In this document: piece by piece, positions 1 through 64,000 of the stretch
Layout: every line of letters starts with the position of its first letter
Position numbering within the stretch: position 1 is the stretch's first letter
Source of the DNA: Desulfurispora thermophila DSM 16022
GTDB taxonomy: Bacteria > Bacillota > Desulfotomaculia > Desulfotomaculales > Desulfurisporaceae
Length of the DNA: 64,000 nucleotides
Reading direction: 5' to 3'
Assembly: GCF_000376385.1 (NCBI RefSeq)
Contig: NZ_AQWN01000003.1
Coordinates: 62,001 to 126,000, forward strand
Notes under the pieces: model-generated
Told to the model about the DNA's origin: nothing
Databases searched by the model: none
The model's input: only the letters and a program-made list of their open reading frames with translations
Position numbers and translations under genes: made by a program

Positions 1-279
1 GGCCAGCTGGGCCAGCACAAGCGGCCCGGCGTCACGCTGGTGGGTTTTGCGGCCGAGACTGCGGACCTGTTGCAAAACGCGGCGGACAAACTGCGCCGCA
101 AAAATCTGGACCTGATTGTGGCCAATGATGTCACTGTCCCGGGGGCTGGTTTTGGCAGTGACACCAATGTTGTCAAGTTGCTCTATGCGGATGGCAGTGT
201 CAAGGATGTGCCGCGCCTGGACAAACTGGAGCTGGCGCATCTGATCTGGGACGAGGTGCTCAGGCTGCGCGGCAAATAG
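1..279 (+). CDS. coaBC: CoaBC C-terminal part (partial, cut by window start)
   Basis: This is the last 92 codons of the bifunctional phosphopantothenoylcysteine synthetase/decarboxylase, a cytoplasmic enzyme of coenzyme A synthesis. The reading frame is open from base 1 to the TAA at 277. The residues seen belong to the CoaB synthetase half: 'LVGFAAET' followed by 'KNLDLIVANDV', and a tail with 'GFGSDTN', which are typical of the nucleotide- and substrate-binding part of CoaB. The N-terminal CoaC flavoprotein half lies outside the window. A strong hairpin follows the stop directly, so this gene probably ends its transcript. Confidence 0.9.
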   Translation, partial: GQLGQHKRPGVTLVGFAAETADLLQNAADKLRRKNLDLIVANDVTVPGAGFGSDTNVVKLLYADGSVKDVPRLDKLELAHLIWDEVLRLRGK

Positions 280-305
280 AAAAGCACGGCGATGGCCGTG
301 CTTTT
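280..305. terminator. Bidirectional rho-independent terminator
   Basis: An 11-bp stem AAAAGCACGGC / GCCGTGCTTTT with a GATG loop lies just after the coaBC stop. It carries T-rich ends on both strands, so it can also terminate the minus-strand operon that ends at 368. Confidence 0.85.
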
Positions 306-367
306 CTGTTACGGGAGAAATGCATTGCCCTGGAAAGTGTGGTCAAGCCAGTATGCGTCCGCTGAAA

Positions 368-727
368 TTAATAGTTGTGTGTACCAATTACCACTGGCTT
401 GCCAAACTTGTTCTGCAGCATCTGGGATATTTTTTCCAGATTGATGGGGCAGGCCGCGGTCTGGTTGGCTTTCACCATGCAGGTGCCCAGGTGAATGGCG
501 TCGATGTCCACGTCCAGGTAATCGGCCATTTCCATCACCAGCTGGGCCTTGGGCATAACCAGACCGGGGCAGTCCCCGCAGCCGAACATGGCCACCACGC
601 GCACATCGTCATCGTAGCGGGCAAACTCGCCGTCTTTTTTCTCGGAAGCCTTGAAGCACTTCATACAGGCCATGCAATGAATGTCCCGGATTTTGGCGCA
701 GGTGATAATGGCGATCCTTTTACTCAC
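368..727 (-). CDS. CGGC domain-containing protein (predicted metal-binding)
   Basis: A 119-residue cytoplasmic protein of the CGGC-domain family, whose function is not established; the family is thought to bind metal through its cysteines. The sequence shows 'TCAKIRDIHCMACMKCFKA' near the N-terminus, 'FGCGDCPG' in the middle and 'HLGTCMVKANQTAACP' near the end, eight cysteines in all. I chose the GTG at 727 because AGGAGGT lies 8 bases upstream; the in-frame ATG at 787 has no ribosome site. It is the last gene of a minus-strand set with the thioredoxin-like gene and the NUDIX gene. The family call is fairly sure, the role is not. Confidence 0.75.
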   Translation of the reverse strand: MSKRIAIITCAKIRDIHCMACMKCFKASEKKDGEFARYDDDVRVVAMFGCGDCPGLVMPKAQLVMEMADYLDVDIDAIHLGTCMVKANQTAACPINLEKISQMLQNKFGKPVVIGTHNY

Positions 728-802
728 AACAAGATACCTCCTGCAGATATTAATATTCTGTCCATTGGATTTCGCCACGGCTTTCATTTATCCTGCAGGA
801 GT

Positions 803-1099
803 TCAAAAATCTTTAAGCGTTTTCAGCGATACCTTGATTGTGCTAACAACGTTGCCCTCCAGTTTTTGCCGGATTAGCTCCCGCAGTCTGTCCAGGCTGG
901 CGGTTTTGCCAATCACCTGGTCTCCCAGAACATAATAGGGACGCAGGGGTAAATCGGGTGTTATCATTGCCGCGCTGGCTTCGTCCAGCACTACTTCCAG
1001 TTGACCGGCAAACTCCTCCTGCAAGCACATGGCCTGGTAGACCATGTGGCGGCAACTGGCGCCGGCCGGTTTGGTTAAACATACTAACAGTTTGAGCAA
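803..1099 (-). CDS. Small protein, possibly thioredoxin-like fold
   Basis: A 98-residue protein that I do not recognise with certainty. It opens with a short beta-like stretch, 'LLKLLVCLTKP', then a cysteine-containing helix ('ASCRHMVYQAMCLQ'), a strand, and later 'PYYVLGDQVIGK' followed by a helix. That order resembles a thioredoxin or glutaredoxin fold, including a proline before the third strand, but there is no CxxC. The TTG at 1099 sits 8 bases after AGGAGG; the TTG at 1105 is only 2 bases from it. It lies between the NUDIX gene and the CGGC gene on the same strand, so the three are probably co-transcribed. Confidence 0.55.
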   Translation of the reverse strand: MLKLLVCLTKPAGASCRHMVYQAMCLQEEFAGQLEVVLDEASAAMITPDLPLRPYYVLGDQVIGKTASLDRLRELIRQKLEGNVVSTIKVSLKTLKDF

Positions 1100-1101
1100 A
1101 C

Positions 1102-1770
1102 TCAACTCCTCCTGCCGTATACCGGGTGCGCGGGCCAGATGAGCTGGCAGAAATGGAACAGGATCTTTGCTGTGAAGCCCCAGATGAAATATTTTTGGTA
1201 TGTAAAGTAATACATGGGGAAGGAAGCCCTTTTTTGCCAGCCGGCTTGATATGTGCTGGGAATGCGGTCAAAAGGGAAGTCGGCTGCATAGCGGGTGGCC
1301 ACCTCAAACTCGGAAATACCGGGCGGGTTATCCGCCAGGAACTGCAGGGGCACGGTGAAGATTTCGGCTACTTCCTGGCTGCTGGGAGTGAACTCTGCGG
1401 TGTTAATTATCCCCACAAAGGGATGAATGAGCATCCCGTAGGGTATGACCAGCCGGCCCATTTCCCCCAGGATTTCTATTTGATCCGGCTCAATGCCCAG
1501 CTCTTCACAGGTTTCCCGCCGGGCGGTGAGCATGGGCAACTCCCCGGCTTCCATGCGGCCGCCGGGGAAACATATCTCGCCGGGCTGGCGGCTTAAGTCC
1601 CGGGCGCGCACCTCGAAAAGCACGGCCGGCGCACCGGTGCTATCCGGCAGCAGGGGCAGCAGCACGGCAGCGCGGTAGTACATCTCCTCGTCTATGAGCA
1701 ACTTGCCGGCGTTTTCCCCGGCCGGGGATAAACGGTTTTGCAGGCGGGTAAGCAGATCTTTCCAGAGCAT
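1102..1770 (-). CDS. NUDIX hydrolase, CoA pyrophosphatase type
   Basis: A 222-residue NUDIX protein, most like the CoA pyrophosphatase (NudL / Nudt7) branch that cleaves CoA to 4'-phosphopantetheine and 3',5'-ADP. The Nudix box is visible as 'GGRMEAGELPMLTARRETC' followed by 'EELG', giving the G-x5-E-x7-RE-x2-EE-x-G pattern of metal-binding glutamates. Just before it is 'LSRQPGEICFPGG', which matches the extra CoA-type signature upstream of the box. AGGAG precedes the ATG. It is first in the minus-strand trio. Substrate assignment rests on the extended motif and was not tested. Confidence 0.82.
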   Translation of the reverse strand: MLWKDLLTRLQNRLSPAGENAGKLLIDEEMYYRAAVLLPLLPDSTGAPAVLFEVRARDLSRQPGEICFPGGRMEAGELPMLTARRETCEELGIEPDQIEILGEMGRLVIPYGMLIHPFVGIINTAEFTPSSQEVAEIFTVPLQFLADNPPGISEFEVATRYAADFPFDRIPSTYQAGWQKRASFPMYYFTYQKYFIWGFTAKILFHFCQLIWPAHPVYGRRS

Positions 1771-1811
1771 AAAATAATTCTCCTAAAAATATTGTAAGCT
1801 TAGATTATTTT

Positions 1812-1820
1812 ATTATAGCA
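1812..1820 (-). promoter_or_regulatory. Extended -10 promoter for the NUDIX operon
   Basis: Read on the minus strand, TGCTATAAT is a perfect extended -10 element (TGnTATAAT) about 40 bases before the NUDIX start. No good -35 hexamer is seen, as is usual for extended -10 promoters. Confidence 0.5.
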
Positions 1821-1862
1821 TGTATGGTAGTTAATGATGGTGGTTTTTTGGGGAGAGTGATA

Positions 1863-2321
1863 TTGTTGCAACCGGTTATTTTTGCTGCTGCGGGTTGCAA
1901 ATCCTGGCAGCGGGCCCTGGAGATTCACGCCCGGGGTGTGCCGGTGGCCTTTGCCACCATGGACGGGCAGGCGGTGCAGGCGGCGCTGGGCCTATCCCGC
2001 CTTGTGCCCATTTACTTTTACGAATCGGGCTGAAATGATGACCGGCGCATCCTCGCCGGGGGCGAGGTGGTGGATTACTGGTCCGTGCCGGATGATGTGG
2101 AAAGTCTGGAGCAGCTGGTGAATAGCTTTGAAGACTACTGGTCGCTCAAGTGGCGGGAGAGTGTGCTCTGGCCACGGGAACCTTTTACCTACCATGCCTG
2201 TTGGGAAGGGTTTCTGGCGGTTCGACTGACTGATTTGCAAATCACCCTGGAACTACCTGAATTTGTGCGTCAGGTGCGCCAGGAGCCAAACAATAAGGTT
2301 TTTTTCATCATGGTGGGCTGA
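1863..2321 (+). CDS. Candidate selenoprotein (in-frame TGA at 2031) or nonsense-broken gene
   Basis: One reading frame runs from TTG 1863 (GGGGAGAG about 6 bases upstream) to TGA 2319, interrupted only by TGA at 2031-2033. Read through, it gives 152 residues with the TGA at residue 57, in the context 'YFYESG-U-NDDRR'. The 56 residues before it ('AAGCKSWQRALEIHARGVP') and the 95 after it ('DDVESLEQLVNSFEDYW') both look like real protein with the local codon bias. Starting 17 bases after the TGA is a 7-bp GC stem CCTCGCC-GGG-GGCGAGG, whose G-rich loop lies 24 bases from the TGA, inside the range known for bacterial SECIS elements. selC lies 2.3 kb away. I do not recognise the family. The alternative is a simple nonsense mutation. 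Confidence 0.5.
2042..2067 (+). promoter_or_regulatory. Candidate SECIS hairpin downstream of TGA 2031
   Basis: CCTCGCC (2051-2057) pairs with GGCGAGG (2061-2067) around a GGG loop. An overlapping alternative is CCGGCG (2042-2047) with CGCCGG (2054-2059). The distance from TGA to loop is 24 or 14 bases respectively. A GC-rich genome makes chance hairpins common, so this is only suggestive. Confidence 0.4.
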
Positions 2322-2328
2322 AAAAAAT

Positions 2329-2357
2329 TTGTCTTTGGTATGACGTTGTGGTAATAT
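2329..2357 (+). promoter_or_regulatory. SigA-type promoter for the zinc-ribbon gene
   Basis: TTGTCT (2329-2334) and TAATAT (2352-2357) are separated by 17 bases. Transcription would begin near 2364, so the GTG at 2366 would be almost leaderless, which argues for a later start codon. Confidence 0.6.
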
Positions 2358-2398
2358 AGCAACAAGTGAAAATCATCACTACAGGGGTGAGCAGGGGT

Positions 2399-2560
2399 TT
2401 GGTTTGTGTAAATTGCAGCAGTCAGCTGATACCGGTGAAAACCGCCAACCCGCAGGTGATAGTGGATATTTACGATCTGGACTTTGTCAATTGCCAGGAA
2501 GCAGTGATCTGGTGTTGTGAGATCTGCGGGTATACCAGAGTGACCTGTGTGCAGGAGTAG
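2399..2560 (+). CDS. Small zinc-ribbon protein
   Basis: A small protein, 53 residues from the TTG at 2399, with two cysteine knuckles: 'VCVNC' at the N-terminus and 'CCEICGY' near the C-terminus. This is the two-CxxC layout of a zinc ribbon. Between them lies a short acidic stretch ('DIYDLDFVNC'). The frame is also open from GTG 2366 and GTG 2387, but the promoter at 2329 predicts a transcript start near 2364, and GGGGTG sits about 9 bases before TTG 2399. It is a single gene with its own promoter and terminator. Function is unknown. Confidence 0.6.
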   Translation: MVCVNCSSQLIPVKTANPQVIVDIYDLDFVNCQEAVIWCCEICGYTRVTCVQE

Positions 2561-2566
2561 TTAGCG

Positions 2567-2596
2567 AAAAGGCCGTGCCCGGTGGCGCGGCCTTTT
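2567..2596 (+). terminator. Rho-independent terminator after the zinc-ribbon gene
   Basis: AAAAGGCCG pairs with CGGCCTTTT around a loop of about 12 bases, immediately after the stop codon. Confidence 0.7.
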
Positions 2597-2665
2597 GGGT
2601 TGCGGTGGTATATGTGTGACGTGGGGCAGACCTGTCGGGTAAAATGGTTGGGCATTTTAGTCTGT

Positions 2666-3202
2666 TTATTCGGGCGGTGGACAGATCAGTCCGGCCTGGG
2701 CGGGGTACAGCATTTCCAGGCTGGTGGGGGAATTGATGATCTCCACCGGTGTGCCCACCGGTATGCGCTTAAACAGCCAGGCAATGTCGCTGTTGTGCAT
2801 GCGGATACAGCCGGCCGAGGCATACTTGCCTATGGATGCCGGGTTGGCGTTGCCGTGAATGCCGTACTGGTGCCCGCCGCCCACGGACAGGCCCAGCCAG
2901 TATTTGCCCAGGGGATTTCCGGGGTGACCGCCGGGTATTTTCAAACGGGCATAATAGGGATTGGTAATTTTGCACACCACTTGAAAAACCCCTTCCGGGG
3001 TGTAGGTGGGCTGGCGTCCAGTGGCTACGGGGAAAATCCCGTTGAATTGTCCGTTTTCCACCAGAGCCAGTTGATTGGTTCCCTTATTGATAATTATTTT
3101 ACTGCTGATTATACCGGCGGCGCTGGCCGGGTTTAGCGCGAGCAGACATAAAAGGCCGGCGAGTAAAAAAGTGTGCAGCCCTTTGAGCAGGTATTGGGGC
3201 AT
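2666..3202 (-). CDS. L,D-transpeptidase (YkuD domain), secreted
   Basis: A 178-residue exported enzyme that forms or remodels 3-3 peptidoglycan cross-links. Residues 1-30 form a signal peptide: a positively charged start, then 'TFLLAGLLCLLALNPASA' with an AxA cleavage site. The YkuD domain follows, with the catalytic signature 'HGNANPASIGKYASAGCIRM', which holds the conserved histidine, the 'S-x-GC-x-R' core and the nucleophilic cysteine. The ATG at 3202 has GGGAGGT 6 bases upstream; the longer frame to 3256 does not. No LysM or other cell-wall anchor is present. In spore formers these proteins often act in the spore or cell envelope, but the stage is not shown here. Confidence 0.88.
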   Translation of the reverse strand: MPQYLLKGLHTFLLAGLLCLLALNPASAAGIISSKIIINKGTNQLALVENGQFNGIFPVATGRQPTYTPEGVFQVVCKITNPYYARLKIPGGHPGNPLGKYWLGLSVGGGHQYGIHGNANPASIGKYASAGCIRMHNSDIAWLFKRIPVGTPVEIINSPTSLEMLYPAQAGLICPPPE

Positions 3203-3260
3203 GTCTATACCTCCCACAAGCAAGGTGTTCCTGATGGAGCAGGCCAAAAAAGGCAATACT

Positions 3261-3287
3261 ATTATACCATATATTTACATATATGGT
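3261..3287 (-). promoter_or_regulatory. -10 box overlapped by a perfect palindrome (possible operator)
   Basis: On the minus strand TATAAT (3266-3261) is directly abutted by the palindrome ACCATATA-N6-TATATGGT (3266-3287), which fills the space where the -35 element would be. No TTGACA-like -35 is present. The layout suggests an operator that controls the L,D-transpeptidase gene. Confidence 0.45.
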
Positions 3288-3381
3288 ATATAAACCAAAA
3301 CTATTACTGGTTGCTGTTCAGGAACACCGTGCGGGTGGGAAGCAATTGGTTTGCTTTAGGACCTGGGGCAGGCCCGGGTTG

Positions 3382-4566
3382 TTATTTACCGGGCCTGGTG
3401 GGGGATGGGGTTTGTCTTGTCCGGGCGGTGTATTTGTAAAACCCGGCGCCCAGCAGCAGGAGCAACAGGGAAAAGGCCAGCAGCGCACCGCTGAAGGAAA
3501 AACAATCGGTCAGCCAGCCGCCGGCGGCCGGGCCCAGCAGCAATCCCACCGAGTAGGCGGCGTTGACCAGGGCGTAACTGCGGCCGTAGCTCTCCTCGCC
3601 CTTCCGGTCGGAATATTCCGCCAGCAGGGGCAGGCAGGGGGTAGTCATAGCGCAGCAGGCGGCGCTGAAAACCCCTGCCGCTGCATACAGGGATACGAGA
3701 TCCGGGGCCAGGGCCAGGGCAGGCAGGGATATAGCCGTGACCAGCAGGCCGGGCAGGATTAACGGCAGGTAGCCCTTTTTATCTCCCAGGTGTCCCCAGA
3801 AGGGCCGGGTACCGAAATAGACCAGGCTCATATAGCCAAACATCAGGCCGATGTCGCGGCTGTTCTGATGAAAGCGGTTGGTCAGGTGCAGGGGCAGCAG
3901 GGGCTCCAGCATACCGAGGCTGAAGCTGCTGGCGGCCACCAGCAGGATGATCATAAGGATTTTCATATCGGCCAGGTTGCCGTAGCCGGACTGTTCCTGT
4001 GCTTCCCGGTTGGTTTCGGACAGGGACCGGCCAAAAGCGGGTAGCGCCAGGACCAGAACCAGCCCGGCCGTGCTGAAAAAGGGCGCGGCATAGCCCAGGC
4101 TGTGAAAAGCCACCCCGCTGAAAACCGGGCCGGCAATTGTGCCCAGACCGGTGACGGCCATCATCCAGCCCAGTCCGCTGCCCCGCTGCTGGCGGGGCAG
4201 CAGGGCGGTGGCGGCGGCTAAAGCGGCGGTCCAGATGGCGGCGCCGGCGGCGCCCTGCAGGACACGGGCCAGGACCAGCCACCACAGGTTGTGCACCAGG
4301 GCAAAGAGCAGAGTGGAGGCGGCCAGCAAAAGCATGCCGGCGGCCAGCACGGGCCGGTGTCCCAGGCGGTCGCAGGCGCTGCCGGCCGGGAAACTGGCGG
4401 CAAAAAGAGCCAGCGAATACACGGCGAAGAACGACCCCAGCTGACCGGCACTGAGGTTCAGTTCCCGGGCGTAATAGGGTGCCAGAGGTGTGATTAAACC
4501 GTAGACCAGCGCTTCCATGAACAGGGTCAGGCTGAGCCAGGCCAGGGTGAGGCGGGTTGTGGGCAT
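3382..4566 (-). CDS. MFS transporter
   Basis: A membrane transporter of the major facilitator superfamily, 394 residues with about 12 hydrophobic segments. The loop between segments 2 and 3 carries the family A-motif in the form 'GSACDRLGHRP', and segment 4 contains 'ARVLQGAAGAA'. The general plan fits proton-coupled drug or metabolite efflux, but the substrate cannot be read from the sequence. ATG 4566 has AGGAGTG upstream; the TTG at 4587 lies before that ribosome site and is rejected. It stands alone, downstream of selC on the same strand and separated from it by a terminator. Confidence 0.82.
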   Translation of the reverse strand: MPTTRLTLAWLSLTLFMEALVYGLITPLAPYYARELNLSAGQLGSFFAVYSLALFAASFPAGSACDRLGHRPVLAAGMLLLAASTLLFALVHNLWWLVLARVLQGAAGAAIWTAALAAATALLPRQQRGSGLGWMMAVTGLGTIAGPVFSGVAFHSLGYAAPFFSTAGLVLVLALPAFGRSLSETNREAQEQSGYGNLADMKILMIILLVAASSFSLGMLEPLLPLHLTNRFHQNSRDIGLMFGYMSLVYFGTRPFWGHLGDKKGYLPLILPGLLVTAISLPALALAPDLVSLYAAAGVFSAACCAMTTPCLPLLAEYSDRKGEESYGRSYALVNAAYSVGLLLGPAAGGWLTDCFSFSGALLAFSLLLLLLGAGFYKYTARTRQTPSPTRPGK

Positions 4567-4592
4567 GACGGACGACACTCCTGTCAAATACT

Positions 4593-4618
4593 AAAACCCC
4601 CGCGCTACCGGGGGTTTG
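4593..4618 (-). terminator. Terminator of selC
   Basis: AAACCCCC (4594-4601) pairs with GGGGGTTT (4610-4617). On the minus strand the stem is followed by TTTTAG, just after the 3' end of the tRNA-Sec gene. Confidence 0.7.
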
Positions 4619-4624
4619 TTGCTG

Positions 4625-4722
4625 TGGCGGGAGTGTGTGAGAATCGAACTCACCCGAGACGGGATCGCCGCCTCGCGACCGGTTTTGAAGACCGGGAGCA
4701 CCACCAGGCACCATCCACTCCC
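4625..4722 (-). tRNA. selC: tRNA-Sec (anticodon TCA)
   Basis: A 98-base tRNA on the minus strand with encoded CCA. The anticodon stem and loop read CCGGT-CTTCAAA-ACCGG, which places TCA (reads UGA) at the anticodon. The molecule has an extended acceptor arm starting GGGAGTGG, a long variable arm (GCGAGGCGGCGATCCCGTCTC region), and the T-loop GTTCGATTC. These features identify the selenocysteine tRNA and show that the organism can insert Sec at UGA. No selA, selB or selD lies in the window. Confidence 0.93.
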
Positions 4723-4741
4723 TTATCAAAAAGCACTTAAT

Positions 4742-4770
4742 ATTATACCAGCAGATGCCTGGATAAACAA
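4742..4770 (-). promoter_or_regulatory. Strong SigA promoter of selC
   Basis: On the minus strand TTGTTT (4770-4765), 17 bases, then a perfect TATAAT (4747-4742). The predicted start is near 4735, about 13 bases before the mature tRNA-Sec 5' end. Confidence 0.75.
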
Positions 4771-4879
4771 GAGGTGAATCCGGTTTAATAATCCGGGCAG
4801 GGAAGGATTTTTCCCCTGCCTGCAGAATAAAATAATGCGGGTAGAGAGAAAAATGCTTCTTTGAGTAGGTGCTTGTTAG

Positions 4880-5839
4880 ATGCTGGATATTTTTTATGAA
4901 ATTCGGGATGATCTGGGGAAAGTGGAGGAGATGCTGAAAGAGGTGGTGCAGGCGCCCGAGAAGACCATGACCGAGACCGCCCTGCACCTGATCAATGCCG
5001 GCGGCAAACGCCTGCGTCCGGCATTTTGTTTGCTGGGTGCCAAATTCCACAACTACCACTTGCCTACAGTCCTACCCCTGGCGGTGGCTCTGGAACTGAT
5101 CCACATGGCTTCGCTGGTGCATGACGATGTGGTGGACGCGGCCACGACCAGGCGCGGGGTCCCCACGGTCAAGGCCATGTGGGGCAACCGGTTTTCCACC
5201 CATTTGGGCGATTTTTTGTTTGCCCGCTCTCTGGTGCTGATCTCCCAGTACTCCAACCCGCTGATCCCCCGGGTGCTGGCCAGGACCAGTGTGCAAATGA
5301 CTGAAGGGGAAATAGTGCAGATTGCCACCTCTTTTGATCCACAGCAGACGGTTAAAGATTATTTTTATCGCATCAAACGCAAGACCGCTTTGCTCATTGC
5401 CGCCAGCTGCCAGCTGGGAGCCGTCGCCTGTGGTGCCCCGCCCAGCATCTACATGGCACTGCGCCGCTTTGGCCATTATATAGGTATGGCCTTTCAAATT
5501 ACAGATGATATACTGGATATGACGGCCGATGAGGCCAGGTTGGGCAAGCCGCTGGGCAGTGACATGCGGCAGGGGATATTAACCCTGCCGGTCATATTTG
5601 CCTTGCAGGGACCGCACGGAGCCGAGCTCAAACAAATGGTCACCAGGCGGGACAAGTCCCAGGCTGAAATTGAGAGGGCCATTGACCTGGTGGTCTCCTG
5701 CGGGGCGGTGGAAAAAGCCAACCGGGTGGTCGGGCGGTACATTGACAAGGCGCGCCGCCAGCTGTTGGACCTGCCCGACATACCGGCTCGCCGGACCATG
5801 GCCATCATTGCCGAGTTCATCATTCAGAGAAAGTTTTAA
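4880..5839 (+). CDS. hepT: Polyprenyl (heptaprenyl-type) diphosphate synthase
   Basis: A 319-residue trans-prenyltransferase that lengthens farnesyl diphosphate with isopentenyl diphosphate, most likely to make the menaquinone side chain. The first aspartate-rich motif is 'HDDVVD' at residues 81-86 and the second is 'DDILD' at 209-213; both bind Mg-diphosphate. The N-terminal 'NAGGKRLRPAF' is the usual substrate-binding stretch. Length and motifs match the HepT/IspB family. It is followed within two bases by the tetrapyrrole operon, so quinone and heme synthesis may be co-expressed. The exact chain length cannot be judged from the sequence. Confidence 0.88.
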   Translation: MLDIFYEIRDDLGKVEEMLKEVVQAPEKTMTETALHLINAGGKRLRPAFCLLGAKFHNYHLPTVLPLAVALELIHMASLVHDDVVDAATTRRGVPTVKAMWGNRFSTHLGDFLFARSLVLISQYSNPLIPRVLARTSVQMTEGEIVQIATSFDPQQTVKDYFYRIKRKTALLIAASCQLGAVACGAPPSIYMALRRFGHYIGMAFQITDDILDMTADEARLGKPLGSDMRQGILTLPVIFALQGPHGAELKQMVTRRDKSQAEIERAIDLVVSCGAVEKANRVVGRYIDKARRQLLDLPDIPARRTMAIIAEFIIQRKF

Positions 5840-5840
5840 A

Positions 5841-6509
5841 GTGGGGAAACCGGAGTTGGCTGCTTATTATCACGTGACCATCAACCTGGCCGGACAGCTC
5901 TGTCTGGTGGTGGGTGGCGGCAAAGTGGCCGGGCGTAAAGCGAAGACGCTCCTGGAATGTGGCGCGCGGATCAGACTGGTCAGCCCGCAATTGGTGCCCG
6001 AACTGGACGAGTTGGTGCGCCGCAGCGGCGACAGCATTTTCTATCAGGCGCGCCCCTACCAGCCGGCCGACTTGCATGGTGTGTTGCTGGTGATTGCCGC
6101 TACCGGCGATGTGGAGGTGAACCGCCGCATTGCGCAGGAATGCCGGCACAGGAGTTTGCTGGTGAATGTGGTGAACGATCCGGCCGCGGGCAATTTTTTT
6201 GTGCCGGCCACTGTCAGGCGCGGCGCGTTGACCATAGCCGTCTCCACGGCCGGCAAAAGCCCGCTCCTGTCCAGATATATTCGCCAGGAACTGGAAAGCA
6301 TTTTCCCGCCCCAGTATGCCGAACTGGTGGAACTGCTGGGTGAGTTGAGGGCACAAATTATCAGCCGGGTACAGGATGCAGAGCACCGCCAGGTCTTGCT
6401 GGCCGGTTTGCTGGACGAGCACATCTGGCAGCTTGTGCGCGCTGGACAGTTTGAGCTGGCAAAGGAGAGAATCAGGCATGCAAGTAGTGGTAGTGGGGCT
6501 CAATCATAA
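5841..6509 (+). CDS. Precorrin-2 dehydrogenase / siroheme synthase-type
   Basis: A 222-residue NAD-dependent enzyme of siroheme synthesis that oxidises precorrin-2 to sirohydrochlorin. '[19 protein letters not shown]' near residue 20 is the Rossmann dinucleotide-binding loop; '[15 protein letters not shown]' and '[16 protein letters not shown]'-type sequence ('[18 protein letters not shown]') are diagnostic of the family. There is no fused methyltransferase; that activity lies in the cobA-hemD fusion three genes on. The start is uncertain: GTG 5841 lies directly after the hepT stop, and TTG 5856 has GGGGA upstream. Its end overlaps hemA by 32 bases. Siroheme made here feeds the ahb genes. Confidence 0.88.
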
Positions 6510-7782
6510 AACCGCCCCGGTGCAGGTGAGGGAAAAGCTGGCCTTTTCCGAGCACAGTCTGCCGGGAGCGCTGCAGGAGCTGAGGAAATATCAGGGAATA
6601 AATGGCTGTGTGATTATTTCCACTTGTAACCGGACCGAGATCTACGCCGCCGTGGATGAGGAACATGCCGGTGTGGAGTCCATCCTGGACTTTTTGGTCC
6701 GCCGCTCGGGTGTGGAGCGGGTCGAACTGCGCGGTTATCTTTATAACTACGGTTCATATACAGCAGCCCGCCATTTGTTCCGCGTGGCGGCCGGTCTGGA
6801 CTCCATGGTGTTGGGTGAAACGCAAATTCTGGGCCAGGTCAAGCAGGCCCTGGCCATTGCCCAGGAGCACCGGGCCACGGAAAAGATTCTCAATACTCTT
6901 TTCCGCCAGGCCCTCACGGTGGGCAAAAGGGCGCGTACGGAAACCGGCATTGACCAGAATTCGGTGTCCATCAGCTATGCCGCGGTGGAACTGGCCCGGC
7001 AAATTTTCGGCACGTTGCAGGATAGAACCGTGTTGATTATTGGCGCGGGCAAAATGAGCGAGCTCACGGCCCTCCACCTGGTATCCAACGGGGTGAGCGG
7101 CGTAATTGTATCCAACCGCTCTTATGAGCGGGCGGTGCGGCTGGCGGAAAAATTCGGCGGTCAAGCCGTGCGTTTTTCGGAATTGTTTAAATATATGCTG
7201 CGGGCCGACATTGTGATCAGCTGTACGGCCGCCACCCACTATGTGGTGCGCCTGGTCGAGATGCAGCAGGTCATGGAACAGCGCGGTCAGCGCCCGCTGA
7301 TGATTATCGACATAGCTGTGCCCCGGGATGTGGATCCGGCCGTGGGTAACCTGCCCGGGGTGAAGCTGTATGATGTGGACGCGCTGCAGCACGTGATCGA
7401 CCGCAACCTGGAGACGCGGCGCAAGGCCGCTTTGCGGGCGGAAAGCATCATTGAGCAGGAACTGGCCGGTTTTATGCAATGGCTGGGTAGCCTGTACGCC
7501 GTGCCCACCATCACGGCCCTGAAAAAGCTGGGCGAAGACATTAAACAGAAAGAACTGCGGCGGGCCTTCAACCGCCTGGGCGACCTTACGGATCACGACC
7601 GCAAGGTGATCGGTTCTCTGGCCAATTCCATTGTTAATCAATTGCTGCACATGCCTGTGGTGCGCCTGAAGGAATACGCCCTGACACCACAGGGGCAATT
7701 ATATAATGAAGTGCTTTGCCATCTGTTTGACCTGCCCACCGGGGCGGAGGACAAGCCGAACATCCAGGCAGCACAAAAATGA
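6478..7782 (+). CDS. hemA: Glutamyl-tRNA reductase
   Basis: A 434-residue enzyme that reduces glutamyl-tRNA to glutamate-1-semialdehyde with NADPH, the first committed step of C5-pathway tetrapyrrole synthesis. The catalytic cysteine is C50 in 'STCNRTE'. '[13 protein letters not shown]' is the NADPH-binding loop, '[16 protein letters not shown]' with '[10 protein letters not shown]' is the conserved central helix, and the C-terminus is the dimerisation helix. ATG 6478 follows AAAGGAGAG. It overlaps the precorrin-2 dehydrogenase gene, as is common in clostridial heme operons. Confidence 0.95.
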
Positions 7783-7796
7783 CAGGAGGACGGGGC

Positions 7797-8738
7797 ATGG
7801 CCAAGACTATCCGCATTGGAACCAGAGAGAGCGCCCTGGCCATGTGGCAGGCGCGCTGGGTGCAGCAGCGGCTGGAGCAATTCTGGCCGGAGTACAGGTT
7901 TGAACTGGTGGGCATGAAAACCAAAGGAGACAAAATTCTGGACACCGCGCTGGCCCGCATTGGCGACAAGGGACTTTTTACCAAGGAACTGGAGCAGGCC
8001 ATGCTGCGGGGGGAAATAGACCTGGCCGTGCACAGTATGAAAGACTTGCCGACCAAACTGCCGGCAGGTCTTTTCATTGCCGCGGTGTGCCAGCGGGAGT
8101 ACCCGGGCGATGTGCTGGTTTCCCGCCGGGCGGCTCAGCTGGAACAGTTACCGCCGGGTGCCCGTATTGGCACCAGCAGCCTGCGCCGTCAGTCGCAACT
8201 GAAACATTACCGCGCCGACCTGAAGTTTATAACCGTGCGCGGCAATGTGCAGACCCGCCTGCGCAAAATGCAGGATCTGGATCTGGACGCCGTGGTACTG
8301 GCTTACGCCGGCCTGGCTCGCCTGGGTTTGGAGGAGCATATAACCCAGCGCCTGCCCTTCGATATTGTCCTGCCGGCCGTAGGGCAGGGCAGCATTGGTG
8401 TGGAGACGCGCCAGGACGACGAACTGATCTGCACTTTGCTTAAGCCGCTGGACCACTTCCCCAGCCGGGTGGCCATTACAGCCGAGCGGGCTTTTTTGCA
8501 AAAGTTGGAAGGCGGCTGCCAGGTGCCCATTGGCGCGCTGGGCCAGGTGCAGGGAGAACAGCTGACCCTGCAGGGCGTGGTGGCCAGCCTGGACGGCCGG
8601 GAACTGGTGCGCGACAGCATTGCAGGTTCCTGTGCCGAGGCCGGGGCGCTGGGTGCACAGCTGGCGGAAAAGCTCCTGGCCATGGGGGCGGAGAAAATTT
8701 TGCAGGATGCCAGACAGGAGTTTGAGAATAATGGGTGA
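7797..8738 (+). CDS. hemC: Porphobilinogen deaminase (hydroxymethylbilane synthase)
   Basis: A 313-residue enzyme that joins four porphobilinogens into hydroxymethylbilane. 'IGTRESALAMWQA' opens the protein; 'HSMKDLPT' holds the catalytic aspartate region; 'GTSSLRRQSQL' and 'VRGNVQTRLRKM' bind substrate phosphates and carboxylates. The dipyrromethane cofactor is attached at C241 in 'EGGCQVPIGA'. ATG 7797 follows AGGAGGA. It overlaps the next gene by 8 bases, which indicates translational coupling. Confidence 0.95.
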   Translation: MAKTIRIGTRESALAMWQARWVQQRLEQFWPEYRFELVGMKTKGDKILDTALARIGDKGLFTKELEQAMLRGEIDLAVHSMKDLPTKLPAGLFIAAVCQREYPGDVLVSRRAAQLEQLPPGARIGTSSLRRQSQLKHYRADLKFITVRGNVQTRLRKMQDLDLDAVVLAYAGLARLGLEEHITQRLPFDIVLPAVGQGSIGVETRQDDELICTLLKPLDHFPSRVAITAERAFLQKLEGGCQVPIGALGQVQGEQLTLQGVVASLDGRELVRDSIAGSCAEAGALGAQLAEKLLAMGAEKILQDARQEFENNG

Positions 8739-10269
8739 AAACAAGAGGGGAAAAGTCTACCTGGTGGGCGCCGGGCCGGGCGACCCGGGCCTGATCACAG
8801 TGAAGGGGCGGGAGTGTATTGCCCGGGCCGATGCCCTGGTCTATGACCGCCTGGCCGGGCCGCGCCTGCTGGCCTATGCCCGGCCCGATGCCCGGCTGTA
8901 CTATGTGGGCAAAAGCCCGCAGCGGCACGCACTCAAGCAGGAGGAAATCAACGCCCTGCTGGTGGAACTGGCCGGGCAAGGCCTGGTGGTCACCCGCCTC
9001 AAGGGCGGCGATCCTTTTGTCTTTGGCCGGGGTGGGGAAGAAGCCCTGGCGCTGGCCCGGGCCGGCATTGAATTCGAGGTGGTGCCGGGGGTGACTTCGG
9101 CCGTGGCCGTGCCGGCTTACGCCGGTATTCCGGTCACCCAGCGGGGGATGACCTCCACCCTGGGCATAGTTACCGGTAACGAGGATCCGGGAAAAGAAAG
9201 TACCGACCTGGACTGGGCCGGTATCAGCAGCATGGGTACGGTGGTCTTTTTAATGGGTATGGCCAACCTGCCGGCCATTGTCAGGCAACTGCTGGCCCAC
9301 GGCCGTTCGCCCGATACTCCGGTGGCCGTAATTCGCTGGGGTACCCGCCCCGAACAGGCTGCTTTAACCGGCACACTGGCCGACATTGTGGACCTGGTGC
9401 GGGAACATAACTTTACCAATCCGGCGGTGATTGTGGTGGGCCAGGTGGTTTCCTTAAGGGAGCAACTGGCCTGGTTTGAGAAAAAACCTCTCTTTGGCCG
9501 GCGGGTGCTGGTCACCCGTTCCCGGGAACAGGCCAGTGCTCTGTGTGCCGCTGTGGAACAACTGGGCGGGGAGCCCATTGAGTTTCCCGTCATCCAGATT
9601 GTGGATCCGGAAAGCTACGCGCCGCTGGACCGGGCCATAGCCCGGATCCGCCGCTACCACTGGATTATTTTCACCAGCGCCAACGGCGTTCGCTATTTCT
9701 TCCGCCGCCTGTGGGAGCAGGGTGGCGATGTGCGGGATTTGCAGGGTATTAACATTGCCGCCATCGGGCCGCAGACCAGGTTGGCGGTGGAAAGATATGG
9801 TATCCGCGTAGCCTATGTGCCCGAGGAATACCGGGCAGAAGCGGTGGTGGATGGTCTGCGCGGCGGTCTGCAGTCCGGGCAGGCTGTGCTGTTGCCCCGG
9901 GCGGACATCGCCCGCGATGTATTGCCCCGGCAGCTGCGGCAGATGGGCCTGCAGGTGGACGAGGTTACGGCCTACCGCACGGTGGCCGGCGCGGGCAATG
10001 CCGATATGATACGGGAGTTGTTGCAGGCGGGGCAGATTGATTATGTCACTTTTACCAGTTCTTCCACGGTGCGCAATTTTGTCAGTGCGTTAAACCATCC
10101 GGATCTTCCCGGACTGCTGCAAAGCCGGGCAGTGAAGGTGGCGGCCATTGGTCCGGTGACAGCGCAAACTGCCCGGGAGCTGGGGCTGCCCGTGCACATC
10201 CAGGCCGGGCGGTACACCATTGAGGGGCTGCTAGAGGCCATTGTGAATGACGTGCGGGGGAGCGTTTAA
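8731..10269 (+). CDS. cobA-hemD: Fused uroporphyrinogen-III methyltransferase / uroporphyrinogen-III synthase
   Basis: A 512-residue fusion of two successive enzymes. Residues about 1-245 are SUMT (CobA), with 'VYLVGAGPGDPGLITVKG', 'TRLKGGDPFVFGRGGEE' and 'VVPGVTSAVAVPAYAGIP', which methylates uroporphyrinogen III to precorrin-2 using SAM. From about 250 on is HemD, with 'RVLVTRSREQASAL', 'IIFTSANGVRYF' and 'VTFTSSSTVRNF', which closes hydroxymethylbilane to uroporphyrinogen III. The fusion commits the product toward siroheme and fits the ahb genes downstream. ATG 8731 lies inside the hemC end. Confidence 0.95.
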   Translation: MGENKRGKVYLVGAGPGDPGLITVKGRECIARADALVYDRLAGPRLLAYARPDARLYYVGKSPQRHALKQEEINALLVELAGQGLVVTRLKGGDPFVFGRGGEEALALARAGIEFEVVPGVTSAVAVPAYAGIPVTQRGMTSTLGIVTGNEDPGKESTDLDWAGISSMGTVVFLMGMANLPAIVRQLLAHGRSPDTPVAVIRWGTRPEQAALTGTLADIVDLVREHNFTNPAVIVVGQVVSLREQLAWFEKKPLFGRRVLVTRSREQASALCAAVEQLGGEPIEFPVIQIVDPESYAPLDRAIARIRRYHWIIFTSANGVRYFFRRLWEQGGDVRDLQGINIAAIGPQTRLAVERYGIRVAYVPEEYRAEAVVDGLRGGLQSGQAVLLPRADIARDVLPRQLRQMGLQVDEVTAYRTVAGAGNADMIRELLQAGQIDYVTFTSSSTVRNFVSALNHPDLPGLLQSRAVKVAAIGPVTAQTARELGLPVHIQAGRYTIEGLLEAIVNDVRGSV

Positions 10270-10295
10270 CTGCGGACAGAAAGGTTGTGTTATAT

Positions 10296-11477
10296 ATGAT
10301 TAGCATCAGCAGGTTGTATTGCGGCGCTACCGGGTACGGAGACACGCTACGCTACGCACCGGGCGCTGCCGGGGCCAGGCACGGTGCCGTGCAGGGACAT
10401 GGTCCGGTGGTGGTGTGGAACATGACCCGCAGTTGCAACCTGCACTGCCGTCACTGCTACTCCAGTTCCGAGACCAAACAATACGCCGGGGAAATGAGCA
10501 CCCGGGAGGGACGGCAGTTCATCGAGCAGCTGGCCGCCTTCCGGGTGCCCGTGCTGCTGCTGTCGGGCGGGGAGCCGCTGACCAGGCCGGACTTCTTCGA
10601 CCTGGTGCAATATGCTCTGCAGCTGGGTATCCGCGTTACGGTATCCACCAACGGCACGCTGATTACCCCGGACATGGCCCGGCAGTTGAAACAAGCCGGT
10701 GTGGGCTATGTGGGGATCAGCCTGGACGGGCTGGCCGAGGTAAACGACAGGTTCCGCGGCCGGCGGGGGGCGTTTCAAATGGCCCTGGACGGCATCCGCA
10801 ACTGCCTGGCGGCAGGGCAGCGGGTGGGCCTGCGTTTTACCATCAACCGGCACAACTACCAGCAGGTGGACGACATTTTCCACCTGGTCAAAGAAGAAAA
10901 CATCTCTCGCATTTGCTTTTACCACCTGGTCTACAGCGGGCGGGGCAGCAGCATGGTGGAGGAGGACATATCCCATCAGGAAACCCGGGCGGTGGTGGAC
11001 AAAATCATGGCCCACACGGCGGCATTGCACGCGTCCGGGCGACCGGTGGAAGTGCTCACCGTGGACAACCACTGCGATGCCATTTACCTGTACCTGAAGC
11101 TGAAAGAGCAGGACGAGCAGGCGGCGGCCAGGGCGCGGGAGTTGCTGCTGGTAAACGGCGGTAACCGCTCGGGAGTGGCCATCGGGGCCGTGGACTGGGC
11201 CGGCAATGTCTACCCCGACCAGTTCACCCGCCAGCATGTGCTGGGCAATGTTCTGCAAACGCCTTTCGCCAGTATCTGGCAGGGTGACCATCCCCTGTTG
11301 CGCGGTTTGCGGGAGCGCAAGCGGTTGCTCAAAGGGCGCTGCGCCGCCTGCCGCTGGCTGGACTATTGCAACGGGAACTTCCGGGCCCGGGCCGAGGCGG
11401 TAACCGGCGATTTCTGGGCCGCCGACCCGGCCTGTTATCTGACCGACGAGGAGATCGGCATTTCAACTGAATCATGA
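10296..11477 (+). CDS. ahbC: AhbC, 12,18-didecarboxysiroheme deacetylase (radical SAM)
   Basis: A 393-residue radical SAM enzyme of the alternative heme pathway that removes two acetate side chains from 12,18-didecarboxysiroheme to give iron-coproporphyrin III. The radical cluster ligands are C47, C51 and C54 in 'CNLHCRHCY'; 'LSGGEPL' is the SAM-binding motif. A C-terminal cluster region includes 'CAACRWLDYC'. The start is either GTG 10287 or ATG 10296; AAAGG lies about 11 bases before the ATG. The neighbours ahbD, ahbA and ahbB support AhbC over other SPASM-type radical SAM proteins. Confidence 0.88.
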   Translation: MISISRLYCGATGYGDTLRYAPGAAGARHGAVQGHGPVVVWNMTRSCNLHCRHCYSSSETKQYAGEMSTREGRQFIEQLAAFRVPVLLLSGGEPLTRPDFFDLVQYALQLGIRVTVSTNGTLITPDMARQLKQAGVGYVGISLDGLAEVNDRFRGRRGAFQMALDGIRNCLAAGQRVGLRFTINRHNYQQVDDIFHLVKEENISRICFYHLVYSGRGSSMVEEDISHQETRAVVDKIMAHTAALHASGRPVEVLTVDNHCDAIYLYLKLKEQDEQAAARARELLLVNGGNRSGVAIGAVDWAGNVYPDQFTRQHVLGNVLQTPFASIWQGDHPLLRGLRERKRLLKGRCAACRWLDYCNGNFRARAEAVTGDFWAADPACYLTDEEIGISTES

Positions 11478-11535
11478 GTAGGTATCTAAAGATTTGCGTG
11501 TCAATAATGTTTAAGTTAAAAGAGGGGTGGCTGTG

Positions 11536-12513
11536 ATGACCATGGTAAAACGCCCCCGCCGCCTGCGGGAAAACGCCGTGCTGCGCCGCATGGTGCAGGA
11601 ACACGAGCTGCACATAACCGACCTGGTTTACCCGCTGTTTGTGGCCGAGGGCAGCGGCCTGCGCCGGGAAGTGCCCTCCATGCCCGGTATCTGCAACTAT
11701 TCCCTGGACACCCTGCCGGAAGAACTGGAAAGGGTGAGCCGGGCCGGGGTGGAGGCGGTGATCCTCTTCGGCATTCCGGCGCACAAGGATGAAAAGGGCA
11801 GCGGCGCTTATGACGAAAACGGCATTGTGCAGCAGGCCGTGCGGCTGATCAAGCAGCAGTATCCCCAGTTGCTGGTGATCACCGATGTTTGCTTGTGCGA
11901 GTACACCAGTCACGGCCACTGCGGCCTGGTGCAGGGTGGCCGGGTGCTCAATGACAACACCCTGCCTTTGCTGGCCAGGACAGCCCTGTCCCATGCGTGG
12001 GCCGGGGCTGATGTGGTGGCGCCCAGCGATATGATGGACGGCCGGGTGGCGGCCATCCGGGCCAAGCTGGACAGCGAAGGATACCAGCACATCCCCATCA
12101 TGTCCTATGCCGTGAAATACGCTTCGGCTTACTACGGCCCCTTCCGGGAGGCGGCCGGTTCGGCCCCCCAGTTTGGCGACCGTCGCTCCTACCAGATGGA
12201 CCCGCCCAATGGGCGGGAGGCCCTGCGGGAAGCGGCCCTGGACATTGAGGAAGGGGCGGACATCATCATACTCAAACCTGCTCTGGCCTACCTGGATGTG
12301 GTACGCCAGTTGCGGGACAATTTCCCCGTGCCTTTGGCGGTGTACAATGTGAGCGGTGAGTACGCCATGGTCAAAGCGGCCGCCGCCCGGGGCTGGCTGG
12401 ATGAGCGCCGGGTGGTGCTGGAGACGCTGACCGGGATGAAGCGGGCCGGGGCGGATATTATCATCACCTACCATGCTCTGGACGTGGCCGGATGGCTCAA
12501 GGAAGGCTGGTGA
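11536..12513 (+). CDS. hemB: Porphobilinogen synthase (delta-aminolevulinate dehydratase)
   Basis: A 325-residue enzyme that condenses two 5-aminolevulinates into porphobilinogen. The zinc site is visible as '[14 protein letters not shown]', so this is the Zn-dependent type. The Schiff-base lysines are in '[15 protein letters not shown]' and '[11 protein letters not shown]'. The ATG at 11536 follows GAGGGG by 8 bases; GTG 11527 overlaps that ribosome site. It is set between ahbC and ahbD, which ties early and late heme steps into one transcript. Confidence 0.95.
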
Positions 12514-12522
12514 GAGTGAAGA

Positions 12523-13536
12523 GTGCTGGTTTCCTGGAATACTACCAACAGCTGCAACCTGGCTTGCCGGCACTGTTACCGCGATGCGGGGGAGGCCAGC
12601 AAGCAGGAGCTGACCACCGAGGAAGCATTGCGTCTTATTGACGGTATTGTGGCCGCGGGATTCAAAATCATGATTTTCAGCGGAGGCGAACCGCTGATGC
12701 GGCCCGATATTTTATATTTGATTGAATACGCGGCGCGGCAGGGCCTGCGCCCCGTGCTGGGCAGCAACGGCACGCTGATTGATGGCAGTATGGCACAAAA
12801 GCTGAAAAAGGCCGGTCTGGCCGTGGCCGGTATCAGCCTGGACAGTATTCACCGGCAGGAGCACGATGAGTTCCGGGCGGTGCAGGGCTGCTGGCAGGCG
12901 GCCCTGGACGGCATGGCCGCCTGCCGGGAGGCCGGGCTGCCTTTTCAGGTACATACCACAGTGATGGACTGGAACTACCGGCAGGTGCTGGCGGTTACCG
13001 ATCTGGCCGTGCAGGCGGGCGCCCGCGGGCACCACATCTTTTTCCTGGTCCCCACCGGGCGGGGCGTGAACATTGCCGCGGCTTCGCTGCAGGCGCAGCA
13101 TTATGAGGATTTGCTGCGGGATATTTTACAAAAACAGGCAACCGTGCCCATTGAACTGAAGCCCACCTGTGCTCCCCAGTTCATGCGCCTGGCCCGCCAG
13201 ATGAACGTGCCCGTGCGCTTTTCCCGCGGCTGTCTGGCCGGCATCTCCTACTGCATCATCAACCCCGTGGGGGACGTGCAGCCCTGTGCCTATATGGAAG
13301 TGGTGGCCGGCAATGTGCGCCGGGAAGAGTTTTCCCGCCTCTGGGCGGAGAGCCCGGTGTTTTTGCGCCTGCGCAGCATGCAGTACAGCGGTGGCTGCGG
13401 CCTGTGCCAGTACCGCAAGGTGTGTGGTGGTTGCCGGGCCCGGGCCCTTTATTATCACGGCGACTACATGGCGGAAGAACCCTGGTGCCTGTACCGGGAA
13501 AGCTTGAGCGGCAGGGAGCTGGCGAAAAATGAGTGA
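12523..13536 (+). CDS. ahbD: AhbD, heme synthase (radical SAM, oxidative decarboxylase)
   Basis: A 337-residue radical SAM enzyme that converts the two propionates of iron-coproporphyrin III into vinyl groups, giving heme b. Cluster ligands are C11, C15 and C18 in 'CNLACRHCY', with 'FSGGEPLM' after them. The C-terminus carries the auxiliary-cluster cysteines: 'CLAGISYCIINPVGDVQPC' and 'GGCGLCQYRKVCGGCRARA'. The start is a GTG almost at the radical cluster, leaving a very short N-terminus; ribosome-site evidence is weak. It overlaps ahbA by 8 bases. Confidence 0.87.
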   Translation: MLVSWNTTNSCNLACRHCYRDAGEASKQELTTEEALRLIDGIVAAGFKIMIFSGGEPLMRPDILYLIEYAARQGLRPVLGSNGTLIDGSMAQKLKKAGLAVAGISLDSIHRQEHDEFRAVQGCWQAALDGMAACREAGLPFQVHTTVMDWNYRQVLAVTDLAVQAGARGHHIFFLVPTGRGVNIAAASLQAQHYEDLLRDILQKQATVPIELKPTCAPQFMRLARQMNVPVRFSRGCLAGISYCIINPVGDVQPCAYMEVVAGNVRREEFSRLWAESPVFLRLRSMQYSGGCGLCQYRKVCGGCRARALYYHGDYMAEEPWCLYRESLSGRELAKNE

Positions 13537-14050
13537 AAGCAAAGGGCACGCTTTATCCCGGGTGGGTGGTGATCCCGGAGTAGAGATGGACGACCTGGAC
13601 CGGCAGCTTTTAGACCTCATCCAGAGCGATTTTCCGCGCGTGTCCCGCCCCTACCTGGCACTGGCGCAACAACTGGGAACCACGGAAGAAGAAGTGCTAA
13701 AGCGCCTGGCCCGGATGGTGGAAAAAGGCATCATCCGCCGCCTGGGGGGGATTTTTGACTCCCGCCGCCTGGGGTATACAGGCACGCTTTGTGCCCTGCA
13801 TGTGCCAGAGGAACGGATTGAGGAAGTGGCCCGGGTGATTAACTCCTATCCCGGGGTGACGCATAACTACCTGCGCGAGCACCGCCTGAATATGTGGTTT
13901 ACCCTGCTCGCCCCCGGCACCGAGCATCTGGAAAGGATTATTGCCGAGATCAAGGCCCAAACGGGCATCGCGGAAATCCATTCCCTGCCGGCGGAAAAGA
14001 TTTTCAAAATTAAGGTTAAGTTTCGCTTAACAGATGCAGGTGAGGTATAA
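13529..14050 (+). CDS. ahbA: Siroheme decarboxylase subunit (AhbA)
   Basis: A 173-residue Lrp/AsnC-fold protein, one of the two siroheme decarboxylase subunits that remove the C12 and C18 acetate carboxyls from siroheme. A helix-turn-helix-like N-terminus ('DDLDRQLLDLIQSDFPRVSR') is followed by 'RLARMVEKGIIRRLGGIFD' and an RAM-like domain with 'YPGVTHNYLREHRLNMWF'. The histidine in 'GVTHNYLR' lies where substrate is handled in the family. It pairs with the next gene, 2 bases downstream. Which of the two is formally AhbA or AhbB is inferred from order only. Confidence 0.82.
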   Translation: MSESKGHALSRVGGDPGVEMDDLDRQLLDLIQSDFPRVSRPYLALAQQLGTTEEEVLKRLARMVEKGIIRRLGGIFDSRRLGYTGTLCALHVPEERIEEVARVINSYPGVTHNYLREHRLNMWFTLLAPGTEHLERIIAEIKAQTGIAEIHSLPAEKIFKIKVKFRLTDAGEV

Positions 14051-14052
14051 AA

Positions 14053-14526
14053 ATGCTGGATCAGATGGACCGGCAAATAGTCCGGCTTTTGCAGCGGGGA
14101 CTGCCTCTGGTGCCCAGACCCTACCAGGTGCTGGCCGACCAGCTGGGCATTAGTGAGCAGGAAATGCTGGAAAGAATTGAGCGGATGCTGGCCGACGGGC
14201 GGATGCGCCGGCTGGGAGCGGCCCTGCGGCACCGGGAGCTGGGATTTACGGCCAATGCCATGATCGTCTGGCGGGTGCCACCGGAAAGGGTGGATGAGGT
14301 GGGCCAATATTTCGCCGCCTGTCCCGAGGTGACCCACTGCTATTTGCGCCGTTGCCCGCCGGGCTGGCCTTACAATATTTTCACAGTTATTCACAATACC
14401 AGCCGGCAGGCCTGCCGGGAACTGGCCGCACGCCTGGCGGCGGCCACCGGGCTGAAGGACTACCAGCTGGTGTTCAGCACCCATGAGCTGAAAAAGAGCA
14501 GCATGTGCTATTTTGAAGAAGATTAG
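14053..14526 (+). CDS. ahbB: Siroheme decarboxylase subunit (AhbB)
   Basis: A 157-residue partner of the preceding gene and homologous to it ('[23 protein letters not shown]', '[21 protein letters not shown]', '[11 protein letters not shown]'). The two form the heterodimer that decarboxylates siroheme to 12,18-didecarboxysiroheme. Translation starts at ATG 14053 behind AGGTGAGGT. The protein has the Lrp fold, but the genomic context argues for an enzyme and not a transcription factor. Confidence 0.82.
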
Positions 14527-14539
14527 CGAGGTGGGAAAA

Positions 14540-15838
14540 ATGCAGGATGCCATCTCCCGGCAGCTGTTTGCCGAGGCGGCGCGCTATATGCCGGGCGGCG
14601 TGAACAGCCCGGTGCGGGCTTTTCGGGCCGTGGGCCGGGATCCGGTCTTTATCAAGCGGGGACAGGGCGCGTTGCTTTATGACGAGGACGGCAATGTTTA
14701 TATTGATTATGTGAATTCCTGGGGGCCGTTGATCCTGGGCCACCGGCATCCGGCGGTAGTGGCAGCCATTCAGGATTGTTTGGAAATTGGCACCAGTTTT
14801 GGGGCGCCCACCCGCCAGGAGACCGAGTTGGCCCGCCTGATTGTGGAAGCCGTGCCTTCGATTGAAATGGTGCGGCTGGTCAACTCGGGCACCGAGGCCA
14901 CCATGAGCGCCCTGCGCCTGGCCCGCGCCTATACCAAACGGGACAAGATTATCAAATTTGCCGGTTGTTATCACGGCCATGCCGATATGCTGCTGATCAA
15001 AGCCGGCTCGGGCGCCCTCACCCACGGTGTGCCCACCAGCCCCGGTGTGCCGGCAGCGGCGGCCGCCGACACCATTGTGGCTCCTTTTAACAACCTGTCT
15101 GCGCTGGAGGAGATCTTCGCCCGGGTGGGCGAGCAAATCGCGGCCGTGATTGTGGAGCCTGTGCCGGGTAACATGGGCCTGGTGCCTCCCCGGCCCGGTT
15201 TTCTGGCCGGCCTGCGTGAGCTGACCACCCGTTACGGGGCCCTGTTGATCTTTGACGAGGTAATTACCGGTTTCCGTTTGGGCTGGGGCGGCGCGCAGGC
15301 CTATTACGGTGTGTTGCCCGACCTCACCTGTTTGGGCAAAATCATCGGCGGCGGTCTGCCAGTAGGGGCCTACGGGGGGCGGCAGGAAATCATGTCCCTG
15401 GTTTCTCCCGCCGGTCCGGTGTACCAGGCCGGCACCCTTTCGGGCAACCCGCTGGCCGTATCGGCCGGTCTGGCCACTTTAAAGGTGCTCCAGCAACCGG
15501 GTGTGTATGAGGAGCTGGAACGCAAGGCGGCCCTGCTGGCCGGGGGTCTTAAGGAAGCGGCCCGCAGTGCCGGTGTACCCGTGTACTGGACCAGGGTGGG
15601 CTCCATGCTGTGCGGCTTTTTTACCGAGCAAACCGTGGTGGATTACGATACCGCCCTTACAGCGGATACACGCCGCTATGCGGTGTACTTCCAGGCTATG
15701 CTGGAGCAGGGCATCTATCTGGCGCCGGCCCAGTTCGAGGCGACTTTTGTCTGCACAGCGCACACCGACGAGCAGATTGAGCACACGGTGGCGGCGGCCC
15801 GGGTGGCCATGCAGCGGGTGGCCGAACTTGAAAAATAG
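14540..15838 (+). CDS. hemL: Glutamate-1-semialdehyde 2,1-aminomutase
   Basis: A 432-residue PLP enzyme that turns glutamate-1-semialdehyde into 5-aminolevulinate. '[10 protein letters not shown]' at the N-terminus, '[17 protein letters not shown]', '[16 protein letters not shown]' and '[11 protein letters not shown]' are family signatures; the PLP lysine is in '[17 protein letters not shown]'. The start is ATG 14540 behind GAGGTGGG; the frame extends 9 codons upstream without a ribosome site. It closes the tetrapyrrole operon and completes the C5 route begun by hemA. Confidence 0.96.
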
Positions 15839-15841
15839 TGC

Positions 15842-15870
15842 TTGTCACTTTACATGCGTGAATATATAAT
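15842..15870 (+). promoter_or_regulatory. SigA promoter before the NuoE-like gene
   Basis: TTGTCA (15842-15847), 17 bases, TATAAT (15865-15870). It separates the hydrogenase-linked genes from the heme operon. Confidence 0.75.
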
Positions 15871-15924
15871 TAAAACTGAAAATTTCTTAAGACTATGCTG
15901 TAATGACTTCAAACGGGGCAGGGG

Positions 15925-16440
15925 ATGCCAATGAGTATGATGCAAGATGGAGGGGGTTGTCCGGCCAACCACCGGGCAGGTCTGGAGGAAATCCTGGCCC
16001 GGTATGCCCGGCAGCCTGCCCATCTGCCCCTGGTGATCCAGAAAATTCACGAGCTGTTGGGCCATGTGCCCGATGACGTTTTACCCCGGGTAGCCGATGT
16101 TTTACAGGTGACGCTGGCCGATGTCTATGCGGCCGTTTACCAGCACCTGCTGGCTCGCAAGCCCGCCGGTCAGCATGTGATTTACGTCTGCGAGGGCACT
16201 TCCTGTTACCTGCGCGGCGCGCGGCAAATTCTGGAGGAATTTGTGGCCCGCCTGGGTGTGCAGCCGGGGGAAACCACGCCCGATGGCCTTTTTTCGCTGG
16301 AAATCGGCCGCTGTTTCGGGGCCTGTGCCCTGGGGCCGGTGGTGGTGGTGGATCAGGAAGTATATCCGCGCATGGAGCCGCAAAAAGTGGTCGCGTTACT
16401 GGAAAAATACCGGCAGGAGGCCAGACCGGCCTGCCATTGA
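15925..16440 (+). CDS. NuoE/HydC-like [2Fe-2S] thioredoxin-fold protein
   Basis: A 171-residue protein of the NADH dehydrogenase 24-kDa subunit (NuoE) family, which carries one [2Fe-2S] cluster and passes electrons in NADH- and hydrogenase-linked complexes. The four ligands are visible in 'CEGTSCYLRG' and, about 40 residues on, 'CFGACALGP'. The helical N-terminus ('LPLVIQKIHELLGHVPDDVL') is typical. In complexes it is followed by NuoF- and NuoG-like subunits, but here it stands alone, with its own promoter and a strong terminator. It lies just before the hydrogenase maturation genes, so a link to hydrogen metabolism is plausible but not shown. Confidence 0.82.
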   Translation: MPMSMMQDGGGCPANHRAGLEEILARYARQPAHLPLVIQKIHELLGHVPDDVLPRVADVLQVTLADVYAAVYQHLLARKPAGQHVIYVCEGTSCYLRGARQILEEFVARLGVQPGETTPDGLFSLEIGRCFGACALGPVVVVDQEVYPRMEPQKVVALLEKYRQEARPACH

Positions 16441-16571
16441 GAGCTGTGACTGCCTGACCGGCAGGGAATTTTTCCCCACCGGGAGGGTGACAAATAAATA
16501 CTTCAACCCTGCGGCAGACGGGCTTTTTGCGCCTGTGGTCAAGGGGCAAGGAGGGTGATTCTTGCCTTTTT

Positions 16572-16610
16572 CGGCCTGTTTTCCGCGGGAAAACAGGCCG
16601 TTTTAATTTT
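16572..16610 (+). terminator. Strong rho-independent terminator
   Basis: A 13-bp perfect stem CGGCCTGTTTTCC / GGAAAACAGGCCG with a tight loop, then TTTTAATTTT. It ends only 16 bases before the regulator start, so it may also act as an attenuator for the hyd genes. Confidence 0.85.
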
Positions 16611-16626
16611 GCGGGAGGGAAGGATT

Positions 16627-16884
16627 GTGGGTGTTACGGGAGAACAGCGCATTGGTGTGATTGGGATTGTAATTGAGGACCGGGCCCAGGCCCCCCGGGT
16701 GAACAGCATCTTGAGTTCTTATGCGGATGTAATTGTGGGCCGCATGGGCATACCCTACCGGGAAAAGGGCCTGGCGGTGATTTCGTTAATTGTGGATGGC
16801 AGCACGGACCAGATCGGGGCGCTGACCGGCAAGCTGGGCCAGTTGAGCGGGGTGCAGGTGAAGAGCGCCCTGGTGACCCGGTAA
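16627..16884 (+). CDS. TM1266-like putative iron-only hydrogenase system regulator
   Basis: An 85-residue ACT-like small protein of the TM1266 family, which is found with [FeFe]-hydrogenase maturation genes and is thought to be regulatory. 'RIGVIGIVIEDR' opens the fold and 'VNSILSSYADVIVGRMGIPY' and 'VISLIVDGSTDQIGALTGKLG' follow the family pattern. GTG 16627 has a very strong site (GGGAGGGAAGG) about 6 bases upstream; the longer frame runs back into the terminator and is rejected. It is first in the series regulator, aspartase, hydF, hydE, hydG. Confidence 0.82.
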   Translation: MGVTGEQRIGVIGIVIEDRAQAPRVNSILSSYADVIVGRMGIPYREKGLAVISLIVDGSTDQIGALTGKLGQLSGVQVKSALVTR

Positions 16885-16914
16885 GTACTTAGTACTGAAC
16901 AGCTAATGCTTTGC

Positions 16915-17123
16915 AGGTGTGTCCATCCTGAGCGAGCCCGTCTGGAGTACCGGTTGCAGCACCCGGTGAGGGAGCGTTAGCGGGCCGGGAGGCGCGGACA
17001 GGACGTCCGCGCCAGCCCTAGCTTTCGACAGGATGTCGAATCTGGGGCGGCCCGGCCCGCCCGCGACCGAGTCGATGGTGCTACCCGGTACGGAATTCGG
17101 GCGAGCGAAGGATGTACACCCGC
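16915..17123. repeat. Nested palindromic intergenic element
   Basis: About 200 bases that fold on themselves. The outer arms near 16919-16940 and 17098-17120 are imperfect reverse complements; inside them TACCGG..GCAGCACC (16948-16963) matches GGTGCT..CCGGTA (17077-17090), and GCGGGCCGGG (16980-16989) matches CCCGGCCCG (17050-17058). Two internal hairpins follow: GGCGCGGAC-N5-GTCCGCGCC (16991-17013) and TTCGAC-N5-GTCGAA (17024-17040). The right end recurs almost exactly at 43362. It contains no credible gene. Confidence 0.65.
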
Positions 17124-17173
17124 GATTGGCAAGTTTAAAACTAAGATGTAGTGTTAGGAAATGGTGGGTATTG

Positions 17174-18655
17174 ATGAGTGACAGAAACCAATGGCGTATG
17201 GAAAAAGACCTGCTGGGGGAACTGCCCGTGCCGGTGGCTGCTTATTACGGCATTCACACAGTGCGGGCGGCGCAAAATTTCGCTGTGAGCGGGCAGCGGG
17301 TACATCCGGCTTTGCTGAGCGCGCTGGCCGAGGTCAAGGCGGCGGCGGCGCTGGCCAACTGGCGCTGCGGTTTGCTTCCGGAAAAGATTGCCATGGCCAT
17401 TGTTCAGGCTGCCCGGGAGGTAGTCCGGGGCGAACTGGCCGACCAGTTTATTGTGGACGCCCTGCAGGGCGGGGCGGGCACTTCCACCAACATGAACATG
17501 AACGAGGTGCTGGCCAACCGGGCCATTGAGCTGCTGGGCGGGAGCCGGGGCGATTATCACCTGGTTCACCCCCTGCACCACGTCAACCTGAGCCAGTCCA
17601 CCAATGATACTTACCCCACGGCGCTGCGCATTGCCGCCATCCGGCTGGTGCTGGATCTGAGCGAAGCCATGGCTGAGCTGCAAAGTGCCCTGCAGGAAAA
17701 AGAAGCGGCATTTGCGGGGGTACTCAAGCTGGGGCGCACCGAATATCAGGATGCCCTGCCCGTGACTCTGGGGCAGGAGTTTGGGGCCTTCGCCGAGGCG
17801 GTGGCCCGGGACCGCTGGCGGCTGTACAAGGTGGAGGAGCGCCTGCGCCAGGTCAACCTGGGGGGCACGGCGGTGGGCACCGGGCTGAATGCGCCGCGCT
17901 GTTACATTTACCATGTGATTGAGGAATTGCGCCGCCTGACCGGCCTGGGGCTGGCCCGGGCGGAGAACACGGTGGATCTGACCCAGAACGCCGATGTTTT
18001 TGCCGAGGTTTCCGGACTGGTAAAAGCGGCGGCGGTCAATCTGGCCAAGATCTGCGGCGATTTGATGTTCCTGGCCTCGGGACCGGCCGGCGGCCCGGCC
18101 GAAATCAACCTGCCGGCCTGTCAGGCGGGTTCCTCCATCATGCCCGGTAAAGTCAACCCGGTGATACCGGAAATGGTCACCCAGGTATCTTACCAGATCA
18201 TGGGGGCGGATCAGGTCATTGCCCTGGCCTGCGCCAGCGGCCGGCTGGAACTGAATGCCTTTCTGCCCCTGGTGGCGCACAATTTGCTGCCCGGTCTGGA
18301 AATACTGGCCCGGGCGGTCCGGCTGCTGGCCGGGAAATGCGTGGCCGGGATCACGGCCAATGTGCAACGCTGCCGGCAGTGGCTGGAGGAGAGCAATGTG
18401 CTGGTCACCGCCCTGGTGCCCTATCTGGGGTATGAGCGGGCCAGCAATCTGGCCCGCCAGGCTGGTCAGGAGAACAAAACCATCCGGCAGCTGGTGCTGG
18501 AACAGGGACTGCTGAGCGAGGAGCAGTGGGCCGAGATCACCCGGTCCCGGGAATTGACCCGGCCCGGCATTGCCGGGGCGGCGGCTTTGAAAAACCTGTT
18601 GTCCGGGGCGGGGGCTACACAAAATATGGCCGGGGAGGGAAGCAGCCATGCATGA
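17174..18655 (+). CDS. aspA: Aspartate ammonia-lyase
   Basis: A 493-residue member of the aspartase/fumarase family that deaminates aspartate to fumarate and ammonia. 'GTSTNMNMNEVLANRA' and 'SQSTNDTYPTALR' form two active-site regions, and 'GSSIMPGKVNPVIPE' is the mobile catalytic loop with its serine. 'KLGRTEYQDALPVTLGQEF' distinguishes it from fumarase less firmly. The ATG at 17174 is preceded by GGTGGG; the frame extends upstream into the palindromic repeat and that part is rejected. It lies inside the hydrogenase maturation cluster and overlaps hydF by 8 bases, so it is likely co-translated with it. Confidence 0.88.
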   Translation: MSDRNQWRMEKDLLGELPVPVAAYYGIHTVRAAQNFAVSGQRVHPALLSALAEVKAAAALANWRCGLLPEKIAMAIVQAAREVVRGELADQFIVDALQGGAGTSTNMNMNEVLANRAIELLGGSRGDYHLVHPLHHVNLSQSTNDTYPTALRIAAIRLVLDLSEAMAELQSALQEKEAAFAGVLKLGRTEYQDALPVTLGQEFGAFAEAVARDRWRLYKVEERLRQVNLGGTAVGTGLNAPRCYIYHVIEELRRLTGLGLARAENTVDLTQNADVFAEVSGLVKAAAVNLAKICGDLMFLASGPAGGPAEINLPACQAGSSIMPGKVNPVIPEMVTQVSYQIMGADQVIALACASGRLELNAFLPLVAHNLLPGLEILARAVRLLAGKCVAGITANVQRCRQWLEESNVLVTALVPYLGYERASNLARQAGQENKTIRQLVLEQGLLSEEQWAEITRSRELTRPGIAGAAALKNLLSGAGATQNMAGEGSSHA

Positions 18656-19880
18656 TACGCCGCGGGGAGATCGATTGCACATTGCCCTGTTTGGCCGGCG
18701 CAATGCCGGCAAGTCCAGCCTGATCAACGCCCTGACCGGGCAAAACCTGGCCATTGTGTCTCCCGTGGCCGGGACCACCACCGACCCGGTCTATAAGGCC
18801 ATGGAAATTCTGCCCATTGGCCCTGTGGTGCTGATTGATACGGCGGGGCTGGACGACGAGGGGGAACTGGGCCGGATGCGGGTGGAAAAAAGCCTGGGTG
18901 TGCTGGACAAGGCCGACCTGGCCCTGCTGGTGGTGGATCCGGCCCAGGGCGTGGGTGAGACAGAGCGACAATTGCTGGAAATGGCGGCGGCCCACGGATT
19001 GCCTGTGCTGGGCGTGTTCAATAAAATGGACCGGCCGGAGAGCGAGGCGGCGACCCGGGGTTTGGAACTGGCCGGAGTGCAGGAGTGGGTGCGGGTGAGC
19101 GCCCTGACCGGCCAGGGGATGGCCCAGCTCAAACAGGCCATTGTGCGGGCCGCCCCCAGAGAGTGGACGGCGCCCACCATTGCCGGTGATTTGGTGCCGC
19201 CCGGCAAGCTGGCCGTGCTGGTGGTGCCCATTGATCTGGCGGCACCCAAGGGGCGGTTGATTCTGCCCCAGGTGCAGACCATCCGCGACTTGCTGGACCA
19301 CGACTGCCTGACCATGGTGGTCAAAGAGAGAGAGCTGCGGGCGGCCATTCAGCAGCTCAAAGAACCCCCCGCCCTGGTGATCACCGACTCGCAGGCCTTT
19401 TTGAAGGTGGATGCCGATACACCGCCCGGTGTGCCGCTGACCTCTTTTTCCATCCTTTTTGCCCGCTACAAGGGTGACCTGGCTACCCTGGTACGGGGGG
19501 CGCTGGCGGTGGAACAACTGCTGCCGGGGGACAGGGTGCTGATTGCCGAAGCCTGCACCCACCACCGGGTGGCCGACGACATCGGCACGGTGAAAATACC
19601 CCGCTGGCTGCGCCAGCGGGTGGGGGGAGACCTGCATTTCGAGTGGAGCAGCGGCATATCCCTGCCCGGCCGGCTGGATCAATACAAGTTGATTGTGCAC
19701 TGCGGCGCCTGCATGATCAACCGGCGGGAGATGCTCAGCCGGATCATGACCGCCCAGGAGGCCGGTGTGCCCATTGTGAACTACGGGGTGCTGATTGCTT
19801 ATTTGCACGGCATTTTGCGCCGCGCCCTGGCTCCCTTCCCGGATGTGCTGGCCCTGCTGGACCAGGAAGAGGTGTATTAA
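18648..19880 (+). CDS. hydF: [FeFe]-hydrogenase H-cluster maturation GTPase HydF
   Basis: A 410-residue scaffold GTPase on which the [2Fe] subcluster is assembled and from which it is passed to apo-hydrogenase. The N-terminal G domain shows the Walker A loop at residues 16-23 ('GRRNAGKS') and 'DTAGLDDEG' as the G3 region, with 'NKMD' as G4. The C-terminal part has the Fe-S ligands 'CTHH' and, about 50 residues on, 'HCGACM', which match the CxHx..HCxxC pattern of HydF. Length is usual for the family. The start overlaps the aspA end. Confidence 0.95.
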   Translation: MHDTPRGDRLHIALFGRRNAGKSSLINALTGQNLAIVSPVAGTTTDPVYKAMEILPIGPVVLIDTAGLDDEGELGRMRVEKSLGVLDKADLALLVVDPAQGVGETERQLLEMAAAHGLPVLGVFNKMDRPESEAATRGLELAGVQEWVRVSALTGQGMAQLKQAIVRAAPREWTAPTIAGDLVPPGKLAVLVVPIDLAAPKGRLILPQVQTIRDLLDHDCLTMVVKERELRAAIQQLKEPPALVITDSQAFLKVDADTPPGVPLTSFSILFARYKGDLATLVRGALAVEQLLPGDRVLIAEACTHHRVADDIGTVKIPRWLRQRVGGDLHFEWSSGISLPGRLDQYKLIVHCGACMINRREMLSRIMTAQEAGVPIVNYGVLIAYLHGILRRALAPFPDVLALLDQEEVY

Positions 19881-20930
19881 ATGGGAAACATAGCAGCGGC
19901 ACTGGCGCAAATCAGGCAGGGCCGGGTGGAGCAAGCGGCTTTGGAGCAGCTGCTGGCGGCCGGGGAGGCCGATATGCCTCTGCTGCGGGCGGCCGCCGAC
20001 GAGGTGCGCCGGCAAACGGTGGGGGAGGCCGTACATTTAAGGGCCATCATTGAGTTTTCCAACTATTGCCGCAAAAACTGCCTGTACTGCGGCCTGCGCC
20101 GGGATAATCATACCCTGGCTCGCTACCGTTTGGAGGATGAGCAAATCCTGGCCGCAGCGGACAGTGCCCACCGCCTGGGTTACCGGACGGTGGTATTGCA
20201 GTCGGGTGAGGATCCGCATTACAGCGCAGGGAAAATTGCCCGCCTGGTGGAGCGAATAAAAGAGAAATATGACCTGGCCATCACCCTTTCCCTGGGTGAG
20301 CGCAGTAAAGAAGATTACTGTCTCTGGCGGCGGGCCGGGGCCGATCGCTACCTGCTCAAGCAGGAAACAGCGGATGAAGCACTTTTCCGCTTCCTCAAGC
20401 CCGACACCAGCTTGAAGCAGCGTTTGAACTGCCTGTACTGGCTCAAAGAACTGGACTACCAGGTGGGAAGTGGCAACATGGTCGGCCTGCCGGGGCAGAG
20501 CCTGTCCACCCTGGCCCGGGATATTCTGCTCATGCGCCAGTTGCAGGTGGACATGGCCGGCATCGGTCCCTTTTTGCCCCACCCTCAGACGCCGTTGAAG
20601 GACTTTCCGGCCGGCCAACTGAACCTTTGCCTGAAAACCCTGGCGGTGGCCCGGCTGAGCCTGCCGGGCGCGCACCTGCCGGCCACCACAGCGCTGAGCA
20701 CGCTGCACCCGTCTGGCCGGGAACTGGCCCTGCAGTGGGGTGCCAATGTGATCATGCCCAACCTTACACCGCTGGCAGTGCGGGATAAATACCTGATTTA
20801 TCCGCAGAAGGCCGATATTATTGAGGAACCGGAAAAAACTTTGGTGCAGATTAACTCGCTTCTGGCGCGTTTAAACCGGCCGGTGGCGGCCGGTCCCGGG
20901 CACGCCTGGCGATTAACGGGAGGTAATTGA
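19881..20930 (+). CDS. hydE: [FeFe]-hydrogenase H-cluster radical SAM maturase HydE
   Basis: A 349-residue radical SAM enzyme of H-cluster assembly; it acts on the cysteine-bound Fe(CO)2CN synthon made by HydG. The radical cluster is held by C63, C67 and C70 in 'CRKNCLYCG'. 'QSGEDPHYS' and 'SLGERSKEDY' follow the HydE pattern. The ATG lies directly behind the hydF stop, with GGAAGAGG upstream. Biotin synthase-like proteins share the fold, but the neighbours hydF and hydG settle the call. Confidence 0.95.
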   Translation: MGNIAAALAQIRQGRVEQAALEQLLAAGEADMPLLRAAADEVRRQTVGEAVHLRAIIEFSNYCRKNCLYCGLRRDNHTLARYRLEDEQILAAADSAHRLGYRTVVLQSGEDPHYSAGKIARLVERIKEKYDLAITLSLGERSKEDYCLWRRAGADRYLLKQETADEALFRFLKPDTSLKQRLNCLYWLKELDYQVGSGNMVGLPGQSLSTLARDILLMRQLQVDMAGIGPFLPHPQTPLKDFPAGQLNLCLKTLAVARLSLPGAHLPATTALSTLHPSGRELALQWGANVIMPNLTPLAVRDKYLIYPQKADIIEEPEKTLVQINSLLARLNRPVAAGPGHAWRLTGGN

Positions 20931-20932
20931 AC

Positions 20933-22360
20933 ATGACCCAGAAAGCCGATTTCATAAATGAAGAAAAAATAATGGCCTGGCTGGAGCAGGGTAGCCGTGC
21001 CGGCCGTGCGGAGGCCGAGGCCATCATCCAGCGGGCCGCGCTGGCCCGGGGCCTTGCACCGCAGGAGTGCGCCGTGCTTTTGCATGTGCAGGAACCCGAT
21101 TTATTGGAGCAAATGTACCATACGGCGCGGCAGATCAAGGAAAAGATCTACGGGCGGCGCCTGGTGCTCTTTGCACCGCTTTATGTGAGCAACTACTGCA
21201 TCAATAACTGTGTCTACTGCGGTTACCGGCGGGACAACAAATTTACCCGCCGCCGTTTGAGCATGGACGAACTGCGGGAAGAAGTGAGAATCCTGGAGTC
21301 CCTGGGGCACAAGCGGCTGGCGCTGGAGGCCGGGGAAGACCCGGTCAACTGCCCCATCGAATACATTCTGGAGGCCATCAAGACCATTTATGAGGTGAAA
21401 GAAGAAAACGGTAGCATCCGGCGGATCAATGTCAATATTGCGGCCACAACCGTGGAGAATTACCGTTTGCTAAAGGAGGCCGGGATTGGTACCTACATCC
21501 TGTTCCAGGAGACCTACCACCGGGAAACTTACAGCAAGATGCACCCGTCCGGTCCCAAGCGCGATTATGATTACCACACCACGGCCATGGACCGGGCCAT
21601 GCAGGGCGGCATTGACGATGTGGGCGTGGGGGTGCTGTTTGGCCTGTATGATTACAAGTTTGAAGTGCTGGCCATGTTGCAGCATGCCCTGCACCTGGAA
21701 GAGACCTTTGGCGTCGGCCCGCACACCATCTCCGTACCCCGCCTGCGCCCCGCTGCCGGGGTGGACTATGACCGGTTCCCCCATCTGGTGAGCGATGCCG
21801 ACTTCAAGAAGATCATCGCCATTTTGCGCCTGGCCGTGCCCTACACAGGTATCATACTTTCCACCCGGGAGCGGGCGGAGTTCCGGGACGAGTTGCTGGC
21901 CGTGGGGGTTTCCCAGATCAGTGCCGGCTCCTGCACCGGGGTGGGCGGTTATCGCCAGGAGTTGGAGCGGCAGTCCTGCCGGCAAAAGGCGGACGGCGAA
22001 ATGCTGGACGAGGCGCCCCAGTTTCAGGTGGAGGACCACCGCAGCCCGGACGAGGTGCTGCGCAGCGTCTGCCTGTCGGGGTACATCCCCAGTTTCTGCA
22101 CGGCCTGCTATCGCAGCGGGCGTACCGGAGACCGCTTCATGGCCCTGGCCAAAAGCGGGCAAATCCAGAATGTCTGCCAGCCCAACGCTATATTGACGTT
22201 CAAGGAGTTTCTGGAGGACTACGCTTCGCCCGAAACCCGGCAGGTGGGCGAAAAGACCATTGCCGAGCACCTGCTGGAGATCCAGAACCCGCAGGTGCGC
22301 CGCCTGACCGAAGAGCGGCTGAGGCTGATTGAGCAAGGACAGCGGGATATGTACTTTTAA
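20933..22360 (+). CDS. hydG: [FeFe]-hydrogenase H-cluster radical SAM maturase HydG
   Basis: A 475-residue ThiH-like enzyme that cleaves tyrosine to p-cresol and supplies CO and CN for the H-cluster. The radical cluster is at C89, C93 and C96 ('CINNCVYCGY'). The C-terminal auxiliary-cluster motif is visible as 'CTACYRSGRTGDRFM', which is absent from ThiH. ATG 20933 lies 8 bases after GGGAGGT; the TTG at 20927 overlaps the hydE stop and is not used. It ends the hyd transcript at the terminator at 22385. Confidence 0.95.
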   Translation: MTQKADFINEEKIMAWLEQGSRAGRAEAEAIIQRAALARGLAPQECAVLLHVQEPDLLEQMYHTARQIKEKIYGRRLVLFAPLYVSNYCINNCVYCGYRRDNKFTRRRLSMDELREEVRILESLGHKRLALEAGEDPVNCPIEYILEAIKTIYEVKEENGSIRRINVNIAATTVENYRLLKEAGIGTYILFQETYHRETYSKMHPSGPKRDYDYHTTAMDRAMQGGIDDVGVGVLFGLYDYKFEVLAMLQHALHLEETFGVGPHTISVPRLRPAAGVDYDRFPHLVSDADFKKIIAILRLAVPYTGIILSTRERAEFRDELLAVGVSQISAGSCTGVGGYRQELERQSCRQKADGEMLDEAPQFQVEDHRSPDEVLRSVCLSGYIPSFCTACYRSGRTGDRFMALAKSGQIQNVCQPNAILTFKEFLEDYASPETRQVGEKTIAEHLLEIQNPQVRRLTEERLRLIEQGQRDMYF

Positions 22361-22384
22361 AGACCAGAATTATTTTATTAATAT

Positions 22385-22413
22385 AAAAAATACAGGCTTT
22401 GTGCCTGTATTTT
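22385..22413 (+). terminator. Terminator after hydG
   Basis: AAAAATACAGGC pairs with GCCTGTATTTTT around TTTGT, followed by more T. It lies about 25 bases after the hydG stop. Confidence 0.85.
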
Positions 22414-22653
22414 TTGTTACAACGCAAAATATCCGCCTTGACATGGGCGGCTGGCAGACATAGGATTTAATATGTCTGTCCGTGCGGGAATTTGCTCGCG
22501 GCAGGGTCCGGCAGTTTTTTTAGAGTGCGGATATTTATCAGACGGGTAAATTGTGATAAAATAGTGAAATAATTAGAAAATTCAAATAGATATTCTTTTT
22601 TCAGATTGGCCGTAAGGGGGCGGTACACCCTGAAAACGGCCCTGAAAAGCCGT
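22414..22653. other. Intergenic stretch hydG-rex with three inverted repeats
   Basis: No gene is seen here. It holds CAGACATA-N8-TATGTCTG (22455-22478), TTTATCA-N13-TGATAAA (22534-22560) and GGCCGT..ACGGCC enclosing AGGG..CCCT (about 22606-22643). None carries a terminator tail. They may be operators or a structured leader; I cannot assign them. Confidence 0.4.
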
Positions 22654-22682
22654 TTGACATAAATATCAACAAATGATATAAA
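22654..22682 (+). promoter_or_regulatory. rex promoter with inverted repeat in the spacer
   Basis: A perfect TTGACA (22654-22659), 17 bases, TATAAA (22677-22682). The spacer and -10 contain ATATCA-ACAAA-TGATAT, an inverted repeat placed where a bound repressor would block RNA polymerase. It does not match the usual Rex box closely. Confidence 0.7.
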
Positions 22683-22768
22683 ATACATAACATGTGAATT
22701 TTATAACACTTATTGTTGCAGATAAAGAGCAATCTGGCCACATGAATATGAACAAGGAGGCGTGTGTT

Positions 22769-23410
22769 TTGAAGACACTGCGAGTACCCGAGGCTACTGT
22801 GACCAGGCTTTCCATATATTCGAGGTTTCTGGAAAAATTGGACCGCAACGGGGTGACTACGGTTTCCTCGGGAGAAATTGCCGAGGGAGTGGGAGTGAGC
22901 CCGGCCCAGGTGCGCAAGGACCTGGCCTACTTCGGTGAGTTTGGTACCCGCGGGGTGGGTTATAACGTTAAAGATCTGCTGCGCTATACGATGAAAATTC
23001 TTGGCCTGGACCAGCACTGGAACCTGGTGCTGGTGGGTGCGGGCAACCTGGGCTATGCCCTGTGCACATACAGCGGCTTTAACAAGCGCGGTTTCAGCAT
23101 TGTGGGCGTTTTTGATGACGACCTGACCAAGATCGGCAAAAAGATCAACGAACTGGAGGTTCTGCCTCTGGAGGAAATGTCCCGGGTGATTGAAAAATAC
23201 GGTTGCCGCATCGGCATTATTGCCGTGCCGGCCAAAGGAGCGCAGGAGATTGCCGATCTCATGGTTAAAAATGGTCTCCAGGCTATTTTGAACTTCTCGC
23301 CTGTAGTGCTTAACGTGCCGGATTATATAGAAGTGCGCAATGTGGATCTGGCAGTCAAGCTGGAGATATTGACATTCAACCTGGGCTTCCGCGCGGCCCA
23401 GAACCTGTGA
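22769..23410 (+). CDS. rex: Redox-sensing transcriptional repressor Rex
   Basis: A 213-residue NADH/NAD+ sensor that releases DNA when NADH is high, typically controlling fermentation and hydrogenase genes. The N-terminal winged helix is seen in '[28 protein letters not shown]', and the Rossmann domain in '[13 protein letters not shown]' with 'VGVFDDD' after it. TTG 22769 is chosen because AAGGAGG lies 8 bases before it; upstream ATG codons have no site. The gene lies directly after the hyd maturation genes, a natural target set, and has its own promoter and terminator. Confidence 0.95.
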
Positions 23411-23429
23411 TGTGCTGGGATAGTGCATG

Positions 23430-23441
23430 TTGTTGCAACAA
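23430..23441. promoter_or_regulatory. 12-bp perfect palindrome TTGTTGCAACAA
   Basis: It lies about 20 bases after the rex stop and 90 before yjbQ. The half-sites resemble Rex half-sites (TTGTTA) but have no spacer, so a Rex site is doubtful. Confidence 0.3.
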
Positions 23442-23462
23442 TACCTTTGTATATAACGAGCT

Positions 23463-23495
23463 AAACGCCAGCCGTTTTGAGGTCTGGCGTTTTTT
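23463..23495 (+). terminator. Terminator after rex
   Basis: AAACGCCAG pairs with CTGGCGTTT around a 12-base loop and runs into TTTTTT. Confidence 0.85.
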
Positions 23496-23520
23496 AATAA
23501 TTGCGGAAGAGGTGTTTTAA

Positions 23521-23916
23521 ATGCTTACTTTGTCCATTCAGAGCAGCCACCGGGAGGAGTTAATCGACATTACCGGCTGGGTGAACCGGTTGTTGGCGGA
23601 GCAGGGGGAGATAGATGGCCTTTGCTGTTTATTTGTACCTCACACCACGGCGGGAATCATTGTCAATGAACATGCCGATCCTACCGTAGCCGCGGATGTA
23701 TTGCAGCACCTGCGCCAGCTGGTGCCGGCGACCGGCAGCTACCGGCATCTGGAGGGTAATTCCGATGCTCACATCAAAGCCGTGCTTTGTGGCAGCAGCC
23801 TGACGCTGCCCGTAGCGGGGGGCAGGCTGGCCCTGGGCACCTGGCAGGGTGTGTTTTTCTGCGAGTTCGACGGGCCGCGCCGCCGGCAGGTGCAGGTGCA
23901 TATTATCAAAAGTTGA
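23521..23916 (+). CDS. YjbQ family protein (UPF0047)
   Basis: A 131-residue single-domain protein of the YjbQ/UPF0047 family. Members show weak thiamine-phosphate synthase activity in vitro, but the physiological role is unsettled. The signature residues are seen in 'CLFVPHTTAGIIVNEHAD', 'HLEGNSDAHIKAVLCGSS' and the C-terminal 'LALGTWQGVFFCEFDGPR'. The conserved histidines and glutamates likely bind metal at a trimer interface. The gene is convergent with the MoxR gene, and the two stop regions overlap by 11 bases. Confidence 0.85.
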   Translation: MLTLSIQSSHREELIDITGWVNRLLAEQGEIDGLCCLFVPHTTAGIIVNEHADPTVAADVLQHLRQLVPATGSYRHLEGNSDAHIKAVLCGSSLTLPVAGGRLALGTWQGVFFCEFDGPRRRQVQVHIIKS

Positions 23917-24868
23917 AGCGGGCCAGAATTTGTTCTTCCTCCGGGGATAGCTTGGGGCCGCCGCTGTTTGCCTGTTCCCGGGGTGGGGTGGTTTCCTGTT
24001 CGCGGGGCAGCATTTCCTCCAGCCGGCCCAGGGCCTGGCGCACGTCATCTTCATACTTGAGCAAAATGCCCAGCGTTTCCAGGCAGACCTGTTTGTTCAA
24101 CCCCCGGGCGCCCAGGAGCAGCAGGGCACGGGCCCAGTCAATGCTTTCCGCCAGGCCCGGCGGTTTGCGCAGAGCGGTTTTGCGCAGAGTATGTATAAAG
24201 CTGATGCACTGCTGGAGCAGTTTTTCCGGTATATCCGGCAGGTGCAGGCGGACAATGGCCTGCTCCTGCTCGATGGTGGGGAAGTCAATGTACAGGTGCA
24301 GGCAGCGGCGCTTGAGGGCATCGCTCAGTTCCCGCCGGTTGTTGCTGGTCAGGATGACAAGCGGTATATGGCGGGCCTGCACCGGGCCATATTCCGGTAT
24401 GCTGACCTGGTATTCCCCCAGGGCTTCCAGCAGGAAGCTCTCCAGTTCCTCATCGCTCTTGTCCACCTCGTCAATTAGTAGCACAGCGGGTGTGGGGGAT
24501 AAAAATGCCCTGAGCACGGGCCGGGGCAGGAGGAATTCCTCGCTGTACAGGTGCTCCTGTAAGCATGTCCAGTCGCGCTGGGGCAGTGTCTGCAGGTACA
24601 GTAACTGCTTCTGGTAGTTCCACTCGTAGAGGGCTTTGCTCTCATCCAGGCCGGGGTAGCACTGCAGGCGGTAATAGGGGGCACCCAGCGCCCGGGCCAG
24701 GGCCCGGGCCAGATAGGTTTTGCCCACACCGGCCGGTCCTTCCACCAGCAGCGGTTTTTGCATCTGTCCGGCCAAAAAAACAGTGGCGGCCAGTCTTTTG
24801 TCGGCCAGAAAGCCTGCCCGCAGCAGGCCTTGTTGAACGGTTTGTGGGTTGGCAAAAAAGTGCTGCAT
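23906..24868 (-). CDS. MoxR-type AAA+ ATPase
   Basis: A 320-residue AAA+ ATPase of the MoxR class, chaperone-like proteins that usually work with a VWA-domain partner to activate a metalloenzyme or remodel a complex. Walker A is 'GPAGVGKT', Walker B is 'VLLIDEVDKSDEE', and 'ILTSNNRRELSDALKRRC' holds sensor 1 and the arginine finger. The C-terminal 70 residues are charged. It is divergent from an unknown gene and a VWA gene at 24931-27493; MoxR and VWA genes commonly work as pairs. Confidence 0.87.
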   Translation of the reverse strand: MQHFFANPQTVQQGLLRAGFLADKRLAATVFLAGQMQKPLLVEGPAGVGKTYLARALARALGAPYYRLQCYPGLDESKALYEWNYQKQLLYLQTLPQRDWTCLQEHLYSEEFLLPRPVLRAFLSPTPAVLLIDEVDKSDEELESFLLEALGEYQVSIPEYGPVQARHIPLVILTSNNRRELSDALKRRCLHLYIDFPTIEQEQAIVRLHLPDIPEKLLQQCISFIHTLRKTALRKPPGLAESIDWARALLLLGARGLNKQVCLETLGILLKYEDDVRQALGRLEEMLPREQETTPPREQANSGGPKLSPEEEQILARFNF

Positions 24869-24930
24869 TTACAACAGCTCCTGATTGGGGTTATATAGGA
24901 GTACGCTGTAGTAGTTGGGAGGTATATGTT

Positions 24931-26007
24931 TTGCAAATAGAGATATTGACTCCGGATACCGGTAAAAAAGCTGCGTTGCTCACCTGGCTGGCCGGGCAGG
25001 GACAGTTGCAGGAGGCATCGGCCGGGAGATTTCAGGCCGGTGATGTGACCATGCTGGTCAACAGCAGCTACCTGTATCTTACCACAACTCTCTGCAGCGC
25101 TGCGGAAAAAATTGTCCGTCTGCTTTTTGACATTGAACCGGTGCCCTATGCCACTGGTTTCTATCAGTTGACCACCCGGCAGAAGATGCTTGTAACCGCG
25201 GCGGCGCGGCCGCTGAACGAGATCTGGGGCCGTCTGGAGAGCCTGGAGCATTTGGATATTGCCGCCGGTGAACTGGCCGGCCGGTTGGTGCACCGGCACC
25301 ACCGGCAGGATGTGGCCCTGCTGGCGGAAGGGCAGCTTTTGGTGCAGGACGGGGTGGCGGTTTGTCAGCTGCGGCTGAGCGGGCAGTTCCGGGAAAGCCG
25401 GCAAATTTGCCAGCAGTGTCTGGATACCTGGCGATTGGCCCCGCTGCTGGATATTTTTACGGTTCTTCAGTCCGAACCCGTGCCGCCCCTCTGTCAGCCC
25501 CCGCGGGCTGAATTGCAGACCAGCCTGCCGGTTGCTGTGCTGCCCGAGTTGATGGCCGCTTTCCCCCCGGCCAGTATACAATACCGGCCCGAGCAGGATG
25601 GTTATGCCTTTGCGCTGGGTGGTGCGGCCAATTACTTGCTGCTCAGGCCAGGCGGCAGCCAGGCCGAACTGCGGGCCGAACTGGTCTTGACTGCGCCGCG
25701 GGAGCTGGACGACCGGTTGTTATTCCTGTGCGGGCCCTACAGCTGGCCACCTTTGCGTGTCGGGCAGCGGATCAGCCGGCTGGTGTTATCGCCTGCCGAT
25801 TTGTTGGGCAAACTGGGCTTTGTCAAGGAGGGGCAGTTCTACGAATTTGCCTATGCCGGGAGTGGCGTGCTGGCCCGGTATCACATCGACCGGCGGGATA
25901 TGCTGATCTGGGCGGAAGCCAGTTGGCCGCAGGGCAGGGATGAATTGACACGTCTGTTTGCTGCAGTGGAGGAATTGGCCGGGCGGGTGATCAGCCTTGC
26001 TCTCTGA
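24931..26007 (+). CDS. Unknown protein in MoxR-VWA cluster
   Basis: A 358-residue protein that I do not recognise. It shows no membrane segments or signal peptide. It has scattered cysteines ('QICQQCLDTWR', 'VAVCQLR') but no convincing metal motif, and a mixed alpha/beta look throughout ('YDIDR'-type strands such as 'VLARYHIDRRDMLIW'). TTG 24931 is chosen because GGGAGGT lies 7 bases upstream; the frame is open much further upstream but overlaps the divergent MoxR gene. It overlaps the VWA gene by 11 bases, so the two are translationally coupled. It may be the client or an adaptor of the MoxR-VWA pair. Confidence 0.7.
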   Translation: MQIEILTPDTGKKAALLTWLAGQGQLQEASAGRFQAGDVTMLVNSSYLYLTTTLCSAAEKIVRLLFDIEPVPYATGFYQLTTRQKMLVTAAARPLNEIWGRLESLEHLDIAAGELAGRLVHRHHRQDVALLAEGQLLVQDGVAVCQLRLSGQFRESRQICQQCLDTWRLAPLLDIFTVLQSEPVPPLCQPPRAELQTSLPVAVLPELMAAFPPASIQYRPEQDGYAFALGGAANYLLLRPGGSQAELRAELVLTAPRELDDRLLFLCGPYSWPPLRVGQRISRLVLSPADLLGKLGFVKEGQFYEFAYAGSGVLARYHIDRRDMLIWAEASWPQGRDELTRLFAAVEELAGRVISLAL

Positions 26008-27493
26008 AATCTGGCCCCTGGTGGCAGCGCTGCGCCGGGCCGGTCTGGATATCAGCACCCGTCAGGTGCAGGATTTTTTGCGTGCCTGGCATTTACTGGG
26101 ACCCGAGCGGGAAAACCTGCTCTTAGCTATGCAGGCCTGCTGGGGTACGGGGGAATGGTCCAGGCTGGTGTTGGAGCGCATTGTCCACTATTATTTCTCC
26201 AGCCTGCCCCTGCCCGGGACCTGGCCGGGCGGCGGGGATGGGGACAGCAGTAATGTCGGGTCGGGTGCTCCGGGTAGCCTGCCGCCGAGTGCCGGGCCGG
26301 TGCTGCGGCGCACGCTGACCTGCCAGCAGCTGGCTGCCAGGATGGAGAACCTGCGCCGGAGCCTGCGGGCCGAGTTTGCTGCCGGGGCGGAGGAGAATGG
26401 TCAGGCGGGGTGCGGTGCGGGCCGGCGCACCGGCCGGGCCGGCGGGCGGGCGCTGGACAGGAACGGGCCGGGCGGGGTGGATACGCCGGGCGCAGGGCTG
26501 CTGGTGAGCGCCCTGGATTCGGAGGTGCCGGAGCAGGAAGTGGTGGCCGGGTTGATCCGGCAGTTGCCCCCGCGGGCAGAAGAAAGCCTGGCCGCCTGGC
26601 TGGGGCGCCTGCGTCGGGCGACCGGTTGGGCGGAGCGGGAAAAAAGTGAGCCGGGACAGCAAGGAGAATTTGCTGCTCTGGCCAGGGTGTGGCAGACAGA
26701 GGCCGAGCGCTACTGGTGGCAAAACCGGCCCGCCCAAAGAGAGGAAATTTACCAGCGTTACCGCCTGGCCGAGGTGAGCTTTAACTGTCTGGACCGGGAG
26801 CAGTTTGCTGCTCTGCAAAAGCAGGTGCTCAGGCTGGGCCGCAAGCTGGCCCACCGGCCGGGTTACCGCTATCGTCCGGCTTCCCGCGGCCAGGTGGACC
26901 TGCGGCGCAGCGTGGCGGCGGCCGCCCGCCAGCAGGGGATCCCGCTACGCCTTTACTTCCGGCGACGGGTGCCGGCGCGACCGGCGCTGGTTATTCTCTG
27001 CGATGTTTCGGGCTCGGTGGCGCCCTTCAGCGCCTTTATGCTGTTGCTGGTCTACGCCATGCAGAGCAGCTTTGCCAGTGTGCGCACCTTTGCCTTCGTG
27101 GAGGAAGTGAGCGAGATCACCCCTTTACTGCGCCAGGCCAGGCCGGAGAGTGTTCTGGATGATATTTACCGGCAGACCTCCGTCTGGCAGAGTGGCTTTT
27201 CCGACTACGGGCGGGTGTGGCAGCAGTTTGCCGCGCAGTTTGCCGGTGTCCTCACGCCCGAGCACATCCTGCTGGTGCTGGGCGATGCCCGCAACAATTA
27301 CAAGCCTTCCGGTGTGGAGTACATGGCCGGCGTGGCCCGGCGGGTAAAAAAGGTATACTGGCTCAACCCGCTGCCGGCAGCCGCCTGGCAGGGTGAGGAC
27401 TGCATTATGTCGGTTTATGCCGTCCACTGTGCGCAGGTCTTTGAGTGTCGCAATCTGGCCCAATTGGCCCGGGTGGCGGAGACAATTTTTTAA
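25997..27493 (+). CDS. VWA domain (CoxE-like) protein
   Basis: A 498-residue cytoplasmic protein whose C-terminal 200 residues form a von Willebrand factor A domain of the CoxE type. The metal-ion-dependent adhesion site is visible as 'LCDVSGSVAPFSAFMLLL', followed by 'VLGDARNNYKPSG'. The middle is arginine- and glycine-rich (about residues 75-170) and probably disordered. CoxE-like proteins act with MoxR ATPases in maturation of enzymes such as molybdenum hydroxylases. Here the partner is the divergent MoxR gene, but no obvious client enzyme lies nearby. Confidence 0.8.
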   Translation: MLSEIWPLVAALRRAGLDISTRQVQDFLRAWHLLGPERENLLLAMQACWGTGEWSRLVLERIVHYYFSSLPLPGTWPGGGDGDSSNVGSGAPGSLPPSAGPVLRRTLTCQQLAARMENLRRSLRAEFAAGAEENGQAGCGAGRRTGRAGGRALDRNGPGGVDTPGAGLLVSALDSEVPEQEVVAGLIRQLPPRAEESLAAWLGRLRRATGWAEREKSEPGQQGEFAALARVWQTEAERYWWQNRPAQREEIYQRYRLAEVSFNCLDREQFAALQKQVLRLGRKLAHRPGYRYRPASRGQVDLRRSVAAAARQQGIPLRLYFRRRVPARPALVILCDVSGSVAPFSAFMLLLVYAMQSSFASVRTFAFVEEVSEITPLLRQARPESVLDDIYRQTSVWQSGFSDYGRVWQQFAAQFAGVLTPEHILLVLGDARNNYKPSGVEYMAGVARRVKKVYWLNPLPAAAWQGEDCIMSVYAVHCAQVFECRNLAQLARVAETIF

Positions 27494-27504
27494 AGAAAAA
27501 ATGC

Positions 27505-27534
27505 TTGACAGTGATTTTGCGGTTGTGGTAATAT
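27505..27534 (+). promoter_or_regulatory. Promoter of tRNA-Leu copy 1
   Basis: TTGACA (27505-27510), 18 bases, TAATAT (27529-27534), about 20 bases before the tRNA. Confidence 0.7.
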
Positions 27535-27553
27535 AACTATTGCACTGAGGAAT

Positions 27554-27641
27554 GCGGCAGTGGCGGAATTGGCAGACGCGTAAGATTCAGGTTCTTATGG
27601 GCAGTACGCCCGTGGGGGTTCAAGTCCCTTCTGCCGCACCA
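27554..27641 (+). tRNA. tRNA-Leu (CAG), copy 1
   Basis: An 88-base class II tRNA with encoded CCA. The acceptor stem is GCGGCAG / CTGCCGC, the anticodon arm is TAAGA-TTCAGGT-TCTTA (anticodon CAG), there is a long variable arm (GGGCAGTACGCCC) and the T-loop is GTTCAAGTC. A second copy at 29146 is identical over all 88 bases. Confidence 0.93.
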
Positions 27642-27645
27642 GGCA

Positions 27646-27683
27646 GGCTGCAGGTATGCAACGCGTACCTGCAGCCTTAGTTT
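27646..27683 (+). terminator. Terminator after tRNA-Leu copy 1
   Basis: GGCTGCAGGTA pairs with TACCTGCAGCC (27646-27676), then TTAGTTTTT. Confidence 0.85.
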
Positions 27684-27730
27684 TTGCCCGGGGTAGATTC
27701 GCGCCGGGGAGGAGGCCGGTAGCCGGGCAC

Positions 27731-27763
27731 AAAAAAGCCAGCCATTGCAAAATGACTGGCTTT
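27731..27763 (-). terminator. Terminator of the small minus-strand gene
   Basis: On the minus strand AAGCCAG pairs with CTGGCTT and is followed by TTTT, just after the stop at 27770. Confidence 0.75.
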
Positions 27764-27769
27764 GTTTAT

Positions 27770-28036
27770 TTAGGCTACGTGCACGTCTTCCATATAGTAG
27801 AGCACATACGCCCGTTCCGGATCCTGCCGGATAATGTCCATGACCTGGGGTCCGACAGAGATTTCACCAACAAAGTTGAAGCTGGCATTTATATCGAAAT
27901 CCTCCACATCCAGCACTTTAAAACACTCCAGAACAGGATGGGGGTCGCGGGTGGGGCGCTGGATAGCCTGATACTGAGCCCTGGCTTCCTCTGCAGAATC
28001 GGCAAAGATGATGTGCGTGTTCGTGGGATGACGCAT
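27770..28036 (-). CDS. Hypothetical protein, 88 residues
   Basis: A small soluble protein of unknown function. ATG 28036 has AGGAGGT 6 bases upstream, so the gene is well supported. The sequence is acidic, with 'HIIFADSAEEARAQYQAIQ' in the first third and 'DVEDFDINASFNFVGEISVGP' in the middle; it reads like a single small alpha/beta domain. It carries its own terminator. It lies in the segment between the two identical tRNA-Leu genes, opposite in direction to the methylase. Confidence 0.72.
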   Translation of the reverse strand: MRHPTNTHIIFADSAEEARAQYQAIQRPTRDPHPVLECFKVLDVEDFDINASFNFVGEISVGPQVMDIIRQDPERAYVLYYMEDVHVA

Positions 28037-28249
28037 GTTATAACCTCCTGTGCATATTTTGTGATTAATCATTCAGGTGATTATATTTTACTAGATATAA
28101 TTATAGAATACAAGTACAGCAGAATAATCATAAATTATAATTGTTATTCAAAATAAAGCAGGGAAAATAATCTATGCAGGGAAATATTTTATTACCGGTT
28201 TTCTGACCGGACCTCCGGCTGGATGGAGAAGGGAAGATATTATATCAAA

Positions 28250-29074
28250 ATGTTTCGGGCAAGTTGTGTTCGTCCGCCTGTCAAGTGGGCTGGCGGCAAA
28301 AGCCAGCTGATTCCCAAGATGCAATTGCTTTTTCCCCGGCGCAGCACCTACAACCTGTACATTGAGCCCTTTTTGGGGGGCGGGGCGGTATTTTTCCACC
28401 TGCAGCCCGAGCGGGCGGTGCTGATTGACAGCAACCCCGAACTGATGAACTTTTACCAGGTGGTGCGGGAAAAACTGCCGGCCCTCCTGGCCGACCTGAC
28501 AAAGCATGTTTGTGAGAAGGAGTATTATTACTATATACGGGATTTGCCTGTGGAAGGTTTGAGCGACGTGGAAAGGGCCTCGCGCTTTTTATTCTTGAAC
28601 AAGACTGCGTATAACGGCCTGTGGCGGGTAAACCGGCAGGGTAAATTTAATGTTCCCTTCGGACGCTATGCCAACCCCCGGCTTTACCGGGCAGAACACC
28701 TGCAGCGCGTATCTGTCGCCCTGCAGAAGGCTGAACTCATTTGCGGCGATTTCAGCCTGGTGCTGGATCACGCCGCACCGGGCGCCTTTGTCTATTTTGA
28801 TCCTCCTTACCACCCGCTTTCCGAGACGTCTCGCTTTACCAGCTATACGGCCGGGGCGTTTGGCAGTGCCGACCAGCGCCGCCTGTCGGAAGTGTTTCGC
28901 GAACTGGACGGAAAAGGATGCCTGCTCATGCTCAGCAACTCTGACACGCCGCTGATCCGAGAGCTTTACGCGGGCTACAACATTTATGTTGTGCAGGCCA
29001 GGCGCAACATTAATTGCCAGGCCAAGGGTCGGGGAGCGGTTGATGAACTGATCATAACCAACTATTTACCGTGA
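28250..29074 (+). CDS. DNA adenine methylase (Dam / D12 class)
   Basis: A 274-residue N6-adenine DNA methyltransferase of the alpha (D12) class. The SAM-binding region is seen in 'PVKWAGGKSQLIPKM' and 'YIEPFLGGGAVFF' (motifs X and I), and the catalytic motif IV is 'FVYFDPPYHPL'. The region between them carries the target-recognition part ('NKTAYNGLWRVNRQGKFNVPFG'). The start is ATG 28250 or ATG 28223, neither with a good ribosome site. No restriction endonuclease adjoins it, so it is an orphan methylase. It sits between the two identical tRNA-Leu genes. Confidence 0.9.
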   Translation: MFRASCVRPPVKWAGGKSQLIPKMQLLFPRRSTYNLYIEPFLGGGAVFFHLQPERAVLIDSNPELMNFYQVVREKLPALLADLTKHVCEKEYYYYIRDLPVEGLSDVERASRFLFLNKTAYNGLWRVNRQGKFNVPFGRYANPRLYRAEHLQRVSVALQKAELICGDFSLVLDHAAPGAFVYFDPPYHPLSETSRFTSYTAGAFGSADQRRLSEVFRELDGKGCLLMLSNSDTPLIRELYAGYNIYVVQARRNINCQAKGRGAVDELIITNYLP

Positions 29075-29082
29075 ATTTTTGC

Positions 29083-29110
29083 TTGACATTGTCCTCTGTT
29101 GTGCTATAAT
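29083..29110 (+). promoter_or_regulatory. Promoter of tRNA-Leu copy 2
   Basis: TTGACA (29083-29088), 16 bases, TATAAT (29105-29110). It differs from the promoter of copy 1, so the duplication covers the tRNA but not its promoter. Confidence 0.75.
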
Positions 29111-29145
29111 AACACTTGCGGTTCGCAAGGACGGCAGGAAAAAAT

Positions 29146-29233
29146 GCGGCAGTGGCGGAATTGGCAGACGCGTAAGATTCAGGTTCTTATGGGCAGTACG
29201 CCCGTGGGGGTTCAAGTCCCTTCTGCCGCACCA
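29146..29233 (+). tRNA. tRNA-Leu (CAG), copy 2
   Basis: Identical base for base to the copy at 27554, including the encoded CCA. The upstream and downstream sequences differ between the two. Confidence 0.93.
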
Positions 29234-29235
29234 AA

Positions 29236-29278
29236 AAAACGGTTCACTACGTTTTGCAGCGTGGTGAACCGTTTTTTA
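29236..29278 (+). terminator. Terminator after tRNA-Leu copy 2
   Basis: AAAACGGTTCAC pairs with GTGAACCGTTTT, then TT. It begins 3 bases after the tRNA. Confidence 0.85.
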
Positions 29279-29338
29279 TGTGCATGGACTTTATCTGTTG
29301 CTGAATGCCGGCGCTGAGCGTTTTTGCCGGGCTGTTGT

Positions 29339-29620
29339 TCAGAACATGCTGCCGCTGCTTCTTTCCTGCTTGCTCAGTTTGGTCATCAGACCGGCCAGGA
29401 CCTGCCTTTCCTGCTGGTCGGCCACGCTCCAAAGCTCCTTGAGTGCCTTTTGTTCCGGGTTGGCCGGCTGTACGTTTTCCGCCAGCACGTCGCCCGCCTG
29501 TTTGGCCAGAGAAACAATCCTTTCCCGGGAGATACCTAGTTCTTCGGCAAATTCCACAGCCTGACCCAGGAAGTGTTTCCAGTTATCCCAGCTGGTATTG
29601 ATCTTGGTTTTAATATCCAT
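29339..29620 (-). CDS. DUF3243 family protein
   Basis: A 93-residue protein matching the DUF3243 (YmfJ-like) pattern of spore-forming Firmicutes: 'SWDNWKHFLGQAVEFAEELGIS' followed by 'VSLAKQAGDVLAENVQPANPEQKALKELW', then 'VLAGLMTKLSKQ'. Function is unknown; it is all helical. ATG 29620 has GGAGG 8 bases upstream. The frame continues upstream to 30004, but that part is antisense to the gene at 29795 and has no ribosome site. Confidence 0.8.
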   Translation of the reverse strand: MDIKTKINTSWDNWKHFLGQAVEFAEELGISRERIVSLAKQAGDVLAENVQPANPEQKALKELWSVADQQERQVLAGLMTKLSKQERSSGSMF

Positions 29621-29794
29621 AACCTCATCCTCCCCGGTAAATTTTTCAATAGTATAAACTTTTGTCAGAAAGATTATACCAGTTGGGGCAGTATCAACCG
29701 GCGCCTCTACAGACACGAATGGATAGGCCGGCGCATATTGTAAATAAAAAACGACTTTTGTTAGCCCTGATGGGAGGGTGGGTGTACTGATAAA

Positions 29795-30007
29795 ATGAAA
29801 ATCGGTGACATTGTGACCAGGAAGATCTTTGGTGAGGAGATGCAGTTCTGTATCCTGGGGTTTTACACTCACTACGAAACAGGGGAGAAAATAGCCATAT
29901 TGGCTTTGCTGGATCCCAACCTGATTACAGAAGCCACGGTACAGGAACTCTCCCCGGTTTCCGCCCGGCATTTGTTTGCCCTGACAAATAGCGGTCACCT
30001 GCATTGA
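29795..30007 (+). CDS. YabG N-terminal-like small protein
   Basis: A 70-residue protein. 'MKIGDIVTRKIFGEEMQFCILGF' followed by 'EKIAILALLDPNLITEA' resembles the first 60 or so residues of the sporulation protease YabG, but the catalytic part is missing; the frame stops at 30007 and a terminator follows at once. It may be a stand-alone small domain (SH3-like barrel) or the stump of a truncated gene. The ribosome site is not clear: GGGAGGG lies about 17 bases before the ATG. Confidence 0.5.
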   Translation: MKIGDIVTRKIFGEEMQFCILGFYTHYETGEKIAILALLDPNLITEATVQELSPVSARHLFALTNSGHLH

Positions 30008-30038
30008 ACTGCTTGTGTTTTGCGCAAGCAGTTTTTTG
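30007..30038 (+). terminator. Terminator after the YabG-like gene
   Basis: AACTGCTTG (30007-30015) pairs with CAAGCAGTT (30025-30033), followed by TTTT. Confidence 0.8.
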
Positions 30039-30088
30039 CTTTACCGACAAGGATTAGGGGCGGGAAAGGGGAATAATACTAATGGGAC

Positions 30089-31453
30089 ATGGAGGTGGTT
30101 AAAATTAGCAACCAAGCGCAGATGAGCGAACTGGCGCAGAAAGCGCTGGATGCGGTCCGGCGGAAGGGGGCCGGGCTGGCCGAAGTATATATCAGCAACA
30201 ACAAAGAGCTTACGGTAGAGGTGCGCCACGGGCGGGTGGAGACGCTCAAGCTAACTGAAGAGCGCGGCCTGGGCATGCGCGTCTTGCTGGGGGACAGGAT
30301 GGGTTTTGCCTTTACCACGGATCTGACGCCAGGCGGCGTGGAGGAGGTGGCGGGACGGGCTTACCAGAACGCTGCTGCGGCGACACCCGATCAGTATCGT
30401 ACCATTCCCCGGCCGGCGGAGCGCTACCCGGAGGTGGATGTTTTCGACCCGGCCATTCGCGCGGCCACAGTGGAAGAAAAGACTGCGCTGGCCATGCAGA
30501 TGGAACAGGTGGCGCGGGATTACGACCCGCGCATCAAAATCATTGAGAGCGCGGTTTACCAGGATGGCGAGGCGGAGGTCTTCTTATACAATACGCACGG
30601 TATGCAGCTGAGCTACCGCTCGGCGGCCTGCGTTCTATACCTGGCGCTGGTGGCCGGGCAGGAGGATGACCATCAGACCGGCTTTGCTATTGACTATGTG
30701 TTGCGCTATAAAGATTTAAACCCCGAAAAGGTGGGGCGGGAAGCGGCGCGCAAAGCTGTGTCCATGCTGGGTGCCCGGCCGGTTTCCACCATGACCGTGC
30801 CGGTGGTTTTGGATCCGTATGTGGCCACCAGTTTCCTCGGTTTGCTGGCCCCTTCCCTGTCGGCGGATGCGGTACAGAAAAACCGCTCTTTGCTGGCCGA
30901 GCGGCTGGGTCAGGCCGTAGCGGCGGCCCATGTGCAAATCATTGACGATGGCTCTTTGCCCGGCGGGATAGCTTCGGCTCCCTTTGACGGGGAAGGTGTG
31001 CCCACCCGGCGCACTGTCCTGGTGGACGGAGGTGTGCTAAAGGCATTTTTGCACAACGCCTATACGGCGGCCCGGGAGGGCGTACAGTCCACCGGCAACG
31101 GGGTGCGCCATTCCTATAAAGCCACGCCCGAAGTGGGCCACACCAACCTGTTTATAGCTGCCGGCAATACGGCTCCGGAAGCAATGATTAAAGACATTTC
31201 CCGTGGCCTGTACATCACCGAGGTGCTGGGTATGCACACTGCCAACCCCATCTCGGGCGACTTCAGTGTGGGGGCGACCGGCCTGCTGATTGAAAACGGG
31301 CAGCTGACCAGGCCGGTACGGGGTGTGACCCTGGCTGGCAATATCATTGACGTGCTGCAAAAAATCAGCGGCATTGGCCATGATCTCACTTTTTACGGCA
31401 GCAAGGGTTCGCCCACGCTGCTGGTCGCCGCGCTGACGGTGGGTGGCCATTAA
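30089..31453 (+). CDS. TldD/PmbA family protein (TldE-like)
   Basis: A 454-residue protein of the TldD/TldE (PmbA) family, the heterodimeric metalloprotease that trims peptides such as microcin precursors. 'EVYISNNKELTVEVRHGRVE' at the N-terminus and 'GNGVRHSYKATPEVGHTNLFI' and 'NPISGDFSVGATGLLIENG' near the C-terminus are typical of TldE. The HExxxH zinc motif of TldD is absent, so this is the non-catalytic partner; no tldD adjoins it in the window. The start is uncertain: ATG 30089 overlaps a GGAGGTGG that would otherwise serve a start near 30101. Confidence 0.85.
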   Translation: MEVVKISNQAQMSELAQKALDAVRRKGAGLAEVYISNNKELTVEVRHGRVETLKLTEERGLGMRVLLGDRMGFAFTTDLTPGGVEEVAGRAYQNAAAATPDQYRTIPRPAERYPEVDVFDPAIRAATVEEKTALAMQMEQVARDYDPRIKIIESAVYQDGEAEVFLYNTHGMQLSYRSAACVLYLALVAGQEDDHQTGFAIDYVLRYKDLNPEKVGREAARKAVSMLGARPVSTMTVPVVLDPYVATSFLGLLAPSLSADAVQKNRSLLAERLGQAVAAAHVQIIDDGSLPGGIASAPFDGEGVPTRRTVLVDGGVLKAFLHNAYTAAREGVQSTGNGVRHSYKATPEVGHTNLFIAAGNTAPEAMIKDISRGLYITEVLGMHTANPISGDFSVGATGLLIENGQLTRPVRGVTLAGNIIDVLQKISGIGHDLTFYGSKGSPTLLVAALTVGGH

Positions 31454-31551
31454 AACTGTGCTGGGGAAACTTTGCAAGGTGCCCTGACTGTGGTAAAATA
31501 TCAGCGTGCGTTCTGGCGGATTAACTGATGTAATCTTGAGGGGCGAATACA

Positions 31552-32025
31552 TTGAAGATTCTTGTGTTACACGGTGTGAATCTGAACCTGCTGGGACAGC
31601 GGGAAAAGGCCATCTACGGCCAGGCCACGCTGGACGACATCAATAGCGGTTTGCGGGAACTGGCCGGGCAACTGGGTGTGGAACTGGAGTGCCGGCAGTC
31701 CAACCATGAGGGTCAGCTGGTGGACTGGCTGCAACAGGCTCCGGGACAGTATGCGGCCGTGGTTTTCAACCCGGGAGCCTATACCCATTACAGCATTGCT
31801 CTGCGGGACGCCATTGCCGCTATTGCTATTCCGGTGATAGAAGTGCACCTTTCCAATATTTATGCCCGGGAGGATTTCCGCCACCGTTCTGTACTGGCGC
31901 CGGTGGCAGCCGGTCAGATCAGCGGGATGGGCGTGCTGAGCTACCGCCTGGGCTTGCTGGCGGCAGTGGAACTGGTGCGCGGTGGGAGAAATGACGGGGA
32001 GGAAAAATGTATCACAGCAGACTGA
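31552..32025 (+). CDS. aroQ: 3-dehydroquinate dehydratase, type II
   Basis: A 157-residue shikimate-pathway enzyme that dehydrates 3-dehydroquinate. The type II fold is clear: '[16 protein letters not shown]' opens the protein, the catalytic tyrosine is in 'YGQATLDDI', '[13 protein letters not shown]' and '[16 protein letters not shown]' bind substrate, and the histidine is in '[17 protein letters not shown]'. The TTG start follows GAGGGG. It overlaps the peptidase gene by 19 bases; this aroQ-pepQ-efp order is common in Firmicutes. Confidence 0.94.
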
Positions 32026-33080
32026 AAAACTTGCGGTCGGCTATGCAGGAGGCCGGCCTGGACGCGCTTTTGGTACAGGTACCGGAAAACAGATATTATC
32101 TTTCCGCTTTTACCGGCAGCACCGGAGCGCTCTTGATCACTGACAGCGAGTGCTTTTTCTTTACCGACTTCCGGTACATAGAACAGGCGGCCCAGCAGTG
32201 TCCGCATTGCACGGTGGTGCGGGTGCAGGAACGGCTCACTGACCAGCTGGCCGAGCACCTGGCCGGCTGGCAGGGCAGGAACATTGGTTTTGAAGCCCAC
32301 CATGTCACATTCCAGCAGTACGAGCTGATGCAGCAGAAGGTACCGCAGGTCAACTGGCGGCCGGTTACCGATCTGGTGGAAACCCTGCGCCTGTACAAAG
32401 ACCGGGAGGAAATCCGGCTCATCAGGGAGTCGGTGGCCCTGGCCGATGCTGCCTTCGCAGAGATCCTACCCGCCATCCGTCCGGGGGTGAGTGAGCGGGA
32501 GCTGGCCTGGCGGGTGGAAGCGTTCCTGCGCCAGCAGGGAGCCAGCGGGGTGGCCTTTCCTTTTATTTTTGCTTCCGGCCCGCGGGGAGCCATGCCCCAC
32601 GGCGTGGCCAGCGAGCGGGTGTTGCAGGAAGGGGACCTGCTGACCATGGATTTTGGGGCGGTGGTCAACCAGTACTGCTCGGACATGACCAGGACGGTGG
32701 CCGTGGGGTACTGCGACGATCGCCAGCGGGAAATCTACCAGGTGGTGCTGGTGGCCCAGCAGGCCGCGGTGGCGGCCATCAAACCCGGGGTGAAAGCGTC
32801 CGATGTGGATGCCGCCGCCCGCCGGGTGATCAAAGAGGCCGGGTTTGGCGATTATTTCGGCCACGGCACCGGGCACGGCGTGGGCCTGGCCGTGCACGAG
32901 GCACCCCGCCTGAGCTGGAACAGTGAGCAGGTCTTGCAGGCGGGCATGGTGGTGACTGTGGAACCGGGGATATACCTGCCCGGCTGGGGCGGCGTGCGCA
33001 TCGAGGATATGGTGCTGGTGACCGAAAACGGCCACGAGGTGCTGACCGCTTCGCCCAAACAACTGCTGGTGTGCGCTTAA
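32007..33080 (+). CDS. M24 family Xaa-Pro peptidase
   Basis: A 357-residue 'pita-bread' metallopeptidase that cleaves Xaa-Pro bonds. All five metal ligands can be seen: Asp in '[19 protein letters not shown]' (two aspartates), His in '[16 protein letters not shown]', Glu in '[12 protein letters not shown]' and Glu in 'VRIEDMVLV'. The N-terminal 130 residues form the creatinase-type domain. It lies between aroQ and efp, as in Bacillus (yqhT). It is a useful reference for the ligand-less homologue at 62208. Confidence 0.93.
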
Positions 33081-33127
33081 ACATTGCATAGAATATACAA
33101 TTTTTACCGAAGGGAGATGGGCAAAAC

Positions 33128-33685
33128 ATGATTTCCACCAACGATTTTCGTACGGGTCTGACCATTGAGCTGGACGGCGACGTGTACCAGGTGATCGAGT
33201 TTCAGCATGTCAAGCCGGGCAAAGGGGCGGCTTTTGTGCGCTCCAAACTGAGAAACATGCGTACCGGCGCGGTGATTGAGAAAACCTTCAACGCCGGCGA
33301 GAAAATCCCCCGGGCCAGGATTGACCGGCGGGAAGTGCAGTACCTTTACAATGACGGTTCCAGCTACAACTTCATGGATATGGAAACCTATGACCAGTTT
33401 GCCATGACCAAAGAGCAACTGGGCGACGCGGTGAAGTTTCTGAAAGAGAACATGGTCATCAACCTGCTGCTTTTCCAGGGTAAATCCATAGGTGTGGACC
33501 TGCCCAACTTTGTGGAGCTGGAAGTAGTGGACACCACTCCCGGTATCAAGGGCGATACGGCCAGTGGAGGTTCCAAGCCGGCCACACTGGAAACCGGCTA
33601 TGTGGTACAGGTGCCCTTCTTTATTAACGTGGGCGACATATTACAAATAGATACCCGGACCGGGCAGTATATTAAACGTGCTTAA
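33128..33685 (+). CDS. efp: Elongation factor P
   Basis: A 185-residue three-domain translation factor that rescues ribosomes stalled at polyproline. '[37 protein letters not shown]' is the N-terminal KOW-like domain; the loop residue that is modified in some lineages is the lysine in 'KPGKGAAF'. The two OB domains follow and end in '[10 protein letters not shown]'. The ATG is preceded by GAAGGGAGA. The modification enzymes are not in the window. Confidence 0.96.
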
Positions 33686-33781
33686 TATGTTGCCAGCACA
33701 TAATAAATAATGTTTAAGCAACCCCCTGCCGAGTCATACTATAAACCGTTAGAGTTTTGCTATGACCGAGGGGGTATCTGT

Positions 33782-34237
33782 ATGCAGGAATTAAAATCGC
33801 GGGTGGCTTACTTGAAAGGCCTGGCTGAAGGCGTCAAGCTGGATACGAGCACCGACCAGGGGCGCTTGATCAGCGGGATTATCGACGTGTTGGACGAGTT
33901 TGCCAACTCATTCAATGACCTGGCCGAGGCCCACGAGCAGTTGGAAGACTACCTGGAAACCATTGACCAGGATCTCTACCACCTGGAGGATAAAGTAGAC
34001 GACCAGCTGGACAACGGCGTGGGAACCTGTGATTACCTGGAAGTGGATTGTCCAAACTGCGGCGAGACGGTCTGTTTTTCCGCGGAAGTGGTGGATGACG
34101 ACGATATTGTGGAGGTCACCTGCCCCAACTGTGATCAGGTAGTGTTTGTCAATGATGCCGACCTGATGGCAGCCGATGAACCCGAGATGCTGGAAGGCGC
34201 GATGGGGAAAAGGGCCGGGGAAGAGGAAGATATATAA
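33782..34237 (+). CDS. CD1247 N-terminal domain-containing protein with zinc ribbon
   Basis: A 151-residue acidic protein. The first 80 residues are helical and heptad-like ('LAEAHEQLEDYLETIDQDLYHLEDKVDDQL'), as in the clostridial CD1247-type domain. The C-terminal half has a zinc ribbon: 'CPNCGETVCF' and 'CPNCDQVVFV'. ATG 33782 is preceded by GAGGGGGT; 24 upstream codons in frame have no site. It regularly follows efp in clostridia. The function is unknown. Confidence 0.78.
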   Translation: MQELKSRVAYLKGLAEGVKLDTSTDQGRLISGIIDVLDEFANSFNDLAEAHEQLEDYLETIDQDLYHLEDKVDDQLDNGVGTCDYLEVDCPNCGETVCFSAEVVDDDDIVEVTCPNCDQVVFVNDADLMAADEPEMLEGAMGKRAGEEEDI

Positions 34238-34257
34238 TTTTGTTTTGCAATTTCTGT

Positions 34258-34293
34258 AATGCAGCGCAGTGAAGTGCTGCATTGTTTTATTTT
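34258..34293 (+). terminator. Terminator after the CD1247-domain gene
   Basis: AATGCAGC pairs with GCTGCATT, followed by GTTTTATTTT. Confidence 0.75.
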
Positions 34294-34463
34294 GGCAATA
34301 GTAATAGCGAAAAAAGAGGATAATAGATAACGTAACTATTGTTGACATATGCAGGGGCGCAGCTTTAAAATAACAGCAGTTGGTGCTGCAGCCAGGCTAT
34401 GGTGGTGCCTGCGGTGTCCCATCCCTGCGCTGTGGAGATTGAACAAAGAGAGGTGCTTAAATT

Positions 34464-36149
34464 ATGGCAGATAATCCGAGGATTGTGATTATTGGCGGGG
34501 TGGCGGCCGGTCCCAAAACAGCGGCCCGGGCCCGCCGTTTGATGCCCAATGCCGAGATCACCATTGTGGAAAAAGACGGTTACATATCCTATGCCGGGTG
34601 CGGTATGCCTTTTTACCTGGCCGGTCAGGTACGTGACTTTAACCAGCTGTTTATGACCGCTTACGGTGTGGCCCGGGACGAAGGCTTCTTTGCCCGGGAA
34701 AAGGGGGTCACGGTGCTGACCAGGCATGAAGCGGTGGCGGTGGACCGGGAGAAGAAGCAGGTGCTGGTCAAGGATTTGACCAGCGGGGAGGAAAAACAGC
34801 TGCCTTACGACAAGCTGGTGCTGGCCACGGGGAGCAATCCGGTGGTACCGCCGCTCAAGGGCCTGGATTTAAAAGGTGTGTACCAGTTGTACAACCCGGC
34901 TGATGCACAGAGGATTAAAGAGCAGCTGGACGATGTGGGCGAAGCGGTGATTGTGGGTGCAGGTCTGATCGGCCTGGAGGTGGCCGACGCCCTGCGCAGC
35001 AAGAATGCCTTTGCCACAATAGTGGAATTGCAGGATCAGATTCTGCCCGGCCTTTTGGACGCCGATCTGGCGGCCATTTTAAAGGCCCGCTTGGAGGAGC
35101 AGGGTCTGGAAATCCGCCTGGGTGAAAAGGTGCTGGAGATTACCGGTGAGGACGGCCGGGTGACCGGTGTGAAGACCGACCGGGAGGAAATCTCCGGCGA
35201 CATGGTGTTGATTGCCGTGGGAGTGCGGCCCAATGTCAGCCTGGCCCGGGAAGCGGGGTTGGAGATTGGCCAGACCGGGGCCATTGCTGTTAACGAGTTT
35301 TTGCAAACCAGCGACCCGGATATTTATGCCGTGGGCGATTGCGTGGAAAACCGGCACCTGATTTCCGGCCAGAAGGTGTACCTGCCCATGGCCACTTACG
35401 CCAACCGGCAGGGCCGGGTGGCCGGTGACAACCTGGCCGGCCTGGGCAGCAAATTTGCCGGTGTACTGGGCACGGCCGTGCTGCACGTGATGGGCTGGAA
35501 CGTGGCCCGTACGGGCTTGAGCGAAAAGCAGGCCCGGGCGGCCGGGTTCGAGGTGGAAACCTTCCTGATCGCCTCGCACGACAGAACCCACTATCATCCC
35601 GGCCACGGCCTGGTGCTTTTGAAGGTGATTGGCGATGCCAAAACCCGCCGCCTGCTGGGTGTGCAGGGCATTGGACCGGGGGATGTGGTCAAGCGCATCG
35701 ACGTGGCGGCCACAGCCATGCACTTCGGTGCCACGGTGGATCAACTGGCCGAGGTGGACCTGGCCTACGCTCCACCCTTCAACACGCCCATCGATCCGCT
35801 GCACCATACGGCAAACGCCTGGCGCAACAAGCTGCAGGAGCTGGTGCCCACGGTTTCGGCCGCCCAGGTGAAGGAAAAGCTGGACCGGGGGGACGACTTT
35901 GTGCTGCTGGATGTGCGCACGCCGCAGCAGTATGCCGCCAAGCACATCGAGGACGACCGGGTGTTGCTGGTAACCCTGGGCGATATGCGCCAGCGGCTGG
36001 CTGACATCCCGCGGGACAAAGAGATTGTTACCCTGTGCGCCATGGGCTCCCGGGCCTATGAGGCACTGCGCATTTTAAAGGGTGCCGGTTTTGAGAACGT
36101 CAAGCTGATGGAAGGCGGTCTGCAGGCCTGGCCTTATGAAATAGACTGA
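34464..36149 (+). CDS. CoA-disulfide reductase with C-terminal rhodanese domain
   Basis: A 561-residue FAD/NAD(P)-dependent oxidoreductase of the CoADR-Rhd type, which reduces CoA-disulfides, persulfides or polysulfide. Residues 1-450 are the flavoprotein: 'IVIIGGVAAGPKTAARARR' binds FAD, 'YISYAGCGMPFYLAG' holds the single active-site cysteine, 'VGAGLIGLEVADAL' binds NAD(P)H, and 'DIYAVGDCVE' is the second FAD motif. The last 100 residues are a rhodanese domain with its catalytic cysteine in 'VTLCAMGSRAYEALR'. It stands alone and fits sulfur handling in a sulfate- or sulfur-reducing anaerobe. Confidence 0.9.
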   Translation: MADNPRIVIIGGVAAGPKTAARARRLMPNAEITIVEKDGYISYAGCGMPFYLAGQVRDFNQLFMTAYGVARDEGFFAREKGVTVLTRHEAVAVDREKKQVLVKDLTSGEEKQLPYDKLVLATGSNPVVPPLKGLDLKGVYQLYNPADAQRIKEQLDDVGEAVIVGAGLIGLEVADALRSKNAFATIVELQDQILPGLLDADLAAILKARLEEQGLEIRLGEKVLEITGEDGRVTGVKTDREEISGDMVLIAVGVRPNVSLAREAGLEIGQTGAIAVNEFLQTSDPDIYAVGDCVENRHLISGQKVYLPMATYANRQGRVAGDNLAGLGSKFAGVLGTAVLHVMGWNVARTGLSEKQARAAGFEVETFLIASHDRTHYHPGHGLVLLKVIGDAKTRRLLGVQGIGPGDVVKRIDVAATAMHFGATVDQLAEVDLAYAPPFNTPIDPLHHTANAWRNKLQELVPTVSAAQVKEKLDRGDDFVLLDVRTPQQYAAKHIEDDRVLLVTLGDMRQRLADIPRDKEIVTLCAMGSRAYEALRILKGAGFENVKLMEGGLQAWPYEID

Positions 36150-36236
36150 ACCAACAGTAAAGGAGCTTATTGCACTGCCGAGTAAGCTTGCCTACTGCGG
36201 GCCGGGCGAGGGCGGGTGTAATATGGCACTGAAGAG

Positions 36237-36266
36237 AAGCCACCTGTTTTACGGGTGGCTTTTTTG
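36237..36266 (+). terminator. Terminator before the spoIIIA operon
   Basis: AAGCCACC pairs with GGGTGGCTT around TGTTTTAC, then TTTTT. Confidence 0.8.
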
Positions 36267-36340
36267 TGTTTGCCCGGCATATTTTTCCATGCACTTTAAT
36301 ACTTTTAGTAAAAAGTACCTGGAAGAGAGGGAGCGGAGCA

Positions 36341-37342
36341 ATGAGCAGTTTACCCGCTGGTGAGGCAAAGGTTTCACTGGCGCGTTGCGGGAAGGAAATT
36401 GAAGCCATACTGCCGCCTGTTCTGCGCGATGTGCTGCGCGGGCTGCCGCTCGAAATGTGGCAGAACCTGGAGGAAATTCGCCTGCGGGCGGGCAGACCGT
36501 TGCAGGTACGGCTGCGCGATCGCGATCTGTGGCTGACAGAGCGGGGAGAGACGGTGGATGATTATGAGCGTGCCTATATAGTGGAGCCCGACGATGTGGC
36601 GTGCTGTCTGCAAATGGTGAGCGGTTTTTCCCTTTATGCCTTTGAAGAAGAGATGCGCAGCGGTTTTATCACCATTCCCGGCGGGCACCGCGTGGGGCTT
36701 ACGGGGCGGACGGTACTGGAGAACCAGCAAATCAAAACGTTAAAATATATCACCGGGCTGAATATCCGGGTGGCCCGGCAGGTATGCGGCGCGGCCACCC
36801 CCCTGCTGCCTCATCTGCTGGACAGGCAGCACATGTCCATTTACCACACCATGCTTTTTTCCCCTCCCCGTTGTGGTAAAACGACAGTTTTGCGCGATTT
36901 GGTCCGCCTGGTCAGCAGTGGCGTGCCTGAGCACAATTTGCCCGGTCATCACGTTGGTCTGGTGGACGAGCGCTCGGAAATTGCCGGGTGTTATAAAGGT
37001 ATGCCGCAGCTGGATGTGGGGCCCCGCACCGATGTGCTGGATGGATGTCCCAAAGGGGAGGGGATGCTGCTTCTGCTACGGGCCATGTCCCCGCAGGTGC
37101 TGGTCACTGATGAGATCGGCCGGCGGGGTGATGTGGCAGCCCTGGAAGAAGTGGTCAACGCCGGAGTGAAAGTGATTTTTACCGTGCACGGCCGGTCGCT
37201 GGAGGAAATCATGGCCCGGCCGGCGTTGCAGTATCTGCTGGGGCTGAAAGTGATCGAGCGACTGGTGCAACTGGGTCGCAGCCGGGGACCGGGCACGGTG
37301 GAGAGGGTTATAGACGGTAAAACACTACGCGTGCTGGGGTGA
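36341..37342 (+). CDS. spoIIIAA: Stage III sporulation protein AA
   Basis: A 333-residue secretion-type ATPase that sits on the mother-cell side of the SpoIIIA-SpoIIQ channel and powers it during engulfment. Walker A is 'PPRCGKTTVLRDL', and 'VLVTDEIGRRGDVAALEE' is the Walker B region. ATG 36341 has AGAGGGAG upstream; the frame extends back 25 codons without a site. It is first of eight genes and shows that the organism makes endospores. Confidence 0.94.
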   Translation: MSSLPAGEAKVSLARCGKEIEAILPPVLRDVLRGLPLEMWQNLEEIRLRAGRPLQVRLRDRDLWLTERGETVDDYERAYIVEPDDVACCLQMVSGFSLYAFEEEMRSGFITIPGGHRVGLTGRTVLENQQIKTLKYITGLNIRVARQVCGAATPLLPHLLDRQHMSIYHTMLFSPPRCGKTTVLRDLVRLVSSGVPEHNLPGHHVGLVDERSEIAGCYKGMPQLDVGPRTDVLDGCPKGEGMLLLLRAMSPQVLVTDEIGRRGDVAALEEVVNAGVKVIFTVHGRSLEEIMARPALQYLLGLKVIERLVQLGRSRGPGTVERVIDGKTLRVLG

Positions 37343-37348
37343 TTTAAA

Positions 37349-37867
37349 TTGTTGCGCCTGGTGGGTTTGGTATTGATTGTTGCCGCGGGCAGCGGTGTGG
37401 GATGGCTGAAAGCGCGCCGTTATCAGCAGGCGCCGGGAGAACTGCGCCAGCTGCTGGGCGGGCTGCAGATGCTGGCCAGCGAGATTGGCTACACGGCCAC
37501 ACCTTTGCCCGAGGCCCTTTCCCGCGTTGCCGGGCGTCTGTCCGGTCCCGCGGCCCTGCTGTTCGGTAGAGCAGCATGGGAACTGGAAAAAGCGACCGGG
37601 GAGACGGCGGCGCAGACCTGGCAGCGGGCCTGGCAGCACTACAGTGATGCCAGCAACCTGGGCCAGGCGGAACTGGCCGTGGTTCTCGCGGTGGGCAGTA
37701 TGTTGGGGGCTACCGGGCGCGCTGACCAGCTCCGGCACCTGGAACTGGCGCAGGAACAGCTCAAGCTGTTTTTGGCCGGAGCGGAGGAAGATGCCCGCAA
37801 ATATTCTCTCATGTGGGGGTATCTGGGGGTATGTGCTTCTCTGGCCCTGGCCCTGGTCATTTATTAA
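37349..37867 (+). CDS. spoIIIAB: Stage III sporulation protein AB
   Basis: A 172-residue membrane protein of the SpoIIIA channel, with one N-terminal membrane segment ('LVGLVLIVAAGSGVGWLKA') and one at the C-terminus ('YLGVCASLALALVIY'). The soluble middle resembles GspF-like helical domains of secretion systems. The start is the TTG at 37349, six bases after the spoIIIAA stop. Confidence 0.92.
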   Translation: MLRLVGLVLIVAAGSGVGWLKARRYQQAPGELRQLLGGLQMLASEIGYTATPLPEALSRVAGRLSGPAALLFGRAAWELEKATGETAAQTWQRAWQHYSDASNLGQAELAVVLAVGSMLGATGRADQLRHLELAQEQLKLFLAGAEEDARKYSLMWGYLGVCASLALALVIY

Positions 37868-37882
37868 GGAGGTGTCGGCAAA

Positions 37883-38086
37883 ATGGGCAGCAATATTGAT
37901 TTAATCTTTAAAATTGCCGGGGTGGGTATCCTGGTGGCGGCGGCGCACTGGGTGCTGAAAAGCGCCGGCAAGGAGGACTACGCCTTTATCACCACCCTGG
38001 GCGGGGTGGCCATAGTGCTGATGTGGGTGATCTACCAGCTGGGCAACCTTTTTGAGCAGGTGAAGTCGGTGTTCAGATTGTTTTAG
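37883..38086 (+). CDS. spoIIIAC: Stage III sporulation protein AC
   Basis: A 67-residue membrane protein with two hydrophobic segments ('IAGVGILVAAAHWVL' and 'ITTLGGVAIVLMWVIYQL') and a short charged loop, 'KSAGKEDYA'. It is the small partner of SpoIIIAD in the channel. AAGGAGGTG precedes the ATG. Confidence 0.93.
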   Translation: MGSNIDLIFKIAGVGILVAAAHWVLKSAGKEDYAFITTLGGVAIVLMWVIYQLGNLFEQVKSVFRLF

Positions 38087-38103
38087 GCAAAGAGGGTGAG
38101 GCT

Positions 38104-38490
38104 GTGGAGATCCTGCAACTGGTGGGATTGGGCCTGGTGGTGACGGTTTGGGCGGTGGTGCTGCGACAGAACAAACCTGAGTTGGCGCTTTTTTTGAGCA
38201 TTATGGCCGGCGTGGTGGTTTTTCTGGCTATGCTGGGCCCGATTGGCGGTGTGGTGGATGTGCTGCGCCAGGTGGGAGAAAGGGCCCAGGTATCGGATAT
38301 TTACCTGGGCACAATCCTGAAAATTGTGGGTATTGCCTATCTGGCCGATTTCGGGGCCCAGGTTTGCCGCGATGCCGGCGAAGGGGCCATTGCCGGAAAG
38401 ATAGAGTTTGCAGCTAAAATCCTGGTACTGGTGCTGGCCGTGCCCATTGTGGTGGCCATGTTAAATACCCTGTTGAGGTTGCTGCCATGA
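38104..38490 (+). CDS. spoIIIAD: Stage III sporulation protein AD
   Basis: A 128-residue membrane protein with about four hydrophobic segments, including 'LVGLGLVVTVWAVVL' and 'AAKILVLVLAVPIVVAMLNTLL'. It starts at GTG 38104 behind GAGGGTGAGG. Its end overlaps spoIIIAE by 4 bases (ATGA), so the two are translationally coupled. Confidence 0.92.
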   Translation: MEILQLVGLGLVVTVWAVVLRQNKPELALFLSIMAGVVVFLAMLGPIGGVVDVLRQVGERAQVSDIYLGTILKIVGIAYLADFGAQVCRDAGEGAIAGKIEFAAKILVLVLAVPIVVAMLNTLLRLLP

Positions 38491-39662
38491 CGCAAAGATA
38501 CGGATTATTGCTCATTCTCCTGGGGGTGTTCTGGCTGCTGGCCCGGACACCGGTGGCGGAGGCGACGGATCTGCCGGCGGTGTCGCAGAGCGCTGCCGGG
38601 CAGCTGGACATGCAGGAAATTGAAGATTATATCGGCCGGCTGGACCGGGATGTGAAAAGCTATCTGCCCGAATTTGATTTTTCCGGCCTGGTGCACGCTC
38701 TGGCGCGGCGGGACCTGGACCTGGGGTTGGAAAAACTGTTCGGGCGAGTGCTGGACCTGATGCTGGGTGAGGTCAGGGCAAACATAGCCCTGCTGAGCAA
38801 GCTGCTGGTGCTGGCCCTCATTTGTCTGCTGCTGAGCAATTTGGGGCACGCTTTCCGGGGAGGGGAAGCGGGGGAAACCGCCCACTTGGTGGTCTATCTG
38901 GTGCTGGCAATCATCGCCCTGGGCTCATTCAGCCTGGCCGTAAATACCTGTCGCGAAGTGGTGGACAAAATGGTTTCATTTATGCAGGCCCTGCTGCCCG
39001 TCCTGCTGACTCTACTGGTAGCCGTAGGGGGAGCGGGTACAACGGCTCTGCTGCAGCCGGTGCTCTTTGTGGCTATCAGCATCATTGCTACACTGGTAAA
39101 AAATGTGGTATTGCCGCTGATATTGTTGGCGGCGGTGCTGGGGGTGAGCGGCGGCCTGTCCCGCCATTTTTACACCGGCAAGCTGGCCGGCTTGTTTAAA
39201 AGCGCATCCCTGGGTTTGCTGGGCTTGTTTGGTACATTGTTCCTGGGTGTGCTCTCGCTGGCCGGCGTGGCCGGAGCAGTGGGGGACGGTCTGCTCATCC
39301 GCACAGCCAAATACGCCACCGACGCCTTTGTTCCCGTGGTGGGGGGCATGTTTGCCGATGTGCTGGAAACGCTGGTCAGCACGGTGCTCTGGATGAAAAA
39401 TGCCGTGGGAATTGCCGGAGTGGTGGTCATCTTAGCGATGGTGTTGCTGCCCCTTTTGAAGGTGCTGGCCCTGTACATTATTTACCGGCTGTCCGGGGCG
39501 TTGCTCCAGCCCCTGGGCGACGGGCGGGTAGTGGATTGCCTGAGTGAACTGGCCGGCAGCCTGCTCCTGGTCTTTGCCGCCCTGTCCACGGTCTGTCTGA
39601 TGTTTTTCTTTGCCGTGGCGGCTGTGGTCGCCCTGGGCAACCTGACAGTGATGTTGCGCTGA
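38487..39662 (+). CDS. spoIIIAE: Stage III sporulation protein AE
   Basis: A 391-residue polytopic membrane protein and the largest channel component. It starts with a signal-peptide-like segment ('YGLLLILLGVFWLLARTPVAEA'), then a soluble part ('QEIEDYIGRLDRDVKSYLPEF') and about seven membrane segments with many glycines. The size and plan match SpoIIIAE. Confidence 0.93.
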   Translation: MTQRYGLLLILLGVFWLLARTPVAEATDLPAVSQSAAGQLDMQEIEDYIGRLDRDVKSYLPEFDFSGLVHALARRDLDLGLEKLFGRVLDLMLGEVRANIALLSKLLVLALICLLLSNLGHAFRGGEAGETAHLVVYLVLAIIALGSFSLAVNTCREVVDKMVSFMQALLPVLLTLLVAVGGAGTTALLQPVLFVAISIIATLVKNVVLPLILLAAVLGVSGGLSRHFYTGKLAGLFKSASLGLLGLFGTLFLGVLSLAGVAGAVGDGLLIRTAKYATDAFVPVVGGMFADVLETLVSTVLWMKNAVGIAGVVVILAMVLLPLLKVLALYIIYRLSGALLQPLGDGRVVDCLSELAGSLLLVFAALSTVCLMFFFAVAAVVALGNLTVMLR

Positions 39663-39671
39663 GGTGAGCGC

Positions 39672-40313
39672 ATGTTCCTGGAAAAAACAGCCGGGACGGT
39701 GAGGGGTTTGGAAGAACTGCGCATTATGGTGCAGAACATTGTGGTAGTCATTGTGCTGGCCCTGCTCCTGGAGTTGCTGCTTCCCGCCGGAGATATGCGC
39801 CGCTATGTTCACCTGGTATGTGGGCTTTTGGTCGTTGTGGTGGTTTTTCAGTCCATTGGCGCCCTGGCCAGAGTGCAGTGGACAGATTTCCCTTCCTTTG
39901 GCGGTCAGCAGGCGATCCCCGATGTGATCGCCGCCGGCCAACAACTGCGCGAGAAGCAACTGGGGGCAGCCAGGGAAAGTTTTCGCCAGGCCATGCGGCA
40001 TCAGATCCAGTCGCTGGTGGAGGTGGGCGGTGAATGGCAGGTGGTTGAGGTAGAGTTGGGACTAAATGAGGAGGAAGAGAATATTTTCCGGACACGGTTG
40101 AACAGGGTGGATCTTACAGTGCGCCCGGCCCGGGCCGGTAAAAGTGGATTCGTCGACCCGGTGCCGCCTGTTCGGGTGGGGGCGGAAGGAGAACGGCAGC
40201 CGTCCGGCAACCGGGAGGTGGAACTGGCGGCAAAGGTGGCCCGGTTGCAGCAACAATTGGCCGGGATTTACCAGTTGCGGCCGGAACAGGTGGTGGTGAA
40301 AGTGGTGTCCTGA
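39672..40313 (+). CDS. spoIIIAF: Stage III sporulation protein AF
   Basis: A 213-residue protein with two N-terminal membrane segments ('NIVVVIVLALLLELLLPAG' and 'LVCGLLVVVVVFQSIGAL') and a soluble C-terminal ring-building domain. The tail ends 'GIYQLRPEQVVVKVVS'. Homologues form the ring in the intermembrane space with SpoIIIAG and AH. Confidence 0.9.
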   Translation: MFLEKTAGTVRGLEELRIMVQNIVVVIVLALLLELLLPAGDMRRYVHLVCGLLVVVVVFQSIGALARVQWTDFPSFGGQQAIPDVIAAGQQLREKQLGAARESFRQAMRHQIQSLVEVGGEWQVVEVELGLNEEEENIFRTRLNRVDLTVRPARAGKSGFVDPVPPVRVGAEGERQPSGNREVELAAKVARLQQQLAGIYQLRPEQVVVKVVS

Positions 40314-40385
40314 TTTTCAGTGAGGAGCTGTGTTTGCGCTGTGGTTGAGCAGACAGGCTGAATTTTGTAAGGGGGTGCTGGGTAA

Positions 40386-41069
40386 GTGAACTGGTTGCGT
40401 AAATTGCTATCCGGTAAAAAAGGGGAAGGGAGCGGCGATGCCGGTTCCGATTCTCCCCGCCCGCACTGGCAGCAGGTGTTGATTCTGCTGGGCCTGGTGT
40501 TTCTGGGTGTGGTGTTGGTGCTGGGCGGCAGGGAAAGCAATTTCCCGGCGGACAAGCAGCAAATTTTGTTAAATCAGAAACAACCCCGGACGGCTGGCCA
40601 GGAGAGTGTATCCGGAACGGATAGCCGGATGAACAGCAATGGGGCCGGGTTGGAACAAACCGGTATGTCCGGTGAGGAGAAACAGCTGGCGGATAAATTG
40701 CAGCAGATGTTGAGCGAGGTGGAAGGGGCCGGCAAGGTGCGGGTGACGGTGCGCCTGGCCGCCTCTGCCCGGCAGGAGTTTGCCGTCAATACCACCCTGG
40801 GGCACAAGATCACCCAGGAAAAGGATCAGAGCGGGGGCAGCCGGGAGATCAGTGAGAACAGCGACGCTACGCAACTGGTGGTGGTGCGGGGACAGAATAT
40901 TGAGCAGCCGGTGGTAAAACAGGAACAGGCGGCGCAGATTGCCGGTGTGCTGGTGGTGGCCAGCGGGGCCGCCGACCCGCAGGTCAAGGCGCGCCTTTTT
41001 CAGGCCGTCCAGGTGGCGCTGGCCGTGCCCGGTCATAAAATACTGGTATTACCTGCCAGGGAGGGGTAG
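40386..41069 (+). CDS. spoIIIAG: Stage III sporulation protein AG
   Basis: A 227-residue ring-building protein of the SpoIIIA channel. A single membrane segment ('VLILLGLVFLGVVLVLGG') follows a cytoplasmic head. The soluble domain has the RBM pattern, with 'ADKLQQMLSEVEGAGKVRVTVRL' and 'VVRGQNIEQP', which builds the large ring in Bacillus. It lies 73 bases after spoIIIAF. Confidence 0.91.
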   Translation: MNWLRKLLSGKKGEGSGDAGSDSPRPHWQQVLILLGLVFLGVVLVLGGRESNFPADKQQILLNQKQPRTAGQESVSGTDSRMNSNGAGLEQTGMSGEEKQLADKLQQMLSEVEGAGKVRVTVRLAASARQEFAVNTTLGHKITQEKDQSGGSREISENSDATQLVVVRGQNIEQPVVKQEQAAQIAGVLVVASGAADPQVKARLFQAVQVALAVPGHKILVLPAREG

Positions 41070-41072
41070 CAA

Positions 41073-41699
41073 ATGGCCTTTTTCATCAGCCGTAAGTTAA
41101 TTTTGCTGGTGCTGGCCCTGCTCATGGTGGGCGGGCTGGCCTACCGCCTGCAAGCCGGTCTGCCGTCCAAAGCATCGCTTTCGGGCAGTCGGGCGTCGCC
41201 ATCCGAACCACAGACCTCTGTGACCGGATCCGGTAATGAAAATGCCGGCGCGGCTGCGGGCGGGGTTGAGCAAAAGGCAGCCTCCGCAGGCACCGGGACG
41301 GGCTCGGGGACCGAGCGCAGTACAGCCAGCCAGTTGGTGAGCGCTAACAAAAGCAATTATTTCATTGACTACCGGCTGGAAAGAGAGCGTTCCCGTGGAC
41401 AGGAGATTGAGTTGCTGAAAGAAATAATAAACAACCCGGCCAGTGATGAACAGGTGAAACAGGAGGCCAACCAGCGTCTGTTCGCGCTGGTCAAGAGCAG
41501 CAGCCAGGAGAGCCAGGCCGAGAGTCTGCTCAAAGCCAAGGGTTTTCCCGAAGCGGTGGTCTGCCTGGGGCAGGAAAACGCCACCGTGGTGGTGCAGGCC
41601 AGCCAGCTGCTGCCCGATGAGGTGCTGCGCATTACCGACCTGGTTTCCCGCAGCAGCGGTGTGCCTGCCGAAAGAGTAGTGATTATCCCCCGGCCCTGA
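41073..41699 (+). CDS. spoIIIAH: Stage III sporulation protein AH
   Basis: A 208-residue membrane-anchored protein. One N-terminal segment ('LILLVLALLMVGGLAYRL') is followed by a low-complexity Gly/Ser/Ala linker (about residues 30-90), then the YscJ/FliF-like domain with 'IDYRLERERSRGQEIELLKEI' and 'LSKAKGFPEAVV'-type sequence ('SLLKAKGFPEAVVCLG'). It docks with SpoIIQ on the forespore side. It is last in the operon. Confidence 0.92.
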   Translation: MAFFISRKLILLVLALLMVGGLAYRLQAGLPSKASLSGSRASPSEPQTSVTGSGNENAGAAAGGVEQKAASAGTGTGSGTERSTASQLVSANKSNYFIDYRLERERSRGQEIELLKEIINNPASDEQVKQEANQRLFALVKSSSQESQAESLLKAKGFPEAVVCLGQENATVVVQASQLLPDEVLRITDLVSRSSGVPAERVVIIPRP

Positions 41700-41767
41700 A
41701 TTATATTTTGCGGAGAGAAAAAAGAGGTAATCCTGTCGACCGGATATTTTCTCCTGCAGCAGAGCTG

Positions 41768-41776
41768 TGTTATAAT
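41768..41776 (+). promoter_or_regulatory. Extended -10 promoter of adk
   Basis: TGTTATAAT gives a TGnTATAAT extended -10 about 45 bases before the adk start; no clear -35 is seen. Confidence 0.5.
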
Positions 41777-41794
41777 TTTGGCAACCAGAAATAA

Positions 41795-42463
<669 letters not shown>

Positions 42464-42494
42464 GCGTTAGAACACAAGTTGACTGGCGAGCAAT

Positions 42495-42521
42495 GCCCGG
42501 CATTTTTGGCCGGGCCTTTTT
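42495..42521 (+). terminator. Terminator after adk
   Basis: GCCCGGC pairs with GCCGGGC around ATTTTTG, then CTTTTT. Confidence 0.8.
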
Positions 42522-42600
42522 GCGCCGGTTGGGTGCTTGCGCAATGTTGTGGTAGAATAATTGGCAGCGAGTTTTACCGGAAAACGGAAGAAGGATGACG

Positions 42601-43353
42601 ATGGAAAACAGCAAACTGCCCTACGAGGGCCTGGCCGGCATATATGATTATCTGGTTTCCAGTGTGGACTTTGAGGCCTGGATTGATTATGTGCACATGA
42701 TTATGGCCAGGTACGCTTTCACCCCGCGGCGGGTATTGGATCTGGCCTGCGGCACGGGCAACACCATCCTGCCCATGGCCCGGCGCGGTTACGCCTGTCA
42801 GGGCATTGACCTCTCTCCCGCCATGCTGCAGATCGCCCGGCATAAGGCCGGGCGGGAAAACCTCTCCCTGCAGCTGTACGGGATGGACATGCGCTGCTTT
42901 GCCCTGCCGGAAACCGTGGATCTGGTAACCTGTTTCCACGACGGGCTGAACTATCTGCTGGACTGGCAGGATCTGGTGGCTACTTTCACCTGTGTCCGGC
43001 GGGCCCTGCGGCCGGGCGGTCTGTTTATCTTTGATCTGAACACCTTGAGCTGGTGCGGTGGAGGCAGCCCGGAGGTTGTGGTGGTGGATGAGGATGATTT
43101 TACGCTCATCTACCGGACCAATTGCTTGCAGGAGAGCAAACAGTGGGAAATCGATCTGTTGGCCTTTATCCGCCAGGGTGACTGTTATGTTCGCCAGGAG
43201 GAGAGGCATTGCGAGCGGTCTTACAGTGCCGATGAAGTGTTGCTGGCGCTGCACAGGGCCGGGCTGGCGTACCTGGATAGCTTTGACGCCTTCACCCTGG
43301 CGCCGCCCCGGCCCGCTAGCCGGCGGGTCTTTTACGTGGCCCGGCGTGAATGA
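42601..43353 (+). CDS. SAM-dependent class I methyltransferase
   Basis: A 250-residue Rossmann-fold methyltransferase with the SAM motif I in 'VLDLACGTGNTILPMAR', motif II 'CQGIDLSPAMLQIAR' and 'LVTCFHDGLNYLLDW' where the catalytic face lies. The substrate is unknown. ATG 42601 is 6 bases after AAGAAGG; ATG 42595 is too close. The 3' end runs into a copy of the intergenic repeat at 43362. Small metabolite or tRNA modification are both possible. Confidence 0.8.
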   Translation: MENSKLPYEGLAGIYDYLVSSVDFEAWIDYVHMIMARYAFTPRRVLDLACGTGNTILPMARRGYACQGIDLSPAMLQIARHKAGRENLSLQLYGMDMRCFALPETVDLVTCFHDGLNYLLDWQDLVATFTCVRRALRPGGLFIFDLNTLSWCGGGSPEVVVVDEDDFTLIYRTNCLQESKQWEIDLLAFIRQGDCYVRQEERHCERSYSADEVLLALHRAGLAYLDSFDAFTLAPPRPASRRVFYVARRE

Positions 43354-43361
43354 GCCAAGCC

Positions 43362-43389
43362 ATTCGGGCGAGCGAAGAATGCACACCCG
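43362..43389 (+). repeat. Copy of the palindromic element's right end
   Basis: These 28 bases match 17095-17122 at 26 positions; the shared core is GGGCGAGCGAAG. It lies between the methyltransferase stop and the next gene. Confidence 0.6.
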
Positions 43390-43421
43390 TGCTTTATCTA
43401 GCTATATAGAGGAGGAAGAGC

Positions 43422-44252
43422 ATGGCCAAGATTCCCGCCGTAAAATATGCGATCATCGGTGGTTCAAGCACCTTTAGCCTGCAGTTTCCCGAAGACCTGG
43501 CCGCGGAGGGGTATGAGGTGCAGGTACTGGCCCAAGACCTGGTGTACGACACCCCCTTCGGTTCCAGCCCGCCCTTCAAGCTCTTTCGCCTGGGTGACAA
43601 GGAGCTTTTGCATGTGAAAATGCACGGCTGGCGGCCCGGTGTGAGCCGGGCGGACGCTTCCCGGCAGGTGTTCTGGGTTTTGCAGCAGGCCGGCGTAAAA
43701 AAGATTATGGCTGAAGGGGGCGTGGGCAGCATCAACCACCTGCTGGACCTGCGCGACGTGCTGGTGCCCTCGGATTACCTGGATTTTTCCCTGCGCAAGG
43801 ATGTCAGCCTGGGCAGCACGCACCTTCTGGTGATGCGCCAGCCGGTCTGCCCGCAGATCACTTCCCTGCTCTATGAAGTGGCCCGCCAGCAATACCGCGA
43901 GGGCCGGGTTTTCTCCCGCGGTGTCTACGCGGTCACCGACGGGCGCCACTTTGAGAGCGTGGCCGAAGTGCAGATGCTTTCCCGCCTGGGTGCCGATATG
44001 GTGGGCCAGAGCATGTGCCCCGAGGTTTACCTGGCCCGGGAAATTGGTGCCTGTTATGGCCGCATCGACCTGGTGGTCAATTACGCCGAGGGCGTGGTGC
44101 GCCAGTGGACCCATGCCGAGCTGGCCCACATCTTTCACAACTCGGCCCGCCAGATCGCCGGGCTTTTGCTTACGGCCATGCAGCGGCTGGACGCTAGCCA
44201 GGATTGCGGTTGTCCTGATCTGCGTCACGAAACCCTGCTCAAGGAAAAATAG
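43422..44252 (+). CDS. MTAP/PNP family nucleoside phosphorylase
   Basis: A 276-residue phosphorylase of the methylthioadenosine phosphorylase / purine nucleoside phosphorylase group II. 'YAIIGGSSTFSLQF' is the phosphate-binding start, 'ILAEGGVGSINH'-like sequence ('IMAEGGVGSINHLLDL') and 'LGADMVGQSMCPEVYLAREIG' form the base and ribose pocket. The usual 'NMT' of MTAP reads 'GQSMCPE' here, typical of bacterial 6-oxopurine or MTA/MTI enzymes. It cleaves MTA, inosine or a relative with phosphate. GAGGAGGAAGAG precedes the ATG. Confidence 0.82.
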   Translation: MAKIPAVKYAIIGGSSTFSLQFPEDLAAEGYEVQVLAQDLVYDTPFGSSPPFKLFRLGDKELLHVKMHGWRPGVSRADASRQVFWVLQQAGVKKIMAEGGVGSINHLLDLRDVLVPSDYLDFSLRKDVSLGSTHLLVMRQPVCPQITSLLYEVARQQYREGRVFSRGVYAVTDGRHFESVAEVQMLSRLGADMVGQSMCPEVYLAREIGACYGRIDLVVNYAEGVVRQWTHAELAHIFHNSARQIAGLLLTAMQRLDASQDCGCPDLRHETLLKEK

Positions 44253-44478
44253 TATTAATTACCAGGCAAGTTTACCCCATCGCCCCATATATATTTACTA
44301 GAACAGCAGGGGAGGTGGGGGTTAGAGGTAGTTGGACTGTTGAGTTGAAATACTATAGGATATCTCTGTAGGCAGCCATTGATTTACGGCGCGCCATAAC
44401 AGGCGCGTCATTGCTCAGCCTAGCGCCAGTCTTGAACATGGTGGCAGCAAATAACGTATGCGTTTTTGCGGTACGGAT
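44253..44478. other. Gene-free stretch
   Basis: I see no credible gene here. It holds a G-run region (GGGGAGGTGGGGG near 44310) that could pair with CCCC near 44275-44290, and GGCGCGCC near 44388. No terminator or promoter is convincing. Confidence 0.4.
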
Positions 44479-44506
44479 AAAAAAGGGGGCACCACGCGGT
44501 GCCCCC
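44479..44506 (-). terminator. Terminator of the small minus-strand gene
   Basis: GGGGGCACC pairs with GGTGCCCCC around a 4-base loop; on the minus strand it is followed by TTTTTT. Confidence 0.8.
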
Positions 44507-44560
44507 GCTTGCGCTGGTGAGCGGAGCGAGAAAAGTTTAATCTTTTATTAATGTTTTGTC

Positions 44561-44592
44561 GACCGCATTAGAGCTATACTATAGTTGCGGTC
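44561..44592. other. Hairpin GACCGCA / TGCGGTC
   Basis: A 7-bp stem with an 18-base loop that touches the stop codon of the small minus-strand gene; T-rich sequence follows on the plus strand only. Confidence 0.35.
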
Positions 44593-44758
44593 ATTTTTCT
44601 TTCTTTTCTTTGCGCAGTTCATCCAGAATTTGATCCGTGTACGGGTGGTCGGTCTGACCGTCCAGGTTTACGGCCGGTGCCGACCCGGTGGGCTCGTTGA
44701 CAAAGTGGTCGCCGCGCAGCCTTTGGCTTTCTCCCTTGTGCCGATTGGTTCTGGGCAA
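44591..44758 (-). CDS. Small hydrophilic protein, 55 residues
   Basis: A short gene on the minus strand: TTG 44758 lies about 6 bases after AGGAGGTGG and the frame runs to TGA at 44591. The product is very polar, with '[12 protein letters not shown]', '[19 protein letters not shown]' and a lysine/glutamate tail 'KEKKEK'. It resembles short spore or clostridial hypothetical proteins in composition but I do not recognise it. A strong terminator at 44479 supports a real transcript. It is divergent from copA. Confidence 0.55.
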
Positions 44759-44888
44759 ATTGCTCCACCTCCTGGCTGTTATTAGTATTTTGCCTTTATT
44801 TATGTTGGCACTATGGCTTGCCGATTATCCAGGGCGAGCAGCCTGCAGAGTACACCATCTGAAATCACGCTTGTGGGAGGCTAAAACT

Positions 44889-47300
44889 TTGGCAACAGAA
44901 CATAACAAGGAATACCGCTTTTTTATCCGCGGCATGACCTGCGCCGCCTGCTCGGCCCGCATTGAACGGTCGCTCTCCCGCTTGCCCGGCGTGGAGCGGG
45001 TGAGTGTGAACCTGGCCAACGGCTCAGCCCTGGTGCAGGTGGGGCCCGCCGGGCCATCTGATGTCGAGGTCGGCGACAGGATTAACAAACTGGGTTACGA
45101 AGTGGCTTGGGCAGAGCGGGAGTTTGCTGTGACGGGCATGACCTGCGCTGCCTGCGCGGCCCGCATTGAAAGGCAGTTGCTTAAGCTGGCCGGGGTGCGC
45201 GAAGCGGCCGTGAACCTGGCCGTGAACAGGGCCAGAGTGGTCTTTAACCCGGCTCAGCTGAGCGAAGCGCAGATCATGGCCACCATTGACCGGTTGGGGT
45301 ATCAGGCCACCGCGCTTCAGGAGGGCGAGACGGACGGCGGGGAGTGGAGCCGGCGGGAAATCGAACGGGTGCGGAAACTGTTCCTCATATCAGCCCTATT
45401 TTCTCTGCCCCTGGTTGTGAACATGCTCCTGATGTTCTGGCACCGGCCTCTGCCCCTGCAACTGGGTCATCCCCTGGCCCAACTGGTGCTGGCCACTGTT
45501 GTCCAACTGGTGGGGGGCAGCTATTTTTACATAGATGCGTTTAAGTCACTGCGCGGGGGCAGTGCCAATATGTCGGTGCTGGTGGCGCTGGGCACCACGG
45601 CGGCCTACGTCTTAAGTGCCTGGAATGTGCTGGCGGCCAAAGGGCATGCCGGGCACAATATCTACTTTGAGAGCGCGGCCGTGGTGATCACGCTGGTGCT
45701 GCTGGGCAAGCTGCTGGAAGCCCGGGCCAAAGGCAAGACCTCGGCGGCCATTAACAAGCTGTTCTCGCTGCAGGCCAAAAACGCCGTGCTGTTGCGGGAT
45801 GGGCAGGAAGTCACCGTGCCGCTGGATCAAGTACGACCGGGGGATCTGGTGCTGGTCAGGCCGGGCCAAAAGATTCCCGTGGACGGGGAAATAGTCAGCG
45901 GACAGACCACTGTGGACGAGTCCATGCTCACGGGGGAAAGCATTCCGGTGGAGAAAAAGGCCGGTGATCGGGTGACGGGTGCCACCATCAACCAGCTGGG
46001 GAGTATAACCGTCCGGGTCACCGGAGTGGGCCAGGATACTGTGCTGGCCAGAATTATCCGCATTGTGGAGCAGGCCCAGGGCAGCAAAGCGCCCATTCAG
46101 CGTCTGGCCGACCGGGTGGCGGCCTACTTTGTGCCCGCAGTGCTGGGCATAGCCCTGCTGACCTTTTTGTACTGGTACTTTTTCGGTCTGCCCGGGCAAC
46201 TGGCCCCCGCCCTGCTGCACGCCACCGCCGTCCTGGTCATCGCCTGCCCCTGCGCGCTGGGGCTGGCTACGCCCACTTCCATCATGGTGGGGACGGGCAA
46301 AGGGGCGGAAATGGGCATCCTGATCAAAGGAGGAGAATATCTGGAAAGGGCGGGCTCCTTAAGCGCCATTGTGCTGGACAAGACGGGCACTCTGACCGCC
46401 GGGCGGCCCGTGCTGACCGACGTGATTGCCCTGGGGAACTGGCTAGGGCGGGAGCAGGAGATGCTCGGCCTGGCCGCCAGCGCGGAGAGCACCTCTGAGC
46501 ACCCACTGGCGGCAGCAGTGGTAGAGTATGCCCGGCAGCAGGGCAGCCAGATTGTTGCTCCGGAAGAATTCCAGGCTCTGCCCGGCTTTGGCCTGCAGGC
46601 CCGCGTGCAGGGACTTGAAGTTTTAGTAGGCAAGCCCGATTTTATAGTTGAACGGGGCTATGCCGTGGCCCAGTGGGAGGCCCAGGTGGCCACCCTGGAA
46701 CAGGCGGGCAAGACCGCCGTCTTTGTGGTGGTGGAGGGGCAGGTGGCCGGTCTGCTGGCCCTGGCGGATACGCTCAAACCCGAGGCGGCCAGCGTAGTGG
46801 CCGAACTGCACCGGCTGGGCATGGAAGTGTGGATGATCACGGGGGACAACCAGCGCACGGCGCAGGCTGTGGCACGGCAGGCCGGCATCCAGAACGTGCT
46901 GGCGGGCGTGTTGCCCGGCGAGAAGGCCGACAAGGTGGCCAGCTTAAAAGAGCGCGGCCTGGTGGTGGGCATGGTGGGGGACGGCATCAACGACGCCCCC
47001 GCTCTGGCCGTGGCCGATGTGGGCTTTGCCCTGGGCTCCGGTACCGACATTGCCATTGAAACAGCGCCCGTGACCCTGCTGGGCGGTAGCCTGCAAGGCG
47101 TGGTCAATGCCATCAAGCTCAGCCGGGCTACTTTGCGCAATATCAAGCAAAACCTCTTCTGGGCCTTTATTTTCAATACACTGGGCATTCCACTGGCTGC
47201 CGCCGGTTTTCTGAGCCCGGTGGTGGCCGGGGCGGCCATGGCTTTCAGCTCGGTGACCGTGGTGAGCAATGCGCTGCGCTTGCGTGGCTTTAAGGCGTGA
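44889..47300 (+). CDS. copA: Copper-translocating P1B-type ATPase
   Basis: An 803-residue membrane pump that exports Cu(I). Two N-terminal heavy-metal domains each carry 'GMTCAAC'; about eight membrane segments follow, with the metal-binding '[14 protein letters not shown]' (CPC) in the sixth. 'DKTGTLTAG' is the phosphorylation site, 'SEHPLAAAV' the ATP-binding HP motif, and '[13 protein letters not shown]' the hinge. TTG 44889 follows GGGAGG; the frame upstream has no site. It is followed by copZ. No CsoR gene lies nearby. Confidence 0.94.
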
Positions 47301-47324
47301 GTTGGTGTTGCTAACCAGGCTTTG

Positions 47325-47384
47325 TGGGTGTGCATTTCCGAACCAGCCCGGTCTGGTTTGGGCGAGCTAAGGAGGCACACCATG
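47325..47384. repeat. Short palindrome related to the intergenic element
   Basis: GGGTGTGCATT at the left and GGGCGAGC...GCACACC at the right are the inverted ends of the element seen at 16915 and 43362, here without an internal part. It lies between copA and copZ. Confidence 0.45.
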
Positions 47385-47417
47385 TATAATAAAACCACAA
47401 AATAAGGAGGAACCGAG

Positions 47418-47633
47418 ATGGCGTTACAGCAATTAATTTACCAGGTGGAAGGCATGTCCTGCCAGCACTGCCAGATGGCTGTGGAGAAGGCATTGAAAAC
47501 GGTGGATGGCGTGCAGGAGGTCCAGGTGGACCTGGCGACGGGCAAAGTGCAGGTAACTTTCGACCCGGCCCGGGCCACCAGCCAGGAGCTGAAAGAAGCC
47601 ATTCTGGATGCCGGTTACACTGTAGTGGGATAG
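47418..47633 (+). CDS. copZ: Copper chaperone CopZ
   Basis: A 71-residue heavy-metal-associated domain with the Cu(I)-binding 'GMSCQHCQMAVEKAL' loop (CxxC), which passes copper to CopA. Its ferredoxin-like fold is apparent from the alternating 'VQEVQVDLATGKVQVTFD' and 'ELKEAILDAGYTV'. AAGGAGGA precedes the ATG. It lies 117 bases after copA and has its own terminator. Confidence 0.94.
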   Translation: MALQQLIYQVEGMSCQHCQMAVEKALKTVDGVQEVQVDLATGKVQVTFDPARATSQELKEAILDAGYTVVG

Positions 47634-47640
47634 CACATCA

Positions 47641-47678
47641 GGGGAAGGGCCACGCCCTTCCCCTCGCCATAATTTTTT
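47641..47678 (+). terminator. Terminator after copZ
   Basis: GGGGAAGGGC pairs with GCCCTTCCCC around CAC; T-rich sequence (TTTTTT) follows a few bases later. Confidence 0.75.
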
Positions 47679-47702
47679 CTTTACAGGCAGGAAGTCCTGC
47701 CA

Positions 47703-47780
47703 AATGACAGAACTACTATGATCTAGTCGCTGCACGGGAGCAATGACAGTATTACAATGATCTTGTCGCTGCACTGGAGG
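47703..47780 (+). repeat. Two tandem 39-bp repeats before queD
   Basis: Copies at 47703-47741 and 47742-47780 agree at 33 of 39 positions and share AATGACAG and GTCGCTGCAC. The end of the second copy carries the CTGGAGG ribosome site of queD. Confidence 0.7.
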
Positions 47781-47793
47781 TTGGATAAATTCT

Positions 47794-48171
47794 GTGTATG
47801 AACTAACAATAAGAAGAGATTTTTCTGCCGCACACATGTTGCAGCATTATCAGGGCAAGTGCGCCAACCTGCACGGCCATACCTGGCAGGTGGAAGTGAC
47901 AGTGTGTGGTGACACACTGGATCAGGCCGGGATGCTGGTGGACTTCGGCGTGCTGAAGAAAATGCTGGCCGGGATTTTGCAAAACTATGACCACACCTGC
48001 CTGAATCAGACGGTGGACTTTCAGCAGCAGAACCCCACGGCGGAGAACATCGCCCGGCAGATTTTCCGCCACATGGCCGGTGGCCTGGCCGCAGCGGGTC
48101 TTAATGTACAGGTGAGCAAAGTACGGGTCTGGGAAGCTCCCGATGCGGCGGCCACATACCGGGAGGCGTAG
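47794..48171 (+). CDS. queD: 6-carboxy-5,6,7,8-tetrahydropterin synthase
   Basis: A 125-residue enzyme that makes 6-carboxytetrahydropterin from dihydroneopterin triphosphate, step two of queuosine synthesis. The zinc histidines are seen in 'FSAAHMLQHY' and 'CANLHGHTW'; the catalytic cysteine is in 'GKCANLHGH'. 'DHTCLNQ' and 'PTAENIARQIF' complete the signature. It starts at GTG 47794 and leads an operon with queC, a DUF366 gene, queE and folE. Confidence 0.93.
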   Translation: MYELTIRRDFSAAHMLQHYQGKCANLHGHTWQVEVTVCGDTLDQAGMLVDFGVLKKMLAGILQNYDHTCLNQTVDFQQQNPTAENIARQIFRHMAGGLAAAGLNVQVSKVRVWEAPDAAATYREA

Positions 48172-48178
48172 GAGACTT

Positions 48179-48835
48179 ATGCGCAGTGTTGTATTGCTTT
48201 CGGGGGGACTGGATTCCACAGTGGCGCTGGCCCAGGCCCGGCGGGAGGGGCAGGTGTTGCTGGCGCTTACGTTTGATTACGGTCAGAGGGCGGCCGAGGC
48301 GGAAATAAGGGCGGCCGGGCGCATCTGCGCCCATTACGGGCTGGCGCACCAGGTGATCAAGCTGCCCTTTTTGCAGGAGATCACCCGCTGTGCCCTGGTG
48401 AACCGGGAGAGCGCGGTGCCCGAGCTTTCGGCCGGTCAGCTCGACAATGCGGATGTGACCGCGCAGACGGCCCGGGCCGTCTGGGTGCCCAACCGGAACG
48501 GTCTCTTTATCAACATTGCTGCCGCGTATGCAGAAAGCCTAGGCGCCGGTTGTGTGGTGACCGGTTTTAACCGGGAGGAAGCGCAGACTTTTCCCGATAA
48601 CAGCCTGGATTTTGTGCGCGCCATAAGCCAGTCGCTGGCTTTTTCTACTTTGAACAGGGTGCAGGTGGTCAGCTACACGCTCATGCTGGACAAAAAAGAG
48701 ATTGTGGCGCTGGGGCGACGGCTGGGCGCGCCGCTGGAGCTGGTCTGGAGCTGCTACCACGGGGGCGTGGAAATGTGTGGTCGCTGTGAGAGTTGCCAGA
48801 GGCTGCAGCGGGCCCTGGCGCAGCAGGATAATTGA
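48179..48835 (+). CDS. queC: 7-cyano-7-deazaguanine synthase
   Basis: A 218-residue ATP-dependent enzyme that turns 7-carboxy-7-deazaguanine into preQ0. The PP-loop is 'LLSGGLDSTVALA', and the C-terminal zinc site is 'SCYHGGVEMCGRCESCQRL' with four cysteines. ATG 48179 follows GGAG and lies 8 bases after queD. Confidence 0.94.
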   Translation: MRSVVLLSGGLDSTVALAQARREGQVLLALTFDYGQRAAEAEIRAAGRICAHYGLAHQVIKLPFLQEITRCALVNRESAVPELSAGQLDNADVTAQTARAVWVPNRNGLFINIAAAYAESLGAGCVVTGFNREEAQTFPDNSLDFVRAISQSLAFSTLNRVQVVSYTLMLDKKEIVALGRRLGAPLELVWSCYHGGVEMCGRCESCQRLQRALAQQDN

Positions 48836-48871
48836 CCCCTGCGCGGTCCAAACCTGGAAGGGAGAGATGGC

Positions 48872-49432
48872 ATGCACTACTATCTGGTGCCCGGTACGCT
48901 GGCTTATACAGGCCATCAGCTCTGCTCACTGTGGGCGTATAAAAATTTCGGCCTGCTGGGCGACTCCATAGTGGCTTTTCGGGGGCCCTGTTCCATTGAC
49001 TGGGACGAGATGGTGGATGTGGAGGACGTGCTGGATCGTTCGCCCATCTACGGTCCCGATATGCTGCACTTCATTGTGGAGCATTTTTCCATCGACCTGG
49101 ACCAGATGATCTGCCGGCAGAGGCTGTTTATGGCGCTGATCGGCGAGCAGCTGACACGGGATGGTCACCGGGTGGAAAGGCAGGGCGATGATCTGTACAT
49201 AAGCGGGCGCAAATTGTCCATTTCCATAGCCACGGCCTCGCCTGTCTCGGTGTTGATGCACGTGGGCCTGAACCTGGTTTCCGAGGGTACGCCCGTCCCG
49301 GCGGTGGGGCTCTGGGAGCTGGGTTATCGGGAGGAGGCGCTGGGCGAGCTGGCCGCCCGCTTTGCCGAGGCCTACCGGGCCGAATTGGCCGGCATGGCCC
49401 GGGCCCGTTGCAAGGTGAGGGGAGTAAGCTAA
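48872..49432 (+). CDS. DUF366 family protein in the queuosine operon
   Basis: A 186-residue protein of the DUF366 family. 'YYLVPGTLAYTGHQLCSLWAY' opens it, and 'FRGPCSIDWDEMVDVEDV' and 'MLHFIVEHFSIDLD' follow the family pattern. The function is unknown. Its position between queC and queE, with no gap before queE, suggests a role with 7-deazaguanine or pterin chemistry, but this is inference from context only. GGAAGGGAGA precedes the ATG. Confidence 0.78.
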   Translation: MHYYLVPGTLAYTGHQLCSLWAYKNFGLLGDSIVAFRGPCSIDWDEMVDVEDVLDRSPIYGPDMLHFIVEHFSIDLDQMICRQRLFMALIGEQLTRDGHRVERQGDDLYISGRKLSISIATASPVSVLMHVGLNLVSEGTPVPAVGLWELGYREEALGELAARFAEAYRAELAGMARARCKVRGVS

Positions 49433-50185
49433 ATGAGCACCGGCAGCGCTATGGTGCGCGAGGTTTTTTCATCCGCCCAGGGTGAGGGGCCGCTGGTGGG
49501 CGTGCGGCAGATTTTTTTGCGCCTGGCGGGCTGTAATCTCCATTGTTCTTACTGTGATACGGCGGGCGGACAGCAGACGGTTTGCCGCTATCAGCACCCG
49601 CTGCCCGGGCAGGACAGTCAAGTGGTTTGGCAGGAACTGCCCAACCCGCTCGCGGTATCCAGGGTGTTGGAAATAATACAGACACTTGACCCGGCTTCCC
49701 ACCACTCTTTGAGTGTAACCGGTGGCGAGCCCTTGCTGTGGGCCGATTTTTTGTGCCAGCTGCTGCCCGGCATCAGGGGTTTCCGGCAGGGTGTTTTTCT
49801 GGAAACCAACGGTACGCTGCCCGGTGAGCTGGCAAAGGTTCTATCCCTGCTGCGCTGGGTTTCCATGGATATCAAGCTGCCCTGTTACCTGGGCGGGCGG
49901 GAATACTGGGAGCAGCACGAGCAGTTTATCCGCCTGGCCCGGGAGAAAGATTTGTATGTCAAGGTAGTGGTGGGTGATGATGCGCCGCTTGACCAGTTCC
50001 GGCAGGCCGTGCAGGTGGTGGCCCGCTGCGACCGGCACATTCCCCTGGTCATCCAGCCGCTGACCAGGGGGGAACGGGTGGCCTTAAGTCCCGCCCGCGC
50101 GTTGCAGCTGCAGGCCATGGCTCTGGCCATGCTGGACGATGTGCGCCTGGTACCGCAGACGCATGTTTTTCTGGGGTTGCTCTGA
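49433..50185 (+). CDS. queE: 7-carboxy-7-deazaguanine synthase (radical SAM)
   Basis: A 250-residue radical SAM enzyme that rearranges 6-carboxytetrahydropterin to 7-carboxy-7-deazaguanine. The cluster is held by 'CNLHCSYCDT', 'VTGGEPLLW' is the SAM motif, and 'SAQGEGPLVGVRQIF' is the QueE N-terminal signature. It begins immediately behind the DUF366 stop, at ATG 49433. Confidence 0.93.
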   Translation: MSTGSAMVREVFSSAQGEGPLVGVRQIFLRLAGCNLHCSYCDTAGGQQTVCRYQHPLPGQDSQVVWQELPNPLAVSRVLEIIQTLDPASHHSLSVTGGEPLLWADFLCQLLPGIRGFRQGVFLETNGTLPGELAKVLSLLRWVSMDIKLPCYLGGREYWEQHEQFIRLAREKDLYVKVVVGDDAPLDQFRQAVQVVARCDRHIPLVIQPLTRGERVALSPARALQLQAMALAMLDDVRLVPQTHVFLGLL

Positions 50186-50203
50186 GAAGGGGGAGGGTTT
50201 TGG

Positions 50204-50764
50204 ATGATTGATAAACAAAAAATTGAACATGCGGTGCGCATGATCCTGGAGGCCATTGGCGAGGATCCGGAAAGGGAGGGGCTTTTGGAAACGCCTTCCC
50301 GGGTGGCACGCATGTATGAGGAGATATTTGCCGGCATGTGGGAAGACCCTGCTGCGCACCTGCAAAAAATGTTTTCGGAAGAGCACGAGGAAATGGTGCT
50401 GGTGAAGGACATTCCCTTTTATTCCATGTGCGAGCACCATTTGTTGCCCTTTTTCGGCCGGGCGCATGTAGCCTACATCCCCCGCCAGGGCAATGTGACC
50501 GGCCTGTCCAAGCTGGCCCGCGTGGTGGAAGGTTACTCCCGCCGTCCGCAGCTGCAGGAGAGGCTGACCACCCAGATCGCCGATGCCATTATGCGCCAGC
50601 TGCGGCCGCACGGCGTGCTGGTGGTGCTGGAGGCCGAGCACATGTGCATGACTCTGCGGGGTGTGCGTAAGCCGGGCTCCAAAACGGTCACTTCGGCCGT
50701 GCGCGGTTCCTTCCAGCGCAACGAAGCTACGCGGGCCGAGGCCATGGCCTTAATTAAAGGCTAA
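50204..50764 (+). CDS. folE: GTP cyclohydrolase I
   Basis: A 186-residue enzyme that converts GTP to dihydroneopterin triphosphate, the entry to folate and queuosine. The zinc ligands are C/H residues in '[12 protein letters not shown]' and '[11 protein letters not shown]'; '[21 protein letters not shown]' is the substrate region. Placement after queE indicates that it feeds the queuosine genes. Confidence 0.95.
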
Positions 50765-50782
50765 AGGAGTGTATAAATTTCT

Positions 50783-50992
50783 ATGCACGAGCAGAGGCAA
50801 GAAACAGCTATGGTGGAACACAAAGAGGGTAAACTGGAACTGATTGCCGTGCAGCAATTTGCCCCATACGATGAAATGTACAAGGTGGTAGACTTCTTAA
50901 ACAAGCACCTCAAGCATAAAAAGATAATGTTTGGCCTGACCAAACACAAGAGTTCGGGCCAGATGGTAATTAGCGTTTATGAGGTGGAATAA
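50783..50992 (+). CDS. YpmA family protein (DUF4264)
   Basis: A 69-residue protein of the YpmA/DUF4264 family of spore-forming Firmicutes: 'VVDFLNKHLKHKKIMFGLTKH' and 'MVISVYEVE' are typical. The function is unknown. Its stop overlaps the surE start (TAATG), so it is co-translated with surE. Confidence 0.8.
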   Translation: MHEQRQETAMVEHKEGKLELIAVQQFAPYDEMYKVVDFLNKHLKHKKIMFGLTKHKSSGQMVISVYEVE

Positions 50993-51750
50993 TGCGCGTA
51001 TTGCTGAGCAATGACGATGGCTACCAGGCTGCAGGGCTGAAGGCCCTGCGGGAAGAACTGGTCCGCTTGCCGGAAGTGGATGAGCTCTATGTGGTGGCGC
51101 CCGACCGGGAGCGCAGCGCCGTGGGTCACGGCATTACCATGCACCGCCCGTTGCGGGCCAAACCGCTGGACTTCGGGGCGGAAAAGACCAGGGGCTGGGC
51201 GGTGGACGGCACACCGGCCGATTGCGTCAAGCTGGCCATTGAGGAACTGCTGCCCGATGTGCCCGATCTGGTGGTGGCGGGCATCAACCAGGGGGCCAAC
51301 CTGGGCACCGATGTGATTTACTCGGGTACGGTTTCGGCGGCTGTGGAAGGTGTAATCAACGGCGTGCCGGCCATGGCCATTTCGCTGACCGATTTCCACA
51401 GCCGGGACTTCAGCCAGGCCGCCCGCTTTGCCGCCCGGCTGGTCAGCCAGTTTGCCGGCATCAACCTGCCACCGGGCGTGCTGCTCAATGTCAATGTGCC
51501 GCCGGGACAGCCGGCCGGGGTGCAGGTGGCCCGCCTGGGCTGGCGGCGCTATATCAATATCTTTGACCGCCGTACCGACCCCCGGGGCCGGGAATACTTC
51601 TGGATGGCCGGTGAGCCCCTGGAAGTGGATGAAAATACGCCCGATACCGACGTCTGTGCCAACCGGCTGGGCTTTATCACTATCACGCCGGTGAAGATTG
51701 ATATGACCGATTACCAGTTTATGCAAAAGATTGCCCACAGGCAGTGGTAA
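50992..51750 (+). CDS. surE: 5'/3'-nucleotidase SurE
   Basis: A 252-residue metal-dependent nucleotidase that removes phosphate from nucleoside monophosphates. 'MRVLLSNDDGYQAAGLKAL' holds the metal-binding aspartates, 'VAPDRERSAVGHGITMH' the phosphate pocket, and 'GINQGANLGTDVIYSGTVSAAVEG' the conserved core. It is the last GC-rich gene before the AT-rich island. Confidence 0.95.
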   Translation: MRVLLSNDDGYQAAGLKALREELVRLPEVDELYVVAPDRERSAVGHGITMHRPLRAKPLDFGAEKTRGWAVDGTPADCVKLAIEELLPDVPDLVVAGINQGANLGTDVIYSGTVSAAVEGVINGVPAMAISLTDFHSRDFSQAARFAARLVSQFAGINLPPGVLLNVNVPPGQPAGVQVARLGWRRYINIFDRRTDPRGREYFWMAGEPLEVDENTPDTDVCANRLGFITITPVKIDMTDYQFMQKIAHRQW

Positions 51751-51780
51751 CCGACCCGGCCAGCCGGCCGGGTCGGTTTG
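51751..51780 (+). terminator. Terminator after surE
   Basis: CCGACCCGGC pairs with GCCGGGTCGG, then TTTG. It marks the left edge of the AT-rich segment. Confidence 0.8.
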
Positions 51781-51800
51781 TTGTGGGCATTCAATTAATT

Positions 51801-53009
51801 TTAGCTCAGAACTGGTTCTTTTAAACCTACTTTTAAGATTGTATGGTTGAAAGGTAGATAACGAAGAGAGGTTTCCTGCCAGAAAGCTACAGGTTTCTCC
51901 AGAAAATTGTGTTTCTTGTTGATAAAATGCAAGTATTTTAATAACTTTTTTTTGTTTTTATCTAGCTCTTCTTGTTTGCAGAGGGCAAAAGATGTTAAAA
52001 CTGCAGGAGCTGTCAGAAAGCCGATATAACGGAGTGGCCTTGAAGGAGCAAGTTGATAAAACCGGTATGGGTATGAATCGGAGAAATAGCACCCGGAAAA
52101 ATTGAAAACAGGGACTAGACCCTTAGCATTGTCAGGAAGACTGTATTTAATGCCCGCAAACAAAGGTTGCACTGAAGAGGTAGTAGTAATAAAGCTAAAG
52201 GACGGAGATAATTCACTGACTTCTACGTAATTCTGCACTTGAAAAAGTCTAAATGCAGAACCAACTTTAAAAAGTGCCAAAGCATAACGGTAGCCAAACA
52301 AGACGGCAGCCCCCCGGGCAATTTGTAACAAAGGAGCAAATTCGTAAGTTTTACCGCAAGCTTGCTGTAAAAAATCATCGGTTAAACAGACGGCTTCATT
52401 TTCAACCCAATATATCCCAGGAGAGTATGGGGCAAAAAAATCCCTTAGTTGTTGAAGATAAGGATGTACTGTAATTGTAAAAGCATCGGCTATTAGCAAA
52501 GCCTTTTCTCGCTCGCGAAAGCCAAGTTGTGGGCAATTCTGGGATTTTAAAATTATCGCTTGAGTAAATTTTCTAAGTACGCGAATAGCTTTGTTTTCTT
52601 TTTCCGGGTAAACTAGGGCAAAAGGTGTAATGATGGAGACTACTTTGGTTTTTTTAATCTGTTCTTTGTTTTCTTTTAATACCCGTATAAGTTTTTCTGG
52701 GGTTACCTGCAAAACCTTCACCAGATTTTGTAAACCCTGAGGATAGGTAAGAAAAGCACTAAATTGCTCTGGCACAAGGCGAAGATGAAAGATTGGCCCA
52801 ATATTATTTTTTGGCAAAAAAGAAAGGGGTGGGGTAAAGTAGACTTTATTTACGTCTCTTTTAGTTAAACCTAATAGGGAAAGACAGTGTTGCAATTCAT
52901 CCAAAAAACTTTTCGGAGAAAACTTTCCTTCGTAGAAAAGATATCTGCCCGATCCAGCAATAAGAGTTCCATATTGGCCGTTTAAAAAAATTCCCAGCAC
53001 AAGTTTCAA
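51801..53009 (-). CDS. Degenerate hydantoinase/oxoprolinase (HyuA-like) paralogue
   Basis: A 402-residue protein that aligns by eye with the intact HyuA at 58343 but lacks its signatures. 'FLDELQHCLSLLGLTKRDVNKV' matches 'IFEALHRVLEKSKVNRNNIKY'; 'GFREREKALLIADAFT' matches 'GLLERENATVLNAALV'; 'LLQIARGAAVLFG' matches 'TNSIRGAAFLS'. The nucleotide-binding 'DVGGTNTD' is replaced by 'FLNGQYGT' and the second 'DVGGTTSD' by 'KVGSAFRL'; the C-terminal 120 residues are missing. It probably no longer binds ATP. TTG 53009 follows GGAGGT and overlaps the DUF917 stop by 4 bases. A regulatory or structural role is inferred. Confidence 0.65.
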   Translation of the reverse strand: MKLVLGIFLNGQYGTLIAGSGRYLFYEGKFSPKSFLDELQHCLSLLGLTKRDVNKVYFTPPLSFLPKNNIGPIFHLRLVPEQFSAFLTYPQGLQNLVKVLQVTPEKLIRVLKENKEQIKKTKVVSIITPFALVYPEKENKAIRVLRKFTQAIILKSQNCPQLGFREREKALLIADAFTITVHPYLQQLRDFFAPYSPGIYWVENEAVCLTDDFLQQACGKTYEFAPLLQIARGAAVLFGYRYALALFKVGSAFRLFQVQNYVEVSELSPSFSFITTTSSVQPLFAGIKYSLPDNAKGLVPVFNFSGCYFSDSYPYRFYQLAPSRPLRYIGFLTAPAVLTSFALCKQEELDKNKKKLLKYLHFINKKHNFLEKPVAFWQETSLRYLPFNHTILKVGLKEPVLS

Positions 53010-54115
53010 GAAAATACCTCCTTTTTGCGGTAGTGGCTCGGATATAACTTTTCAAGGGGCAGGTAAGTAGTTCGGTAACCAAAACATTGCGGGCCAACCA
53101 CATCTAGTGCTTTTCTGATTCTGAGCCGAAGCGGCGCCGGAAGGCCCAAAAGCGCCAGCCTCTGTCCTTCATAAATTTCGTTGTTGTTTACTGGTTTAAG
53201 TTCATTTAAATCAACTAAAGAGATTAAATCAGGCACACTAGCAGCGACATTATTGTTTTTAAAAACGAGCAAATTTTCATACTGAAATAGCAGTTGTAAC
53301 TCTTCACCTTTTGGTGAGATTAATGTGGCGGCTTTCCATTTAGCAGATTCATAGGTCGAGATGCTTTTTAAAGTACCCTGGAAAATTTCGACCACGGGAC
53401 CGTATAGAGAATTTGAAGTTACTTCTAAAAGCAAACCAAACAGCTCACGGTAATTATCAGCTTGCAAAAAGCATTCTCCTATTTCTCGGGCAAAAGTTAG
53501 CGTGCCCGGAAGAAGGAGCCTTTTTAATACGGAACCTGGATAGGGAAAACCAGCAAAGTAACCAACTCCGCCCTGTTGGCCAATAATCTGGCGGGTATTA
53601 AGCTCTAAAAGAAAATTATCTTGTTTATCAAGGAACGAATGCAAGTGATAATTGCCGTCAATTAACACTAAGGGAGCAGCAGCCAAGTTTTCAAGATGAT
53701 AGGTGGTCATTTGCAACTCAGGAAAAGCTCGCCCCATGCTGTCCCCGTCAGCGACAGGTAAGCCGGTTTGGAGCGCAGCTAAGAGTGGGTAAAAAATGTT
53801 AACCCCAGCTCCTTCAACAATTGAGATTCCTTTAAACTTGACTCCAGTGTATTTTTCCAACTCCTCAATAATGATACCCGCCTCCAGCCCCGAAGGCAGG
53901 TTCTCTTCACTTAATTCCGGTGAGCCTAAGAGGCCGGTCCCACAAAAAAAATTATTATCCGGCAATTCCTCAAGCATCAATAGTGGGATAACACGGTTTT
54001 GCAGAGCTTTTTGCAGCTCGGATGCTAAAAGGTGGCTTTTTCCGCCGCCACCCGAACCAAGAAAAATACTGCCGTACCAAAGGGGTTCAATCCACTCAAT
54101 GGTAATTTCTTGCAT
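53006..54115 (-). CDS. DUF917 family protein, second copy
   Basis: A 369-residue protein of the DUF917 family, whose members are partners of hydantoinase/oxoprolinase proteins. Its core is kept: 'GSIFLGSGGGGKSHLL' corresponds to 'AALLGTGGGGDPYVG' of the copy at 57244, and 'DGDSMGRAFPELQMTTYHL' to 'DVDGMGRAFPELQMVTFHL'. Overall it is quite divergent. ATG 54115 follows AGGTG and lies 9 bases from the activator's stop. It is paired with the degenerate HyuA-like gene, mirroring the intact DUF917-HyuA pair across the regulator. Confidence 0.78.
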   Translation of the reverse strand: MQEITIEWIEPLWYGSIFLGSGGGGKSHLLASELQKALQNRVIPLLMLEELPDNNFFCGTGLLGSPELSEENLPSGLEAGIIIEELEKYTGVKFKGISIVEGAGVNIFYPLLAALQTGLPVADGDSMGRAFPELQMTTYHLENLAAAPLVLIDGNYHLHSFLDKQDNFLLELNTRQIIGQQGGVGYFAGFPYPGSVLKRLLLPGTLTFAREIGECFLQADNYRELFGLLLEVTSNSLYGPVVEIFQGTLKSISTYESAKWKAATLISPKGEELQLLFQYENLLVFKNNNVAASVPDLISLVDLNELKPVNNNEIYEGQRLALLGLPAPLRLRIRKALDVVGPQCFGYRTTYLPLEKLYPSHYRKKEVFS

Positions 54116-54123
54116 ATTCACAC

Positions 54124-55692
54124 CTACTTTAGACGGTATTTTTTTAGCCAACGATAGAGAGTTGCCAGACTAACTCCCAACTCCTGAGCAATTAACTTCT
54201 TGGACTGGGTAGAGTGACCGTACTCGGCTAATAGAATTTCTAACCGTTCTTTTAATTGACCGTCCTGGATAAGAGGACGTCCGGTTTTAACGGCAGTAAA
54301 CTGGAGTTTACTGGAGGAAAGGCCGTTTTGTGAATACTTGGGTAGATAATGCGGAGTAATGATATCACCTTCACAAAGGGAAACGGTGTAGGCAACTACG
54401 TTTTTCAGTTCTCGCACATTCCCTGGCCAATTATAATCCCGAAGGATCTGAACGGCTTCCGGACTAAAAATTTTAAATGGTTTATTTTGTTCAAGACAAA
54501 TATTTTTTAAATAGAAGTCCAAAAGCAGAGGTATATCGTCTCGTCGCTCACGTAGCGGTGGTATATGAACCGGAAAAACATTTAAGCGAAAGAAAAGATC
54601 TTCTCTAAATAGCTTAGCATCAATTAATTCTTTTAAATTTTTATTAGTTGCTGCAATAACCCTTATATCGACTGGATAGGAAACGGTAGCTCCGATTCTT
54701 TCCACCCGCCGTTCCTCCAGAACCCGTAGGAGTTTTGCTTGTAATTGGGTAGGCATGTCGCCGATTTCATCAAGAAAAATTGTTCCACCATTGGCAAGCT
54801 CAAATTTACCAGGCTTGCCGCCGCGACGGGCACCTGTAAAGGAGCCTTCTTCGTAACCGAAAAGTTCGCTTTCGAGAAGGTTGTCGGGAATTGCAGCGCA
54901 GTTTATGGCAATAAAAGGCCGCTCTTTCCGGGGACTTAGGTAGTGGATATAGCGAGCAAAGAGTTCTTTACCGGTACCACTTTCGCCCTGGAGCAATACG
55001 GTGTTGTTGGTAACTGCGATCTGGCGTGCAAGTTTTTTTATTTCTAAAAAACGGTGGTTTTTGCCTGGAATGGTAAAATAAGACTCATTTTGCAAGAAGG
55101 ATTCAGTTTCTTCCTGTTGGGCCGGTTCCGGTTTCCAGGCCAGCAAACCTGTCATCTTGCCGTTTTTTAAAAAAACATGGTAATAAAATTTTCCCCACCT
55201 GGTGTCTATAAAACCTTCTGGTTCACCTGTCCGAATTAAATTTTCCCAGAGGGCAGAGGCAGAAAGTTGGATAGGGGTATGGCTCTGACTTAAGATCACC
55301 TGTCCTTTGTTGTTAAAAAGGAAAAAGTTTGTATCAAACTGGCTTGTCAAAAATTGCAGAGCTTCTGTTGTCAGGGTATTATCTGATTTTTGCTCAGAAG
55401 CAAATAACATTTCCAATACAGTCAAGAGAAATTTAACGAGCAGAGCAGGCGTTAGATTTAAACTTCTATCGATTTCTTTGGGCCAGGCGGCCCAAAAAAC
55501 ATCTTCTGCTAGTTTAAAGGCTAGTATTAAGCTGTAAGGGCAAACAGCACCTTCCGGGCAGGTGGGTGTACAGGGTGGCGCCCAAACACGATAGCCTACT
55601 TTGGGGAGTGGGATTAATGAAAGACATTTTTCCGGAAGATTGGTTACAAGGCCAAAGGTTTCTTTTAGAGAATCAATAAAAGCTTTTCTCAT
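54124..55692 (-). CDS. Sigma-54-dependent transcriptional activator
   Basis: A 522-residue enhancer-binding protein. The N-terminal 200 residues are a sensory part with a cysteine cluster, '[16 protein letters not shown]', and a PAS-like stretch ('[19 protein letters not shown]'). The AAA+ domain has Walker A '[15 protein letters not shown]', the sigma-54 loop in the form '[18 protein letters not shown]', and Walker B '[12 protein letters not shown]'. The C-terminus is a Fis-type helix-turn-helix ('[20 protein letters not shown]'). It is divergent from the permease operon, whose sigma-54 promoter it presumably activates. Start is ATG 55692 or GTG 55704. Confidence 0.9.
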
Positions 55693-55766
55693 CAATTTTA
55701 TCACCGCTAAAAATAAGAAATATTAAGAACATGTAAGAAAATAAAAGAAAAATAAATATCATTTAT

Positions 55767-55795
55767 ATTTTACTCCACAAAAAGTCTTATGACAA
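55767..55795 (-). promoter_or_regulatory. SigA promoter of the activator operon
   Basis: On the minus strand TTGTCA (55795-55790), 17 bases, TAAAAT (55772-55767). Confidence 0.65.
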
Positions 55796-55850
55796 TTGGG
55801 TATTCTCAGCAAAAAACATAGGATTTTAATTAGAAAAAACCAGAAAAATG

Positions 55851-55867
55851 CTGGCATAGAACTTGCT
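55851..55867 (+). promoter_or_regulatory. Sigma-54 promoter of the permease operon
   Basis: CTGGCATAGAACTTGCT matches the -24/-12 consensus TGGCAyr-N4-TTGCw, with exactly 10 bases between the GG and GC pairs. It lies about 50 bases before the permease start. Confidence 0.85.
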
Positions 55868-55915
55868 GAAGGCTATTAAGTCCAATCTGCAAATCAATTA
55901 AAGGGGGATGGAAAC

Positions 55916-57223
55916 ATGGTTAAAGGTGACGATTATGCATTGTCAAGAATTCCGGTTGAGAAACGGCGTCCGATGTGGGAAGTGTTTATGATCCGTTTTG
56001 GAGCTGTGGTTACCCTGTCTCAATTTATTTTAGGTGCAGCACTTGGTTATGGAATGACGCTAAAAGAAGCGTTGCTTGCTACTTTGCTTGGTTCGGTGTT
56101 GCTGGAAATCATCAGTTTTTTAATTGGGGTTGCCGGTGCATGGGAAGGGCTTTCTACTTCACTCTTAGCCCGGTGGAGTGGTTTTGGTCGGTTAGGTTCG
56201 AGTTTAATTGGCCTAATTGTGGGTATTTCTTGCATTGGCTGGTTTGGAATTCAAAACTCGATTTTTGCTCAAGGCTTGAATCAAGCTTTTGGTGGAACTA
56301 TCAACATTAAGGTAATGTCTTTGGTGACTGGACTTGTTATTACTTTACTGGTGGTTTATGGTTACAAAATGTTAAGCTATACCGCTAACATTGCCGTACC
56401 AGGCTTTCTGCTTGCGTTAGGCATTGCTACCTACCAACTATTAAGTAAGTACGACCTTAATACTCTTCTCAACTCCTCACCGCCTGGCCAGCAATTAAGC
56501 CTTGGGGTTGCGGTAACAATGGTTGCTGGAGGTTTTATGGTTGGAGCAGTTGTTACACCGGACCTATCTCGATATAATCGCAATGCCAAAGATGTTTTCT
56601 GGATGACGCTTCTTAGTATTTTTGCGGGAGAGCTCTTAATTACTTTCCTGGCGGTTTTGATGGCTCACGCGGTTAAAAGCGCAGATGTTATCACTATTAT
56701 GCTAAATCTTGGGGGTTGGACTGCCGCGGCATTGGTGATATTTTCCACCATCAAGATCAACGATTTAAACTTATATGCCGCATCGTTAGGAATTTCTAAC
56801 TTTCTTGATGCCGTCTTTGGAATTAAGATGAGCAGAGCTATTTTAACCATCATCATTGGGACATTGGGGACGTTGGGTTCGGTCCTCGGGATATTGGACA
56901 AATTTGTTAATTTCCTGATTATCCTTGGCACGGCAATTCCTCCTGTCGGCGGAATTATGGTAGTAGATTACTTTATCTTAAAGAGATATCGTCATGAACT
57001 GGCGGAATCCATGAACCAAGGTTGCATGCCTGAAGTGGTGGAAGATTGGAACCCCATTGCCTTGATTAGCCTCGTGGCAGCTTTTATAATTGGCTATTTC
57101 TATAAAGGAGGCCTAAATCCGGCATTAAACTCCTTACTGGTCGGCATGATCAGTTACTATGGGTTGATGAAGCTATACATGGCTATCTCGCCGGCTAAAA
57201 ATGTTAAATTTATTAAAGCTTAA
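55916..57223 (+). CDS. NCS1-family permease (cytosine/hydantoin/allantoin type)
   Basis: A 435-residue transporter with about 12 hydrophobic segments of the nucleobase:cation symporter-1 family, which imports nucleobases, hydantoins, allantoin or similar. 'ISCIGWFGIQNSIFAQG' and 'GGFMVGAVVTPDLSRYNRN' correspond to the substrate and sodium-binding helices 3 and 6. AAGGGGGATGG precedes the ATG. It is the first gene of the sigma-54 operon with DUF917, HyuA and a racemase, which favours a hydantoin-like substrate. Confidence 0.85.
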   Translation: MVKGDDYALSRIPVEKRRPMWEVFMIRFGAVVTLSQFILGAALGYGMTLKEALLATLLGSVLLEIISFLIGVAGAWEGLSTSLLARWSGFGRLGSSLIGLIVGISCIGWFGIQNSIFAQGLNQAFGGTINIKVMSLVTGLVITLLVVYGYKMLSYTANIAVPGFLLALGIATYQLLSKYDLNTLLNSSPPGQQLSLGVAVTMVAGGFMVGAVVTPDLSRYNRNAKDVFWMTLLSIFAGELLITFLAVLMAHAVKSADVITIMLNLGGWTAAALVIFSTIKINDLNLYAASLGISNFLDAVFGIKMSRAILTIIIGTLGTLGSVLGILDKFVNFLIILGTAIPPVGGIMVVDYFILKRYRHELAESMNQGCMPEVVEDWNPIALISLVAAFIIGYFYKGGLNPALNSLLVGMISYYGLMKLYMAISPAKNVKFIKA

Positions 57224-57243
57224 GAAGTTAAGGAGGGGTAGGA

Positions 57244-58326
57244 ATGACCAAAATCGATGTGCAAATGGTAGAAGACATTGCGGTTGGGGCGGCGCTACTG
57301 GGAACTGGAGGAGGGGGAGATCCCTATGTGGGTAAGTTGATGGCTATTCAGGCATTAAAAAAGAACGGTCCGGTGGAACTTATTGATGTTGAGCAGGTGC
57401 CGGATGACGCCTGGGTGGTTCCAGCAGCAATGATGGGAGCCCCGACGGTGCTAGTCGAGAAAATACCATCCGGGAAAGAGATTTTCAAAGCCTTTGACAG
57501 CTTGCAAAATTACCTTGGAAAGGAAATTTACGCTGTTATCCCAATCGAAGCAGGTGGATTGAACTCAATGATTCCAATCACTGTAGCAGCGGAAAGAAAG
57601 CTTCCGCTTGTCGACGTTGATGGAATGGGGCGAGCCTTTCCAGAACTACAGATGGTTACTTTTCATTTGTATGGTGTTTCGGCGACACCCATGGTTCTAG
57701 CGGATGAAAAAGGTAATTCTTTGTTGCTCAATACTATTAATAACTTCTGGACGGAAAACCTTGCTAGAAACGCCACGGTAGTTATGGGCGGATCGGTTAT
57801 GATTGCTATTTATCCAATGAAAGGTAAAGATTTAAAGCAGTCCGGGATTCGAAATATAATTACTTACTCGGCTAAAATTGGACAAGCAATCCGGGAAGCA
57901 CGCAAAAACGGCGATGACCCCATTGAAGCGCTTTTAAAAGCGACTGGTGGTTATACCCTCTTTAAAGGGAAGATTTCCGATGTGCAGCGGCGTACTACTG
58001 GCGGCTTTGTTCGGGGTGAGGCACACATAGATGGGATCGACCAGTATAAAGGTGAAACCATGGCGATTGACTTCCAAAACGAAAACTTAATTGCTCGCCG
58101 GAACGGGAGAGTTGTAGCTACAGTACCTGATCTTATCTGTACGGTTGATGCCCATACGGCTGCGCCCATTACTACCGAAGGATTGCGCTATGGACAACGG
58201 GTGTTCATTCTCGGTATTCCCTGCGATAAAAAGTGGCGGAGCGAAAAAGGCATAGCTACCGTCGGACCTCGCTATTTTGGTTACGATGTTGATTATGTTC
58301 CTATTGAAGAGCTTATTAAAGGATAA
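57244..58326 (+). CDS. DUF917 family protein, intact copy
   Basis: A 360-residue protein of the DUF917 family. 'GAALLGTGGGGDPYVG' near residue 20, 'VIPIEAGGLNSMIPI' and 'DVDGMGRAFPELQMVTFHL' are the conserved core, and 'VATVPDLICTVDAHTAAP' the C-terminal part. The family accompanies hydantoinase A-type proteins and may supply the second half of the active enzyme in place of HyuB; this is inference. AAGGAGGGG precedes the ATG. Confidence 0.85.
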   Translation: MTKIDVQMVEDIAVGAALLGTGGGGDPYVGKLMAIQALKKNGPVELIDVEQVPDDAWVVPAAMMGAPTVLVEKIPSGKEIFKAFDSLQNYLGKEIYAVIPIEAGGLNSMIPITVAAERKLPLVDVDGMGRAFPELQMVTFHLYGVSATPMVLADEKGNSLLLNTINNFWTENLARNATVVMGGSVMIAIYPMKGKDLKQSGIRNIITYSAKIGQAIREARKNGDDPIEALLKATGGYTLFKGKISDVQRRTTGGFVRGEAHIDGIDQYKGETMAIDFQNENLIARRNGRVVATVPDLICTVDAHTAAPITTEGLRYGQRVFILGIPCDKKWRSEKGIATVGPRYFGYDVDYVPIEELIKG

Positions 58327-58342
58327 AGGGGGGGCGGAAGAA

Positions 58343-59893
58343 ATGGAATACCGGATAGGAATTGACGTTGGAGGTACCAATACCGACGCGGTACTGGTCG
58401 ATGAAAACATGCAGTTAGTGGAAAGCATCAAAGTTCCAACTACAAAAGACGTTTCCAGTGGGATATTTGAAGCCCTGCACCGGGTCCTGGAAAAAAGTAA
58501 AGTCAACCGCAATAATATTAAATACGCCATGCTTGGTACTACTCATGCAACTAACGCTATTGTGGAACGTAAACGGCTCTGCAAAACAGCAATTGTCCGA
58601 ATCGGTCGTCCTGCGACTGAAGCAATTGCACCTCTGGCTGCCTGGCCTGGTGACTTAGTTGAGGCGGTGGGAAACCATTATTATCTAATTGCCGGCGGTC
58701 ACGAATTTGATGGACGGGAAATAAGCCCATTAAATGAAGATGAGCTTAAAAAAATTGCCCTGGAACTTAAAGGCAGAGTGGAGAGCATTGCAATAGTTTC
58801 GGTCTTTTCGCCGGTGAACAACCAGCATGAATTAAGGGCGCGGGAAATACTACAAGAGGTACTGGGTGAAATTCCTATTTCCCTTTCCCATGAAATTGGT
58901 TCGATCGGCCTTTTAGAGCGGGAAAACGCTACTGTATTAAATGCTGCATTGGTAGACGTTGCCCGAACTACAGCAAATGGTTTTAAAGAAGCATTAGCGC
59001 GGGAAGGGGTTACCGGTGCCAAAGTATTTCTCTGCCAGAACGACGGAACTTTAATGTCGATAGAATACGCGATGCGCTATCCAATTCTGACTATTGCCTG
59101 TGGACCTACAAACAGTATCCGTGGTGCGGCTTTTCTAAGTAACCTGGAGAATGCTATGGTGCTTGATGTAGGTGGTACCACCAGTGATATAGGTATTATT
59201 GCCCAAGGTTTTCCGCGGGAATCTTCAATTGCAGTAGAAATTGGCGGGGTTAGAACTAACTTTCGGATGCCAGACTTGATTTCCATTGGTCTTGGCGGGG
59301 GTACAATTGTTCGGGAAGAAAACGGCGAAGTTAAAATCGGGCCTGATAGCGTAGGCTATCGGATAACTGAGGAGGCCCTGGTTTTTGGTGGTAAGACAAT
59401 TACAGCTACGGATGTGGCAGTGCGCTTGGGATTAGCAGAGGTGGGAGATAAAGAAAAAGTGAGGAATTTGCCGCTGGAACTAGCTCAAAAGGCTTATGAT
59501 AAAATGCAAGAGATGGTTGAGGAAGCTATTGACAAGATAAAAACCAGCAAAGAGCCACAACCGCTTGTTCTGGTTGGCGGCGGCAGTATCATAGTTAGTA
59601 ACAATATCAATGGGGTAAGCCAGGTGGTTCGGCCGCAAAATTTTGGCGTTGCTAATGCCTTGGGAGCTGCAATTGCTCAGGTTAGCGGCGAGGTTGACCG
59701 TATTTACTCCTTGAGTGAAATGTCCCGGGAAGCAGCACTTCAAGATGCCAAGCAGCTGGCAATAGCTGAGGCTGTTAAAGCCGGTGCTGATCCTGCTTCC
59801 GTAAACATTGTTCATGTAGAAGACATTCCGCTTGCTTACCTGCCTGGAAATGCTGTAAGAATACGGGTCAAAGCTTCCGGGGATTTGATTTAA
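58343..59893 (+). CDS. Hydantoinase/oxoprolinase family protein (HyuA)
   Basis: A 516-residue member of the ATP-dependent hydantoinase / 5-oxoprolinase A family, which opens cyclic amides at the cost of ATP. The actin-like nucleotide motifs are intact: 'GIDVGGTNTDAVLV' at residues 6-19 and 'MVLDVGGTTSDIGII' in the second half, with 'LGTTHATNAIVER' and 'SIGLGGGTIVREE'. ATG 58343 follows GGGGGGCGGAAG; the frame upstream overlaps DUF917. No HyuB gene follows, so DUF917 may be the partner. Confidence 0.88.
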   Translation: MEYRIGIDVGGTNTDAVLVDENMQLVESIKVPTTKDVSSGIFEALHRVLEKSKVNRNNIKYAMLGTTHATNAIVERKRLCKTAIVRIGRPATEAIAPLAAWPGDLVEAVGNHYYLIAGGHEFDGREISPLNEDELKKIALELKGRVESIAIVSVFSPVNNQHELRAREILQEVLGEIPISLSHEIGSIGLLERENATVLNAALVDVARTTANGFKEALAREGVTGAKVFLCQNDGTLMSIEYAMRYPILTIACGPTNSIRGAAFLSNLENAMVLDVGGTTSDIGIIAQGFPRESSIAVEIGGVRTNFRMPDLISIGLGGGTIVREENGEVKIGPDSVGYRITEEALVFGGKTITATDVAVRLGLAEVGDKEKVRNLPLELAQKAYDKMQEMVEEAIDKIKTSKEPQPLVLVGGGSIIVSNNINGVSQVVRPQNFGVANALGAAIAQVSGEVDRIYSLSEMSREAALQDAKQLAIAEAVKAGADPASVNIVHVEDIPLAYLPGNAVRIRVKASGDLI

Positions 59894-59911
59894 AAAATTG
59901 GGGGGATATTT

Positions 59912-60640
59912 ATGAAAATTAAGGTGATTATGCCAATTACGTCTGATGTCTTTAACAATGAGATCAGGGAAGAATTTAAGCATTATATTGAACCCGGCGA
60001 CAGTTTTGACGTGGAGAATTTAGACTATGGTCCGGCTTCTATTGAAAGTGAATTTGATGAGGCGATGGCGATTCCGGATATTTTAAATAAAGTTAAAAAA
60101 GCCCAGAAAGAAGGATTTGACGGGGTTATTATAGATTGTTTTGGTGATCCCGGGGTTAATGCAGCCCGGGAATTGGTAGATATCCCAGTTTGCGGCGGTT
60201 TTGAGCCGTCCATGCAGATTGCAGCGGGCCTTGGCAAAAATCTCGGCATAGTTACAGTTTTACCCAATGTTGTTCCGATGCTTCAGGACCTGATTTCCAA
60301 AATGGGGTTAGAGAAGCGGGTTAAGTCAATACGCTATGTAAATATTCCGGTATTGGACTTGGGGGACAAGCAGAAATTAGAAGATGAGCTGTATAACCAG
60401 AGCTTAGAGGCGATTAAGAACGATCATGTTCATGTGCTCGTGCTAGGTTGTACCGGCATGATGGGGATGGCTCATAACCTGATGCAGCGGCTAAAAGAGG
60501 CTGGCTATGATATTCCGGTAGTGGATCCGGCCTTTGCTGCGGTGATGATGGTTAAAAATTACGTGCATATGGGATTAAAGCATAGCCGGTTGACTTATAT
60601 GACGCCACCTGTAAAACCATATACCTGGTGGGGGAACTAG
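59912..60640 (+). CDS. Aspartate/glutamate/hydantoin racemase family protein
   Basis: A 242-residue racemase of the Asp/Glu/hydantoin superfamily. The two catalytic cysteines are visible: C76 in 'IIDCFGDPG' and C180 in 'LGCTGMMGMA'. With a hydantoinase it would invert the 5-substituted ring so both enantiomers can be opened. GGGGGGATA precedes the ATG. It is the last gene before the terminator at 60699. Confidence 0.88.
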   Translation: MKIKVIMPITSDVFNNEIREEFKHYIEPGDSFDVENLDYGPASIESEFDEAMAIPDILNKVKKAQKEGFDGVIIDCFGDPGVNAARELVDIPVCGGFEPSMQIAAGLGKNLGIVTVLPNVVPMLQDLISKMGLEKRVKSIRYVNIPVLDLGDKQKLEDELYNQSLEAIKNDHVHVLVLGCTGMMGMAHNLMQRLKEAGYDIPVVDPAFAAVMMVKNYVHMGLKHSRLTYMTPPVKPYTWWGN

Positions 60641-60698
60641 GAAAGAATTTGCATTTCTAATTAAACCCTTACTATGGTTCACATAGCATAACAGCACA

Positions 60699-60735
60699 GC
60701 AAAAAAACACCTCCAATTGTGAGGTGTTTTTTTGC
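60699..60735 (+). terminator. Terminator of the catabolic operon
   Basis: A perfect 15-bp stem GCAAAAAAACACCTC / GAGGTGTTTTTTTGC around CAATTGT. Confidence 0.9.
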
Positions 60736-60814
60736 AGTGTGTCCGGCATGGGCTTTAACTCAGATTTGAAACTTTAAAAATAGAATTCCCTTAATACCAA
60801 AGCATTAAGGTGGA

Positions 60815-61210
60815 CCCCATTGTCAAGACAAAAATTTAGATTTTAAGAGTAAAGCCTTCTACCGACTATGTGGTAGGGCGTTTGGGGCATTCTTTCAGTT
60901 GTTGCAAAGGCTTTCAATCAGCCAGCGCTAAATAGGTTGCGGCAGATGGTGCCTATGTAGTCTACACACTTATGCAGGTAGTATCTTGTTTGCTACTCCG
61001 GGTACTGCTATAATGTTGCTTTGAATAAAAAAAGGGTGGAAGCTGGCAGAGTGCCTGGAGCACTGCCCGGTTGTGTCCTGAAGGGGTGGCTTCGATGGGG
61101 GTCTGGTTGGGATGCGAGGCCTTTGGCACAAAGCTGACGGAGTAACGGTAAATAGGCATCCCAGATTCGATCCTCCTTTTTTGGCAGCACCAGCAGATGA
61201 GGAAAGATTT
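60815..61210 (-). pseudogene. Decayed mobile-element (IS-like) remnant
   Basis: A gene-poor stretch with broken minus-strand frames. Near 60934-60880 one frame reads 'RWLIES' and, after a frameshift, 'PLQQLKECPKRPTT', which recalls the C-terminal end of an IS transposase. A second fragment ('LPKKEDRIWDAYLPLLRQL') lies near 61190. GGACCCCATTGTCAAGACA at about 60813-60831 has the look of an IS end. I cannot name the family. It separates the sigma-54 island from the IclR genes. Confidence 0.4.
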
Positions 61211-61331
61211 CTCCAGGGTGGTCGGAATATTTAGTTTGTAAAACCAGCCGGTTTTTTTGCGGGTTACATCAAATAGTGTACGGTATTATAAAATAATAAA
61301 TTAAATAGAAATTGAAAGGAGACAGATATAT

Positions 61332-62165
61332 ATGACAAGAACCAAGGGCAAGAGAGGGGCTACGCAGGAAGTAAACACCATTCAATCAGTGGAAAGGGCA
61401 ATTAAGATCCTGGAGTATCTGTGTCGTGGCTCGTCTTCCCTTTCTGAGCTCAGCCGGGAACTGGGGCTTCATAAAAGTACTGCTTTTGGATTACTGCAAA
61501 CTCTAGCAAAACACAACTATGTACACCAGGAGATTAATACGGGTCGGTACCGGTTGGGTTATCGAGTTTTAGCTTTAGGTGGGGCTTTTCTCGAGCACTG
61601 TGATCTGCGTGAAATCGTCTCTCCTTATTTACAGCAACTGTTGGATGAACATGGGGAAACTGTGCACCTGGTGATTATGGACGATGGCCAAGTGGTTTAT
61701 GTGGACAAAATCGATAGCCCGCAATCCATCCGTATGGTCTCCCGTATTGGAAGACGGTTGCCTGCCCATTGTACTGGTGTCGGAAAGGCTATTCTGGCCT
61801 ATCTTCCTGAGGAAAAGGTGCAGGCCATTGTTAAAAAGCGTGGGCTACCCAGGTTTACTGCCAACACTATCACTACCTGGGAAGAACTGTGCGCGGAACT
61901 GGCTCGAATCCGGGACGAAGGGGTATCCTATGACCGGGAAGAAATTGAAGATGGACTACGTTGTGTAGCGGCACCAATTATTGGTTACGGTCAATATCCG
62001 GTGGGGGCAATCAGCGTTTCTGGTCCGGCTTCACGGATGACGGAAGAGAAAATGTCCAATATCGCTGGTTCCCTTAAAATGGTAGTCAAAGAGATATCCC
62101 GCCAGATAGGCGCAGGTGTCGAGCCTAATGCTAGTCCACATTTAGACATAAAAATTAGATCTTGA
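61332..62165 (+). CDS. IclR family transcriptional regulator
   Basis: A 277-residue regulator. The N-terminal winged helix is seen in 'TIQSVERAIKILEYL' and 'SLSELSRELGLHKSTAFGLLQTLAKHNYV'; the C-terminal effector domain has 'HCTGVGKAILAYLPEE', 'DREEIEDGLRCVAAPI' and 'VGAISVSGPASRM'. GAAAGGAGA precedes the ATG. It lies 42 bases before the creatinase-like gene, which it probably controls along with the genes after it. Confidence 0.92.
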   Translation: MTRTKGKRGATQEVNTIQSVERAIKILEYLCRGSSSLSELSRELGLHKSTAFGLLQTLAKHNYVHQEINTGRYRLGYRVLALGGAFLEHCDLREIVSPYLQQLLDEHGETVHLVIMDDGQVVYVDKIDSPQSIRMVSRIGRRLPAHCTGVGKAILAYLPEEKVQAIVKKRGLPRFTANTITTWEELCAELARIRDEGVSYDREEIEDGLRCVAAPIIGYGQYPVGAISVSGPASRMTEEKMSNIAGSLKMVVKEISRQIGAGVEPNASPHLDIKIRS

Positions 62166-62207
62166 ATGGCTGAAGACGGTTTTTGTTAGTTTTTAGGGGG
62201 AGTAAGA

Positions 62208-63350
62208 TTGTCTATTTCAGTACAAACTGGTGGTTGGGGATTACATCCAGAGGAGCGGTGGCGGCGTTTCAGGGCTGTACAGAAACATTTGATGGAGCGG
62301 GAGATCGATTTTCTATTGGTGGTGGGGCGGGAAAATCTGATTTATTTCACCGGCACTACTCAGATTGAGTGTGCGGCAATGATTATTCCGGCGCGAGAAG
62401 AACCGCTGTTGGTTGCTTTATGGTTGGATGCACCCTATTTAAAAGAAATAACCGGTTTAACGGTTGAGAGCTATGTATTCCCGCAGGAAAATCTGGGCCA
62501 GCGGATAGCCCGAATTATCCGGCGCCTGGGCTACCAGCGACCGACCATTGGTTTTGAGAAGTATTTTGTTGAGTTTAGCGTCTTTGATGTCTTGCGGCAG
62601 GAGTTTCCCGCTGCTAGGTTAGCGGGGGCAGGTGATATTCTCTATCGTGTACGCTCAGTAAAGAGCGGAGAAGAGATCAAAGCCATTCGCCAGGCCTGCC
62701 GACTGGTGGTTGTTGGAATGGAGGCCGCCGTACGGGTTATACGAGCTGGGGTCACCGAATTAGATGTGTTGGCTGAAGCAGAGTACAAGATGTTACGTTG
62801 TGGTTCCGGTGGTTCACCTTTCCGGCCTCAGGTGGTGGCCGGAGAACGAACTTTGCTTACCCACCCCTGCGCTTCTAACCGCTCCATTCAAGAAGGGGAA
62901 GTAGTTGTGGTGCACCTCGGCGCCACCTGGAATGGTTACTGTGCTAAGATGTGTCGCACTGTGGCGGTGGGTGATATACCGGAAAGTCAACTGTCATGCT
63001 TTGAACTTATCCGGCAGGCGCAGGATGCAGCTATTAATTCTCTAAGGCCGGGAGTTAGAGCTTCTCAAGTGGACGCGGCAGCTAGAGAAATTGTCGCTTC
63101 GGCGGGATACGAAAGATATTACCTCTCCAACGTGGGTTACGGTGTAGGGTTAAGGCAAAGCGAGTTTTATCCCATTATCGGCAAAAATAGCCAGGATGAA
63201 ATTCAGGCCGGCATGGTGGTAGACTTGTTGCTCCCAACAATTTACCTCCAAGGGTATGGTGGGCCACGCCTTACGGACTGTGTGCTTGTCACCGAATCGG
63301 GGCCAGAATTACTTACCGATTATCCCAGAGAGTTGATCCTGGCAGGTTGA
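62208..63350 (+). CDS. Creatinase-like M24 protein lacking metal ligands
   Basis: A 380-residue 'pita-bread' protein with an N-terminal creatinase-type domain and a C-terminal M24 domain. Compared with the intact enzyme at 32007, each metal ligand is replaced: 'TMDFGA' reads 'VVHLGA', 'YCSDMTRT' reads 'YCAKMCRT', 'GTGHGVG' reads 'NVGYGVG', 'VTVEPGIYL' reads 'DLLLPTIYL' and 'RIEDMVLV' reads 'RLTDCVLV'. A histidine in 'LTHPCASNR' lies where creatinase has its catalytic one. This points to a metal-independent hydrolase of the creatinase/ectoine-hydrolase kind. GGGGGAGTAAG precedes the TTG start. Confidence 0.82.
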   Translation: MSISVQTGGWGLHPEERWRRFRAVQKHLMEREIDFLLVVGRENLIYFTGTTQIECAAMIIPAREEPLLVALWLDAPYLKEITGLTVESYVFPQENLGQRIARIIRRLGYQRPTIGFEKYFVEFSVFDVLRQEFPAARLAGAGDILYRVRSVKSGEEIKAIRQACRLVVVGMEAAVRVIRAGVTELDVLAEAEYKMLRCGSGGSPFRPQVVAGERTLLTHPCASNRSIQEGEVVVVHLGATWNGYCAKMCRTVAVGDIPESQLSCFELIRQAQDAAINSLRPGVRASQVDAAAREIVASAGYERYYLSNVGYGVGLRQSEFYPIIGKNSQDEIQAGMVVDLLLPTIYLQGYGGPRLTDCVLVTESGPELLTDYPRELILAG

Positions 63351-63480
63351 ATTTTTATCTCTCTTCTTTAAAACACAATTTTTTAATGACTTCAAGAAGG
63401 AATTTATAAATAAAGGGAGAATTTATCGTTCTATAAAGACGTATTGCATTTGATAATGTCAAACAAAGGAGGGATGAGTC

Positions 63481-64000
63481 TTGCGCGCGGTAACCTTATG
63501 CGCGGTAGTGGATGTGGATAAATGCAAGGGCTGCACACGCTGTGAAAGGGTTTGCCCGGTGCTGGCCATTAAGGTGAAAAGCAAAAAAGCAGTGGTAGAT
63601 GTGGAAAACTGTCTGGGTTGTGCTAACTGTGAGCAGCGCTGTCCGGAAATGGCCATCACTATGGTCCACCTTGAACAGTCGCGGATAGTACAGGAGAGCC
63701 TGGCGGAGGTAGATATGGCGGCTGTCATTGATCTATGCCGTAGGGCGCATCTGCATCCCAAGCAGATTATCTGCTACTGTACAGCTACCAGGGCCGAGGA
63801 AGTGGCTGCGGCGATACTTAAGGGAGCTAAATCACCGGAAGAGATCTCACGGCGCACGGGTGTGCGTACCGGGTGCAAGGTGGAATGCATCCAGCCGGTA
63901 TTGCGGTTGCTGCATGCAGCGGGAATTACACCGGAGCGGCCTGCCAGAGGTTATCAATGGTATGGCTTGACGCCTACGGTTTGGGATATTCCGGAAGAGG
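63481..64000 (+). CDS. Ferredoxin with C-terminal BFD-like [2Fe-2S] domain (partial)
   Basis: The first 173 residues of an electron-transfer protein, cut by the window end. Two [4Fe-4S] motifs are present: C15, C18, C21, C25 ('CKGCTRCERVCP') and 'CLGCANCEQRCP'. A BFD-like [2Fe-2S] region follows, with 'ICYCTATRAEEV' and 'RTGCKVECIQP'. TTG 63481 lies 7 bases after AAAGGAGGG. Proteins of this kind serve FAD-dependent amino-acid or sarcosine-type dehydrogenases, often as the next gene; that gene is outside the window. Confidence 0.8.
   Translation, partial: MRAVTLCAVVDVDKCKGCTRCERVCPVLAIKVKSKKAVVDVENCLGCANCEQRCPEMAITMVHLEQSRIVQESLAEVDMAAVIDLCRRAHLHPKQIICYCTATRAEEVAAAILKGAKSPEEISRRTGVRTGCKVECIQPVLRLLHAAGITPERPARGYQWYGLTPTVWDIPEE

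Follow-up and report, generated by a model that had tools for sequence, protein, structure and literature searches.

The window analysed here is a 64,000-nt stretch of the genome of Desulfurispora thermophila DSM 16022 (contig NZ_AQWN01000003.1, positions 62,001 to 126,000), and all positions given below for it are counted from its first nucleotide. It contains two divergent operons (Table 1), which together are called the module. The plus-strand operon encodes a permease, a DUF917 protein (DUF917a), an intact HyuA and a racemase family protein. The minus-strand operon encodes a sigma-54 activator, a second DUF917 protein (DUF917b) and a degenerate HyuA. The ORF coordinates agree with this order, already given in the preliminary description of the locus, and with the location of the minus-strand genes opposite the intact DUF917-HyuA pair.

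Table 1. Genes and control elements of the two divergent operons, in window coordinates
Feature	Position	Strand	Remarks
Degenerate HyuA, 402 aa	51801..53009	-	TTG start; HyuA/ASKHA-type, proposed pseudo-ATPase co-regulator
DUF917b (S-Me-THD-like)	53006..54115	-	ATG at 54115; Pfam
Sigma-54 enhancer-binding activator, 526 aa	54124..55704	-	AAA+ with GSFTGA loop, Fis-like HTH
Probable upstream activating site, TRAGAA-type direct repeats	55714..55749	+	exact 10-bp spacing
Best sigma-70-like promoter for the activator operon, TTGTCA-17-TAAAAT	55767..55795	-	predicted
Sigma-54 -24/-12 promoter TGGCATagaacTTGCT for the permease operon	55852..55867	+	17/17 loci
NCS1 permease (cytosine/allantoin/hydantoin type)	55916..57223	+	family profile matches
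DUF917a, presumed catalytic partner of HyuA	57244..58326	+	Pfam
Intact HyuA	58343..59893	+	DVGGT at residues 8 and 275
Asp/Glu/hydantoin racemase family protein	59912..60640	+	Pfam

The activator and DUF917b genes are separated by 8 nt, the ATG listed for DUF917b being a likelier start than a TTG further upstream. The TGA codon of DUF917b and the TTG start of the degenerate HyuA gene share 4 nt (TTGA), and this TTG is preceded by AGGAGG; the overlap is a predicted translational coupling in the clade of the window. In the plus-strand operon HyuA is paired with DUF917 (57244-59893), and the Pfam scan of the neighbouring genes revealed no HyuB, which suggests that this branch of the ATP-dependent ring hydrolases uses DUF917 instead of HyuB. 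Both DUF917 proteins score below the cut-off of 450 bits of the S-methyl thiohydantoin desulfurase equivalog NF058532 (124.9 bits for DUF917a and 31.8 bits for DUF917b), and a literature search on this desulfurase gave no match.

The activator contains a Sigma54 AAA+ domain (Pfam, 232.9 bits; cut-off 20.2) with the Walker motif GESGTGKE and a GAFTGA-type loop that reads GSFTGA, the matches to its Fis-like HTH stay below the cut-off, and rpoN is present in the genome. The domain profile search detected neither a receiver domain nor a strong known sensory domain. The N-terminal part (55090-55704) shows a weak PAS signal and weak PAS/GAF matches, and its structural model has low confidence (pLDDT 66); the DhaR(N)-DhaK complex (PDB 4lrx) is among its weak matches (E 0.018). 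This part also carries a C-x(2-3)-C-x(5)-C motif, usually with CP at the second cysteine, that is present in all activators compared except that of locus L035, a very divergent version of the module. The three cysteines may have a role in metal binding, redox reactions or contact.

The degenerate HyuA and its DUF917 partner

Several blocks of the minus-strand protein had been proposed to align with the intact HyuA. As a single sequence, it has no match in Pfam or NCBIfam and nothing significant in the PDB, and BLASTP against the neighbouring HyuA gives an E-value of 0.003; thus, relatives were needed to sustain the claim, and with them it is secure. The profile of its orthologues aligns with HyuA over 386 columns, reaching the HyuA end (hhalign, Prob 99.3, E 4.9e-20), and a control alignment with DUF917a gives Prob 0.1. 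Several individual orthologues also match HyuA (E 1e-8 to 5e-14), and in the PDB the profile finds the HyuA-type subunit of caprolactamase (6yra, annotated as 5-oxoprolinase; E 5e-4). The structure prediction asked for in the preliminary description points in the same direction. In a Foldseek search, the AlphaFold2 model (pLDDT 80, pTM 0.71) retrieves at the top ranks the HyuA-type subunits of acetophenone carboxylase, caprolactamase and acetone carboxylase (E 1.7e-11 to 5e-8), with a TM-score of about 0.5 by query length. Chance similarity to HyuA is ruled out by the profile and fold matches together with the negative control.

The loss of both DVGGT motifs, noticed before in one protein, extends to the whole family, since the two DxGGT motifs (P1 and P2) are missing in 17/17 orthologues. 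The glycine-rich motifs GLGGGT/VGGGS are likewise gone in all 17, and a deletion has removed from the nucleotide lobe about 65 residues, those that follow GLGGGT in HyuA. The ASKHA phosphate and glycine-rich adenosine motifs are present in the seven partner HyuAs (7/7). The ADENOSINE, PHOSPHATE 1 and PHOSPHATE 2 motifs are strictly conserved across the HyuA family (PMC5214803). The HyuA of ATP-dependent hydantoinase/oxoprolinase and the alpha subunits of acetophenone carboxylase have the same fold and can be aligned over the full length (PMC5214803), but they keep these three motifs and the degenerate HyuA has lost all of them. Its scores stay below the HyuA Pfam cut-offs too, the best values among seven orthologues being E 0.063 for Hydantoinase_A and E 0.029 for Hydant_A_N. 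Since profile and fold match HyuA while the phosphate and glycine-rich motifs are lost, the degenerate HyuA is a member of the HyuA family by descent, not by nucleotide-binding criteria.

DUF917b exceeds both Pfam cut-offs of 27 bits (PF06032, 143.1 bits; PF20906, 132.3 bits) and, as reported in the preliminary description, retains GSGGGG and DSMGRAFPELQM. In comparison with 82 other DUF917 proteins (residues in DUF917a numbering), the invariant set of the N-domain, i.e., E101, D123, D125, MGRAFPE and others, is kept in 16/16 DUF917b sequences, and the C-domain lacks residues that are nearly invariant elsewhere, namely the GGF-x-R-G loop, T310, E312, Y316 and R319. One reading of this pattern is that the binding site was retained and the chemistry altered. 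All 16 DUF917b sequences fall into a single clade, which has a long stem and full SH-aLRT support, and largely the same succession of lineages is seen in both subtrees, DUF917a and DUF917b. This clade branches outside the DUF917a proteins of these operons and is not nested in them; therefore, no local copying event in this lineage gave rise to the pair, and the tree rules out a recent local duplication of DUF917a. DUF917b is thus an old lineage with a single ancient origin. The earlier proposal that the catalytic pair was duplicated and that one copy became a co-regulator finds support in its second half, the pair tracking the regulator, its promoter and its repeat array as described below, but DUF917b is no recent copy of DUF917a.

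Selection on these genes was estimated by dN/dS (Nei-Gojobori, using pairs with unsaturated synonymous sites). The values for the degenerate HyuA, 0.16-0.29, indicate purifying selection; those of the activator are 0.11-0.23, those of DUF917b 0.05-0.11 and those of the catalytic enzymes 0.02-0.11. The degenerate HyuA therefore evolves at approximately the rate of the activator and faster than the enzymes, in a regulator-like rather than a pseudogene-like manner. Identity within its family is about 15-20%, and a contig scan with the single sequence found nothing, probably because the protein evolves too fast, so that DUF917b served as the query instead. In partial Mantel tests with linear correction for HyuA and DUF917a distances, the distances of the degenerate HyuA track those of the activator (r 0.74 for the N-terminal part and 0.79 for the AAA+ part) and of DUF917b (r 0.63), and do not follow those of the permease. 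These tests suggest that the degenerate HyuA co-diverges with the activator and DUF917b beyond what the enzymes explain, although the r values may be inflated by non-linear residuals that fast-evolving genes have in common, and the permease has been swapped in places.

Distribution of the module and its intergenic control region

The search with DUF917b in 113 genomes of the order of the window yielded six further genomes, each also containing DUF917a. Hence, both proteins co-occur in the same 7/113 genomes and are never found alone (chance 2.6e-11, a value calculated as if these related genomes were independent). In these genomes the third gene encodes about 400-450 aa, and the operon is divergent from permease-DUF917a-HyuA; in one of them (G067) the halves of the module sit on separate contigs. 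The profile of the third gene, searched in 398 genomes of the phylum, added eight to these. The named records found by the DUF917b scan include Thermoanaerobacter sp. A7A (86% identity), Desulfovirgula, a Thermosediminibacterales MAG, Candidatus Petromonas tenebris and Desulfosporosinus. The order activator-DUF917b-degenerate HyuA is the same in every DUF917b locus examined, about 16 from many Bacillota families, which excludes a random pairing of these genes and answers the question, raised at the outset, of whether other genomes share it. The racemase gene is often present in the plus operon.

Bacilli that have the same enzyme pair without DUF917b carry a preceding PucR regulator, and the degenerate pair is absent from the loci with HyuA-DUF917a and a different or no visible regulator. 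As the pair tracks the activator, the sigma-54 site and the TRAGAA array, and is absent with other regulators, it is tied to the regulator. In loci L026, L035, L137 and L138, the permease comes from a different NCS1 branch (~30% identity to that of the window); since the permease is exchanged while the rest stays, the regulator-pair unit is independent of the permease type.

Two observations on single loci can be added. L132 (G221:C43, 6029-10284) holds a decayed module in which the permease, DUF917a and the N-terminal part of the activator are missing and the degenerate HyuA is frameshifted, with an intact DUF917b ORF; the cause may be genuine decay or a fault in the assembly. No gene fusion of DUF917 with HyuA, which would have pointed to a complex, was found among the loci; of the long ORFs, the one looked at individually, in the GC-rich locus L067, lies by its coordinates in a frame that differs from that of the DUF917 match.

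Exactly one TGGYAY-N5-TTGCW site is present in each divergent intergenic region of the 17 compared, a set that includes two from close relatives, facing the permease, while shuffled sequences predict 0.18 loci by chance. The site was found in 0/18 permease upstream regions of loci without DUF917b. The promoter of the window has the -24 GG and -12 GC elements with 5-bp spacing. Upstream of the sigma-54 site most loci carry TRAGAA(A) direct repeats (L034 and L134 are among the few without clear copies), and across the loci the 10-bp distance occurs in 27 pairs and the 20-bp distance in 21, where 0.4 would be expected in each case. In the window, the repeats are TAAGAA at 55714, 55724 and 55734 and AAAGAA at 55744. 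The 2.8-Mb genome has a single copy of the triple repeat, and thus, the activator is probably pathway-specific. Sigma-70-like matches such as that from 55795 to 55767 are no more numerous in the region than expected by chance, and this one could drive the activator operon. Its position would place the TRAGAA array in the leader of that operon, allowing self-limitation. This arrangement suggests that the expression of the sensor operon is low, constitutive and possibly self-limited.

A candidate ligand-sensing co-regulator and its alternatives

Gene linkage, the promoter, the loss of the ATP motifs and selection are observed in the compared sequences, and on this basis the best reading of the pair appears to be that of a ligand-sensing co-regulator. 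HyuA and DUF917a would open a hydantoin-like ring with ATP. Oligomers of the activator would bind the TRAGAA array and contact the sigma-54 polymerase. DUF917b and the degenerate HyuA would assemble into a catalytically inactive copy of the HyuA-DUF917a complex, binding the substrate in the conserved DUF917 pocket of DUF917b, and the degenerate HyuA would relay control to the PAS/cysteine N-terminal part of the activator. The substrate would be a hydantoin-like or lactam ring, as judged solely from the families of the NCS1 permease, HyuA and the racemase. Complex formation, ligand binding and contact with the activator are predicted steps, and so is the sign of control, for which an anti-activator relieved by the ligand seems slightly likelier than a ligand-dependent co-activator. 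That the pair supplies the ligand input is the economical explanation, because the pair, the activator and the sigma-54/TRAGAA region co-occur and all are absent where another regulator is present, and because the activator lacks a receiver domain and gives a weak PAS signal. We consider that the case for a substrate-inducible catabolic switch, with the non-catalytic pair as its sensor, is somewhat better than balanced. The wider proposal, that a whole HyuA-DUF917 enzyme with both its subunits turned once in Bacillota into a dedicated complex that senses a ligand independently of ATP, gates a sigma-54 activator and stands in for the sensory domain of this regulator, might equally well be right or wrong.

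Part of the evidence would also fit another division of labour, in which DUF917b is an active second hydrolase or inducer maker, the degenerate HyuA is its structural partner and the activator senses the product or substrate through its own PAS/cysteine part, so that a constitutive scout enzyme accompanies its regulator. The low dN/dS of DUF917b, which is almost as constrained as DUF917a, and its intact N-domain motif are compatible with an active enzyme, and the PAS/GAF-like, three-cysteine N-terminal part of the activator might sense alone; both points count against the sensor reading, as does the very divergent version in L035, whose activator is without the cysteine motif. However, DUF917b has lost residues of the C-domain that hardly vary among the 82 DUF917 proteins compared with it, and the partner genes never part from the activator. 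Since these residues are lost in DUF917b and the ATP site is lost in its partner, ATP-coupled chemistry is unlikely for the pair, and we regard an active second enzyme as rather unlikely.

Both subunits are homologous to the catalytic pair, and they might also enter the oligomers of HyuA-DUF917a, acting there as inhibitors or assembly factors, their linkage to the regulator serving for dosage. The absence of the degenerate pair from HyuA-DUF917a loci with a different or no visible regulator, and a divergence that follows the activator more than the enzymes, make such mixed complexes quite improbable. The fast divergence of the degenerate HyuA and its one frameshifted copy, at L132, would in turn be expected from a decaying duplicate without function, but this pseudogene reading is contradicted by the dN/dS of 0.16-0.29, by reading frames that are intact in 17 orthologues, and by a distribution that indicates a single origin and a long shared history in many families; we give it hardly any credit.

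If the sensor reading is true, the module would be an example from bacteria in which the two subunits of one enzyme became a sensor together. It would offer a handle on what DUF917 proteins bind and on the way in which enhancer-binding proteins that lack receiver domains perceive metabolites. As the sensor pair would retain the binding site and lose the chemistry, a comparison of both pairs would tell the residues for binding apart from those for catalysis. With its sigma-54 site and phased array, the switch is amenable to a reporter assay.

Relation to known systems and other DUF917 loci

In Lactococcus lactis, DhaQ, an inactive paralogue of a catabolic enzyme subunit, reportedly acts with DhaS as a dedicated co-regulator of a catabolic operon. 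DhaQ has been labelled a coactivator of the DhaKLM operon (PMC7911632). The pair described here is likewise a paralogue of the regulated enzyme, inactive to judge from its lost motifs, and is co-encoded with the regulator. However, DhaS belongs to the TetR family and works with one subunit of another enzyme family, whereas here a two-subunit paralogue set accompanies a sigma-54 activator. The DhaR protein of Escherichia coli is an NtrC-type activator whose GAF/PAS N-terminal part is controlled by contact with DhaK/DhaL. The module also has an NtrC-type activator beside subunits related to the regulated enzyme, with a contact that is proposed; the regulators of DhaR are, in contrast, active enzyme subunits and not a dedicated degenerate pair. 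In Burkholderia, the enzyme-like protein RpfR binds the N-terminal part of the RpoN-dependent activator BerB (PMC9684580), but that system, which works in c-di-GMP signalling, has no paralogue pair, and its RpfR is a composite enzyme that is active. The preliminary description knew of no such arrangement. Our literature search, in which only four open-access papers named DUF917, found no description of this HyuA/DUF917 sensor version, but the general idea has precedents in DhaQ and DhaR-DhaK/DhaL. A dead enzyme paralogue as co-regulator is known already, and the two-subunit conversion would be the unusual part.

Sigma-54 regulons of Clostridiales comprise metabolic enhancer-binding activators that work with -24/-12 promoters and upstream sites and in many cases control one target operon (PMC6615313), and the module resembles them in activator type, promoter and upstream sites. 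No hyuA or DUF917 target operon appears among the 39 groups of Table 1 of that work. XhpR, which has overlapping hosts and a target unknown there, uses TGT-N10-12-ACA sites (PMC6615313); the identification of the activator with XhpR was rejected, since its upstream sites are TRAGAA repeats. The PucR-regulated operons of Bacilli share the enzyme pair and an NCS1-type permease with the module, but they have no sigma-54 activator, DUF917b, degenerate HyuA or -24/-12 site.

DUF917 paralogues are also found in other contexts. The genome of the window encodes a third one (L022, C7:54000-72000, positions 7760-8893), in an operon with transporter-like genes, of the oligopeptide ABC type by eye, and two flanking proteins that are related and, also by eye, aminopeptidase-like. 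Operons of this type are conserved in G043 and G052 (L030 and L031). The actinobacterial loci L047, L054, L081 and L106 contain HyuA with two or three DUF917-like genes, some of them very divergent, and are possibly another case of paralogue specialisation.
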